A DNA stretch of 53,704 nucleotides, taken from Treponema sp. GTDB taxonomy: Bacteria; Spirochaetota; Spirochaetia; Treponematales; Breznakiellaceae. Below the pieces are notes generated by a model, which was not told the origin of the DNA, made no database searches, and worked only from the letters and a program-made list of their open reading frames with translations. A program made the translations under genes and the position numbers. The stretch covers positions 2,040 through 55,743 of the forward strand of contig WQSW01000008.1 of NCBI GenBank assembly GCA_009787695.1, given 5' to 3'. This document shows positions 1-53,704 of this stretch, piece by piece. The first letter of the stretch is position 1. Each line of letters begins with the position of its first letter.

Positions 1-1
1 C

Positions 2-406
2 CTGTTGCTTGTTAAGAAAGCGATCCTGCCGTTAAAAAACAATTTATTAATTATTTCCCGCCAAGAATCATTTTTCCAAACCGGAGAAATAAAACCGTTT
101 TTACAAGACTTAATTGAAAATTTAGATCATGCAGTAATGCAGGTAGAACATTACCGCGAATGGCTGTCAAGCGTCATGGAAGTAAACTTGTCCGTTTTAT
201 CATATCAGCTGAACAAGGTAATGAAAGTATTAGCGATGATTTCCGCTATCTTTATCCCGTTGTCTTTTATCGCCGGGATATACGGCATGAATTTTGAATT
301 TATGCCTGAATTAAGTTATAACTTTGGGTATTTCATTGTTCTTGGCGTTATGTTTATAGTTGCAGTTATTATGATTGTTTTCTTTAAAGTCCGCCGATGG
401 TTCTAA
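2..406 (+). CDS. corA: CorA-family Mg2+/Co2+ transporter, C-terminal part (5' end outside window)
   Basis: Open from window edge; two C-terminal TM helices with the signature YGMNFE (GMN motif) after 'FIPLSFIAGIYGMN'. Confidence 0.85.
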   Translation: MLLVKKAILPLKNNLLIISRQESFFQTGEIKPFLQDLIENLDHAVMQVEHYREWLSSVMEVNLSVLSYQLNKVMKVLAMISAIFIPLSFIAGIYGMNFEFMPELSYNFGYFIVLGVMFIVAVIMIVFFKVRRWF

Positions 407-425
407 ATTTTTATACCAAAAACAA

Positions 426-1400
426 ATGAGCATAATAAAAAATATTCTTAAAAAATGCACCTTATGTCCGCGTAATTGCGGAGTTAACCGCCTTGCAGGA
501 GAAAAAGGTTTTTGCAAGGAAACATCAGAACTCCGCGTTGCCGTTGCTGTAATCCACAAAGGGGAAGAACCTCCTCTTGTGGGGACAGGCGGCTCGGGGA
601 CAATTTTTATCAGCGGTTGTAATTTAGGCTGTGTCTTTTGTCAAAATTATCAAGTGTCGCAAGGAGCAGCAGGAACAGAAAGTTTGGGAAAAAAAGTTTC
701 GTCTAACGATTTTGCAAAAATCTGCGAAGCATTGCGTGATGCAGGTGCAGAAAATATCAACATTGTAACAGGCAGTCATGCAATTCCTGCAATTATAGAA
801 GGATTAATTGCCGCACGAGATATTGGTGTGCAAATCCCTGTTCTTTGGAATTGCTCCGGCTACGAAACGCCCTTTGCTTTGGAATTATTAAAAGATTATG
901 TTGATGTTTTTTTACCCGATTTAAAAACACTGGATAGTGAAATAGCAAAAAAGTTTTTTAATGCACCGGATTATCCGGAAGCTGCGGTAAAAGCGATTTT
1001 AAAAATGATTGAATTAACGCAGCATACAGATAACGATAAATCCAAAGTAATTATCCGTCATTTAATAATACCCGGCTTTCTTGAATCAACACGCTCTGTT
1101 TTAAAATGGTTTTCAGATAAAACAAATTCTGTTTGCGTAAAAGATCATGCTTTACTTTCTCTGATGACGCAATACACTCCAATTCCAAACAGAGGGACGC
1201 ACGGTTCTTTAGAAACGCAGATAGCTCCGCAACGTTACCTAAGCGAAGAAGAGTACTGCACTGTTTTAAATTGGTTAGAAGAATTTGAAATAGAAGACGG
1301 TTTTTGCCAGGAGCTTGTAACAGGAAACGATTGGCTTCCTGATTTTAGAAGAACGAATCCCTTCCCGTCAAAACTTTCAATTCCCGTTTGGTCAATGTAA
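426..1400 (+). CDS. Radical SAM protein, pyruvate-formate-lyase-activating-enzyme-like (PflA/PflX type)
   Basis: CTLCPRNCGVNR N-terminus plus radical SAM CNLGCVFCQNYQ (CxxxCxxC). ORF track begins at 375, but ATG at 426 (MSIIKNILKKCTLCPRNCG) is the more natural start. Confidence 0.85.
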   Translation: MSIIKNILKKCTLCPRNCGVNRLAGEKGFCKETSELRVAVAVIHKGEEPPLVGTGGSGTIFISGCNLGCVFCQNYQVSQGAAGTESLGKKVSSNDFAKICEALRDAGAENINIVTGSHAIPAIIEGLIAARDIGVQIPVLWNCSGYETPFALELLKDYVDVFLPDLKTLDSEIAKKFFNAPDYPEAAVKAILKMIELTQHTDNDKSKVIIRHLIIPGFLESTRSVLKWFSDKTNSVCVKDHALLSLMTQYTPIPNRGTHGSLETQIAPQRYLSEEEYCTVLNWLEEFEIEDGFCQELVTGNDWLPDFRRTNPFPSKLSIPVWSM

Positions 1401-1402
1401 TT

Positions 1403-1963
1403 TTACAACAGCACAGTCTGTGCTATTTTTTTACTTACTTCATCTCCGAGTAAATACGCGATTATTGCAACAGCAAATTCCCCCGCTGTTCCTGCGCTGC
1501 GGCTGGTGATAATATTGCCGTCGGTAACAACTCTTGCCTCTGACCAAATGCCGTCTTTCACTTTTTCTTCCATGCCGGGGTAGCAGGTAAAATTCTTTCC
1601 TTTTAAAATGCCGAGCGGAGCCAGAACAAGCGCGGGGGAGGCGCAGATGGCGCAGATCAATTTTTTCTCTGCTGCCATCTTTTGTAATAATTCTTTTACT
1701 TCTTTTGATGCGGCAAGTTTTTCCGCGCCGGGTATTCCGCCGGGAAGAATTACCGCATCATAATCAGTCTTTACAATATTATTAATTGTCAGTGTAATAT
1801 TTGCTGTTAATTTTATACCGCCCCATCTGCTTGTCACTTCTATTAGATCGGAAATTGACACAGTTGTAACTTCAATCCCTGCCCGCTGCAGGTAGTCGAT
1901 GGGCGTTACAGCTTCTACATCTTCGAATCCGTCTGCCAGTAAGACAATTACTTTTTTTGTCAT
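1403..1963 (-). CDS. DJ-1/PfpI family protein
   Basis: 'VIVLLADGFEDVEAVTPIDYLQRAG...ILPGG...ICAICASPALVLAPLGILKGK' matches the DJ-1/ThiJ family with nucleophile-elbow Cys. Confidence 0.9.
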   Translation of the reverse strand: MTKKVIVLLADGFEDVEAVTPIDYLQRAGIEVTTVSISDLIEVTSRWGGIKLTANITLTINNIVKTDYDAVILPGGIPGAEKLAASKEVKELLQKMAAEKKLICAICASPALVLAPLGILKGKNFTCYPGMEEKVKDGIWSEARVVTDGNIITSRSAGTAGEFAVAIIAYLLGDEVSKKIAQTVLL

Positions 1964-1965
1964 TT

Positions 1966-2364
1966 CTAGCGGTTGCGCTTTTCTTCTTCGGACTTACACT
2001 CAATGCACATAAGAGCATACGGGATCGCAATAAGGCGATCCTGCGGGATACGTTTGCCGCATTTAATACAATGACCGTACTTGTCTTGTTTGATGCGTGT
2101 AAGCGCCGCTTCAATTGATTTTAAGCGTTTCAGCTCCTGAGTGCCGATGGCTTCCAGCATCTTTCTGTCGATATCGTCTGAGGCAATATCAGCGATGTCT
2201 TTAGGTTCTGTGCCGTCCATAATTTCTTTAAAATCTTCGTTGCTGGCAATTAAATTGTCAACGATTTCAGCTCTTAAAGCCATTAGCGCGCCTTCCATCC
2301 TGCCTAGAAAATTCTCGTCAATCGGCGGAGGACTTTTTTTCTTCTTTTTACTTGTCGTTGCCAT
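1966..2364 (-). CDS. TraR/DksA family zinc-finger transcriptional regulator
   Basis: 'YGHCIKCGKRIPQDRLIAIPYALMCIECK' C4 zinc finger; coiled-coil N-terminus. Confidence 0.85.
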   Translation of the reverse strand: MATTSKKKKKSPPPIDENFLGRMEGALMALRAEIVDNLIASNEDFKEIMDGTEPKDIADIASDDIDRKMLEAIGTQELKRLKSIEAALTRIKQDKYGHCIKCGKRIPQDRLIAIPYALMCIECKSEEEKRNR

Positions 2365-2535
2365 TTTATCACTCTCCCTTTACTCCGTGATATTCGACAC
2401 CCGTCTTTTTATTGAACGGGGACACTATGTTAAAACACTTACGGTTTTAACAAGAGTTTACTATATTGTCATGCACTCTTCGAAATTGTCAATAGATAAA
2501 ATAAAAAACTATAGGGTTTTTATTTTATCATATTC

Positions 2536-3603
2536 TTACCCCATCTTTAATAATGGAATCACAGGAGCTGTGAGTTCCATTACAGCGGGGAAATCTTCAG
2601 GCTGTAATAAAATGGTTTCGCCGTCCATTTGCGCGAGTATGGGTTCGCTGCAAGAAAATTCTACCCGATGTGCGCTAAAAAGCATCGTATTGGAATTCTT
2701 TGAATGCTTGCCTTTTGTAACCTGATCTTTTATCGCTAATTTCTTTACAAGCGGCATTTGTTTTATACCGCATACATTATTTTCGTCCGGAAGTATTTTT
2801 TGCTGATTGCCGTAAGTTCTGTTGCCTGAAACACCCATAGCAAGTAAGAGGAGTTTTTCTCTGAAAGAGAGTATTTCTTTATTATTATTATCAAGAGCCC
2901 TTACATTCATATAATCAACTTTATATTTTTTATCGTAAGAAAGAGCGGCAATATCGATCCAGAATTTATATGATTGACCTTTAGTTTTTGATTTTAATAG
3001 ATTTGTTTGATGCGTAACAAATGCATCAAGCCCTACAGATAAAATGTTGAATGCAAGGAAAGGCCCCTTCCAGCCGGACGGTCCTTCTTTTGCAGGTACC
3101 AATTGCACAGCCGGTGCATACTCAACATGAACAGGTTTAAGAAGTAAGTCCAACGCTTCCCCTAAATCGTTGCTGTCGGCGCCGTCATTGCCCGTTCCTA
3201 ACGGGAGGCGTAAAACAGCCATGTTTCTGCGGACATGGGGCGGTGTGTTATAAATAGCTTGCATAACTTCACCGTGAGTTCCGTCACCGCCTGCGCTTAT
3301 TATTAAGTAAAATGGTTCGGGTTCTTTTTCAACTCTGTTTACAAATGATTTGGTTATCTCCTGTGCTGAGCCTTTACCTTCTGTTATGTTCATAATTACT
3401 GTTTTATAAATTTGTCTGGTTGGATTTGATTTTGCTTTTTCTTGATATTTTGTAAGTGTCTTTAAGTGTGCAGCCCATTTTGATGGGATAAAAAAGCCCC
3501 CTGCGACAGGGTTAACAACAACCATACACCGTAACGGCAGTCCCGGAGCGACCATTGAATGCTGACAGATATCTGTGAGTACCTGAGCGAAATAATAATC
3601 CAT
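2536..3603 (-). CDS. Diacylglycerol/lipid kinase family protein
   Basis: 'VVNPVAGG', 'ISAGGDGTHGEVMQAI', 'LPLGTGND' DAGK catalytic motifs. Confidence 0.85.
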   Translation of the reverse strand: MDYYFAQVLTDICQHSMVAPGLPLRCMVVVNPVAGGFFIPSKWAAHLKTLTKYQEKAKSNPTRQIYKTVIMNITEGKGSAQEITKSFVNRVEKEPEPFYLIISAGGDGTHGEVMQAIYNTPPHVRRNMAVLRLPLGTGNDGADSNDLGEALDLLLKPVHVEYAPAVQLVPAKEGPSGWKGPFLAFNILSVGLDAFVTHQTNLLKSKTKGQSYKFWIDIAALSYDKKYKVDYMNVRALDNNNKEILSFREKLLLLAMGVSGNRTYGNQQKILPDENNVCGIKQMPLVKKLAIKDQVTKGKHSKNSNTMLFSAHRVEFSCSEPILAQMDGETILLQPEDFPAVMELTAPVIPLLKMG

Positions 3604-3734
3604 AAATCATAATTACATATAATAAATGTTAGGTCAAGGCTATTAATTTAATAATTACACAAACAAGGTTTGTATTTATTACTATAAGCGCTCCTTATTC
3701 TCATTTTTATAAAAATTCTCTATAATTTTCTATT

Positions 3735-6173
3735 ATGGCAAAATATCCTTTTGAAACAATCGAGCCCAAATGGCAAAAATATTGGGCAGACAACAAAACA
3801 TTCAAGGCAGCGGAAGATCCCGCTATTCCCAAAGACAAGCGCCGCTATGTGCTTGATATGTTCCCTTATCCTTCGGCGCAAGGGCTTCATGTCGGTCATC
3901 CCGAAGGCTATACGGCAACTGACATTTACTGCCGTTACCTTCGCATGAACGGTTATAATGTTCTGCACCCGATGGGTTTTGACGCCTTCGGTCTGCCCGC
4001 TGAAAATTATGCAATTAAAACAGGCACGCATCCTGCTGTTACTACGGCGGCTAATGTTGACCGTTTCCGCTCTCAGATAAAAGCGCTCGGCTTTTCTTAC
4101 GACTGGGATCGCGAAGTGGATACCTCCGCAGAAGATTACTACCGCTGGACGCAGTGGATTTTTCTTAAACTATTTGAAAAGGGGCTTGCCTACGAGGCGG
4201 AAAGCCCAATCAACTGGTGTCCGTCCTGCAAGACAGGTCTTGCCAACGAAGAGGTAAAAGACGGACTTTGCGATCGCTGCGGGGAAAAAGTAACCCGTAA
4301 ACGCATCCGCCAATGGATACTTAAGATCACAGCATATGCCGAACGCCTGCTTGCCGATCTTGATTTGCTTGATTGGCCTGAGTCTGTAAAACTTATGCAG
4401 CGTAATTGGATAGGAAGAAGCGAAGGCGCGAATGTCATTTTTAAAATAGAGGGTTTTTCTGATACTCTGGAAATCTACACAACACGCCCTGATACTCTTT
4501 TCGGTGCAACTTATATGGTGCTTTCTCCCGAACATCCGCTTGTTAATAAAATAACAACGGCAGAACAAAGGAAAGCTGTAACTTCTTATATTGAAAAAGC
4601 GGCTTTAAAGAGCGATCTGGATCGAACCGATCTGGCAAAAGAAAAAACAGGTGTCTTCTGCGGCTCGTATGCAATCAATCCCGTTAACGATCAAAAAATC
4701 CCGATATGGATTGCCGACTATGTTCTTATCTCTTACGGCACAGGCGCAATCATGGCTGTTCCCGCGCATGATGAGCGCGACTGGGAGTTTGCAAAAACTT
4801 TTAACCTGCCGATTATTTTAGTTGTCTCTGATGAAAAACCGATTGATGGAAAAGACTATTCAAGCGAGCCGTCTGAATGTACAGCGGCAGACGGCTATTC
4901 TGTAAACTCAAGTTTCATTACAGGGTTATCTACCGCAGAAGCTAAAACAAAAATTACTAAATGGCTTGAAGAAAAAGGCTTAGGAAAAAAATCTGTAAAT
5001 TATAAATTAAGGGACTGGAACTTTTCCCGTCAGCGTTATTGGGGCGAGCCGATTCCGGTTGTGCATTGCAATAACTGCGGTATTGTGCCTCTCCCGGAAA
5101 GCGCTCTTCCTTTAAAGTTACCGGAAGTGCAATCATATAAACCTACCGGCACAGGCGAGTCTCCACTTGCGGGAATTGATCAGTGGGTGAATACAACATG
5201 CCCTAAATGCGGCGGAAAAGCGAAGCGCGAAACTAATACCATGCCGCAGTGGGCAGGCTCTTGCTGGTACTACATCCGCTATCTCGATCCTAAAAACGAA
5301 AAAGAATTTGCCTCTAAAGAAAAGATTGATTATTGGCTGCCTGTAGATTTATATGTCGGCGGCGCGGAACATGCGGTCTTGCATTTACTGTACAGCCGTT
5401 TTTGGCATAAGGTGCTGTATGACTTAGAGCTTGTGAACACAGTAGAACCTTTTCAAAGATTGATTAATCAGGGGATGATCTTAGGGGAAGACAATCAAAA
5501 GATGAGCAAGAGCAAAGGCAATGTTATTAATCCTGATGATGTAATAAAAGAGTACGGGGCGGATACCATGCGTCTTTATGAAATGTTTATGGGTCCCCTA
5601 GAAGTGAGTAAGCCATGGATAACAGCAGGTTTAGTAGGTGTTACGCGATTTTTAGAACGCTTATGGCATATCGGGCAAAAGAGCGAAGGAGAGATCTCTG
5701 CCGAAGAAAAAAATAAGCTTTTAAAGCTGATGCATCGAACCATTAAAAAAGTGACAGAAGATACTTCAAGCCTTAACTTTAATACGGCGATAAGCGCTAT
5801 GATGGTATACTCAGGCGAACTTGCTAAAGCAGAATTTATCCCCCGCGATTTATGGCAGCCGCTTGTAATAATGGCAGGCGCATATGCTCCTCATCTGGGG
5901 GAAGAACTCTGGGAAAAAATGGGCGGCAAAGGTTCTGTTTCAGCTGCTTCCTGGCCCCCTTATGAAGAGGCTCTTACACTCTTTGATGAGGTAACTGTTG
6001 TTGTTCAGATAAACGGCAAGGTTCGGGAAAAATTTACAGCCGCAGCGGGAACAAGTAAAGAGGAACTTGAAAAAACCGCTTTTGCTATGCCGGGTGTACA
6101 GAAATGGTTAGAAGGGCAGACTATAAAAAAATTGATTATTATACCTGACAAATTGGTAAATATAGTTGTATAA
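3735..6173 (+). CDS. leuS: Leucyl-tRNA synthetase
   Basis: '[22 protein letters not shown]' (HIGH), 'KMSKSKGN' (KMSKS), editing-domain sequence. Confidence 0.97.
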
Positions 6174-6186
6174 TCACTAGATAACG

Positions 6187-8373
6187 ATGGAGATTGAATT
6201 AGATTCGTCAGGAATGGCATATAAGCAAGGTTCGGTAGACCCTTATTTTCGCGAAGATCCCGGAGAAGGATTTCAGCGCAAGCAAATTTACAAGTTCGAT
6301 TTGGAAAAAAATTTTTCTGTTTGGAAATCATGGCGCACTAACGACGGGCGTGTCCTTCCTAATCCGGCGAGCAGTTTTAGTCTAATTAATAACCCTTTTG
6401 AGTCCGGCAGTCTGATTTTGCTGACTACAAATTTTGATCCCGCAGTTGCAGGAAAATCTTTCGGCGGATTTGGAATGAGAGTGCCGATTAATCCTGCAAT
6501 AGTTTTAAATAATCAAACTTATGTTGAGTTTGATTTTTTTTATCCTATAAGCGCTGTCAATAAATATATGAGATTAGAGGTTTGGTCTACTTCTTCAGGC
6601 GGAGAAGGGCATCAGGGTTTTGCAGGTTATCCGGGAACAAATAAGACTCAAGCCTATATCAGGGCTTCTGATATGGACAGGGTTGCCGGAGGCGATCCAA
6701 ACTGGATTGGTTTTTTCAACGGTGACACATGGTATAAAAAAACAATGTGCTGTGTAACACCTGTTTCAGCAGGAACTTGGGAATATCTCAATATTGATTT
6801 GCATACAGAAACAGGTTCTAAAGTAAACGGCGATCTTCTTATGATTGGTAATATCAAGATCACGCAAACCGATGTAAACGGAGTGCCGATTCCGGATGTA
6901 ATAAACGAGAAACGATTTTCTGAAGTTCCCCCTATACGAAGCAAATACAGCAAGGAAACGGGAAGTTTTTATACAGGTGTTTCCGGCACCGGATATGTTT
7001 TACCGGAGACGATACGTGGACATCATTATGAGATTTTTACCAGCGAAAATAACTTAAAACCGGAGATACATCAGTGTGCCCCGCAATGGTTAAAAAACGA
7101 ATATCCCGGCTTTGTTTTTAAACCCTTAGAAGATGTTGAAGAATGGTCTCTGCCGACCGATGAATATTTAAATATACGGGACTCAGGAAAGCCGGGCGAA
7201 TTTAAAGTGCACGGTCATTGCCTTGCATGGGTAAATCAATCCCCTGTTTGGATGCGGCAAATTATCCCTGAAAATATTTCATCTATGCAATGGAATGCCG
7301 ACGGCCGTTTTTACATTGGCGGCAATAACGCGACAGGACCTTATAAAAAAGTTGATAAAATTACCGCCCGCCGAATTTATTTTGATCATATTTTATTTCT
7401 TCTGCGGCATTTTATGTCTACAGATACAAGATATCAATCCAGTGAAAAGAGGGGGATTATTCCTTTCCATTCATTTGATGTTTTAAATGTAGAAATCCAT
7501 GAAAGCCGTCATAGTGTAATAATTCAAGAGAACCCCAATGGATGGGATGCGGCACTAAGGCATGTTTCATGGCTTATGGCAATGACCGATGATGATTTAG
7601 GGGATGTTAGGCAGCACTATGTATATCTTCTTTTTAAATACGCACACATTGCAATACCAAACGCACAGATGGCGGCAAAATACAAAGCGCATTACAACGA
7701 TCCAAATATAGTTCCTGAATATATGAAAATGGACAATCACGATAAGGGCGGCAGTATAGATGCATATATAACCGAAAAACCTCCCATATTGGTTTTTAAC
7801 GATTTTGAAGTGACCACATCAACAAAAGCAAAAGTTGCGTTTAATATGCTGAAAGAACTAAACACTGCATGGAAAACAGACCCTCTTTATGACGGCAGGA
7901 ATTTGATCGAGAATCTGGGGCTGCAAGGGCATGATTTAGTTACCCAAACATTAGCAAGCCAGCATCAGCGTGCAGTAGCTCTTTTTTCTTCTTTGATAGA
8001 CGAAGGCTTGCTTGACAGTATTTGTATCTCCGAATTGGATTTACGCTTGCTGGACTTTACACCGGGAGGGGAGGCTTTAGCGCCTGCTGTGTTAAATCAA
8101 AAACAGGCTGATTGTCTCGGCTATCAATATGCGCTTCTTTTCAAGATGTATTATAAGTATAGAAAATATATTGATCATGTGATTATCTGGGGTCAGCATG
8201 GGACAGGCTGGATGCATAGTTATATCCCCTTTGATCATGAGCTAAAGGCAAGTCAGATATATTACGGTATTATGGACCCTGACAAGTTTATTCAGGGACA
8301 TTCATATCTGGATGAATTTTTTAAAGACGAAAATAATAAATTAGCAGACAGTTATAAGCCGGAAATAATCTAA
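6187..8373 (+). CDS. Glycoside hydrolase family 10-like (endo-1,4-beta-xylanase-like) with N-terminal accessory domain
   Basis: 'GHCLAWVNQSPVWM', 'FDVLNVEIHES' (acid/base region), 'ICISELDLRL' (nucleophile region), 'VIIWGQHGTGWM'; about 250-aa N-terminal beta-rich region. Confidence 0.8.
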   Translation: MEIELDSSGMAYKQGSVDPYFREDPGEGFQRKQIYKFDLEKNFSVWKSWRTNDGRVLPNPASSFSLINNPFESGSLILLTTNFDPAVAGKSFGGFGMRVPINPAIVLNNQTYVEFDFFYPISAVNKYMRLEVWSTSSGGEGHQGFAGYPGTNKTQAYIRASDMDRVAGGDPNWIGFFNGDTWYKKTMCCVTPVSAGTWEYLNIDLHTETGSKVNGDLLMIGNIKITQTDVNGVPIPDVINEKRFSEVPPIRSKYSKETGSFYTGVSGTGYVLPETIRGHHYEIFTSENNLKPEIHQCAPQWLKNEYPGFVFKPLEDVEEWSLPTDEYLNIRDSGKPGEFKVHGHCLAWVNQSPVWMRQIIPENISSMQWNADGRFYIGGNNATGPYKKVDKITARRIYFDHILFLLRHFMSTDTRYQSSEKRGIIPFHSFDVLNVEIHESRHSVIIQENPNGWDAALRHVSWLMAMTDDDLGDVRQHYVYLLFKYAHIAIPNAQMAAKYKAHYNDPNIVPEYMKMDNHDKGGSIDAYITEKPPILVFNDFEVTTSTKAKVAFNMLKELNTAWKTDPLYDGRNLIENLGLQGHDLVTQTLASQHQRAVALFSSLIDEGLLDSICISELDLRLLDFTPGGEALAPAVLNQKQADCLGYQYALLFKMYYKYRKYIDHVIIWGQHGTGWMHSYIPFDHELKASQIYYGIMDPDKFIQGHSYLDEFFKDENNKLADSYKPEII

Positions 8374-8522
8374 AAAACAACGATTTTTGCCTAAAAACAG
8401 CCAAAACTATACTAATTACCTTTAATTTCTTTCTTGCTAAAATGACAAAGTGGGTGTAAAATTTCTTAATCGGCTCGTTGAGCCTAATAATGATAGAAAT
8501 CCAAGGGGATTTTTATCAAGGG

Positions 8523-8546
8523 TGAATATAAAATATTTTATATTCA
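8523..8546. promoter_or_regulatory. 24-bp perfect palindrome TGAATATAAAATATTTTATATTCA upstream of the 8577 gene
   Basis: Direct reading: sequence equals its own reverse complement; about 30 bp before the start codon. Confidence 0.6.
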
Positions 8547-8576
8547 TAGAAAACCACAATTTAAAGAGGTAGAGTT

Positions 8577-8975
8577 ATGTTTAAAGACGGAATAGGAATT
8601 TTCTTATGGAAACTCGCAGTTGCGTTGTATTTAGTTGCAAACGGTGTTTTAGGATTAATCGGTAGAGGCGGGGATTTTCGTATAATCCTTACCAATACAA
8701 TGAGATTTCCTTCATGGGTTGCAACAATAGTTGCTGTTTTAGCATTGGCGGCAGGTGTAATGGTTTTAATTGAAATGTTTAGCAGTCAAGCTATTCGTGT
8801 TTTAGATTTATTTGCATTAATTCTTGCAATTATTTGGGCAGTCTATATCATAATCGGTCTTGTTTCTTTCTTCACAGGCAAGAGCGGTTTAAATATCTGG
8901 GAAATGTTGCAGAGACTTGGCGTTCATACTATGGTTCTCGGTTCTCTTCTTGTTACAGCTAAAAAAGGCAAGTAA
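8577..8975 (+). CDS. Small four-TM membrane protein of unknown function
   Basis: 132 aa, four hydrophobic segments; SD-like AAAGAGGTAGAG upstream; terminator downstream. Confidence 0.75.
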   Translation: MFKDGIGIFLWKLAVALYLVANGVLGLIGRGGDFRIILTNTMRFPSWVATIVAVLALAAGVMVLIEMFSSQAIRVLDLFALILAIIWAVYIIIGLVSFFTGKSGLNIWEMLQRLGVHTMVLGSLLVTAKKGK

Positions 8976-9004
8976 GATAGCCTAGCTATTCATTTTTCAT
9001 GAAG

Positions 9005-9041
9005 AACCGCGTCAGCCCTTCGGGCTTTCGCGGTTTTTTTT
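9005..9041 (+). terminator. Rho-independent terminator
   Basis: AACCGCG..AGCCC-TTC-GGGCT..CGCGGTT followed by a T run. Confidence 0.85.
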
Positions 9042-9118
9042 ATTAGGGAAACTTTTTAATCAGATTTTTAAATAGGAAAGGATCTGGCAAGCAAGTAATT
9101 TTATGTTAAACTATCTTT

Positions 9119-9889
9119 ATGAGTAACGAACTGTCTGTAAGTAAACTGGATGAGTTTTTCAGAAGTTTTCTGGATATAGAAGGTTTTGCAAACGATGCCG
9201 CCCTTAACGGAATTCAAGTTGATAATGACGGCTCTCCCGTTAAAAAAATCGCTTTCGGCGTGGATGCCGCAATGGAAACATTTGAGCAGGCAGCAGCGCT
9301 TGGAGCGGGAATGCTTTTTGTTCATCACGGTTTATTTTGGGGAAAGCAGGTAAGGATTGCGGGAAATCTGAAACAGCGTATTAACTTTCTTTTAGATCAT
9401 AATATCTGTTTGTATGCGGTGCATCTTCCGCTGGATCAGCACTCCAAGTTTGGGAATAATGCAGTAATAGCGCAGTTGCTGGAATTGGAAAACATTGAAC
9501 CTTTCGGTGTTTATGCAGGGCGTAAAATCGGTTATAAGGGTATTTTTTCCAAACCGGTTGCAATTGACGAAGCAGTTAAAAAAATCAGTTTTATGGGAAG
9601 ACCCCCCGCAGGTATCTTTCCTTTCGGGAAAAAAGAGTGTGCAAATGCTGCGGTTGTTTCAGGCGGCGCTGCATCAAACGTGCGTGATGCAATGGAAGAG
9701 GGGATAGACTTATTTATTACAGGCGAATGTGATCACAGCGTTTATCATGATTGCCTTGAATCCAAACTTAACATGATTGCAGGCGGACATTACAGTACTG
9801 AAGTTTGGGGAGTGCAGGCTGTTATGCGTCATTGTATAGAAGAACTTGGTATAGATGCACAGTTTATCGATATTCCTACGGGTTTGTAG
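9119..9889 (+). CDS. Nif3-like dinuclear metal center protein
   Basis: 'LFVHHGLFWGK', 'CLYAVHLPLDQHSKFGNNAVIAQLL', 'FITGECDHSVYHDC', 'GGHYSTE' Nif3/YbgI motifs. Confidence 0.92.
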   Translation: MSNELSVSKLDEFFRSFLDIEGFANDAALNGIQVDNDGSPVKKIAFGVDAAMETFEQAAALGAGMLFVHHGLFWGKQVRIAGNLKQRINFLLDHNICLYAVHLPLDQHSKFGNNAVIAQLLELENIEPFGVYAGRKIGYKGIFSKPVAIDEAVKKISFMGRPPAGIFPFGKKECANAAVVSGGAASNVRDAMEEGIDLFITGECDHSVYHDCLESKLNMIAGGHYSTEVWGVQAVMRHCIEELGIDAQFIDIPTGL

Positions 9890-10175
9890 TATTATTTTTT
9901 TTCAAACCTTTTTTAACAAAAATAGGATCAAAATATTTTTCTACATTCACTTTTGATATTAATAATTTTAATACAATGCGGTAAACAAAAAACGAAACCG
10001 CAAGCGATGCCAATAAGATAAGATTAAAACCCCATGAACGTCCGCTTGGCGGTATATGCGGTGCTATAAAATTTATAAATATAATTGTAAATAAAACAAA
10101 ACTAATAACGGCGATTAGAATATTAAATAATGTTGCTCCAAGAACAAACAGGAGCGTATTAACTTTCTTGTTCAT
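9876..10175 (-). CDS. Small membrane protein downstream of lspA
   Basis: 99 aa, two hydrophobic segments; overlaps lspA 3' end by 17 bp and nif3 tail-to-tail by 14 bp. Confidence 0.7.
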   Translation of the reverse strand: MNKKVNTLLFVLGATLFNILIAVISFVLFTIIFINFIAPHIPPSGRSWGFNLILLASLAVSFFVYRIVLKLLISKVNVEKYFDPIFVKKGLKKNNTTNP

Positions 10176-10758
10176 TTATTATTTCCGCTTTTATGTCGTC
10201 TTTTTCTTCAATTTGTTTTACTTCCGGTTCTTGCTTTTTTTCATTAATTTTTTTAGTTGAAATAAACAGAGTAATTAACAAAATAATACAGCATACAACA
10301 ACAGAAGCATCGGCAATATTAAAAGTAGGCCATCTTTGCATGCCAAAAAGCCCGTAAATATTTACGCTGATAAAATCCACAACTCCGTCCGGACGGAAAA
10401 TTCTATCAATAAGATTGCCGATTCCTCCGCCTATGATACCTGCCGCCGCCCATCGCTGAAGAGTTGTAAATTCATCGGATTTAAAAAAATACCACATTAG
10501 AAAACCTAAAACTAAAAGAGGGAAAACAATAAATACAATTGGTTTTAAAAATTCAGGAAGGTTTTCACCCATACTAAAAGCAATCGCTTTGTTCCGCACA
10601 TGATATATCCAAAGAAAATCATTATTAAAAACATCTTTTATAAGCGCAGGATGAAAAGGCTGCACCTTTACAATAATTGCTTTTATAATTTGATCTGTAA
10701 GAATAATTATTGCGGTTAACGACATCGGCAGTAACCGCTCTTTTATAATTGGTTTCAT
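10159..10758 (-). CDS. lspA: Lipoprotein signal peptidase (signal peptidase II)
   Basis: 'GGGIGNLIDRIFRPDGVVDFISVNIYG...WPTFNIADASV' catalytic Asp motifs; four TM. Confidence 0.93.
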   Translation of the reverse strand: MKPIIKERLLPMSLTAIIILTDQIIKAIIVKVQPFHPALIKDVFNNDFLWIYHVRNKAIAFSMGENLPEFLKPIVFIVFPLLVLGFLMWYFFKSDEFTTLQRWAAAGIIGGGIGNLIDRIFRPDGVVDFISVNIYGLFGMQRWPTFNIADASVVVCCIILLITLFISTKKINEKKQEPEVKQIEEKDDIKAEIINEQES

Positions 10759-10814
10759 TTAAAGACTCCGTTTTTATAGTTTATGGATTATACAGGAGTT
10801 GGTCAAGGTTTGAA

Positions 10815-11405
10815 TTAATTATCTGACCTACTTAGTAAGAACAGGAAGAACAGCGTAACAAGATCGATTTTACCGCCTATGTAATATCTATGCATCCCGT
10901 TAATATTGCGGTATCCAACCTCTGCAGAAAAAACATTGTAATTTACTCTGCCGATATTCAATCTGAAACCTATGTGGGCACCGGCGGAAAAAATATATTT
11001 ATCCCAGTGAAAATTCTCATCTACAAATATATAATTGATTGATGCATACGGACCTATATAAAAATTACTTCCGCCGTTAAAATAATGGTTAAGAAGATTC
11101 CAATAAATTTTTAAATTGAAAAGACTTATATTGTCTGCCTCAAACATATTTTCACTGTCTTGATATTCATTGGTTGACCACCCAAAAGCATAAAAAGGGC
11201 TGAATTCAGCTCCAAGGTTTGTAACAGTATTGTCTATCCCTACACTTATCAGTGATAAAATAAACTCTCCGTTATAATTATTACGAGCCGGTAAATTTGC
11301 CCCAAAACCAAGATTTCCGATATTAAAATTGAAAACATTTTCTCCAATTTGCGCAAAACCGGGAATTGCAACAAGAATCATAATAATCAACAGAAAATAT
11401 TTCAT
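10815..11405 (-). CDS. Secreted/outer-membrane beta-barrel-like protein
   Basis: Signal peptide MKYFLLIIMILVAIPGFAQ; beta-rich with alternating Tyr/Phe; start moved from track 11441 to the ATG at 11405. Confidence 0.65.
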   Translation of the reverse strand: MKYFLLIIMILVAIPGFAQIGENVFNFNIGNLGFGANLPARNNYNGEFILSLISVGIDNTVTNLGAEFSPFYAFGWSTNEYQDSENMFEADNISLFNLKIYWNLLNHYFNGGSNFYIGPYASINYIFVDENFHWDKYIFSAGAHIGFRLNIGRVNYNVFSAEVGYRNINGMHRYYIGGKIDLVTLFFLFLLSRSDN

Positions 11406-11499
11406 ATTATCATTATATACAAAAATGCTGATAAAAACCAATTTTTACAGCTTTTTTTATCTTTTATAAAGCAGAAAAAAACAGTAAATTAAAAATGAT

Positions 11500-12252
11500 A
11501 TGTTATTAAAATATACTGAATCCGGCTTTCTTTGTATTTCTCCTGAAGATGACTGCAAAGCTATAGTTGACGCTATGCTTAAAACCGATTACAGCGAAGA
11601 ATTTTGTATATCCAATGTTTTTGAAGCGGATTTTATTGCCAAGCTGATGGAAGCGGGTTTTTTAGTAATGTCTATCGGATTAGAGAAAAAAACTGAGAAT
11701 CCGGTTTATTTACTGTTACCTAAATTGCATCTTGTTCGTTCCGCTTTGTTTTTCGATAATCTTCATGTAAAAAAATCGATCCGCAGATTATTAAACCGTT
11801 ATGAATTGCGCGCAGATGCGGAATTTGAGCGTATCGTTGACCGTTGTGTTGAAAAACACGGAACAGATTGGCTTACACCTCCGCTTGTGGATTGTATTAA
11901 ACAGATTCGCATAAAAAATAAAGCCCAAACAGAGTCTTTACTTCCCGCTTCTTTCGCTTATCCTGCCTCTTTCGGGCTTTACCGTGACGGCTGTCTTGTC
12001 GCCGGTGAATTCGGTGTTGTTTGCGGCAATGTCTACACAAGTTATTCCGGCTATTTTGATGAAGATAATGCAGGGACAGTGCAGATTATCCTTGCGGCAC
12101 GTTATTTGGAAGAACACGGCTTTTCATTTTTCGATTTAGGTATGCCCTTAGAATATAAAAAAACACTTGGTGCGGTAGATATAAGCCCCTTACGTTTTGT
12201 GCAATTATTCAGAAGGGGTAATGCCGTTAAAAGAATAAATAAATTTAAATAG
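11500..12252 (+). CDS. aat: Leucyl/phenylalanyl-tRNA--protein transferase family
   Basis: 'PASFGLYRDGCLVAGEFGVVCGNVYTSYSGYFDEDNAGTVQIILAARYLEEHGFSFFDLGMPLEYKKTLGA' matches the Aat family. Confidence 0.8.
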   Translation: MLLKYTESGFLCISPEDDCKAIVDAMLKTDYSEEFCISNVFEADFIAKLMEAGFLVMSIGLEKKTENPVYLLLPKLHLVRSALFFDNLHVKKSIRRLLNRYELRADAEFERIVDRCVEKHGTDWLTPPLVDCIKQIRIKNKAQTESLLPASFAYPASFGLYRDGCLVAGEFGVVCGNVYTSYSGYFDEDNAGTVQIILAARYLEEHGFSFFDLGMPLEYKKTLGAVDISPLRFVQLFRRGNAVKRINKFK

Positions 12253-12270
12253 GGTATTGAGTTATTTTAT

Positions 12271-12296
12271 TTATTAATATAGAGTTATATTAATAA
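12271..12296. promoter_or_regulatory. Inverted repeat TTATTAATATA-GAGT-TATATTAATAA upstream of the outer-membrane-type gene
   Basis: Perfect 11-bp arms, 4-nt spacer, about 20 bp before ATG 12316. Confidence 0.6.
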
Positions 12297-12315
12297 TATT
12301 CAACACGGAGGTATT

Positions 12316-12897
12316 ATGAAAAAGTTTCTTATTTTAGGATTTCTTATTGCGATTGCATTAACCTCAGTTAATGCACAGGGACTTTATTTTGATGCAGGGA
12401 TTGGTGTAGGCTTACCCACAACAAAATTGAGCGGAACAAAGGTTTCTTTTTCTTCAGCAAATTTTACAGAAATTGGTTATGATTTAGGGTTAAAAGTTGG
12501 TTTTGGACCTATTGTGGGTCTTCCGCTTTACGCAGTTGGAGCATTTGGTTTTACCGGACACAGATTTTCTGATTCTGCTAATGATCATATTACATTTAAT
12601 TCCTTTCTTCTCGGGGGGGGGGTAATTTTCTATCCAATTCCGCTTATTCAAGTTGCCGGCTCTATCGGTTATTCATTTGTTGCAAATGATACATCAATAC
12701 CGGGATTTACTTTTTATAAAAGTGAAGGCGGGTTTGCATACGAAGTTTCTGTAGCAGCCGATCTGGGTTTTGGAAATTCAGGTATATTATTGGGAGCAAA
12801 ATATTTCGGCGCTATTAATACTTTAGAAACTTCTAAAGTTAAGCAAGATCAATCTTATATAGGTGTTTTTGTCAGATATGCTTTAAGGAACAAATAA
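12316..12897 (+). CDS. Outer-membrane beta-barrel-like protein, contains in-frame poly-G tract
   Basis: Signal peptide MKKFLILGFLIAIALTSVNAQ, SD ACGGAGG, beta-barrel-like body, C-terminal 'GVFVRYALRNK'. Confidence 0.8.
   Translation: MKKFLILGFLIAIALTSVNAQGLYFDAGIGVGLPTTKLSGTKVSFSSANFTEIGYDLGLKVGFGPIVGLPLYAVGAFGFTGHRFSDSANDHITFNSFLLGGGVIFYPIPLIQVAGSIGYSFVANDTSIPGFTFYKSEGGFAYEVSVAADLGFGNSGILLGAKYFGAINTLETSKVKQDQSYIGVFVRYALRNK
12613..12622 (+). repeat. Homopolymer G10 tract inside CDS
   Basis: CTTCTCGGGGGGGGGGTAATTTTC read directly. Confidence 0.95.
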
Positions 12898-12930
12898 AGG
12901 TATTCTTCCTTAGTCCTGTGTTCAGTCTGC

Positions 12931-12951
12931 GGGCAGGGTAACCCCCTGCCC
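12931..12951 (+). terminator. GC-rich stem-loop GGGCAGGG-TAACC-CCCTGCCC after the outer-membrane-type gene
   Basis: Perfect 8-bp stem; only a weak T-rich tail follows. Confidence 0.6.
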
Positions 12952-13029
12952 TCTTGAATATTTTCCTTCAATATCATAAACTTATACTCTAATTAAGTCA
13001 TTAAGACCTTTTAAATAGGAGAAGATATA

Positions 13030-13185
13030 ATGAAACGTACTTATCAACCCAGTAAGGTAAAAAGGAACCGTAAATTCGGGTTCCGCGCCCGTATGAAGAC
13101 AAGGGGCGGGCGGCTTGTTTTAAAGCGCCGCAGAGCAAAGGGCAGGATAAAGCTTTCTATTTCTAACGAGAAAAAGCCGTATTAA
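13030..13185 (+). CDS. rpmH: 50S ribosomal protein L34 (missing from ORF track because short)
   Basis: Translation [51 protein letters not shown]. Confidence 0.98.
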
Positions 13186-13240
13186 TATTAAAATTAACCC
13201 TGAGAAAACTCTTGCGGGTTTTTCTCAAGAAAAGGGGAAA

Positions 13241-13594
13241 AAAAGTCTAAAACGGAGTTTTAAGCGTAAAGAACATTTAAAGAGAAGGAAAGAGATTCGG
13301 GAGGTTTTCGGCAAAGGGAAAAGGTTTAGCTGTCAGGGCGCGAAGCTTTTTGTTATAAAAAATAATTTGCCTTATAACCGTATTTGTTTTACATTTTCCC
13401 GAGGTTTTGGGAATGCAGTTTCCAGAAATCGCGCCAGGCGGCTTGGAAGAGAAGCCTTTAGGTTAATGAAAGAAAGTCTTTCATGCGGTTACGATTTAAT
13501 TTTGCAGATTTTTCCTGAAACTGAAAAAACCGCTCTTTGTGAAAGAAAAATACAGCTTGAATCTCTTTTTATAAAAGCCGGTTTATTAAAATGA
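13241..13594 (+). CDS. rnpA: Ribonuclease P protein component; true start unresolved (the track's TTG at 13367 removes the conserved N-terminus)
   Basis: Frame reads ...[75 protein letters not shown]; '[18 protein letters not shown]' is the RNR signature. No ATG/GTG/TTG in frame between the upstream stop and 13367. Confidence 0.85.
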
Positions 13595-13836
13595 AATATA
13601 TATTGCTTGTTTTAATTAAATTTTATCAGTATGCAATCTCGCCGCATTTTCCGCCTTGCTGCAGGTATTCTCCAAGCTGTTCGGCTTATGCATACGAGGC
13701 TGTCAGCAAATACGGTTTTTTTCGCGGAAGTTTTTTGGCTGTAAAAAGGATTTTGCGATGTCATCCGTTTCATGCAGGCGGTTACGATCCTGTTCCGGAA
13801 CATTTATGTTCAGATAAAAATTTATCAAGAAAGTAA
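13591..13836 (+). CDS. yidD: Membrane protein insertion efficiency factor YidD
   Basis: '[58 protein letters not shown]'. Confidence 0.96.
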
Positions 13837-13848
13837 AAAGGAAATATA

Positions 13849-15741
13849 ATGGATAAAAAAACAATCTTGGCTATTGTGCTCTCCAGTATTGTATTAATCG
13901 TTTCTTTTGTGATACAAGGGGTTTTCTTTCCGCCCAAGCAAAAGCAATCGTTTGTAATACAAGATCAACAAACCGCTGTAACAGCAGTCGATACAACAGG
14001 CGAACCTCAAATTAATAATTCGCGCGGTTCGTCAGAAACGCACGGTTTGTCAGAAATAGAACCTTTTTCTACTGTGCAGCAGGAGATTGACGCCTCTGTG
14101 AATGTTGAACAAGAAATATCGGTTTCAAGGCAGCTTATAACAATCAATACCGAATTTTTTATAGTTGTTTTAACTAACGAAGGCGGTGATATTGTTTCAT
14201 TTAGATGGAAAGATCCAAGAAAACATCCCAATGACAGCAGCGCTTATGTTGATTTAATACTTACAAATTTTAATGAAGCACAAGCAAGATCGGCATCACA
14301 AGTTTCGCGCGCTTTTTCTGTCGCTTTCGGCGATCATGAAGCCTTGCCTGTTTCGTCAAATTTTAATGTAAACCGATTATCAAATTATTCGGTTGAATTT
14401 TACCGCGATTTTGTTGTTCCTTCTTCTGCAAACAGTGTTTCTAAATTTCGTTTAAGTAAGCGTTATGAATTTAAACCAAGCGATTATATGTTTGAATTAA
14501 AAATTACTTTAGACGGCGGAAACTCCATGTCCGGATTTAATTTTAACGGCAACGCATATACTTTATCGTTCGGTCCGCAAATAGGTCCTCAATTTGCAAA
14601 GCTTGATAATTTATACGATTACCGTCATTTAAATATTTATTCAAACGGAAAACGAAGAGATGCAAAGTATAACGAATCTATCGACCGCCCGTCGTGGGCT
14701 GCGATTTCCGGCAAGTACTTTGCTTTCATTGCATATCCGTATCAGCAATATACGCTTAGATTTTCCAACAAGGAAGAGCCCGGTCTTTCTGCCGCTTCCA
14801 GAGTTATGCTTATAAGACCGTCTGTCAGTTTATCAAAGATAGAAGATACTTACCGTTTTTATCTTGGACCAAAAACACATGATATACTTGGAACTTACAA
14901 CACAGGTAAAAACGAATTTAATATAAGAGATGCGCATTTTGCAGAGATTGCAAGTTCGCGCGGAATTTGGGGAATTCTGGCGCCGCTTGAACGTGTATTA
15001 AAATGGCTTTTACTCAGGTTTTATGACGGCGTAAAAAATTACGGTATTGCGATTATCCTGCTTACACTTTTAATAAAACTTCTTTTCTTCCCGCTAACAA
15101 AAAAAGGATCGGAAGCCACTCAAAGAATGCAGGCGCTAACGCCGAAGATTAAAGAGCTGCAGGAAAAATATAAAAACAATCAGCAAAAGCTGCAAACAGA
15201 GATGGCAAACTTTTATAAGCAGGAAGGATACAACCCGCTTTCAGGCTGTCTGCCGATGCTGCTGCAATTGCCTATTTTTATCGCAATGTATAACCTTTTT
15301 AACAATCATTTTGACTTGCGAGGTGCAGGATTTATTTCAGGCTGGATACCCGATCTTTCGCTTCCTGAAGCGATTTGGAATTTCCCCGAAGGTGTCAGGC
15401 TGCCGATTTTAGGCTGGACAGCGCTTCGTGCATTGCCGTTTATTTATGTTGCTTCCCAGCTGTTATACAGTAAAGTGACACAAATGCCGGGTCAGCAGTC
15501 GAATGCACAAATGAAAATGATGTTATACGCCATGCCGATTATATTTTTCTTTGTACTTTACAATGTTCCGTCAGGATTGCTGATCTACTGGATTTTCTCT
15601 AACCTTCTTACACTTGTTCAGCAATTGATCATCAATAAATATATTATAAAAAAACGCGCGGCAGAAACACCGCCGCCGTCCCCTCCGCCTGTGATAGCAC
15701 CGCCACCGGGCGGCGGTAAAAAGAAAAAATCAAAAAGATAA
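13849..15741 (+). CDS. yidC: Membrane protein insertase YidC
   Basis: Large periplasmic domain then 'GIAIILLTLLIKLLFFPLTKKGSEATQRMQALTPKIKELQEKYKNN...FYKQEGYNPLSGCLPMLLQLPIFIAMY'; Lys-rich tail. Confidence 0.97.
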   Translation: MDKKTILAIVLSSIVLIVSFVIQGVFFPPKQKQSFVIQDQQTAVTAVDTTGEPQINNSRGSSETHGLSEIEPFSTVQQEIDASVNVEQEISVSRQLITINTEFFIVVLTNEGGDIVSFRWKDPRKHPNDSSAYVDLILTNFNEAQARSASQVSRAFSVAFGDHEALPVSSNFNVNRLSNYSVEFYRDFVVPSSANSVSKFRLSKRYEFKPSDYMFELKITLDGGNSMSGFNFNGNAYTLSFGPQIGPQFAKLDNLYDYRHLNIYSNGKRRDAKYNESIDRPSWAAISGKYFAFIAYPYQQYTLRFSNKEEPGLSAASRVMLIRPSVSLSKIEDTYRFYLGPKTHDILGTYNTGKNEFNIRDAHFAEIASSRGIWGILAPLERVLKWLLLRFYDGVKNYGIAIILLTLLIKLLFFPLTKKGSEATQRMQALTPKIKELQEKYKNNQQKLQTEMANFYKQEGYNPLSGCLPMLLQLPIFIAMYNLFNNHFDLRGAGFISGWIPDLSLPEAIWNFPEGVRLPILGWTALRALPFIYVASQLLYSKVTQMPGQQSNAQMKMMLYAMPIIFFFVLYNVPSGLLIYWIFSNLLTLVQQLIINKYIIKKRAAETPPPSPPPVIAPPPGGGKKKKSKR

Positions 15742-15751
15742 GGAGATATTT

Positions 15752-16462
15752 ATGGAATTTGAATTCGAAGGCCGCACAGAAAAAGAAGCAATTGATAAAG
15801 CTGCGGCAGAATTGGGGTTGGAAAAAGACGATTTTGATGTTGAGATTCTTGAAACCCAAAAAACAGGTTTATTCAAGAAAGGTTATGTAAGGATTAGGGT
15901 TCATACAGGCAATACAACTTTTAGACCAAATGAAGCGGGTTTTAAAGATACTCAGGCTTCTGCACCGAAAAGAGAAGCTGTTTTCGGCGAGCCTGTTCCG
16001 CAAAATGAATTTGAACAGAAAATGACAGATTTTATTTCCGGTTTAATTGAAAAGATGGGTTATCCGGGAAATGTTTCTATTTTATTCCGCGAAAAGAATA
16101 AACTTGGTATAAAAATCGATTCAAGTTTTTCTTCCATTTTAATTGGTAAGAAAGGAAAAAACCTTGATGCGCTTCAGCTGCTGTTAAATATTTACGCAGG
16201 CAGATTGGGAAAAGATGATGTAAGGGTTATTTTAGATACAGAAAATTACCGTATCCGCCGCGAAGAGTCTCTTGTGCGCCTTGCCTATAATGTTGCAGAA
16301 AAAGTCCGTGAAAGCCGCGGTTCAATTTTACTTGAACCAATGAACCCCTTTGACAGATGGCTGATTCACACCACATTAAATGATATCAACGATGTTGAAA
16401 CCAAAAGCGAAGGAGATGGTTTATATAAACAGGTGAGAGTTTATTATCGCGGGTTTAAATAA
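15752..16462 (+). CDS. jag: RNA-binding protein Jag/KhpB (Jag-N, KH, R3H)
   Basis: 'MEFEFEGRTEKEAIDKAAAELGL' Jag-N, 'LIGKKGKNLDALQLLLN' KH, R3H-like C-terminus; follows yidC. Confidence 0.9.
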   Translation: MEFEFEGRTEKEAIDKAAAELGLEKDDFDVEILETQKTGLFKKGYVRIRVHTGNTTFRPNEAGFKDTQASAPKREAVFGEPVPQNEFEQKMTDFISGLIEKMGYPGNVSILFREKNKLGIKIDSSFSSILIGKKGKNLDALQLLLNIYAGRLGKDDVRVILDTENYRIRREESLVRLAYNVAEKVRESRGSILLEPMNPFDRWLIHTTLNDINDVETKSEGDGLYKQVRVYYRGFK

Positions 16463-17283
16463 TGAAATGCAGTGCCGGTATTGAAAGGACAATTTTTTCA
16501 GCCGCTTTTTTCTTTGCGGTTCTGCAAATTTATCCGATACCGCTTGAAAGTTTGGTTAATCCTTCTCAGGCACAGCGTTTGGCAGAAAAGGACGAGTTGA
16601 TAGTTTCAATACAGCTTGTAAATAATCCTGCGCCTGCGCTATTGCCTGTCAATAACGAACTGCGTCAGGCAGTTGCAAAAGCCCGGACTTCTTTTAACCC
16701 GAATATGTTAGTTGAATCTCTTTACTTGTATAAAAAACCTGAAAGTTTTCATACATCTGTTAGTGTGTGGAATGAACCGCAAAGAACCGGTGTTTTTAAT
16801 CAGGCGGTTGCGCTTGGCACATTAACAGGTGTTCAATATTTTTCTGCAAGCCGAAGAGAGCTGCGTACTTTTTATGAATACTCCGCCGTGATAGACGGAC
16901 CGCAGACAAAAAAACCGATCCCCGATCCTGTTTATTTGCAGCCTCCTGCCGCATTAACTTTATATGCAAGACAAAGAGACCTTACTTTCGGAGATAATAT
17001 TTACAGTTACAATTATGCCGCAGAAAGAGACGTTATTATTTTTACTCAAGAGAATGTTACATCTTTAAGCGTTGGGATTATTCCTGTTATAAGCAGGGGA
17101 AATCTTAGGTCTGTAATGGCTGTTATAGACTGCGGCGATTCTATTTTAATATATGCTGTTTCTATGGTAAATGCGCTTTCTATTCCCGGAATGCGTGATC
17201 GCATTAGCAATTCATTCAGCAGCAGGGCAGAGGCTGTTTTAAAATGGTTTACTAATAGATTGGATAATCAGTTATTTAATTAA
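16462..17283 (+). CDS. Secreted/periplasmic protein of unknown function, overlapping the jag stop codon
   Basis: Hydrophobic N-terminus; TAATG overlap with jag stop; 273 aa, no family recognised. Confidence 0.75.
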   Translation: MKCSAGIERTIFSAAFFFAVLQIYPIPLESLVNPSQAQRLAEKDELIVSIQLVNNPAPALLPVNNELRQAVAKARTSFNPNMLVESLYLYKKPESFHTSVSVWNEPQRTGVFNQAVALGTLTGVQYFSASRRELRTFYEYSAVIDGPQTKKPIPDPVYLQPPAALTLYARQRDLTFGDNIYSYNYAAERDVIIFTQENVTSLSVGIIPVISRGNLRSVMAVIDCGDSILIYAVSMVNALSIPGMRDRISNSFSSRAEAVLKWFTNRLDNQLFN

Positions 17284-17287
17284 TAAG

Positions 17288-18196
17288 TTATTGTTTAATT
17301 TTATTAATTACATCCTGGATTATTTTTTCTGCACCATCGTAATCTACCTGACAAGTACCGACCTGTCTGTGCCCGCCCCCGCCGTAAGATAACATGATCG
17401 ATCCGACATCTGCGTTACTTGTACGGTTAAGAATGCTGTGACCTACAGTAATTGCAACATTTGATTTATTGCGCCCGTCTACAACCCATACCGAAATATT
17501 TTGTTCCGGGTAGAGTGTGTAAATTACGAATCTGTTTCCCGCGTGAATTGTTTCTACATTGCGAAGATCAACATATATTACATTGCCTTCTATTTTTGTA
17601 TGTTTTATTACCATGTCTTTATAGAGCTGGCTCTGCTGGAAATATAAATCAAGGCGTTCTTTTACATCCGGCATTTCTAAAATTTCGTAAATTGTTTTTT
17701 CTGCACATGCCTTAGCAAGGCTTGTCATTAAATCGTAGTTACTTATTGTGAAATTTCTAAAACGTCCTAAACCTGTTCTGGGATCCATAATGAAGCCTAA
17801 AAGTATCCAGCCTTTCGGATCTAAAATTTCATCCGCTGTAAGGTTTCCGGAATCGACTTTGTCAACAAAATGGATCATCTCTGCAAATTTTCCTAATTTG
17901 TTATCTCCCCCGTAATAGTCATAAATAATTCGCGCACAGCTGGGAGCCGGTTTGGAAACTCCTTCAAAATAAGCTTTGCTTCCTAAACGTTCGGATTCAC
18001 TGGAATGATGATCAAACCAGAGTTTACAACCCTTTATATATGGAATGTTTGCTAGAATATCATTATCTGTCGCTTCTACTTTTCCGTCCTGTATATCTTT
18101 TGGATGAACAAATTTCCATTCATCAATTAAGCCTAAATATTGCAGAAGTGCACCGCAAGCCAAGCCGTCAAAGTCTGATCTGGTAAATAACCTCAT
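17288..18196 (-). CDS. DHH-family phosphoesterase (exopolyphosphatase-like)
   Basis: 'LFTRSDFDGLACGALL', 'LWFDHHSSES', 'YGGGGHRQVGTCQV'; start placed at ATG 18196 (SD-like AAAGGGTGG) instead of 18238. Confidence 0.85.
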   Translation of the reverse strand: MRLFTRSDFDGLACGALLQYLGLIDEWKFVHPKDIQDGKVEATDNDILANIPYIKGCKLWFDHHSSESERLGSKAYFEGVSKPAPSCARIIYDYYGGDNKLGKFAEMIHFVDKVDSGNLTADEILDPKGWILLGFIMDPRTGLGRFRNFTISNYDLMTSLAKACAEKTIYEILEMPDVKERLDLYFQQSQLYKDMVIKHTKIEGNVIYVDLRNVETIHAGNRFVIYTLYPEQNISVWVVDGRNKSNVAITVGHSILNRTSNADVGSIMLSYGGGGHRQVGTCQVDYDGAEKIIQDVINKIKQ

Positions 18197-18373
18197 TTTA
18201 TACCACCCTTTAGTAAATATAGTTAAATTATAATACAATTTTTTATTTTACGCCATTATTTGATTAGAAAAATTTATTTAACGTACAAAAGAACAATTTT
18301 TAATTTTTCTGTGACATAAATGCAAAGGAAAATTTCTTGCTAATTATTAAATTTGCCTATATAATGAAAAAGT

Positions 18374-19837
18374 ATGTCAGGAAAAGAAACCTTAACACCT
18401 ATTTCTAGGGTGTTATCGCTTCCAAATGGCGGCGGTGTTAATAAAACCTATGTAGATATCATAATAAAAGAAGAAATCCCTGTTTTATGCGTAAATAGAG
18501 GCGCTCAAAGAAAAAGATTGATGCCTTTTAAGGTTTTATATGACAATAAAGAGAATTTTTGGCTTTATGCCGGTCCTTGGGAATATTTTCTGACAGGCGA
18601 CAGTATTGATAAAATAAACGAAAAATCTATCGTTAAATCCGGCGAATGGGACAAGGAAAAAACGCCGAAACCTGCAGAAAATCACGAAGAAATAGAAGAA
18701 TTAGAGCAGGCAGACGAAGACACTGACGATGATGATGCAGACGGTTTCGGCAGTGATTATGCCGCTTTTACAAAAATGACTACCGAAGAAAGGGTAGAAT
18801 GTCTTAATAAGGATAAGCAGCGTTTAAACGATCTTCTCTTGCACAGACCGAAAGACGGGAATGCAATTACAGAAGCTTTGGTCGATACAACCAAAGATGC
18901 CGCCCTTATTAACCATGCAACCATCGAAGAAGCAATGCGTCTCGGCGATGATGAAGCGAAAAAACTTACCCAAGAGATGGTAGACAGCACCAACGAAATG
19001 GTAAAAAGTTCGGCGCATCTTTTTTCCGAAGATGTTTTTAATGATGATTTAATGAATACCCTTGTTGAAAAATCTAATGGTACCATAGTCCAGCATATGA
19101 CACGTGTTTATCTTAATGGGATTGCTTTTCTGACTTATTATAATAATTTAGTTTCTACATCCAGCGCCATACAAAAATTGCGTATCTCTTTTACGCCGAA
19201 GTACCGAAAATTTTATCATTCACTGCTTTCGCATTTAAGTATAGAAGACATTAATCTTGAGCGTGTGTTTTTAGGCGGCATGAGGGCTATAACTCCCGAA
19301 TTATATTTTAAGTGGGCGGTTGGTTTTTTAATTCATGATGTTGGAAAAGCTTCCGCTGTAGAATATCATGAAGGCGTAGGCTCTTATGATCGTCAAATAG
19401 TTATTGACCATGTAAAACAAGGTTATAAGTCCATTATGACAAAAACAAATTATCCTATGGAAGCAAGTCTTATTACCGGGTATCATCATGAATATTACGG
19501 TGATTCTGCAGGTTACGGATATTTCCGTGCATATCTTCAGCAATATAAAAAAGTTAATCCTTTTGCAAAACAAGATTACGTTATTACTTACGATTTAGAA
19601 CCTATTCTGGACTATCAGGCTCTTGCATATTTTCCCGCAAAAGTTTTAGAAATTATCGATGTATACGACAGCTTAACTGATCCTAACCGCATTTACCGTA
19701 AAACATTGTCTCCGGAAGAAGCTATAGTTATGATGAAAAGCGAATTTGTTGACAGCCATCTTAAAGTTGATCCTATCCTGTTTGATATGTTTGCTTCATT
19801 CATAAGAGAAAAAGAAAAAAATGTTAAAGTAGAATAA
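18374..19837 (+). CDS. HD-domain protein with acidic N-terminal region
   Basis: 'FLIHDVGKASAVEYHEG', 'ITGYHHEYYGDSAGYG', 'AKVLEIIDVYDSLTDPNRIYRKTLSPEEAIVMM' HD/HD-GYP-like motifs; acidic stretch EEIEELEQADEDTDDDDADG. Confidence 0.8.
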   Translation: MSGKETLTPISRVLSLPNGGGVNKTYVDIIIKEEIPVLCVNRGAQRKRLMPFKVLYDNKENFWLYAGPWEYFLTGDSIDKINEKSIVKSGEWDKEKTPKPAENHEEIEELEQADEDTDDDDADGFGSDYAAFTKMTTEERVECLNKDKQRLNDLLLHRPKDGNAITEALVDTTKDAALINHATIEEAMRLGDDEAKKLTQEMVDSTNEMVKSSAHLFSEDVFNDDLMNTLVEKSNGTIVQHMTRVYLNGIAFLTYYNNLVSTSSAIQKLRISFTPKYRKFYHSLLSHLSIEDINLERVFLGGMRAITPELYFKWAVGFLIHDVGKASAVEYHEGVGSYDRQIVIDHVKQGYKSIMTKTNYPMEASLITGYHHEYYGDSAGYGYFRAYLQQYKKVNPFAKQDYVITYDLEPILDYQALAYFPAKVLEIIDVYDSLTDPNRIYRKTLSPEEAIVMMKSEFVDSHLKVDPILFDMFASFIREKEKNVKVE

Positions 19838-19852
19838 AAACTTTTCGCAATA

Positions 19853-21361
19853 TCAACAAAAATATTTTTTAAGAAGTTCTAAATCCAATTCCGGGTAAAC
19901 AGGAAATTTTTCCATTAATTTTTTTACCCGTGCAAGAATTTCGTTTTTTACAGTTGCATCTATAATATATTTTGCCTTGCTCTTTTTTGTTGTATCCTTT
20001 GCATCCTGCGCCTGAGATGTTCCTTTGATTGCAGAAGCTAACAGCGACCCCAGTTCTTTCATTTCAGTTTCTCCCATACCTAAAGAAGTAACTGCCGCTG
20101 TCCCAACCCTAATCCCCGATGTATACCACGGACCGTTGGGATCGTCGGGAAGGCTGTTGCGGTTTAGCGTTATGTGACATTCATGAAGAGCGCTTTCCGC
20201 CTGTCTGCCTGTAATCCCGTTTTTATGAACATTGATAAGGAGCAGGTGGTTGTCAGTGCCGCCTGTCAGTACGTTAAGCCCGTTATCCATGCAGGAAGCG
20301 GCGAGTGTTTTGCAATTGTCAACGATACGCTGCGCATACTGTCTGAACTCAGGAGAAGCGGCTTCGCAGAAAGCGACAGCTTTTGCCGCGATTACATGAG
20401 GGAGAGGTCCGCCCATAGTAAGCGGGCAGCCTTTATCCAGCGCTTCCGCAAATTCATTTACAGAAAGCACTAATCCCGCTCTTGGACCGCGCAGTGTTTT
20501 ATGAGTTGTACTTGTTACAACATGCGCCCATGGGACAGGATCGAATTCGCCTGTAAAAACTTTTCCCGCTACAAGACCTGCAAAGTGCGCCATGTCTACC
20601 ATAAAGACGCTGCCTGCCTTATCTGCAATTTCCCTCATACGCTTAAAATTAATTTTTCGCGGATAGGCGGAATAACCTGTCAGCAGAATTAACGGGCGCA
20701 CTTGCATTGCTTGTTTTTCGATCTCATCATAATCAAGCAATCCGTTTTCTTTGGAAACCGAATAGCTGTAAACATCGAACATCCTACCTGTAAGATTATT
20801 TCTGTAACCGTGAGTAAGATGCCCTCCCGAATAATAATCCAACCCTAAAAGACGCTGGTTGCCGAGTTCCGCTCTAAGCTTATCCCAATCTGATTTTTCC
20901 AATTTATAAAGATTTGTTGTGCCGAATTTTTCCAGCACAGGATTTTCGATTCGCGTGGAAAGAATAGCCCAGTATGCAAGAAGATTTGCATCCGCGCCGC
21001 AGTGCGCCTGCACATTTGCATACTGCGCGCCGAAAAGTTTGCACGCTTCCTGCGCCGCCATAGCTTCGATAGCATCGACATTTTCATTACCCGCATAAAA
21101 ACGATGATTTACAGTACCTTCTGCATATTTATCGGTGAGCAAATTTCCCATTGCAAGCTGCACCGCCATTGAGCAGTAATTTTCGCTTGCGATAAGTTTT
21201 ACGCGTTTACGCTGATTTTCGATCTCTTTTACGATAGAAGAGGCGATTTGCGGGGCAGTTTTGGAAATCTCTGTCAAAGCGCAAAGATAAGCCAACAAGT
21301 TTGTGTTAATTTTTTCCGGCAGATTCTTCTCAAGATATGCCGCTACAGGGTTTGTGTTCAT
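19853..21361 (-). CDS. glyA: Serine hydroxymethyltransferase
   Basis: 'KLIASENYCSMAVQLAMGNLLTDKYAEG', 'VTSTTHKTLRGPRAG' (PLP Lys), 'GIRVGTAAVTSLGMGE'. Confidence 0.95.
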   Translation of the reverse strand: MNTNPVAAYLEKNLPEKINTNLLAYLCALTEISKTAPQIASSIVKEIENQRKRVKLIASENYCSMAVQLAMGNLLTDKYAEGTVNHRFYAGNENVDAIEAMAAQEACKLFGAQYANVQAHCGADANLLAYWAILSTRIENPVLEKFGTTNLYKLEKSDWDKLRAELGNQRLLGLDYYSGGHLTHGYRNNLTGRMFDVYSYSVSKENGLLDYDEIEKQAMQVRPLILLTGYSAYPRKINFKRMREIADKAGSVFMVDMAHFAGLVAGKVFTGEFDPVPWAHVVTSTTHKTLRGPRAGLVLSVNEFAEALDKGCPLTMGGPLPHVIAAKAVAFCEAASPEFRQYAQRIVDNCKTLAASCMDNGLNVLTGGTDNHLLLINVHKNGITGRQAESALHECHITLNRNSLPDDPNGPWYTSGIRVGTAAVTSLGMGETEMKELGSLLASAIKGTSQAQDAKDTTKKSKAKYIIDATVKNEILARVKKLMEKFPVYPELDLELLKKYFC

Positions 21362-21455
21362 ATTTTAAGATAACATTTTTGCGGTTTGGTCTCAAGGGTG
21401 GGGGAAATGGCGGGTGATAGTGGTTTAGTTTTTTTCTCCCCTTGACAAAATATAT

Positions 21456-21809
21456 TTAAACGTCTGTTTCGGGTTGAAGAATAAGCTCAACTTCGCTCGT
21501 AATACGTTTTACTATTCGTTGGGTCAAGTCTTTTCGTTCTTTTGTCGTAAGGCTCTCAAGGTAATCTTCCGCTTCTTGAATACTATCGTCTTTTTCCTCT
21601 TTTTCGTCTACAAATAACCTAAAAGGTTCAATATTTAAGGCATTAGCGATTTTCTCAACCATAGCCAAAGACGGAACACGGCTGTTTATCTCAATTTCCC
21701 CTATGTAACTGGTTGATGTTTCAAGCATTCCCGCCAATTTCATCTGCGAAATACGGCGTTTCTTGCGGTACTTCTTCATATTATAGATAAAAACCTTCAT
21801 CATTTCCAT
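21456..21809 (-). CDS. XRE-family helix-turn-helix transcriptional regulator
   Basis: 'YRKKRRISQMKLAGMLETSTSYIGEIEINSRVPSLAMVEKIANALNIEPFRLF'. Confidence 0.9.
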   Translation of the reverse strand: MEMMKVFIYNMKKYRKKRRISQMKLAGMLETSTSYIGEIEINSRVPSLAMVEKIANALNIEPFRLFVDEKEEKDDSIQEAEDYLESLTTKERKDLTQRIVKRITSEVELILQPETDV

Positions 21810-21897
21810 ATTTTATATGCTAATTGTTGATAATCCATTGAAACAATACGGTCTTTGCAAATATTTTAACTATTTTATGCTCTATATGCGAATATTA

Positions 21898-21926
21898 TTG
21901 ACAAAAAAATCGATAATTGATATAAG
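21898..21926 (+). promoter_or_regulatory. Sigma70-type promoter: TTGACA-17 nt-TATAAG
   Basis: Perfect -35 at 21898-21903, 17-nt spacer, TATAAG at 21921-21926; drives toward the 22034 operon. Confidence 0.7.
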
Positions 21927-22033
21927 GACAATGGTTAGTAAATTTATACATTTCGTATGTATGTTTTTATTTATTTCAAATGAAAATGACAAAGGCAGCA
22001 TATAAGAGATAAAAAGATAAAAAAGAGGTTTAT

Positions 22034-23026
22034 TTGATGAAAAATCTAAGATTATTTGGGATTATTGCGATAGTGGCAGTAATTGGGTTATCGCTTATAG
22101 TTTGTGATAATGGAACAAGTATTGATACACCATGTGCAGATGACTTTGAAATAGACAACCTTACGCAAATAGTGGGAAATGTAACAGCGGTAACTATAAC
22201 GCTAAAACAGGGGAAATCAAATGGTACGATAACTATTTTTTATAATGGTTCGACAACACTACCAACAGTAGCCGGAACATTTCAGGTAACTTTTGATGTC
22301 GCAGAAACTTTAGGATGGAATACGGCAAACGGTTTAACTGGTGGTACTTTGACAATTAAATATGGAATTGTATTTGATAGTGCTTCAATTAAACTTTTTT
22401 TGGATAATGATCCGCTCCCATTACAAGAAGGCGGAACTACATCAATGAATAATGGAACAGGAGCATACATTGTAAGTATAGCTCCTGGAAATTATTCTGA
22501 GATAATCTGGTACTTGAATGGTGTAAAAATATCTCAAGGAACTTCAAATACATCAATTACTTTAACCAGAAGAAGTAATAATCATGTAACCGTTGAAGTA
22601 ACGATTGCTGGTGAAAAAAATTCTGGGAATCACTTTTTTATGCCGCCGTTAGAAATTACTATTGCGATGTGGGATAGTTACGGTGATGGTTGGAATAATG
22701 CAGCTATTAAAATAAATGTTAATGGAGCAGACCTTTCTTCTAACGCACAACATTTCAGTGGTAGTGATCCAAGTTATTATAATTTTACTGTTAATGCAGG
22801 AGATGTGGTTTTGTTATATTGGGTTAGTGGTGATTACGATTATGAATGTGCGTATGCTGTGTATTATAGTGACGCGCCGCCTACCCCGTCTTTTAATCCT
22901 AATTCTAATAATTGGTCGTCTGCAAATGATCAAAATGGCAGAGTGTTACTCTATAGGCAATATAATACAGGAAATTTTGGTAACGGTACTTTAATGGGTT
23001 CTTTTACTGTGACAGGTTTGAATTAA
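22034..23026 (+). CDS. Putative lipoprotein with Asp-Gly-rich 'DSYGDGWNNAAIKI' domain
   Basis: Signal peptide with lipobox-like LSLIVC; 'MWDSYGDGWNNAAIKINVNG' motif seen in surface/secreted proteins. Confidence 0.8.
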   Translation: MMKNLRLFGIIAIVAVIGLSLIVCDNGTSIDTPCADDFEIDNLTQIVGNVTAVTITLKQGKSNGTITIFYNGSTTLPTVAGTFQVTFDVAETLGWNTANGLTGGTLTIKYGIVFDSASIKLFLDNDPLPLQEGGTTSMNNGTGAYIVSIAPGNYSEIIWYLNGVKISQGTSNTSITLTRRSNNHVTVEVTIAGEKNSGNHFFMPPLEITIAMWDSYGDGWNNAAIKINVNGADLSSNAQHFSGSDPSYYNFTVNAGDVVLLYWVSGDYDYECAYAVYYSDAPPTPSFNPNSNNWSSANDQNGRVLLYRQYNTGNFGNGTLMGSFTVTGLN

Positions 23027-23036
23027 GGAGGAAGAA

Positions 23037-26000
23037 ATGAAAAAATTTAATTATTTTACCATTATTGTTTTTATAATCGCAATTATATTTTGTGCTTGTT
23101 CAAATCCATTTGATCAATCAATATTAAATTTAGAATTGGATAACGGAGAAGAGGTTCTTGTTAATATTTTCATAGGTGAAGAAGGAGCGATGCCATCTGC
23201 AAGAACAACCTCACCAAATGAGAGTGCTGTCGCGGGATACCAGCTTACATTTAGCGGCGGAGCACATGCTCCGTTGAACATTATCGGTTCAAATCAAACA
23301 CAAATTTTTCTTGGAAATGGAAATTGGATTATAAGCGCAACGGCATATAAGTTAGGCGGAGAAGTTGGGAATAGCAGTGATGCAATTGCAACAGGCAGTA
23401 TAATTGTAAATATTTCCAATGGTCAGATTAATGGCGGTACAGTTCCTCCAATTGTTTTAAAATCAATTGGAACAGGAAATGGCGCTTTGCATTATGCTAT
23501 AAACATTGATACCGGTGTTACAGGTATAATGAGTTTATGGAATATAAACGGGAATGCAAAAATAACAGGATTTGGAATCAATGGAGATATAAACTTATCT
23601 ACAGCGGCAGTCAGTGGTTTAGCAAGCGGTAATTTTATTCTTGCTACAGGACGTTATATAGCCGAAGTAAAACTAACAAATCAGGCTGGTAATATTGCTT
23701 TTAAACGAGAAGTAATTGATATATGGAAAGACACATTTACTACTTTTAAATTTGAACCATCTGTTTTTCTCGATCCTAGTTTTATATTGCCTAATAGTAA
23801 AGCGGTGTTATGTGAAACTACAAGTACTATTGGTGGTAGTATAATAGGAATCGGTAATGGTAGCGGTTTAACTGAAGGAGATCCAAAAACATATACTTGT
23901 TATCCGGTTAATGGAACAATTGACCTTCTTTTTAGAACAGATTCACTTTTTTCAACAGCTAGTTGGGTTAATAATACAGGCAGTAATCCAAATGGAATAT
24001 TTCCTAACGATTTACTATCTTCAACTTCATTTAATCTTTCTACAAATAATGTGTTATGGGTTAAAGCAGTCTCAGAAGATCGTAGTGAAACAATATACTA
24101 TAAATTTATTATAATACCACCGGTAAATTATGGTGATTTCAATATTTCTGGTACAAATCTTATAGGTATTTCTTTTGCAAACGGAATTTTATCAATTAAT
24201 AATAATGGAATATATACTATAGGAATGAAAGACGATGTAACTAATACAACTAATCAAATTGTTATAGCTAGTGGGGTTAATGCAAATATTACTTTATCAA
24301 ATGTTGATATAAATGCACGAAACGATGATAACACTTGTGCTTTTGATATGACTGGCGCGAGTGTTAATCTTACCCTTATTGGTGATAATACCCTTAGAAG
24401 CAGTGGACGAAGAGCTGGTTTGCAAGTACCTGACGGATCAAATCTTGTAATTATGGGAGAAAGTATTGGAACTCTCTCTGCAACTGGTGGAAGTTATGGA
24501 GCAGGTATTGGAGGAGGTGTTTATGGTACTGGCGGTAACATAACAATTTCAGGCAGTACAGTAACAGCAACTGGTGGAATTTATTCTGGAGCAGGTATTG
24601 GAGGAGGTTTTTATGGTGCTGGCGGTAACATAACAATTTCAGGCGGTACAGTAACCGCAACTGGTGGATTTTTTGATGGAGCAGCAGGTATTGGAGGAGG
24701 TCTTTATGGTGCTGGCGGTAACATAAACAGCATTACTGGTAATGCTGTAGTATTTGCTTCATCAATTCAACCTGATTTACCAACCGGTGTAAAGATGGGA
24801 CCAGCTATTGTGTCTATCGGAAGCGAAGGTACTATGTACGGTAATGTTTCTCTTGCTCGCAATGTAATGATTCCTTCTGATGTGATATTAAATATTAATA
24901 ATGATCAAACTTTGACTATTGAGAGTGGTTATACACTAATAAATAACGGTGCAATTATACTGGAAAATAATGGAAAAGTTGTTGGTACAATTACTGGTAA
25001 TCAGCCAATAGAACCATCGTTTATTATTTCCGGTAGTACCGGTTACACTTATACAGGAGGTGCATTAATAATTACTGGAAATGGACAATACTCCATAGGT
25101 ATGAAAACAGGTATAACCGCCACGAAAGTAGAGAGAATAAAGATTTCAACAGGTGTAACCGCTGATATAATTCTAAATAATGTGAATATTGATGTAAGCA
25201 ATTATTATCTATGTGCTTTTGATATGACTGGTGCAACGGTAAACCTTACTCTTATTGGTGATAATGTTCTTAGAAGCGGTTTTAATAGAGCAGGACTTGA
25301 AGCACCTATTGGATCGACTCTTGTTATATCAGCAGTAAATAAAAGTTCTCTTATTGCAACTGCTGGTAGAGGAAGAGGTTTCAATACTGGAGGTGCAGCA
25401 GGCATTGGTGGCATTGGCGGTATCTCAGGTGGTACAATAACAATTTTGAGCGGTGTTATTATCGCAACTGGTAGTGAAGGTTCAAATAATATGAATCCTG
25501 AAGGAGGTGCAGGAATTGGTGGCGGTGGTGATAATGGTGCAGGTGGTACAATAACAATATTAGGCGGAACAGTTACTGCAACAGGATTATGCGGAGGTGC
25601 AGGAATTGGCGGCGGTGGATATGGTGCAGGTGGTACTATAACAATATCAGGTGGAATTGTTACTGCAATTGGCGAAGCAAGGGGAGGAGGTGCAGGTATT
25701 GGTGGTGGTTGCAACGGTGCAGGTGGTACTATAATAATTTCCGGCGGCACAGTAATCGCAAATGGTGTCAACGTGGATTATGGTTATAGTGCAGGTATTG
25801 GCATCGGTTTTAATGGATCTGGAGGTACTAATTCTATAAATGGTAACGCTGTGATTTTTGCTTCATCAATTTTTCCCAATGATCCAAATGTGGGACCTGC
25901 TATTGTATTTATAGGTAACAATGGAACTATGTATGGCAATGTCACCTTACAACAGAATGTTACTTTTCCTTCAGGGAGAGTGTTAGCAATCTCCGGTGGA

Positions 26001-26129
26001 CAAAATTTAACAATCCCCAGTGGTATTACATTGACTAACAATGGGACGATTAATAATAGCGGGACAATTAATCGTTTTGGAATTATTGATGGGAATGGGA
26101 GTGTGGTTGGGAATCAACCTGTATGGTAA
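23037..26129 (+). CDS. Large surface lipoprotein with Gly-rich beta-helix-like repeats (two repeat blocks)
   Basis: N-terminal lipobox IIFCAC; repeated 'GAGIGGGxYGxGGNITISGGTVTATGG' units; duplicated 'CAFDMTGAxVNLTLIGDNxLRS' modules. Confidence 0.85.
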   Translation: MKKFNYFTIIVFIIAIIFCACSNPFDQSILNLELDNGEEVLVNIFIGEEGAMPSARTTSPNESAVAGYQLTFSGGAHAPLNIIGSNQTQIFLGNGNWIISATAYKLGGEVGNSSDAIATGSIIVNISNGQINGGTVPPIVLKSIGTGNGALHYAINIDTGVTGIMSLWNINGNAKITGFGINGDINLSTAAVSGLASGNFILATGRYIAEVKLTNQAGNIAFKREVIDIWKDTFTTFKFEPSVFLDPSFILPNSKAVLCETTSTIGGSIIGIGNGSGLTEGDPKTYTCYPVNGTIDLLFRTDSLFSTASWVNNTGSNPNGIFPNDLLSSTSFNLSTNNVLWVKAVSEDRSETIYYKFIIIPPVNYGDFNISGTNLIGISFANGILSINNNGIYTIGMKDDVTNTTNQIVIASGVNANITLSNVDINARNDDNTCAFDMTGASVNLTLIGDNTLRSSGRRAGLQVPDGSNLVIMGESIGTLSATGGSYGAGIGGGVYGTGGNITISGSTVTATGGIYSGAGIGGGFYGAGGNITISGGTVTATGGFFDGAAGIGGGLYGAGGNINSITGNAVVFASSIQPDLPTGVKMGPAIVSIGSEGTMYGNVSLARNVMIPSDVILNINNDQTLTIESGYTLINNGAIILENNGKVVGTITGNQPIEPSFIISGSTGYTYTGGALIITGNGQYSIGMKTGITATKVERIKISTGVTADIILNNVNIDVSNYYLCAFDMTGATVNLTLIGDNVLRSGFNRAGLEAPIGSTLVISAVNKSSLIATAGRGRGFNTGGAAGIGGIGGISGGTITILSGVIIATGSEGSNNMNPEGGAGIGGGGDNGAGGTITILGGTVTATGLCGGAGIGGGGYGAGGTITISGGIVTAIGEARGGGAGIGGGCNGAGGTIIISGGTVIANGVNVDYGYSAGIGIGFNGSGGTNSINGNAVIFASSIFPNDPNVGPAIVFIGNNGTMYGNVTLQQNVTFPSGRVLAISGGQNLTIPSGITLTNNGTINNSGTINRFGIIDGNGSVVGNQPVW
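24498..24770 (+). repeat. Tandem repeat, about 90-bp unit (3 copies), coding
   Basis: GGAGCAGGTATTGGAGGAGGT starts at 24498 and 24588; third copy at about 24678 with a GCA insertion. Confidence 0.85.
25503..25830 (+). repeat. Second tandem repeat block, 90/93-bp units, coding
   Basis: GGAGGTGCAGG(A/T)ATTGG starts at about 25503, 25593 and 25686. Confidence 0.8.
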
Positions 26130-26225
26130 AGGGTTACTGTGAGAATGGAGAAAATCACTCTGCGCCTGCTTTCAGATACTATTTAGTTAGGAATATTTAT
26201 TTGTATTATCGAGGTATAAAATATT

Positions 26226-26867
26226 ATGTATAAATTAATTAAAATATCAATTATAGTTTTTCTAATAATTACTTTACTTACAGCATTACTTACTTTAGCT
26301 GGTATATTCTATTTATGGTTTATTAAAGGTGAATCCAATTTATTATTTATTGGGAGCTTTGTTGCTTTAATTACAGAAATAGCCGGTGTTATAATTCTGT
26401 TTGTAAAAAAGGGATTAAGATATTTTCCAGAAGTAAAAGAACAAAAAACAATGGAAGAGACAAAAGAATTTTTGGAAAAATTCATTACACTTGGAACAAG
26501 CGCGACCATAGTAGGAAATCGTTTGTCATGGCTAATAAATAATGAATCAATGATTAAAATATTGAATGAAAAGATTAAAGAAGGATTAAAAATAGAAATT
26601 ATAACTCCACAGCCGATTAAAAAAGAAATTATTAATAAATTACCTGGCGTTGATTTTATTGTTTCCAATGATACAAATCCTGCAGAAGCTAGATTTATAT
26701 TAATTAATGGTAATAGAAGGGGATCTGAAAGATTGGCAATTCCGAATGATGTTCATCCAGACTTTAAAACAACAATATTTGATAATATTTCTTGTCCTCA
26801 AATTATTGCAATGGCTAGAGAGATTATTAATAAATCAAAAAGAAGATTGCTTGAAGTAAAGAAATAA
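26226..26867 (+). CDS. Membrane-anchored protein with two N-terminal TM helices and a cytosolic domain of unknown (possibly PLD-like) fold
   Basis: 213 aa; two hydrophobic helices then 'IKEGLKIEIITPQPIKKEIINKLPGVDFIVSND...ARFILINGNRRGSERLAI'. Confidence 0.65.
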   Translation: MYKLIKISIIVFLIITLLTALLTLAGIFYLWFIKGESNLLFIGSFVALITEIAGVIILFVKKGLRYFPEVKEQKTMEETKEFLEKFITLGTSATIVGNRLSWLINNESMIKILNEKIKEGLKIEIITPQPIKKEIINKLPGVDFIVSNDTNPAEARFILINGNRRGSERLAIPNDVHPDFKTTIFDNISCPQIIAMAREIINKSKRRLLEVKK

Positions 26868-26957
26868 GTGTCTAATATTGTTTTTTCGTAACCGTCAAAA
26901 CAACCACTACCATCCTCCCCCTTGACAAACCCCCCTATACTACTGTTTAGTAAAACA

Positions 26958-28946
26958 ATGCGTAAATTCGAAGTAGTATCTCCCTTTCAACCTGCAGGCG
27001 ATCAAGGCGAGGCGATAACGGCTCTTACAGAGGGTATCAAAGCGGGAGACCAATTCCAAACATTGCAAGGCGTTACAGGTTCGGGAAAAACTTTTACTAT
27101 GGCGAAGCTCATCGAAGAAGTGCAGATGCCGACGCTTATTGTCAGCCATAACAAAACGCTCGCCGCTCAGCTTTACCGTGAGTTTAAAGGTTTCTTCCCG
27201 CACAACGCGGTGGAATATTTTGTTTCTTACTACGATTATTATCAGCCGGAAGCTTATGTCGCAAGCCGCGATCTTTACATCGAAAAAGACGCTTCGATTA
27301 ACGACGAGATAGAACGTATGCGCCTTTCTGCGGCAAGAAGTTTAATGGAACGCGATGATGTAATCATCGTTGCAACTGTCTCTTGCATCTACGGTATGGT
27401 AACTCCCGATGTGTACCGCAAAATGAATGCAACCTTAACAAAGGGCGAATTTATTAATGTTGATGCGGTAATCCGCCGCTTCATTGAATTGCAATATGAG
27501 CGTAACGACAATGTTCTTGAGCGCGGGCGTTTCCGCCGCAGAGGGGACACGCTTGAAATATTTCCCGCTTACATGGAAGAAGCGTACCGCATCGATCTTG
27601 ATTGGGATAAGGTTGAACGCATCCGCCGTTTTAATCCTGTGTCAGGTGAAATGCTTGAAGACCTTGACGGCGCATTAATTTATCCTGCAAAACAATTTGT
27701 TATGCCAAGAGAAAAAATTTATAATTCAATTGAAACAATCAGGCAGGAGTTAAAAGAAAGGCTTGAATATTTTCAAAATAACGGCAAGATCATGGAGGCG
27801 GAACGCCTTAAAACTCGTGTCGAGTACGATATAGAAATGTTAACCGAAATGGGATACTGTCCCGGCATCGAAAACTATTCTGCAATTTTAGCGGAACGAA
27901 AACCCGGAGAATCCCCTGACACATTGATAGATTATCTTCCAAAAAATCACCTAACATTTATTGATGAGAGCCATGTCACCTTACCGCAGTTAGGTGCAAT
28001 GTATGCAGGAGATCGCAGCCGCAAACAAACATTGGTAGATTACGGTTTCCGTTTACCCTGTGCTTTAGACAACCGTCCTTTACGCTACGATGAATTTGCA
28101 GACAGATTAGATAAAACAGTTTTTGTTTCTGCAACTCCCGGAAAAACAGAAATTGAGCAATCTGTAAGAGTGGTACAGCAATTAATCCGCCCCACAGGGC
28201 TTTTAGATCCGGAAATTGAAGTGCGCCCCAGTGAAGGTCAAATGGAAAACATCTACGGCGAAGTGCAGAAACGCATCAAAGCAGGGGAGAGGTCTCTCAT
28301 TTTAACTTTAACAAAAAAAATGGCGGAAGACCTTACCGATTACCTTTCCGGTCTCGGCTTAAAAGTCCGTTACATTCACAGCGAAATAGAAACAATAGAG
28401 CGCGTAGAAATTTTAACTCAGTTACGTCAGGGAAACTTTGACATCCTTGTAGGAATCAATCTGTTACGCGAAGGAATCGATCTGCCCGAAGTATCATTCA
28501 TTGCGATTCTTGACGCGGATAAAATCGGCTTCCTCCGCTCTTTAACAAGCCTTGTCCAGATAATCGGGCGTGCGGCAAGAAACGCCGCAGGCAAAGTAAT
28601 CATGTACGCCGACCGAATGAGCGAAGCGATGGAAAAAGCCATCGCCGAAACCAACCGCCGCCGCGAAATCCAAATCGCCTACAACCAAAAACACGGCATA
28701 ACCCCAGAGACAGTAAAAAAAGCAATCGCAGAAATACTGACGCGCCACATCGAAGAAGCGGAAACCACAGCCGCCACCTCCATCGAAGTGCTTAAAAAAT
28801 CTTTCAATGTTTTAATCCCTGCTCAGCGCAAACAATTAATCAAAGCGCTGGAGAACGAGATGCTTGAACACGCAAAGAATTTGGAATTTGAACAAGCAGC
28901 CGCTATCCGCGATGAGATTGCCCGGATTAAAGATAATAGTTTTTGA
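26958..28946 (+). CDS. uvrB: Excinuclease ABC subunit B
   Basis: 'FQTLQGVTGSGKTFTMAKLI', 'VSYYDYYQPEAYV', 'TFIDESHVTLPQ', C-terminal UVR motif. Start at ATG 26958 (MRKFEVVSPFQPAGDQ). Confidence 0.98.
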   Translation: MRKFEVVSPFQPAGDQGEAITALTEGIKAGDQFQTLQGVTGSGKTFTMAKLIEEVQMPTLIVSHNKTLAAQLYREFKGFFPHNAVEYFVSYYDYYQPEAYVASRDLYIEKDASINDEIERMRLSAARSLMERDDVIIVATVSCIYGMVTPDVYRKMNATLTKGEFINVDAVIRRFIELQYERNDNVLERGRFRRRGDTLEIFPAYMEEAYRIDLDWDKVERIRRFNPVSGEMLEDLDGALIYPAKQFVMPREKIYNSIETIRQELKERLEYFQNNGKIMEAERLKTRVEYDIEMLTEMGYCPGIENYSAILAERKPGESPDTLIDYLPKNHLTFIDESHVTLPQLGAMYAGDRSRKQTLVDYGFRLPCALDNRPLRYDEFADRLDKTVFVSATPGKTEIEQSVRVVQQLIRPTGLLDPEIEVRPSEGQMENIYGEVQKRIKAGERSLILTLTKKMAEDLTDYLSGLGLKVRYIHSEIETIERVEILTQLRQGNFDILVGINLLREGIDLPEVSFIAILDADKIGFLRSLTSLVQIIGRAARNAAGKVIMYADRMSEAMEKAIAETNRRREIQIAYNQKHGITPETVKKAIAEILTRHIEEAETTAATSIEVLKKSFNVLIPAQRKQLIKALENEMLEHAKNLEFEQAAAIRDEIARIKDNSF

Positions 28947-29039
28947 AGAATTGGTATAAGTTGATATAGTGTTTGCTTGTTATTTCTTAGTTAATAGTTT
29001 ACACTCTAAAAAGATAAAAAATTAATATTAGGGGATAAT

Positions 29040-29294
29040 ATGCCTGTAATTAAAAACAGTGTTGATTTATTAAATAATTATAATGAAATATTGGAATATT
29101 GCCAAAATTACAGGGAACCAGTATTTATTACAAATAATGGTCAAGGTAATTTAGCTGTTATGAGCATGGAAACTTATGATCAATTATTGGGCAGATTGGA
29201 ATTATATCAAGCAATTGAAGTTAGTTTAAATCAATTAGAAAAAGGTGAAGTAACTACAGAAGAAGAAATGATAGAAAAGATAAAAAATTTATAG
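29040..29294 (+). CDS. Phd/YefM-family type II antitoxin
   Basis: 'MPVIKNSVDLLNNYNEILEYCQNYREPVFITNNGQGNLAVMSMETYDQL'. Confidence 0.85.
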   Translation: MPVIKNSVDLLNNYNEILEYCQNYREPVFITNNGQGNLAVMSMETYDQLLGRLELYQAIEVSLNQLEKGEVTTEEEMIEKIKNL

Positions 29295-29429
29295 GATTTA
29301 ATCAATTATTTTATAATCAAAGAACATAAAGAAAAAGACAAAAATTTTATTTTTATAGCCAGATTTATGTATTGCAAAAGAGATTGGGTAACAATAATTA
29401 AAAATGAATCAATAAATGAAATAATATAA
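29295..29429 (+). pseudogene. Remnant of ParE/RelE-like toxin C-terminus
   Basis: In frame after the antitoxin stop: DLINYFIIKEHKEKDKNFIFIARFMYCKRDWVTIIKNESINEII*, resembling the C-terminal strands of ParE/RelE toxins; no N-terminal half. Confidence 0.55.
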
Positions 29430-29453
29430 AATAGTTAAATCGGAGAGTGTTAA

Positions 29454-29855
29454 CTACCATGTAATACTGAGTTCCTCTCTTTTAAAGTTGCGGTTCCACA
29501 ACCAAACAACATTTTCATCATCTGTGGTGAATGTTGTTTTATTAACCCAAGCCGCAATTCTGGAGCTGTTTTTTAAATTTATAATGCCTTTATTTTCTTT
29601 AAACCTGATTGACCCTTGATCAATCAATTTTCCGTCCTTGTCACGAACAATTATCTGTTGTCCGCTTCCGATTTTGCTTCTATTAATAACAACATATCCA
29701 ATTAAAGAAGAATCTTGTCTCAAGTAAACACCGTTTTGTAAGTTTTGATCTTTAGAATTTTTAATTTGTAAAAGTTGTATACATAAAATTAAACATAAAA
29801 AGGAGACAGCAATAAAACTTAAGATTTTTAAATATTTTCTATATTTCACATTCAA
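29454..29855 (-). CDS. Small membrane-anchored/secreted protein
   Basis: 133 aa with one N-terminal TM; no family recognised. Confidence 0.65.
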   Translation of the reverse strand: MNVKYRKYLKILSFIAVSFLCLILCIQLLQIKNSKDQNLQNGVYLRQDSSLIGYVVINRSKIGSGQQIIVRDKDGKLIDQGSIRFKENKGIINLKNSSRIAAWVNKTTFTTDDENVVWLWNRNFKREELSITW

Positions 29856-29861
29856 TACCGA

Positions 29862-30002
29862 TTATAAATCGTCCAAACTATTATTTTGATATGTTAAATT
29901 GAAATACCTAAACCACGATTCATTTGCTTTAACATTGCAAATTATGCATCCCGATAAAACTAAAGAAAGAATTATAATTATAAATAATAAGTTTATATTC
30001 AT
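29862..30002 (-). CDS. Very small putative lipoprotein (46 aa)
   Basis: MNINLLFIIIILSLVLSGCIICNVKANESWFRYFNLTYQNNSLDDL; canonical lipobox LSGC. Not in ORF track. Confidence 0.6.
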   Translation of the reverse strand: MNINLLFIIIILSLVLSGCIICNVKANESWFRYFNLTYQNNSLDDL

Positions 30003-30041
30003 TTATCTTTCTTTTCGCTCAAAATAATAGTTTGAAAAAAC

Positions 30042-30218
30042 TTAATAATTATTCAATGAAGCATCTCTGTCGAATATATAACCGGAATCATAACTATAAC
30101 GTGTTGAGTTATAACCATCGACAAATCCATCCCAGAAATCAGTAGAACAGCTTGAAAGAACAAACCCAAATGCCAACATCAATGCCAATACGAAAATTAT
30201 TAATTTTCCTTTTCTCAT
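30042..30218 (-). CDS. Small putative lipoprotein (58 aa)
   Basis: MRKGKLIIFVLALMLAFGFVLSSCSTDFWDGFVDGYNSTRYSYDSGYIFDRDASLNNY; lipobox LSSC. Not in ORF track. Confidence 0.65.
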   Translation of the reverse strand: MRKGKLIIFVLALMLAFGFVLSSCSTDFWDGFVDGYNSTRYSYDSGYIFDRDASLNNY

Positions 30219-30376
30219 ATAAAAACTCCTTTAAAGCCTTGATTTTTCAAGACCTTGATAAAATTATCCTGCCCTCAAGAGCAGATATTTCTTTTTCATA
30301 AATAACTTTTATAAATTTAAGTGTGAACTTTTTAGCCGATGGCAACTAAATATAAACATTTAATCTTTGAATAAAA

Positions 30377-30703
30377 CTAACGGCGCCTCCAAGTAACACC
30401 ATCTAAGTTGTCTCTCAAGGTATTATTGTCGATGACAGTTAATTCTTGTTGTGTATTAGTTACACCTTCCGGTGCTCTATTGTTAAAACTTATAATAATA
30501 ATTCCATTTCGGTGTATCCATTTTCCGCAAAGCCGATATACTGTACCGTCAACAGTCATTTCTATATTTCCATCAGTCCAAAATTTGATAGAATAACTTG
30601 TACCGCTTGCACCAAAAGTTCCGTTATTGGGTGAAAATGCAAAAACGCCGGTTATTGCAATTATCGAAAATAAAACAAGAACAAAAAAAACTCTCTTCTT
30701 CAT
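30377..30703 (-). CDS. Small secreted protein
   Basis: Start at ATG 30703: MKKRVFFVLVLFSIIAITGVFAF signal peptide, beta-rich 'GTSYSIKFWTDGNIEMTVDGTVYRLCGKW'. Confidence 0.7.
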   Translation of the reverse strand: MKKRVFFVLVLFSIIAITGVFAFSPNNGTFGASGTSYSIKFWTDGNIEMTVDGTVYRLCGKWIHRNGIIIISFNNRAPEGVTNTQQELTVIDNNTLRDNLDGVTWRRR

Positions 30704-30754
30704 TAGTAACCTTCCCTTCGTAAGTTTATCCTCATTACGCGGAGCAATTGTTAC

Positions 30755-30772
30755 TGTCCTTATACAAGGACA
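30755..30772. promoter_or_regulatory. Inverted repeat TGTCCTT-ATAC-AAGGACA
   Basis: Perfect 7-bp arms, 4-nt spacer, in the divergent intergenic region. Confidence 0.5.
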
Positions 30773-30935
30773 ATTTGACAAGATTTTCAAAATAACGCCT
30801 TTTGCCATCGTAACGAAATTTTGACTATTCATGAGGTTATTTATAAAACCCTCGTATAAATAAAGTACACTCAATTAAAATACGTGTCAAGAACTAATAA
30901 CAAAATATATCGTTATTTTAAGATATAAAGAGATT

Positions 30936-31268
30936 ATGGGTAAAAAAAAGCAAGATTTACGGCAAATTTTATCTGCAAATATTAAAGAACAGCGTAAAAT
31001 TCTTGGAATTTCACAGGAAAAATTGGCAGAAAAGGCTGGTCTTTCATGGCAAACGGTAAATAGTATTGAATGTATGCGGACATGGGTCAGCGATAATACA
31101 CTGGAAGCGCTAGCCTCTGTCTTTAAAATTGAAACTTTTCAACTGCTTATGCCGTTTGAAACAAGAGCTGCTATCTCCCTTAATTCCACTAAAGCCTTGC
31201 GAAAACTGGCAGAAGCCAAGAAAGAGTATGATGAAACTTTCGCTGAGATATATAATCAATTAAAGTAA
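30936..31268 (+). CDS. XRE-family helix-turn-helix regulator
   Basis: 'NIKEQRKILGISQEKLAEKAGLSWQTVNSIECMRTWVSDNTLEALASVFKIETFQLL'. Confidence 0.88.
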   Translation: MGKKKQDLRQILSANIKEQRKILGISQEKLAEKAGLSWQTVNSIECMRTWVSDNTLEALASVFKIETFQLLMPFETRAAISLNSTKALRKLAEAKKEYDETFAEIYNQLK

Positions 31269-31488
31269 AAATTTTTCTTATGAGTATAGGAAGCCCGCCG
31301 CCGCTTTTCATCGCCGGTAAAGGAAACCCATTATTAAGCCGAAAATCGATAAAGAAGTAAAAATTGCAAATTTTTTGTGTCATTTTCTGTGTAAATGGGC
31401 TTGAAATGGCGTGTTTACTGCCTTTTTACATCAAATATTTGCATTTTTTTTGAATTTATATCATACTTTAAGGTAACGGTGAAAAATT

Positions 31489-32940
31489 ATGGCAGATTCA
31501 AATCTAACAAACTATATTGATACGCTCCAGCAATGCCTTGATGCTAAAAGGGAAACACTGGATAAGTCCGATTTGGGACAACTTAAAGAAGAACTTAGAG
31601 CTTTTCATATTTCTTATGCGTCATTGTATAATCTCTTTTTAAAGAAAAAATTAATCGACGAAGACCCTTACAAACAAGAAGCAAAAATCACCGAAATTGA
31701 AGTGCCGGATGCTACCATTTTTCAAGAAGCAAAACGGATTGAACAGCTTACAATCAGGCTTGCAAATTATGATAATCAATTAGACTACTTAGTCAATTTT
31801 TATCAGCTCGGTATCGATTTCTTAAACCTTGATCGTATCAAACGTATTATGGGGCTTGTGCGGTATATCGACTGGTCTTCTTTTTCTGCGGATTCCCCGA
31901 ATCAAATGACTAAGTCAGTCGCTTTGCTTACTAATCAATCGAAAACCGGAGTCGATGCGCTTACTCTGAATATAATCGGTGAAAGCACTCAAAGACTGAA
32001 TAAAACAACCGGTACGATATTGAAAATTATCAAAGACCTCAGTATTTATTATCGTGAAAAATATAAACTCAATGTCCGTTTAAATATTACAAAAGATATG
32101 TCGGCAGGCGAAGCGACAATGGAAGGTATCAGAAAAAAGATGCCTTCTGCAATGCCGGGACAGCCTTTTTACAAAGAATTAATCGATGAACTAATCAAAG
32201 AGGATTATTCCGAAAGCGGTTCAGATTTAAGGGATTCCATTCTTAATATTTTAAAAGTTAAAGAAAATAAACCGAAAGCTGCAAAACCCGGAGTTGTTTT
32301 TAAAAATATTCTTCTTGACGGAATTCAGGTTATCGGCGGTTCGGCAGGAACGCTCTCGGAAATTGCCTCAAAGATAGACGAAAATCATAATGTCCTTGAG
32401 AGCCGGAAAAAATCTTTTTTTGAATCTATTAAAAAATTAATCAGGCAGATTACCAATGCAGCACCGGAAGAAATTTTTTATACCATTGAATATCTTGATC
32501 CCACTAAAGGCGCTCCTGTAAAAGAAAAAATAAATTATCATCAGTTTAGGGATGATCTTGATAAACGAATTAGAATTTACAACAGTTTTGCACGAGGTCC
32601 TGCTTATCAAAAAATTGCCGCCATGACAGAAGATCAGATAATCGTTTATCTGGAAAGATATATCAAGGAATTAACACAACTTCACAGGACATTAAATTCT
32701 TTTGATGAGTTTTTTAAAGCAAATGTTGAGCCCGGCGAAAGGGATAAAATAAAGGGTATAAAACCTGATCTGTCTGCATTAAAAAACTCTTATGTAAAAG
32801 CGAATCAGCTGCGGCATGAATACAGTGCTCAGAAAGAAGAAGATGATCAAATGAAACGTCTCGGTGTCGGTACGTCTTCTCCTCCGCTTCCGCCTCCGCT
32901 CGCTCCGGCTAATGCGCCTCCTCCTGCCCCGTCTGCTTAA
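31489..32940 (+). CDS. Conserved-looking cytoplasmic helical protein with proline-rich tail, unknown function
   Basis: 483-aa ORF, no signal peptide; ends 'SSPPLPPPLAPANAPPPAPSA'. Confidence 0.8.
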   Translation: MADSNLTNYIDTLQQCLDAKRETLDKSDLGQLKEELRAFHISYASLYNLFLKKKLIDEDPYKQEAKITEIEVPDATIFQEAKRIEQLTIRLANYDNQLDYLVNFYQLGIDFLNLDRIKRIMGLVRYIDWSSFSADSPNQMTKSVALLTNQSKTGVDALTLNIIGESTQRLNKTTGTILKIIKDLSIYYREKYKLNVRLNITKDMSAGEATMEGIRKKMPSAMPGQPFYKELIDELIKEDYSESGSDLRDSILNILKVKENKPKAAKPGVVFKNILLDGIQVIGGSAGTLSEIASKIDENHNVLESRKKSFFESIKKLIRQITNAAPEEIFYTIEYLDPTKGAPVKEKINYHQFRDDLDKRIRIYNSFARGPAYQKIAAMTEDQIIVYLERYIKELTQLHRTLNSFDEFFKANVEPGERDKIKGIKPDLSALKNSYVKANQLRHEYSAQKEEDDQMKRLGVGTSSPPLPPPLAPANAPPPAPSA

Positions 32941-33004
32941 GAACTATCAAAGACGCTTGAATTGCCTCAAAATTTAGCCGATAATAGAAAAAATGGGTTA
33001 AAAA

Positions 33005-35209
33005 TTGTCTAGTTTTATCAAATTGCTGTTAGCGTTCATAATTTCGATTCTCGTTATTGCAGGATTTATCTTTTTGGTAGATTTTGAGCTGCTGGAATTT
33101 GTTCAAGCGCGTTTTTATAACCCATCTGTTTTTAATTCTTATATCAAAGAAAATAATATTGACGCTGATATTGCTCAAAATCATATTTACGATCTTCAAA
33201 AAAAATTTGAAACTGTTTTAAAAGACCCTTCTGTACGCCGAAGTTTTTTATATTCACAGAGCAATGAAGATATTTTTGAAAGGTCGCGTATTTTCGGCAT
33301 ACTTTTAGAAACAACAAGCGGGCTTCAATCTGTTCAATTTGTTGACAGTAACGGATTAAGACTTCACTACTCAACCTCTCCGCGTGATATTATCAGCCAA
33401 AATATTAATTCAACGGCTTACCGTAATTACAACGAAGATGTTTTAGCATTGTCTTATGATACGGTTAATGTTCTTGCAGGCAGTGATGCGAAATTTACGA
33501 TGGACGAAAAAACAGACAGGATCATTTTTTCTTTTCCGTTTAATGATTCAATGGATGTTTACAGAGGTACTGCGCTTTTTAATGTATCTGTCAGAGCCTT
33601 AGCCGAAAAATTTATAGAAGAGGGGCGTTTAAAAATTAATGAAGATGTTTCGTTGATCGGAAACCCTCCCGGTATTGTTTTAGGAATTCCAAGTTCTTCA
33701 AAATCAGATATTCTAAAAAAAATATCTGCAATATGGAACAGCGATCTTCCTGTTGCTGTTTTGTCATCGGTGCTTACAGCAAATACGGAACAAAATCGTT
33801 CCGCTCATACTTTATTCAACCGAGTCACAATTGATGCGGCAGACTCAGGCGTTAAGTATTCGCTTATTTCTTTAAAAACAGATCGCGGTCTTTTTTTCGG
33901 GCGTTTAACAAACGAGTATTTATTTACAATTTCAAATTCCATGAAGCTGATCTTACAGCTTTCTATTTTTTTAACCATCTTTCTAACGCTTTTTTTTATT
34001 TTTAATTTAAAACCTAATGCAATAACACTTGTACGAAACCGCATCAAACATCTGCGCGAAAACCTTTTTGAACAATTATATGTAAATAAAACCAGCCACG
34101 AAAGAGCAAAATGGATTCTGGAACTTGAACAGCGCCGCGAAGAAATCCGCACAGCATTAAAACGAAATCTTATATTGGGAAAACATCAAAGAAAAAATAT
34201 CGACAGTATTATAGATAAATCGTGGGATGAATTGTTAACCGTCATTAAATCAGGCAGCGGAACAGAGCAGAAAACAGAGAGTAAAGAAAGTATTGTTGAG
34301 CTTGAAGAAGTTGAAGTGTTAGACGAAGCAGAAGCGCTTGAAGAGATAGATGAAGCTGAAGAACTCGAAGAAGTTGAAGCGTTAGAAGAAATAGACGAGG
34401 CGGAAGAGCTTGAAGTAATAGAAGAACTTGAAGAGATAGATGAGGTCGAAGAACTTGAAGAGGTAGAAGTATTAGAAGAAATAGGCGAAGCAGAAGAACT
34501 TGAAGTATTAGAAGAGCTTGACGAAGTTGAAGAAATAGAAGAAGCGCAAGAGCTTGAAGTTTTGGAAGAACTAGAAGAGGTTAAGGAAAATGCCGGTGCA
34601 GAAATTAATAGAATCGAAGTAAATGATGATATTGATTTTATTGAAGAAATTGATGACAGCGAAGAAGAAATTGAAATTAATTATGTAATTGAAGCGCCCA
34701 GTTTTGCTGATCTTGAAATGGGAGCATTTGACGAAATAGAAGAGTATTTTGAATTAGATGAAATTGAAAAAGAAGCAGAATTTTCAAATATCGAAGTTCT
34801 TGATGAAATTAAAGAAACAGAAGTAATTGAAGATATTACAGAAAAAGAAGAAACCGCTTTAATTTCTCTTGATGGTTTAGATGAAATATTTGACAGAGCC
34901 GATGCCGAAGTTTATGCAAGGAAATCAATTTTTGGTTCTTCAGAAGGTCTTCTTAAAAAAGCAGAGAAAAAAAGCAAACAAAAACGAAAAGGTCTTCTTG
35001 AAGCGGCAAACAATGTATTTAAAAAAAATAAAAGAAAAAGAAAGGGAAAAGGTCTTCTTGCTCTTGCAGCCGAGATCGAACCTGAAAAATCAAAATCAGG
35101 TCTTCTTGCAACTGCCGATAAAATTAAACTAAGCAAAGAAAATATTTCCGACGAGATTGATATTGTTTCTCCGTTTTCTTCGATGTTTTCTAATTTAAAA
35201 GATGAGTAA
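33005..35209 (+). CDS. Membrane protein: TM - about 290-aa extracytoplasmic sensor-like domain - TM - acidic repeat region - GLL-motif tail
   Basis: TTG start; TM near N-terminus and at 'LILQLSIFLTIFLTLFFIFNL'; Glu-rich repeats; four GLL motifs at the C-terminus. Confidence 0.8.
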   Translation: MSSFIKLLLAFIISILVIAGFIFLVDFELLEFVQARFYNPSVFNSYIKENNIDADIAQNHIYDLQKKFETVLKDPSVRRSFLYSQSNEDIFERSRIFGILLETTSGLQSVQFVDSNGLRLHYSTSPRDIISQNINSTAYRNYNEDVLALSYDTVNVLAGSDAKFTMDEKTDRIIFSFPFNDSMDVYRGTALFNVSVRALAEKFIEEGRLKINEDVSLIGNPPGIVLGIPSSSKSDILKKISAIWNSDLPVAVLSSVLTANTEQNRSAHTLFNRVTIDAADSGVKYSLISLKTDRGLFFGRLTNEYLFTISNSMKLILQLSIFLTIFLTLFFIFNLKPNAITLVRNRIKHLRENLFEQLYVNKTSHERAKWILELEQRREEIRTALKRNLILGKHQRKNIDSIIDKSWDELLTVIKSGSGTEQKTESKESIVELEEVEVLDEAEALEEIDEAEELEEVEALEEIDEAEELEVIEELEEIDEVEELEEVEVLEEIGEAEELEVLEELDEVEEIEEAQELEVLEELEEVKENAGAEINRIEVNDDIDFIEEIDDSEEEIEINYVIEAPSFADLEMGAFDEIEEYFELDEIEKEAEFSNIEVLDEIKETEVIEDITEKEETALISLDGLDEIFDRADAEVYARKSIFGSSEGLLKKAEKKSKQKRKGLLEAANNVFKKNKRKRKGKGLLALAAEIEPEKSKSGLLATADKIKLSKENISDEIDIVSPFSSMFSNLKDE
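34294..34590 (+). repeat. Degenerate Glu-rich coding repeat (EELEEVEVLEEIDEAEELEV...)
   Basis: Repeated GAAGAA/CTTGAAGA(A/G)/GTAGAA/GATGAA units. Confidence 0.85.
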
Positions 35210-35213
35210 CAAA

Positions 35214-36245
35214 TTAGCGCATTAAAATCAGCGGATTAACCGTAGCTCCGTTTTTAAAAACTGTAAAATGCAGATGAGGACCGGTACTTAAACCGGTGTT
35301 ACCGACATCGCCGATGCGTTCATTCTGAGCGACATATGCACCTGTTCTTGTCCGGATTACACTCAAGTGTCCGTAGAGGGTGCGGTAACCTGAGTGATGG
35401 TTGATTATTACATAGTTGCCGAAGACATTGTCCCATCCTACCCATCCTACCCTGCCTGCCATTGCAGCTCTGACCGGTGTGCCGACTCTTCCGCTGATGT
35501 CGATGCCGTCGTGGAATTGGCGGCGGCTTGGGTTGAAGGGGTCTCTTCTGTAGCCGTAATATGAAGTAAGAGCGCCTTGAAGCGGCCAGATAAATAAGTC
35601 GCCGTTAATCTCCTGAAGCCTTGCATAATCAAGGCGGGCGCCCGGTATAAATAGGTCTGTCCCTGTCACTATTCTTTCAGAAAAAAGTTCGTTTACTGCC
35701 TGAATTGCTTCCGGCTCTAATTTATATTTTTCTGCAACAGCGCTTAAAGTTTCGCCGTTGCGGACAGTGTGTATAATTCCGTCTTGATTTGGAATTTTCA
35801 ATACTTTGCCGACTTGAAGAAGACGGGAATTTGTAACTTTATTGACAGTAATAATTGTATCTTGATTTAAACCGAAATTGACGGCGAGCGTGCTGATATT
35901 TTCTCCGCTTTTTACTGTGTAAGAATCGTAAAGGAGGGTGCGGGTTTTAGATAGGGTATCTGCAAACTCTGTTTGTGCATCAGTATCTAAGGGTATCTCT
36001 GTATTATTGGCATCGGCGGTGATTTCTTCAAAAAGAACGCCCCCTCCTATGCCGTGTTCATCGATTGTTTCCGGAATTTGCTGTTTTTGATACTGTATAG
36101 GGCTTAAAAGAAAAACCAGACATAAAAAAGCCATTAATCTGAAGAGATTTTTGCTTTTTATACCTAAAACCGTAGTTTCAGTTATACTTTTCTCATACAG
36201 TGTTTTCATAAAATCAATATAACCTTTTTCGCAACTCAGGTTCAA
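35214..36245 (-). CDS. M23-family metallopeptidase with two LysM domains
   Basis: 'YTVKSGENISTLAVNFGLN', 'HTVRNGETLSAVAEKYKLE' LysM; 'HDGIDISGRVGTPVRAAMAGRVGWVG...GYRTLYGHLS...STGPHLHFTVFKNG' M23. Confidence 0.93.
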   Translation of the reverse strand: MNLSCEKGYIDFMKTLYEKSITETTVLGIKSKNLFRLMAFLCLVFLLSPIQYQKQQIPETIDEHGIGGGVLFEEITADANNTEIPLDTDAQTEFADTLSKTRTLLYDSYTVKSGENISTLAVNFGLNQDTIITVNKVTNSRLLQVGKVLKIPNQDGIIHTVRNGETLSAVAEKYKLEPEAIQAVNELFSERIVTGTDLFIPGARLDYARLQEINGDLFIWPLQGALTSYYGYRRDPFNPSRRQFHDGIDISGRVGTPVRAAMAGRVGWVGWDNVFGNYVIINHHSGYRTLYGHLSVIRTRTGAYVAQNERIGDVGNTGLSTGPHLHFTVFKNGATVNPLILMR

Positions 36246-36268
36246 GTGGCAGCCGCTGTCAGATTGTA

Positions 36269-36829
36269 TTATTTTGCTTCACTTTCCAGCATTTTTAATA
36301 AATCTCTGATTTCTGCCGCTTGTTCGTATTCTTCTTCGGCAACCGCTTGTTCAAGTTGTTCCCTAAGAGACTTATACTTATTATCGGAAATTTCTTCAAT
36401 TTCATTCATAAAATAAGACAACTCTACCCCCGTTTGTTCAATAATTGAAGATGCAATATAGATAGGGCATTTTTTACGGGCTGCAATGGCAAGGGCGTCA
36501 GAAGGGCGGCTGTCGAGGATTAGCGGGTTTTCGTTGGTATATTCGCCGCCTGTTATTATTAACCGGGCATGAAAAACATCATTTTTTAATTCAAAAACTT
36601 CAATTTTCTTTACAGCAAGATTTACGCAGGCAAGCATATTTAAAAAAAGATCGTGAGTATGAGGGCGCACCGGATTTAATCCGTCTTTGCCGATTAAAAT
36701 CGACTGCATTTCCAAAGTGCCGATAAAAATCGGGACGGCAACTTCTTTGTCTTTCGGTTTTAACAGAACGGCGTTGCCGTGACTTGTTTTGAGAATCGAC
36801 CATATTTCACTGATGTACATATCTTTCAC
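36269..36829 (-). CDS. Bifunctional nuclease family protein (DUF151) with C-terminal UVR motif
   Basis: 'AVPIFIGTLEMQSI', 'RPHTHDLFLNML', 'LDSRPSDALAIAARKKCPIY'; C-terminal 'LEQAVAEEEYEQAAEIRDLLKMLE'. Confidence 0.9.
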   Translation of the reverse strand: MKDMYISEIWSILKTSHGNAVLLKPKDKEVAVPIFIGTLEMQSILIGKDGLNPVRPHTHDLFLNMLACVNLAVKKIEVFELKNDVFHARLIITGGEYTNENPLILDSRPSDALAIAARKKCPIYIASSIIEQTGVELSYFMNEIEEISDNKYKSLREQLEQAVAEEEYEQAAEIRDLLKMLESEAK

Positions 36830-36873
36830 ATTTTTTCCTTAAATCGCATCGCACGCCGCTTTAGCCGCGCAGA

Positions 36874-37914
36874 TTAACTTATTATTTTGAGAAATCCTTC
36901 AAGTAATTTTCTGCCGTCCTCGTTTATTGCAAAGCTTGCAAATTCATCTGAGTTAAAAATATCTTTTGTTTCTTTTAAAAACGATTTTGCTTTTTCTTCC
37001 GCTTCTGCAAAAACAACAGAATTGGATAAAAGATCGATCATATCTTCAACTTCAGGTGCGGTTGAGCCTGACATTTTTGCTTCGCTGAAATAATAAAAAA
37101 CTTGATTCTTTTTATCAGGGTATTTATTAAGGAATAAAAGAATTGGGAGGCTTTTTTTCCCTTCCACTATATCATCTCCGCGTTTTTTTCCATAAACACC
37201 TGTTGTAAGGTTTTTTACATCATCAAGTATTTGAAAACCGATTCCCATCGAGTCTGCCGCTTCGCCTAAAAGTTTTATTACTTCCTGCGGAGCGCCTGCT
37301 GCAATTGCACCTAACTCTACCGCTAAACGTGCAAGACTTCCTGTTTTTAAAGCGCACATTGTATAGTAGTCGTCGATCTCAGGAACAAAAGTAATTTCTC
37401 TGTGCCAATTTATATCCAGCGATTGCCCTAAATGAAGCCTTCTTATACACTCTGCCCATTTTTTTAAGATTAATTCTTTATTATTAATTTGGCTGTTTTC
37501 CAGACAAGATAAAGCTAAAAAATATAAAAACGAGCCTGAGTTTATTGCTATATCTTCGCCGAACATTTTATGAATGGAAGGTTTTCCGCGTCTTTCATCA
37601 GATCCGTCTTCGATATCATCATGTATTAAGCTTGCGTTATGCGCAAGTTCTGTAATGGGTGAAAGCGGGATAGCGTTGTCTCCGCCACCCAAAGTTTCGC
37701 AAACCAGAGACATTAACAAGGGGCGCCAGCGTTTTCCGCCTCTGAAAGTCAATTCTCTGGGCGGAGCGAGCAGCATTTTCTGCGCTTCTGTGCTTATTTT
37801 TTTACCGATAGTGCCGAACACAGTTTCCGCCCAATCAGAATTCGGTTCTTGAGGCAGCCATTGTTCCAGCACTGTTTCAATTTTTTTAAGTCTTTGTGTA
37901 TACTCTTGATCCAT
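36874..37914 (-). CDS. Polyprenyl synthetase (isoprenyl diphosphate synthase)
   Basis: 'LIHDDIEDGSDERRGKPSIH' (DDxxD) and 'GIGFQILDDVKNL' (second Asp motif). Confidence 0.92.
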   Translation of the reverse strand: MDQEYTQRLKKIETVLEQWLPQEPNSDWAETVFGTIGKKISTEAQKMLLAPPRELTFRGGKRWRPLLMSLVCETLGGGDNAIPLSPITELAHNASLIHDDIEDGSDERRGKPSIHKMFGEDIAINSGSFLYFLALSCLENSQINNKELILKKWAECIRRLHLGQSLDINWHREITFVPEIDDYYTMCALKTGSLARLAVELGAIAAGAPQEVIKLLGEAADSMGIGFQILDDVKNLTTGVYGKKRGDDIVEGKKSLPILLFLNKYPDKKNQVFYYFSEAKMSGSTAPEVEDMIDLLSNSVVFAEAEEKAKSFLKETKDIFNSDEFASFAINEDGRKLLEGFLKIIS

Positions 37915-37935
37915 AAGTTATTATACTGAATTTTA

Positions 37936-38550
37936 ATGGCAGATTACAAGAAACCAGACCACTGGCAGCAGAAAGCGCGCAAGGAAGGGTATCCTGCCCG
38001 TTCTGTTTACAAATTAAAAGAGATTGATGAAAAACTCGGTCTTTTTAAAACATCCGGGCAAATGTTACGCATACTGGATATAGGAGCTGCACCCGGCAGC
38101 TGGAGTCTCTATGTTCTGCGTAAAATACCTTCTAACAGTTTTCTTGCTGCCGTCGATCTTTCCCCTCTTTCCCGCGAGTTTGATAAAGGGCTTTTTGATA
38201 ACGGTAATTTTTTCTTTGTTCAAGGCGATGTTACGGCACAGGATGTAGGGGAGGCTCTTTTATCAAAAGGACCTTTCTCGGTCATCATAAGCGATGCAGC
38301 GCCCAATACCACAGGCAATCATACAGTGGATTCAGCCCGTTCGCTTGGTTTGGCGGAAACCGCCGTTTCCTTTGCAGAGACTGCTCTTGTTTCAGGCGGC
38401 AATCTTGTTGTCAAAATTTTTCAAGGCAGCGGCACTGACACCCTCTTAAAACATATGAAAACTATTTTTAAAACAGCAAAGAGCTTTAAACCTCAGGCTT
38501 GCCGCGGAGAATCGGTAGAAACGTATTTTATCGGATTAAGTAAGTTATAA
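37936..38550 (+). CDS. rlmE: 23S rRNA (uridine-2'-O)-methyltransferase
   Basis: 'DHWQQKARKEGYPARSVYKLKEIDEK', 'ILDIGAAPGSWS', 'VIISDAAPNTTGNHTVD', C-terminal 'SVETYFIGLS'. Confidence 0.93.
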   Translation: MADYKKPDHWQQKARKEGYPARSVYKLKEIDEKLGLFKTSGQMLRILDIGAAPGSWSLYVLRKIPSNSFLAAVDLSPLSREFDKGLFDNGNFFFVQGDVTAQDVGEALLSKGPFSVIISDAAPNTTGNHTVDSARSLGLAETAVSFAETALVSGGNLVVKIFQGSGTDTLLKHMKTIFKTAKSFKPQACRGESVETYFIGLSKL

Positions 38551-38677
38551 AATTCATAAAAATATACAATAGTTTTCTTTATTTACTTCAAAATATTGAT
38601 AAATCACTAAAAAATAATAATTTATTATGTTTATTATGATATTGTTAGAAATTAAATAATTTACTATAATTATTCTT

Positions 38678-39343
38678 ATGACGAGAGGAACTTTTATAGT
38701 AGGAAATGAATCTGCACTTTGCCGTGCCGTTGAAGCTGAAACTATTAAAAGAGTTGATAAATATGCTTGTGCGTTTATACCTAATAAACTTTCCGAAACA
38801 ATTTCGTCAGATTTATCCTCTGAATCTGAAAATGAAAAGTGTCAGTCCCTTGATTGGAATCCTTCAAGTCCTATTTCGGCAAGAGCTTTGGTGCTTGCCG
38901 CAGAAAACCGTTTAGAAGCTATTGATGAGGCGATACTTGTCTGTTCACCTCCTGTTATCCGCAGCAGCCCTTCCGGGCTTTCTTTTTCTACTGTAGAAAT
39001 TATGGTAAACGACCATATTAAAGGCTGGTTTTTTCTTGTAAAAGAAATCACAAAAATGTTTAAAAACAGGGAACGCGGAACCTTAGCCCTTGTTTATCCC
39101 GATATTGCTTCCGGCAAAGAAGTTGATATTCTGGGGGCATCGGCTCTTTCATCTTTCCGCACTTTAGTTCAATGTTTGTTATCTTCCGCCAACAAAGAAC
39201 CGTATTCAACCATCGGTTTTTCAACCACTGATTCAGGAAACGAAACCGCTTTCGCTTCTTTTATTTATAAATCCATTGATGAGCTGTCAAAACGCTCTAA
39301 CGGCAAGTTGTTTAAGTTTGGTAAGTTTAGTTTTTTTAAATAA
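38678..39343 (+). CDS. Protein of unknown function, possibly degenerate SDR/Rossmann-like
   Basis: 221-aa ORF; 'AIDEAILVCSPP...RGTLALVYPDIASG...GASALSSFRTLVQCLL' resembles SDR layout without YxxxK. Confidence 0.6.
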   Translation: MTRGTFIVGNESALCRAVEAETIKRVDKYACAFIPNKLSETISSDLSSESENEKCQSLDWNPSSPISARALVLAAENRLEAIDEAILVCSPPVIRSSPSGLSFSTVEIMVNDHIKGWFFLVKEITKMFKNRERGTLALVYPDIASGKEVDILGASALSSFRTLVQCLLSSANKEPYSTIGFSTTDSGNETAFASFIYKSIDELSKRSNGKLFKFGKFSFFK

Positions 39344-39423
39344 TTATGTTTATAAACAGAGTTTGTAAACTTTGTTTATACAGCTTTTTATAATTAGAAT
39401 ATGAAAAGGATGGATAATTTAAA

Positions 39424-40440
39424 GTGAAAACTATTTTTGTTGTGGACGATAACAATGTAAATTTGGTTTCAGCAGACGAGGCTTTGTCAAAGCATTACCG
39501 TATTTTTACTTTACCTTCCGCTGCCAGTATGTTTGAACTTTTAGAAGATATAAGACCGGACCTGATCTTATTGGATATTTTAATGCCCGATATGGACGGT
39601 TTTGAAACATTAAAACAATTAAAAGAAACAATCCATTTAGCCGACATTCCTGTTATTTTTCTTACAAGCAGAACCGATGCATCAACAGAAGCGCTTGGTT
39701 TTGAAATGGGAGTTGTTGATTTTATTTCCAAACCTTTCTCAAGACCGGTTTTATTAAATCGTATAAAAATCCATTTGGGAATTGAAGATATAATTCATGA
39801 ACGCACAGACAGTTTGATGAAATTAAAAAACGGTATTTTATCAGTTTTGGCTAACATGGTTGAAAACCGCGACGGTATTACAGGCAAACACATTGAGCGC
39901 ACAACATATTTTATCAGATTGCTTCTTAAAGTAATGATAGAAAAAAAAGTTTATTTTGATGAAATATCGCAATGGGATTTAGAGCTGGCGATTTCTTCTG
40001 CGCGTCTGCATGATATCGGGAAAATTACCATAACAGATTTAATTTTAAACAAGCCAGGAAATTTATCTGTAGATGAATTTGATACGATAAAAACCCATGT
40101 TGCAGAAGGCGAAAGAATAATCGACAGGATTATGGAAGAATCAGGTGACGAAGCGTTTTTGCAATATGCAAAATTATTTGCTGGTTATCATCATGAAAAA
40201 TGGGACGGGTCAGGTTATCCTTACGGATTAAACGGCGAAAATATTCCGCTTCAAGGGCGCATCATGGCGATAGCAGATGTTTACGATGCGCTTGTTTCCA
40301 AGCGTTCTTATAAACCTGCGCTTTCACATGCAGAAGCTGTAGATATTATCCTTAAAAACAGCGGGAAGCATTTTGATCCTGATTTGATAAAAGTATTTTT
40401 GTTATGCGAAAAAGATTTTGAAAAAGCAGGCAGTGAATGA
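39424..40440 (+). CDS. Response regulator with REC and HD-GYP domains
   Basis: 'TIFVVDDNNVNL', 'LLDILMPDMDG'; 'HDIGKITI', 'GYHHEKWDGSGYPYGL', 'IADVYDALVSKRSYKP'. Confidence 0.95.
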   Translation: MKTIFVVDDNNVNLVSADEALSKHYRIFTLPSAASMFELLEDIRPDLILLDILMPDMDGFETLKQLKETIHLADIPVIFLTSRTDASTEALGFEMGVVDFISKPFSRPVLLNRIKIHLGIEDIIHERTDSLMKLKNGILSVLANMVENRDGITGKHIERTTYFIRLLLKVMIEKKVYFDEISQWDLELAISSARLHDIGKITITDLILNKPGNLSVDEFDTIKTHVAEGERIIDRIMEESGDEAFLQYAKLFAGYHHEKWDGSGYPYGLNGENIPLQGRIMAIADVYDALVSKRSYKPALSHAEAVDIILKNSGKHFDPDLIKVFLLCEKDFEKAGSE

Positions 40441-43400
40441 AGCGGTTGTTAAAGAATTGCAGAATTCTTTTTTTCTTTTTATTTATTTTATGCCTTGCAG
40501 GGTGTGTTAAAAAAACAGAAGAAATTCATTTATCTCCGATTCAAACATTTCAATCATATATAGATATTCCCGGTATAACAAACGAGGAAATTGCTGCCAT
40601 AAAGTTATTGCAAAAAAATCACGCTTCTTTTAATTACGGAGTGATTCATTCAACAGAAGCGTTTATAAAAAATGACGGCAGATTCGGAGGTTATTCTTCG
40701 TTGTTATGCGAATTACTGTCAAATCTTTTCGGGATTCCTTTTAATCTTAAAATATTCAACTCGAATGATTTACTGGATAAATTAGATTCAGGGGAGATTG
40801 ATTTTTCCGGTAATATGATGACCAGCGAAGAATATTTAAAAAAATATATAATGTCCGACACAATTGCAGAACGGCAATTTGTAAGGATCAGACTGGAAAG
40901 CAGCCCCTCTGTTGAACAAATTCAAGAGAAGCGCAAGGTAAAATATGCGTTTGCCGCTGACACGCCGATAGAAGACGCTGTCGGGGCTGTGATCGGAAGA
41001 GATTCATATGAACCTGTAATGGTAGATAATTATTCGCAAGCATATCAAGTTCTTGAAAACGGAGAAGCAGACGCTTACATTGCGTCAAGTGTTAATGCCG
41101 TTGCATTTATTGATTACGATGATATAATCATCGAAGATTTTTTCCCTTTAATTTTTAATCCGGTATCAATGGCGGCTGCAAAACAATCTTTGCAGCCGAT
41201 AATTTCTGTTTTTACAAAAGCTTTGCGGAACGGCATGATGCCGTATTTAAATAAATTATATAATCAGGGATACAAAGATTATTTAAAACATAAAATGTCT
41301 GTGTGGCTTACAAATGATGAGCGTGTTTATATTAATAAAATGACTGCACAAAATAATTCAATCCCTATTGCAGCCTACAACAGCAATTACCCGCTTAGTT
41401 TTTATAATATACGCGAAAGAGAATGGCAGGGTATTTATTTTGATTTATTAGAAGAAGTAAAATTACTTACGGGGCTTAATTTTAATGTTGCACATGATGA
41501 GTTTACCGGATTTCTTGTTATAAATGAAATGCTTTTAAGCGGAAAAGCTGTTTTAATTCCTGAGTTGATTTGGAAAAAAGAAAGGGAAGAATTATATATT
41601 TGGTCTGATAATGTTATTTTAAATGATCATTATGCGCTTGCTTCAAAAATAGAGCATTCTAATATCACACTGAATGATATCTTGCATGAAAGAATCGGTC
41701 TTGCAAGAAATACAATTCATGCTGAAATGTTTATGCAATGGTTTCCAAACCACATGAATATTGTTCAATACGATTCCATAGATGATGCTTTTAAAGGTTT
41801 ACAGAATAATGAAGTAGACATGGTTATGACAACGCAAAGAAGGCTTTTGCAGATAACGCATTTTATGGAAAATCCGGGTTATAAGGCAAATATTATTTTT
41901 AACCAGCCTATAGAAACCAGATTTGTTTTTAATAAGAATCAATCTATTTTACGTTCTATTATTGAAAAAGCGTTAAAATTAACCAATGTTGACGGGATTG
42001 CAGTACAATGGACGCAGAGAACCTATGATTACCGCACAAAAGTAATAGAAGCGCAAAGACCGCTGATGTTAGGTGCAATCATTTTATTCAGTTTAATTTT
42101 AATTTTAGCAACAATTATTTTTATTGTAAGTAAAGTTCAGTCAATTAAATTAAAAAAAGATCATGAGCGTACCAGAGTTATGCTGGATACACTTCCTATG
42201 GCATGCTTTATTGGAAATGCGGACGGATCGATCTACGATTGCAATACCGAAGCAGTGCGGCTTTTTGAATTAAAAAACAAAAAGGAATTTATCGATAATT
42301 TTAAAAAACTTTCGCCGGAATATCAGCCCGACGGGCGAAAATCAATTGATGCGACACTTAATAACGGGTTTATGGCAATGAAAGACGGTAAATATGTTTT
42401 TAATTGGACGCATCAATTACTGGATAAAACTCAAATCCCTACAGTTGTCACACTTGAATCTGTTGTTTACAGAAATGAAAAAGTCCTGATAGCTTATGTC
42501 CGCGATATACGCGAGCAAAGAAAAATGATGGGAGAGATCGAGAGGCAAAACGAACTTTTTAAAGCGGTGAACAGTGTGTCATCAATTTTGCTTGATCCGG
42601 ATATTCAAAACTTTGATGATAATTTAATAATATCGATGGGTATTTTAGCGAAAGCAGTGGATGTCGATCGTGTATGTATATGGAAAAATCATAAAAAAGA
42701 CGGGAGGCTGTGCTGCACCTTAACTTACGATTGGGTAAGCAGTTTCCGTCCGCCTGTGTTAGGTGAATATTACGAAGAAGCGTTTTATGATGAAACCTTG
42801 CCGGGTTGGGAAGAAATTCTTTCTCAGGGGAAATGTATTAATAACCTTGTTCGTGATTTATCTGCTGCTGAGCAAATGATGTTTAAGGCAATAAGAGTTT
42901 TATCAGTTTTTATTGCACCTGTGTTTGTACACGATTTATTCTGGGGTTTTGTCGGCTTTGATAATTGCCATAATGAGCGTGCATTCACGGATAATGAAAG
43001 TATGATTATGCGCTCTTCAGGACGCATGATCGCTAATGCATTTATCCGTAACGGTATGACCCAAAATCTTCTTGATATTACAACAAAGCTGGAAGCAGCG
43101 GTAGATAAGGCAAATGAAGCGAACACAATTAAAACAAAATCGCTTAACTCTCTTGAGCGTATACTTGATAGTATAGATGCGTTTATTTATGTAACTGTTC
43201 CCGGTACAGGCGAATTGCTTTTTGTTAATAAAAAAATGAAAAAAACGTTTAACATTGAGCATGATGATATTGTCGGGAAGTATTGTTACAAAGTTTTCGG
43301 AAGGAACACCGATCAGATGTGCGATTTTTGTCCGTGCTTTCAGCTTAATTATGAGCCGGATAAGATCATCGTTTGGGATGAATATGCTGATGTTCTTGAT

Positions 43401-45347
43401 CGTTATATCCGTCATGCAGATTGCTATATTGATTGGCCCAGTGGCGAAAAAGTTCATTTGCAGCATGCTGTTGATATTACAGAATTGCTTGTTGCAAAAG
43501 AACAAGCCGAACAAAGCAGCCGTTACAAAAGCGCATTCCTTGCAACAGTGAGTCATGAGATACGCACTCCGATGAACTCAATTTTAGGTATAGCGGAAAT
43601 CCAGCTGCAAGATGAAGACCTTCGTCCGGAAACAGAAGATGCGTTTAGTAAAATATATGAGTCAGGCGATTTGCTGCTTAATATTATTAATGACATTCTT
43701 GATCTTTCAAAAATCGAAGCCGGTAAATTAGAAATCGCTCCTGTCAGATACGATATAACAAGTTTAATTAATGATACCGCCCAATTAAATTGCCTGCGTT
43801 ATGAAAGCAAGCCGATATTATTCAGCGTTCAAATTGATGAAAACACTCCTCTTGAATTATTCGGTGATGAGCTTCGTATTAAACAAGTGTTGAATAACGT
43901 TCTTTCTAATGCGTTTAAATATACCGATGAAGGCGAAGTTGTTTTTACAGTTAGCTCTGAAATTACTTCAGAAGTGCAAACTGTTTTAACTGCACAAACA
44001 CATGATAATGTTGTGCTTGTTTTTAAAGTCAGCGATACAGGGCATGGGATGTCGGATAAACAAATTAAAAAACTTTTTGATGAGTATACACGCTTTGATA
44101 CTGATGCTAACCGTACTACAGTCGGCACAGGTCTTGGTATGAATATTACAAAACGTCTTGTTGATTTAATGGACGGAAACATTATTGTAAAGAGCGATCC
44201 GGGAAAAGGTTCTGTGTTTACGGTGAGCATTCCGCAAAAACGTATCGGCACATTTGTCTGCGGTCCAACATTCGCCGATGATTTGAGAAATTTCCGTTTT
44301 AAAACAGGTACAATCAAGAAAAAAACACAATTTTTGCGGGAATATATGCCTTACGGAAATGTTCTTGTCGTTGATGATGTTGAGTCAAATATTTATGTTA
44401 CCAAAGGTTTATTATTGCCATACGGTTTAAATATAGAGACAGCAACAAACGGGTTTGAAGCAATTGAAAAAATAAAAAACGGCAATGTATACGACATTGT
44501 ATTCATGGATCATATGATGCCTAAAATGGACGGCATAGAAGCAACAAAAATTATCCGCAATATGGGATACACCAATACAATAATTGCATTAACCGCCAAT
44601 GCTCTGATAGGACGGGCTGAGATGTTCCTTAGAAACGGATTTGACAGTTTTATTTCTAAACCGATTGATTCGCGCGAGCTAAATCTTTTATTAAATGATT
44701 ATATAAGAAATAAAAAACCGCCTGAAATTGTTAATGCAGCACGGCGTGAACAAAAAGAAAAAAACTCAAAAACTGCACAAACAAAATTTGCAGTTTTTGA
44801 AAATATTAAAAGTGTATTTGAAAAAGATGCGTTTTTTGTACAAGACGCGGAAAATGCAATAACAGTACTCAGCAATTTATATAAAATAATAGATAACATA
44901 GAAGACGATGAGTTAAAATTGTATATCACTACGGTTCATGGAATGAAAAGCGCTCTTTCCAACATCGGCGAAAAAGATTTGTCTGCCAATGCATATAAAT
45001 TGGAAAGAGCGGGCGACGAAAAGAATTTCTCTGTTATAGCAAACGAAACTCCTATCTTTATAGCTGATCTTAAAACTTTAACAGAGAAATTAAAACCGGA
45101 AGATAAAGATAGTGATATAGAATTAAAAGAAGAAGATAAAGTTTATTTACGGGAAAAAATCACATTAATAAAAACTGCTTGTGAATCCTTTGATAATAAT
45201 ACTGCAAAAGAAGTCTTAGAAGATTTAAAAAAGAAAGAATGGACAAGGCAAATAAATCAAATTTTAAGTGAAATTACAGTGCATATTTTACACAGCGCGT
45301 TTAAGAAAGCTGTGGCTGCAGCGGAAAATTTAATTACTATGATTTAA
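40437..45347 (+). CDS. Hybrid sensor histidine kinase: lipobox-like N-terminus, two SBP_bac_3-like domains, TM, PAS, GAF, Cys-rich PAS, HisKA, HATPase, REC, HPt
   Basis: H-box 'SHEIRTPMNSILG', N/G boxes, REC 'FMDHMMPKMDG', HPt 'HGMKSALSNIG'; ATGA overlap with upstream HD-GYP gene. Confidence 0.93.
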   Translation: MKRLLKNCRILFFFLFILCLAGCVKKTEEIHLSPIQTFQSYIDIPGITNEEIAAIKLLQKNHASFNYGVIHSTEAFIKNDGRFGGYSSLLCELLSNLFGIPFNLKIFNSNDLLDKLDSGEIDFSGNMMTSEEYLKKYIMSDTIAERQFVRIRLESSPSVEQIQEKRKVKYAFAADTPIEDAVGAVIGRDSYEPVMVDNYSQAYQVLENGEADAYIASSVNAVAFIDYDDIIIEDFFPLIFNPVSMAAAKQSLQPIISVFTKALRNGMMPYLNKLYNQGYKDYLKHKMSVWLTNDERVYINKMTAQNNSIPIAAYNSNYPLSFYNIREREWQGIYFDLLEEVKLLTGLNFNVAHDEFTGFLVINEMLLSGKAVLIPELIWKKEREELYIWSDNVILNDHYALASKIEHSNITLNDILHERIGLARNTIHAEMFMQWFPNHMNIVQYDSIDDAFKGLQNNEVDMVMTTQRRLLQITHFMENPGYKANIIFNQPIETRFVFNKNQSILRSIIEKALKLTNVDGIAVQWTQRTYDYRTKVIEAQRPLMLGAIILFSLILILATIIFIVSKVQSIKLKKDHERTRVMLDTLPMACFIGNADGSIYDCNTEAVRLFELKNKKEFIDNFKKLSPEYQPDGRKSIDATLNNGFMAMKDGKYVFNWTHQLLDKTQIPTVVTLESVVYRNEKVLIAYVRDIREQRKMMGEIERQNELFKAVNSVSSILLDPDIQNFDDNLIISMGILAKAVDVDRVCIWKNHKKDGRLCCTLTYDWVSSFRPPVLGEYYEEAFYDETLPGWEEILSQGKCINNLVRDLSAAEQMMFKAIRVLSVFIAPVFVHDLFWGFVGFDNCHNERAFTDNESMIMRSSGRMIANAFIRNGMTQNLLDITTKLEAAVDKANEANTIKTKSLNSLERILDSIDAFIYVTVPGTGELLFVNKKMKKTFNIEHDDIVGKYCYKVFGRNTDQMCDFCPCFQLNYEPDKIIVWDEYADVLDRYIRHADCYIDWPSGEKVHLQHAVDITELLVAKEQAEQSSRYKSAFLATVSHEIRTPMNSILGIAEIQLQDEDLRPETEDAFSKIYESGDLLLNIINDILDLSKIEAGKLEIAPVRYDITSLINDTAQLNCLRYESKPILFSVQIDENTPLELFGDELRIKQVLNNVLSNAFKYTDEGEVVFTVSSEITSEVQTVLTAQTHDNVVLVFKVSDTGHGMSDKQIKKLFDEYTRFDTDANRTTVGTGLGMNITKRLVDLMDGNIIVKSDPGKGSVFTVSIPQKRIGTFVCGPTFADDLRNFRFKTGTIKKKTQFLREYMPYGNVLVVDDVESNIYVTKGLLLPYGLNIETATNGFEAIEKIKNGNVYDIVFMDHMMPKMDGIEATKIIRNMGYTNTIIALTANALIGRAEMFLRNGFDSFISKPIDSRELNLLLNDYIRNKKPPEIVNAARREQKEKNSKTAQTKFAVFENIKSVFEKDAFFVQDAENAITVLSNLYKIIDNIEDDELKLYITTVHGMKSALSNIGEKDLSANAYKLERAGDEKNFSVIANETPIFIADLKTLTEKLKPEDKDSDIELKEEDKVYLREKITLIKTACESFDNNTAKEVLEDLKKKEWTRQINQILSEITVHILHSAFKKAVAAAENLITMI

Positions 45348-45401
45348 AATTATAAATTTAATTTTTAAATTTATAAATGCAAATTAGTAAACGGAGATAA
45401 C

Positions 45402-47897
45402 ATGACCGCTAGTATTATGCTCACTATTACAATGGTTTCATTATTATTATTTGTCACGATGGGATTATTATATTTCAGACTTATTGTTGAAAGAAGAGAA
45501 GTTAAAAATCGGGATATATTGCTTAATACAGTTAATGAAGTAGCTTCCCTTCTTTTAAGTTCAAAAACAAATCAATTTACCAGAGATATGAATTTTTGCA
45601 TGGGTTTAATTGCATCTGCTGTTAAAGTAGATCGCGTATATGTTTGGAAAAATGTAACAATAGATAATCAGTTATGTCACACGCAAGTTTATGAATGGTC
45701 GGAAGGCGCAAAACCGATGCAAGGACATGAAAGCACAATAAATATGCCGTATGATAATGTTCCGGGCTGGAAAGAAAAACTTTCTTGCGGATATTGCATC
45801 AACGGTATTGTGCGTGATATGACTCCAAAAGAGCAAGAAATATTTGTCCCGCATGATATAATCTCAATTTTAATTGTACCTGTTTTTGTAGATGATCAAT
45901 TCTGGGGTTTTGTCGGTTATGATGATTGTCATAAAGAACGTCATTTTTCTATAAACGAAGAAGCAATTTTACGCTCAGGCAGTTTACTTATCGCGCACGC
46001 CTTAGTCCGTAACGAGATGACAGAAAACCTTTGGGATTCAACCGCGCAAATGGAACAAGCTTTAGATGAAGCACGCAGCGCTAATGAAGCCAAGTCTAAT
46101 TTTCTTGCAACAATGAGTCATGAAATACGCACTCCGATGAATTCGATTATAGGAATAGCGGAAATTCACCTGCAAGACGGTAATCTTAACCCTGACATGA
46201 ATGAAGCGTTTAACAAAATATATGAGTCAGGTGATATGCTTCTTAAAATTATAAACGACATTTTGGATATTTCTAAAATAGAAGCGGGTAAACTGGAGCT
46301 TAACCCTATTAAATACGATGTCCCAAGTTTAATTAACGATACCGCTCAATTAAATTGTTTGCGTTATGAAAGTAAGCCTATATTATTTACTATCAATGCA
46401 GATGAAAACACTCCCAATGATTTAATAGGCGATGAACTTCGCATCAAACAAATTTTAAATAATATTTTATCCAATGCGTTTAAATACACAGATGAAGGAA
46501 AAGTTGATTTTTCTGTAACAAGCGAAAGAAAAATTGTAAACAATGAGTTAGGTGATGAAGTAATGATTGTTTTCTGTGTTAAAGATACTGGTCAAGGTAT
46601 GACGCAAGATCAAATAGGAAAACTTTTCAATGAGTTCACGCGATTTAATATTGAAAATAATCGTACAACTGTAGGTACAGGATTAGGTTTAAGTATTACA
46701 AAACGCCTTGTTGATTTAATGAACGGAAGTATCATTGTAGAAAGCGAACTTGGCAGAGGAACGAGTATAACAGTTTACATTCCGCAAAAACGCATAGGTA
46801 CTGATGTATGCGGTCCTGAAATTGCAGAAAAATTGCGTAATTTCCGTTTTGAAAGTGCTGCGTTTAAAAAGAAAATGCAATTTTCGCGTGAATATATGCC
46901 TTACGGGAATGTTCTTGTTGTTGATGATGTTGTCTCAAATATTTATGTTACTAAAGGAATGCTAAAACCTTACGGATTGAATATCGATACTGTTTTCAGC
47001 GGCTTTGAAGCGATTGATAAAATAAAAAACGGCAATAAGTATGATATTGTTTTTATGGATCATATGATGCCCAGAATGGACGGTATTGAAGCGACAAAAA
47101 TAATTCGCGGTATGGGATATACAAAAACGATAATTGCACTTACTGCCAATGCATTAATCGGACGAGAACATATGTTTTTACAAAACGGTTTTGACGGTTT
47201 TATTTCCAAACCGATAGACTCGCGTGAATTAAATCTTGTGCTGATAGAATTTATTAAAAATAAAAAACCTCCTGAAATTATTGAAGCTGCAAAACAAGAA
47301 CGTGCAAAACATCTTACTAATGAAGATGCAAACTTCGTTTGTGCTTCCAAAGAGTCAAGCAGCGAAATGGAAAAATGTTTTGTACAAGATGCAGAAGAAG
47401 CCATTAATGTTTTGGAAAAACTGGGAGAAAGTTATGCTGAGTATAACGAAGAAGAAAAAAAGCTTTATACAACTACCGTTCATGGAATGAAAAGCGTTCT
47501 TGCCAATCTTGGTAAAAAGGATTTATCTGCAATTGCAGCAATACTTGAACTTGCCGGAGAAGAAAATAACACAGCATTAATGCAAAGAGAAACCGCATTT
47601 TTTAAGTTATCGCTTAAAATAATGATTGAAGAATTTAAAAAGAAAAAAGAAAGCAAAGAAGAAATTGAAAATATCTCTGATGAAGATATAGTTTATTTAA
47701 ATGAAAAAATACAATTAATTAAACAAGCTTGTGCAAATATTGATAAAAATGCGGTAAAAGAAGTATTGGATAGTTTAAAACAAAAAAAATGGACTAGCCG
47801 AATTAATAAAGTATTAGATGAAATATCTTTGCATATATTACATAGTGCTTTTAAAAAAGCTATAGCAGTAGCAGAGCTATTCTTAAACCCTAATTAA
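45402..47897 (+). CDS. Hybrid sensor histidine kinase: TM, GAF, HisKA, HATPase, REC, HPt
   Basis: 'SHEIRTPMNSIIG', 'FMDHMMPRMDG', 'HGMKSVLANLG'; paralogous to flanking kinases. Confidence 0.93.
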   Translation: MTASIMLTITMVSLLLFVTMGLLYFRLIVERREVKNRDILLNTVNEVASLLLSSKTNQFTRDMNFCMGLIASAVKVDRVYVWKNVTIDNQLCHTQVYEWSEGAKPMQGHESTINMPYDNVPGWKEKLSCGYCINGIVRDMTPKEQEIFVPHDIISILIVPVFVDDQFWGFVGYDDCHKERHFSINEEAILRSGSLLIAHALVRNEMTENLWDSTAQMEQALDEARSANEAKSNFLATMSHEIRTPMNSIIGIAEIHLQDGNLNPDMNEAFNKIYESGDMLLKIINDILDISKIEAGKLELNPIKYDVPSLINDTAQLNCLRYESKPILFTINADENTPNDLIGDELRIKQILNNILSNAFKYTDEGKVDFSVTSERKIVNNELGDEVMIVFCVKDTGQGMTQDQIGKLFNEFTRFNIENNRTTVGTGLGLSITKRLVDLMNGSIIVESELGRGTSITVYIPQKRIGTDVCGPEIAEKLRNFRFESAAFKKKMQFSREYMPYGNVLVVDDVVSNIYVTKGMLKPYGLNIDTVFSGFEAIDKIKNGNKYDIVFMDHMMPRMDGIEATKIIRGMGYTKTIIALTANALIGREHMFLQNGFDGFISKPIDSRELNLVLIEFIKNKKPPEIIEAAKQERAKHLTNEDANFVCASKESSSEMEKCFVQDAEEAINVLEKLGESYAEYNEEEKKLYTTTVHGMKSVLANLGKKDLSAIAAILELAGEENNTALMQRETAFFKLSLKIMIEEFKKKKESKEEIENISDEDIVYLNEKIQLIKQACANIDKNAVKEVLDSLKQKKWTSRINKVLDEISLHILHSAFKKAIAVAELFLNPN

Positions 47898-47927
47898 ATA
47901 GTATGATATAAAAAGGCGGGTAAGTAT

Positions 47928-50708
47928 GTGAAACAAAAATCAATATTTCTCAAAATAAGAAAATATACAGGGCTTATTGTTGCTATCGTAGTAGTATCGT
48001 TTACTGCGATTATGGGAGTAGGATTGTATGTCTTAAGAGAAAATGTAGTAAGTACAAGCACATTTTTGGGACGCACAGCAGTAACCGAAGCAAAACATGC
48101 AATGTTAAAACATATTAAAGACTATGATTCTATCGAAGCAGAGGAAATAATAACTACAACATTTGATATAGAACAAGATATTAATAATTTAACAAAATCA
48201 ATAATAGAAGCTATTAATTTAGTGTTTGTTACTATTATTATAATTTCGCTGATCGTAATCGGTATTGTTATTATTTCTGTCTATTTTATTTCCAAACGGC
48301 TTGCAAAAAGCATAACACAGCCTATTCAGAAATTAACAGACGGTGCAGAATTAATTAGCAGCGGAAAGATAGATCATATTTTAGAAGTTAATACCGGAAA
48401 CGAAATGGATAAACTGGCAGCAACTTTTAATACAATGATCTTAAGTTTAAAAGAATTGTCTGCCGAAAAAAATAAAGCGGTTGAAGAAAAAGAATCGTTG
48501 GTTATCTTTGAAAATATATTAAACGGATTAGATGTAATGATATACATTACAGATCCTAAAACAAGTAAGATTCTCTTTATGAATAAAAATATGAGAATAC
48601 ATTACAACATAACAGGTGATTGTGTCGGAGAATTATGTTATGAAATTTTACAAAAAGATTTTACCGAAAGATGCAGTTTCTGTCCTTGTTTTAAATTGGA
48701 TATAGACCCTTATAGAGCGATCATATGGGAAGAACACAGCTCCTTAACAAAACGTATTTACCGGAATATAGACAGATATATAAGATGGCCTAACGGACAG
48801 ATGGTTCATATGCAGAATTCTGTTGATATGACAGAACTAATAGAAGCAAAAGAATATGCTGAACAATCAAGCCGTTATAAAAGCGCGTTTTTAGCAACAA
48901 TGAGCCATGAGATTCGCACTCCCATGAACTCTATACTTGGCATTGCAGAAATACAATTACAAAATACAAATCTTTCCGAAGAAGCAGAAGAAGCGTTCGA
49001 AAAAATACATGAATCCGGTGATATGCTGCTTAACATTATTAACGACATCCTCGATCTTTCAAAAATTGAAGCAGGTAAAATGGAATTGACTGTTGCCAAG
49101 TATGATATTCCCAGCTTGATTAATGATACAGCGCAATTAAATTGTTTGCGTTATGAAAGCAAAGCGATACTTTTTAATCTTCAGGTAGAAGAAAACACGC
49201 CTCTTGAATTATACGGCGACGAACTTCGTATCAAACAAGTTTTGAATAACGTACTTTCCAATGCATTTAAATATACGGAAGAAGGAGAAATTGTTTTTAC
49301 AGTTTTCTCTGAACCTGCAGACTTAAATAGTTCGGATAACGATGATGAAATAACAATTGTTTTTTGCATAAGCGATACCGGCAGAGGTATGACGCAAGAT
49401 CAAATAGATCAATTATTTGATGAATATTCGCGTTTTAACACAGAAGCAAACAGAACAACAGAGGGCGCCGGATTAGGAATGAACATTGCAAAACGCCTGA
49501 TTGATTCGATGGACGGAAGCATTACTGTAGAAAGCGAATGTGAAAAAGGTTCTGTGTTCACTGTGCGTATACCGCAAAAAAAAGCAAGCGATGATGTATG
49601 CGGAAAAGAATTGATTGAAAAATTAAAAAATTTCCGTTATCAAAAATCATCGATAACAAAAAAGACGCAGTTCTTGCGTGAATATATGCCGTATGGCAGT
49701 GTTTTTGTAGTAGACGATGTAGAATCAAATATTTATGTTATTAAGGGAATGTTGCTGCCGTATGGTTTAAAAATAGATGTAGTAAGAAATGCGTTTGATG
49801 CAATTGATAAAATTAAAGCCGGCAGCGAATACGATATTATTTTTATGGATCACATGATGCCGAAAATGGACGGAATGGAGGCTACAAAAATAATACGCAA
49901 AATGGGTTATAAACATGCTATTGTTGCATTGACAGCGAACGCTTTATTAGGACGGGCAGAAATGTTTCTGCAAAACGGTTTTGACGGTTTTATTTCAAAG
50001 CCGATAGATTCACGGGAATTAAATCTATTGTTAAACGAGTTTATAAAAAATAAAAAACCGCCCGAAGTAGTAGAAGCGGCACGTCAGGAACAAAGAGAAA
50101 AACAAAATAAAAATATCGTTGTACAGCATACGAATGCTTTTGAAAAAGAGGCATTTTTTATTCAAGATGCAGAGAATGTGCTTCTTGTGCTGGAAGGTTT
50201 CGGCGATAAATTACTTGAGCTTGATAATAAAGAATTAAAATCCTATATAACCGCTGTTCATGGAATGAAAAGCGCTCTGGCAAATATTGGTGAAAAAGAT
50301 TTATCCGACGTTGCACTTAAATTAGAAAAAGAGGGAGAGAAAAATAATTTAAAATATCTTTCAACGGAAACTCCCGGTTTTATTAATGCACTGAAAGGAT
50401 TGATAGAAAAATACAGAATTGTTGATGATGAAGAAGAACACATTATAGAAATATCCAGCGAGGACGCTGTTTATTTACGTGAAAGATTAACTCAAATAAA
50501 AACAGCTTGCCAATCATTTGATAAAAACGGCGCAAAAGCAGCATTGGAAGATTTAAAAAAGAAAGAATGGCCCAAGCACATAAATGGCGTTATTCATAAC
50601 ATAGCAATGCATATTTTGCACAGCGCATTCAAAAAAGCTGCCGCTCTTGCAGAAAATTTTACATCAAGGGCTTCTCCTATTCGCGGGCATCATCAGGACG
50701 GCTGGTAA
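47928..50708 (+). CDS. Hybrid sensor histidine kinase: two TM, HAMP, Cys-rich PAS, HisKA, HATPase, REC, HPt
   Basis: GTG start; HAMP 'RLAKSITQPIQKLTDGAELISSG'; 'SHEIRTPMNSILG', 'FMDHMMPKMDG', 'HGMKSALANIG'. Confidence 0.93.
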   Translation: MKQKSIFLKIRKYTGLIVAIVVVSFTAIMGVGLYVLRENVVSTSTFLGRTAVTEAKHAMLKHIKDYDSIEAEEIITTTFDIEQDINNLTKSIIEAINLVFVTIIIISLIVIGIVIISVYFISKRLAKSITQPIQKLTDGAELISSGKIDHILEVNTGNEMDKLAATFNTMILSLKELSAEKNKAVEEKESLVIFENILNGLDVMIYITDPKTSKILFMNKNMRIHYNITGDCVGELCYEILQKDFTERCSFCPCFKLDIDPYRAIIWEEHSSLTKRIYRNIDRYIRWPNGQMVHMQNSVDMTELIEAKEYAEQSSRYKSAFLATMSHEIRTPMNSILGIAEIQLQNTNLSEEAEEAFEKIHESGDMLLNIINDILDLSKIEAGKMELTVAKYDIPSLINDTAQLNCLRYESKAILFNLQVEENTPLELYGDELRIKQVLNNVLSNAFKYTEEGEIVFTVFSEPADLNSSDNDDEITIVFCISDTGRGMTQDQIDQLFDEYSRFNTEANRTTEGAGLGMNIAKRLIDSMDGSITVESECEKGSVFTVRIPQKKASDDVCGKELIEKLKNFRYQKSSITKKTQFLREYMPYGSVFVVDDVESNIYVIKGMLLPYGLKIDVVRNAFDAIDKIKAGSEYDIIFMDHMMPKMDGMEATKIIRKMGYKHAIVALTANALLGRAEMFLQNGFDGFISKPIDSRELNLLLNEFIKNKKPPEVVEAARQEQREKQNKNIVVQHTNAFEKEAFFIQDAENVLLVLEGFGDKLLELDNKELKSYITAVHGMKSALANIGEKDLSDVALKLEKEGEKNNLKYLSTETPGFINALKGLIEKYRIVDDEEEHIIEISSEDAVYLRERLTQIKTACQSFDKNGAKAALEDLKKKEWPKHINGVIHNIAMHILHSAFKKAAALAENFTSRASPIRGHHQDGW

Positions 50709-50711
50709 AAT

Positions 50712-52910
50712 TTATTTTTCAAAAATAGATTTTTTAATTCTGCGTAAGAGGCTGATTTTAGCAAGCGGTATTCGTAAAAGTTCTTTTTGTTTTCCGTCGT
50801 TTTCTCCGTCCGGAACAACAATCAAGAAAAGTTCATTTCCTTCTTTCTCAAGAGCTTTTGGTATTCCAAATATTTTTTCTTCGTCCGTTTTGCTTCCTGC
50901 TTCTTGCTTCGCGGCACCGGAAGTGTCGTTTTTTCGAGGCCAAATAATCTCAACAGGAGATTTTTGAATTATCGCTTGTTTTGCAATATTTTGTTTTCCC
51001 GAATAATCCATGTGCCGCGCTTCAATTTTCTCGTAACGGATATCCGTTTCTTTTAACTGCATTTCGCAAACTACAAGCCGTCTGTCTATCCTTGCGGAAA
51101 GTTCTTTTCTTTCAGAATCACTTATTGGTAATTTTTTTAATATAGCGTGAAATTCCGCCCCCGCAGTTTTTGCTGCGCCCGATGCTTTAGCTGTACCTGT
51201 TGTATTTGCTGTTTCATCAGTTAGGAAAATATCTTTAATTGAAATAATAGAAGGCGAAGGGAAATTTTTAAATGATGATGTAAAAAGAGAATTTGCTTCA
51301 TTGTTCCGTATAAAAACAGTTTTCTGTTTACGCTGTTTTAACTGTGCAATAATATCAATGCCTGCATTACGAAGCGCTTCTGCCGCATTTTCATTTGAGC
51401 TTTCGTCAAGTAAATATAAACCGGGCGCTAATGTTTCAATAATAAGTTCAGAAAGAGGCATTGTCTCTGTTAAATAACGGTGTTCCTCTGAAAGTTTTAA
51501 AATAACACCTTTTTTTAATGAAACTTCTCCGTATCGTTTTTCCCAATCTTTTAAATTCCAGATTAAAGTTTCATCTGCTTTCTTGCAGGATAACTTATTT
51601 AATAACGAAATAATTTCTTCTGAGTTAATATTGTTGTTAAATGCGCGGAGAACTGAATCTCTGTCTAGTTCAAATCTGGAAATTGTGCCGTATTCTTTAA
51701 TATTCATAAAAGAAGAAAGACTGATTGCATCACAAAAACTAATTTCCGGATAGACCAGAATTGAAATATTAGAATCAAATGCTATCAATGCTTTTTCATT
51801 ATCATGTTCAGCGTGTTTTTTTTCTTGAGTGTTTGCAATGGAAAATATTTTTTTGCCTTTTTCTGCATTCGGCGTTGTGTTTATAATCAAACCTGTATGT
51901 TCCATTGCCTCAGCCAGTGCGGATGAATTAATGTTAAATCCATTGCGCGTATCTAAAGCGGTTTGCGTTTTAATAATTTCTAATATTTTTTTTAGAGTTG
52001 ATTCAGGATATTGATAATCTGTTTTTAATGTATCAATGAAACTGTGAATCCAATTAATTATTTCTCTGATTTTATTTTTATAAAGAGGCGGTAATATCTG
52101 TGTATGATTTACAGAATAAAGTGAATAACTCTCTTTATAAATTGCCAATGATGCTGCGTAATATTCTTTTCTTTCGCGTATTGATAATGAATTAAATTCG
52201 TTCAAATGTTTCATATCGCAGACTAAATTTTCATTATCAATGTAAAATAAACCTAAAACAAGCAAACCGCCTATGATATTGTTTAAGTTAATTTCCTGAA
52301 AGCAAGTTTTACCGGCTTCTATTACACGTTTTCTGATACCTTCCGCTTTATAAAAAGGCTGCCACTGAGATGCGAAAGATAAAATTCCTGCTAAGACAAG
52401 ATCGTTAAAAATTATTTTGGTGCTGCATAATAATTCTTTTTCCGCAGATGAATTAAAAAAAGGGAAGAGCATAGAAGTGTTTTTTGTAAAAGGAAAAAGA
52501 ACAGTTTTTAAAACGGGATTTAATGCAAGACGGTTACAAACAGGGTTAGATTTATCTTCGATAAAACGATAAATTAAAAAGCGCTCTTCCATATTTACAA
52601 TTAAATCCTGAAGTTCAGCATTGCTGAAATCATTAGAGAAAAAGTTTTCCAGTTGTCCGGGAGAAGGTTCGCCGAAAAGTGCAACAGCAGTTATTATTTT
52701 TGAATCATTTTCATCGATGTAAGCAGAAATTGTTTTTTGTATATCTTCGCGTAACAAGAAGTGTTCAAGGTCATTTAAAAGCTGTTGTTTATTAAAAGGT
52801 GTTTTTATTTTTCCGAAAACACTGCGTAATAATTCAAAGAAAGAATTATCCGGCATTGAAATACATGCGGATTTCCAAAAACTTACAGGACGGAAAACTT
52901 TATCTTTCAT
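50712..52910 (-). CDS. Helicase-associated protein (helicase XPB/Ssl2 N-terminal-like, partner of downstream-numbered helicase)
   Basis: 732 aa, overlaps the helicase 3' end by ATGA-type junction (52907/52910); helical N-terminus, 'ISILVYPEISFCDAISLSSFMNIKEYGTISRFELDRDSVLRAF' typical of helicase-associated domains. Confidence 0.65.
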   Translation of the reverse strand: MKDKVFRPVSFWKSACISMPDNSFFELLRSVFGKIKTPFNKQQLLNDLEHFLLREDIQKTISAYIDENDSKIITAVALFGEPSPGQLENFFSNDFSNAELQDLIVNMEERFLIYRFIEDKSNPVCNRLALNPVLKTVLFPFTKNTSMLFPFFNSSAEKELLCSTKIIFNDLVLAGILSFASQWQPFYKAEGIRKRVIEAGKTCFQEINLNNIIGGLLVLGLFYIDNENLVCDMKHLNEFNSLSIRERKEYYAASLAIYKESYSLYSVNHTQILPPLYKNKIREIINWIHSFIDTLKTDYQYPESTLKKILEIIKTQTALDTRNGFNINSSALAEAMEHTGLIINTTPNAEKGKKIFSIANTQEKKHAEHDNEKALIAFDSNISILVYPEISFCDAISLSSFMNIKEYGTISRFELDRDSVLRAFNNNINSEEIISLLNKLSCKKADETLIWNLKDWEKRYGEVSLKKGVILKLSEEHRYLTETMPLSELIIETLAPGLYLLDESSNENAAEALRNAGIDIIAQLKQRKQKTVFIRNNEANSLFTSSFKNFPSPSIISIKDIFLTDETANTTGTAKASGAAKTAGAEFHAILKKLPISDSERKELSARIDRRLVVCEMQLKETDIRYEKIEARHMDYSGKQNIAKQAIIQKSPVEIIWPRKNDTSGAAKQEAGSKTDEEKIFGIPKALEKEGNELFLIVVPDGENDGKQKELLRIPLAKISLLRRIKKSIFEK

Positions 52911-53704
52911 TTATCTGCCGCCCATCTTTGAATAGTATATTTATAACCTTGTTCTGTTAAAAACTTTTGACGGTTAGCCGCAAATTCTTCTTCTGCGGTG
53001 TAACCTGAAACTAACGAAAAAAACCATGCGTTTCGCCCTTTGGGTCTTAGAATCCTTCCAAGCCTTTGCGCTTCTTCTTGTCTTGATCCGAAAGAACCTG
53101 AAACCTGAACAGCCATGCTGGCATCAGGAAGATCAATTGCAAAATTCGCTACTTTAGAAACTACAATGACGCGAACTTCTTTTTGTTTGAAACTTTTATA
53201 AATACGTTCTCTTTCTGCGTTCGGAGTTTTTCCTGTAATGATAGGCGCATTAAGAAGTTTAGAAAGTGAATTTAACTGTGTAAGATATTGACCAATAATT
53301 AAAATTTGATCTTCAGGATGATTTTCTATTAATTGCAAAACAACATTTTCTTTTAATGGATTTTCTGCGGCTATCCTGTATTTGTCTCTTATTTTTGCAG
53401 TTGCATAAGGAATTTTTAATTGCTGAGGTAAATCCAGTCTAATCTCTGTACAAATTGCTTCCGCAATCCAACCTTGAGTTTCAAGATTTTTCCAAGGTAC
53501 ATCATATCGTTTAGGACCGACAAGACTGAAAACCGCATCTTCTTCTCTGTCTTCGCGGATTAAAGTCGCTGTCAATCCAAGCCTTCTGATTGCCTGAAGT
53601 TCTGCTGTTACGCGAAATACAGGAGCAGGCAGCAGATGAACTTCATCATAAATGACAAGCCCCCACGCTCTTTCACGAAATAATCTGAAGTGAGGAAATT
53701 CTCC
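52907..53704 (-). CDS. DEAD/DEAH-box helicase, bacterial XPB/ERCC3 type (N-terminal part outside window)
   Basis: Reading through the track start to the edge gives GEFPHFRLFRERAWGLVIYDEVHLLPAPVFRVTAELQAIRRLGLTATLIRED; helicase C motifs 'SKVANFAIDLPDASMAVQVSGSFGSRQEEAQRLGRILRPK'. Confidence 0.93.
   Translation of the reverse strand, partial: GEFPHFRLFRERAWGLVIYDEVHLLPAPVFRVTAELQAIRRLGLTATLIREDREEDAVFSLVGPKRYDVPWKNLETQGWIAEAICTEIRLDLPQQLKIPYATAKIRDKYRIAAENPLKENVVLQLIENHPEDQILIIGQYLTQLNSLSKLLNAPIITGKTPNAERERIYKSFKQKEVRVIVVSKVANFAIDLPDASMAVQVSGSFGSRQEEAQRLGRILRPKGRNAWFFSLVSGYTAEEEFAANRQKFLTEQGYKYTIQRWAADK

Follow-up and report, generated by a model that had tools for sequence, protein, structure and literature searches.

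Does the run of ten guanines in the middle of a small surface-protein gene of this treponeme act as an on/off length switch, or is it a by-product of the glycines that it encodes? This candidate slipped-strand switch lies at 12613-12622 on the forward strand of a 53.7-kb window (the whole stretch of DNA analyzed), in frame within the open reading frame (ORF) at 12316-12897. Re-reading the sequence gave a run of exactly ten G in the context CTC GGG GGG GGG GTA, such that the tract supplies codons 100-102 and the first base of the following GTA codon. An earlier note on this DNA had described the tract as a mid-gene G10 that is conspicuous in AT-rich surroundings, and both points hold: the G+C content of the window is 37%, a run census identified the tract as the only run of G or C longer than 6, the second-longest G run is 5, and G6-G9 runs are absent from the 53.7 kb. 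Computed from the sequence, G7 and G13 also preserve the 193-residue reading frame, while G9 and G11 yield products of 102 and 124 residues and G8 and G12 products of 123 and 103 residues. Both alternative frames stop within approximately 24 codons of the tract, and neither is long. The truncation after about 100 residues that the note had proposed for a change of one base is therefore roughly right, and G10, with the 193-residue ORF in frame, is the ON state in this assembly as it had stated. Contingency loci are defined by a tract whose length varies within a population or between strains, and are further recognized by a G or C homopolymer of at least 8-9 in an ORF or promoter, by loss of the product on gain or loss of one base, and by a gene of a typically surface-exposed class; here the further features take the form of an in-frame G10, a computed frameshift to an off product, and a signal peptide followed by a predicted eight-stranded outer membrane barrel.

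The barrel gene (12316-12897, forward strand) is preceded by a Shine-Dalgarno-like GGAGG at 12307-12311, 4 nt before the ATG, and begins with a predicted signal peptide, MKKFLILGFLIAIALTSVNA (12316-12375), read from the sequence and ending in an A-Q-G junction that is conserved in orthologues. AlphaFold modelled the protein with eight strands (pLDDT 83.8, pTM 0.75), and the best PDB matches to this model in Foldseek were OmpX, Ail, OmpA, and NspA (OmpX E = 3.6e-7, TMt 0.60), so that the predicted structure combines the eight antiparallel strands and the fold match that characterize OmpX/Ail-type barrels. In Pfam, PF13505 (OMP_b-brl) was matched below its curated cut-off (E = 0.002, 18.8 bits versus 28.7), and in NCBIfam the TDE1717-type family NF049866 gave only a weak match (19.2 versus a cut-off of 135). 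The protein is thus predicted to be an eight-stranded barrel with a signal peptide and an OmpX/Ail/NspA-like fold, which bears out the note's description of a signal peptide-bearing beta-barrel protein. Orthologues can be aligned to it over its whole length, and its relatives were found in Treponema and Spirochaetaceae metagenome-assembled genomes (MAGs), in agreement with a treponeme origin; the isolate names of these relatives read as termite-gut surveys, the database records themselves giving no habitat. The tract-encoded residues 100-102 lie inside predicted strand 4 (residues 91-108, 12586-12639), which bears a conserved G-x-G motif, and a truncated product with four of the eight strands would probably be unable to form a barrel. 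A second barrel-like ORF with a signal peptide, which has no convincing family matches, is found on the reverse strand at 10815-11441, two genes upstream of the G10 gene.

We favour the interpretation that G10 is a translational contingency tract that serves as a slipped-strand switch for the gene of a small surface barrel, and assign it a probability of about 0.57 on the basis of the anatomy of the locus and comparison with related genes. During replication the G run would gain or lose one base; cells with G10, G7, or G13 would make the barrel in frame, those with G9, G11, G8, or G12 would terminate translation after strand 4 of 8 and make no barrel, and the population would consist of a mixture of ON and OFF cells. 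This reading infers three things: real variation in the length of the tract, loss of function in the truncated product, and selection for switching. What makes an on/off length switch probable is the presence of similar G runs in the promoter or signal peptide of related genes.

How surprising the tract is depends on the scale considered. A dinucleotide model predicts 0.0055 G10 runs per window, and the genome's own run-length decay (23 G7 and 5 G8 runs), when extrapolated, predicts approximately 0.006 runs of at least 10 per window and 0.30 per genome; the tract is therefore locally conspicuous and genome-wide only mildly unexpected, and with approximately 0.3 internal runs of at least 10 G expected per genome, a single one is not extraordinary. 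This leaves room for the alternative, which we regard as unlikely, that a conserved Gly-Gly-Gly-Val stretch simply happens to be written with three GGG codons and forms a tract that may slip slightly, is unselected, and is perhaps transient. GGG makes up 10.4% of glycine codons and Gly-Gly-Gly-[GVADE] occurs approximately 8 times per 12,940 codons, from which roughly 0.6 all-GGG cases are expected per genome by extrapolation. In the alignment, G100 and G102 are invariant and the middle residue is usually G, P, or L, with mixed codons among the homologues, including relatives with three glycines at the same place (GGA GGC GGA in L030 and GGC GGC GGC in L237). The tract itself is missing from the other seven genus members that have this gene (0/7). 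As GGG accounts for about 10% of glycine codons and G-x-G is conserved, a chance choice of synonymous codons within a conserved strand could explain the tract. Against this, in orthologues the same gene bears long G tracts at other sites suited to a switch, the window has none of the intermediate G6-G9 runs, and coding G10 runs are inherently slippery. The designation of the tract as a phase-variation candidate thus stands in part: it gains from the orthologue tracts and loses from the conserved GxG motif that the tract encodes and from the unexceptional count of one internal G10 per genome.

Two orthologues carry long tracts of their own. In L075 (Cf509_bin6; 42-43% identity), a G12 at 995-1006 separates TTGAC from TATCAT, 100 nt ahead of the ATG of the orthologue, and leaves a 15-nt spacer at its present length. 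This promoter is a consensus match only, and it went uncalled by the default promoter scanner because the scanner demands a spacing of 16-18 nt. A G-rich spacer is also found at the corresponding place in L073 (TTGACA-GGGGGGAAGGGGGGAAGG-TATACC). In L237 (52% identity), a G14 falls in frame within the signal peptide, MKKIIVLLVLVLGGGGALSVSAQG, whose additional glycines are absent from the other orthologues. Among the 16 other orthologue-bearing genomes, two such tracts were seen versus approximately 0.2 expected (P ~0.017), the expectation being derived from each genome's own density of runs of at least 10 over a 750-nt promoter-plus-ORF region with the window tract excluded. Judged from these sequences, the orthologue tracts are the strongest new evidence in favour of a switch, and the barrel family appears to attract such G tracts.

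Long tracts recur in the genome from which the window derives (G000; 2.82 Mb, 115 contigs), where six runs of at least 10 were found versus 0.30 expected from the decay (P ~1e-6). Five of the six, G/C runs of 10-17, sit exactly at contig ends (C3:1-10, C34:1-17, C39:27485-27494, C41:26873-26884, and C50:1-13). As two contig ends may share one broken tract, the independent loci may number as few as four (P ~3e-4). A two-colour poly-G read-tail artefact was ruled out for C3, C39, and C50 by orientation, since G at the left ends of C3 and C50 and C at the right end of C39 are opposite to a poly-G read tail; such an artefact is a possible source of the C34 and C41 tracts. The C50 tract is in frame within a long Ig-like protein, the terminus of C39 reads RBS-MTIYCFDTEKEISI-CCC, and the C41 tract directly precedes the signal peptide of an outer membrane-type protein whose relatives begin near that point. 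C3 and C41 may represent one split-signal-peptide gene, as their sequences fit (MIRKNIPISIFKAY-C..-DIYFRHLVIFFSFFIVFSSPSGAQ), although the upstream neighbours of the relatives differ. The genes at the contig-end runs of this genome include those for an Ig-like surface protein, for an outer membrane-type protein, where the run adjoins the signal peptide, and for a lipoprotein approximately 150 nt downstream. A G9 at C3:47938 was dropped as a candidate, as by eye it resembles part of a terminator hairpin.

In related genomes, only through-assembled tracts were used for an enrichment analysis because many of the genus-wide runs of at least 9 lie within approximately 100 nt of contig ends and are followed by degraded sequence. 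The resulting set of 54 runs of at least 11 is a non-random sample, mostly from the same genus with some from sister families of the order. In thirteen of these, the run comes between an upstream start codon and a possible signal peptide, several of the 13 being weak cases, and in a further 16 a secreted or lipoprotein gene follows 50-216 nt downstream. Tracts splitting or preceding a signal peptide thus make up 29/54, versus 2/20 exact G8 controls (Fisher 6e-4) and 11/57 G6-8 runs in the same loci (Fisher 2e-4), a comparison in which both classes were defined after examples had been inspected. The enrichment is also post hoc in that a first, strict signal-peptide classifier gave 3 loci only and a relaxed rule was then used for tracts and controls alike. 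Ten split-signal loci were judged plausible, and in 6 of the 10 an otherwise intact long ORF is out of frame (OFF) as assembled. We conclude from these positions that, in these spirochaetes, long G/C tracts occur preferentially where exported proteins could be switched.

A recurrent design was observed in L134, L137, L138, L140, L142, and L174, in which a start codon is followed by 9-25 codons, a C/G tract of 13-31, and then a hydrophobic signal core, often with a lipobox and often out of frame (OFF) as assembled. The same start codon, 9-25 codons, and C/G tract occur at the contig ends L105, L110, L113, L114, and L133, which are cut at the tract. On the reverse strand of L090, a G11 forms the final part of the spacer in TTGACA-17 nt-TATCAT, 58 nt before a lipoprotein start. 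Mid-gene tracts were found in L157 (G21), L173 (G13), L048 (G11), and L059 (G16), and in-frame G11 tracts lie inside FkbM-methyltransferase-like ORFs, identified by eye, in L048 and L162; genes of this glycan-modifying type are phase-variable in Campylobacter. The window tract is atypical in that it lies mid-gene and its coding strand carries the G, whereas most long tracts in the relatives have C on the coding strand and lie at or upstream of signal peptides.

Signal-peptide repeat tracts are known from Neisseria pilC and opa and from Helicobacter hopZ. These resemble the in-frame G14 of L237 and the signal-peptide-splitting C/G tracts of the related genomes, although the proteins are unrelated and the window tract falls in strand 4 of the mature barrel. 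More tentatively, the comparisons suggest that in termite-gut treponemes one small outer membrane barrel family may have repeatedly gained poly-G switches that act at distinct mechanistic levels, with G12 in a promoter spacer, G14 in a signal peptide, and G10 within the barrel. The family may belong to a large phasome, as yet undescribed, made up of long C/G tracts within or ahead of the signal peptides of lipoproteins and outer membrane proteins, and present in gut symbionts rather than in the known pathogens.

Two further alternatives fare less well. In principle, the length of G10 would permit RNA polymerase to slip, so that transcriptional or ribosomal slippage could buffer or tune output by producing several frames from one DNA length, with DNA slippage of minor importance. 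We consider this highly improbable: RNA-level slippage could only lose product because G10 is already in frame, and neither of the other two frames is long. Least probable is a consensus or assembly error, in which the true length differs or the tract is a MAG assembly artefact, for while the degraded sequence after G/C runs at the relatives' contig ends indicates that poly-G sequencing trouble is present in these genomes, this contig continues through the tract, both flanks align full-length to orthologues, and the G10 is exactly in frame.

For the contingency-tract interpretation, the closest precedents come from the syphilis agent, and the earlier note was correct that poly-G control of surface genes is known in Treponema pallidum. 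TP0126, an OmpW homologue, is controlled by the length of a poly-G repeat, as summarized in a passage of PMC8407342 that cites Giacani 2015. Like the barrel studied here, TP0126 is a small eight-stranded treponeme outer membrane barrel with an associated poly-G, which lies upstream of the ORF as does the G12 of L075; in contrast, the window tract is inside the ORF and would act translationally rather than transcriptionally. The likeness is one of description: TP0126 is an OmpW homologue, whereas the best folds for the window protein are OmpX, Ail, OmpA, and NspA. In-ORF homopolymer indels with lengths differing between strains have been found in TP0127, TP0479, and TP0618 (PMC3373638), of which TP0479 was modelled as an eight-stranded barrel (PMC8407342). 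The homopolymer is in the ORF in these genes as in the window gene, but the indels were actually seen there and the window tract is known from one assembly. Of 17 tracts of at least 8 G tested in T. pallidum, 76% vary in length and four show minimal variation or none (PMC7864442), which provides both a fair prior for variation of G10 and a concrete non-varying fraction. Neisseria porA carries a poly-G in its promoter spacer (PMC7864442) and resembles L075, with its G12 between a -35-like TTGAC and a -10-like TATCAT, rather than the window gene; by analogy, a change in the length of the L075 tract would alter promoter spacing and not frame.

Poly-G phase variation in the syphilis agent is read as immune evasion, and the literature searched contained no report of poly-G switches in termite spirochaetes. 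If the barrels and lipoproteins of termite-gut symbionts are switched in this way, the selective force would have to lie outside adaptive immunity, for instance in phage, protist attachment, or niche heterogeneity, and treponeme phase variation would become testable outside a human pathogen. The tracts also offer a reason for the breaking of such MAGs at G/C runs, and a warning that surface genes are lost there. Elsewhere in the window, three large hybrid histidine kinases (HisKA, HATPase_c, Response_reg) lie in tandem at 40437-50708, the first with SBP_bac_3 and PAS domains.
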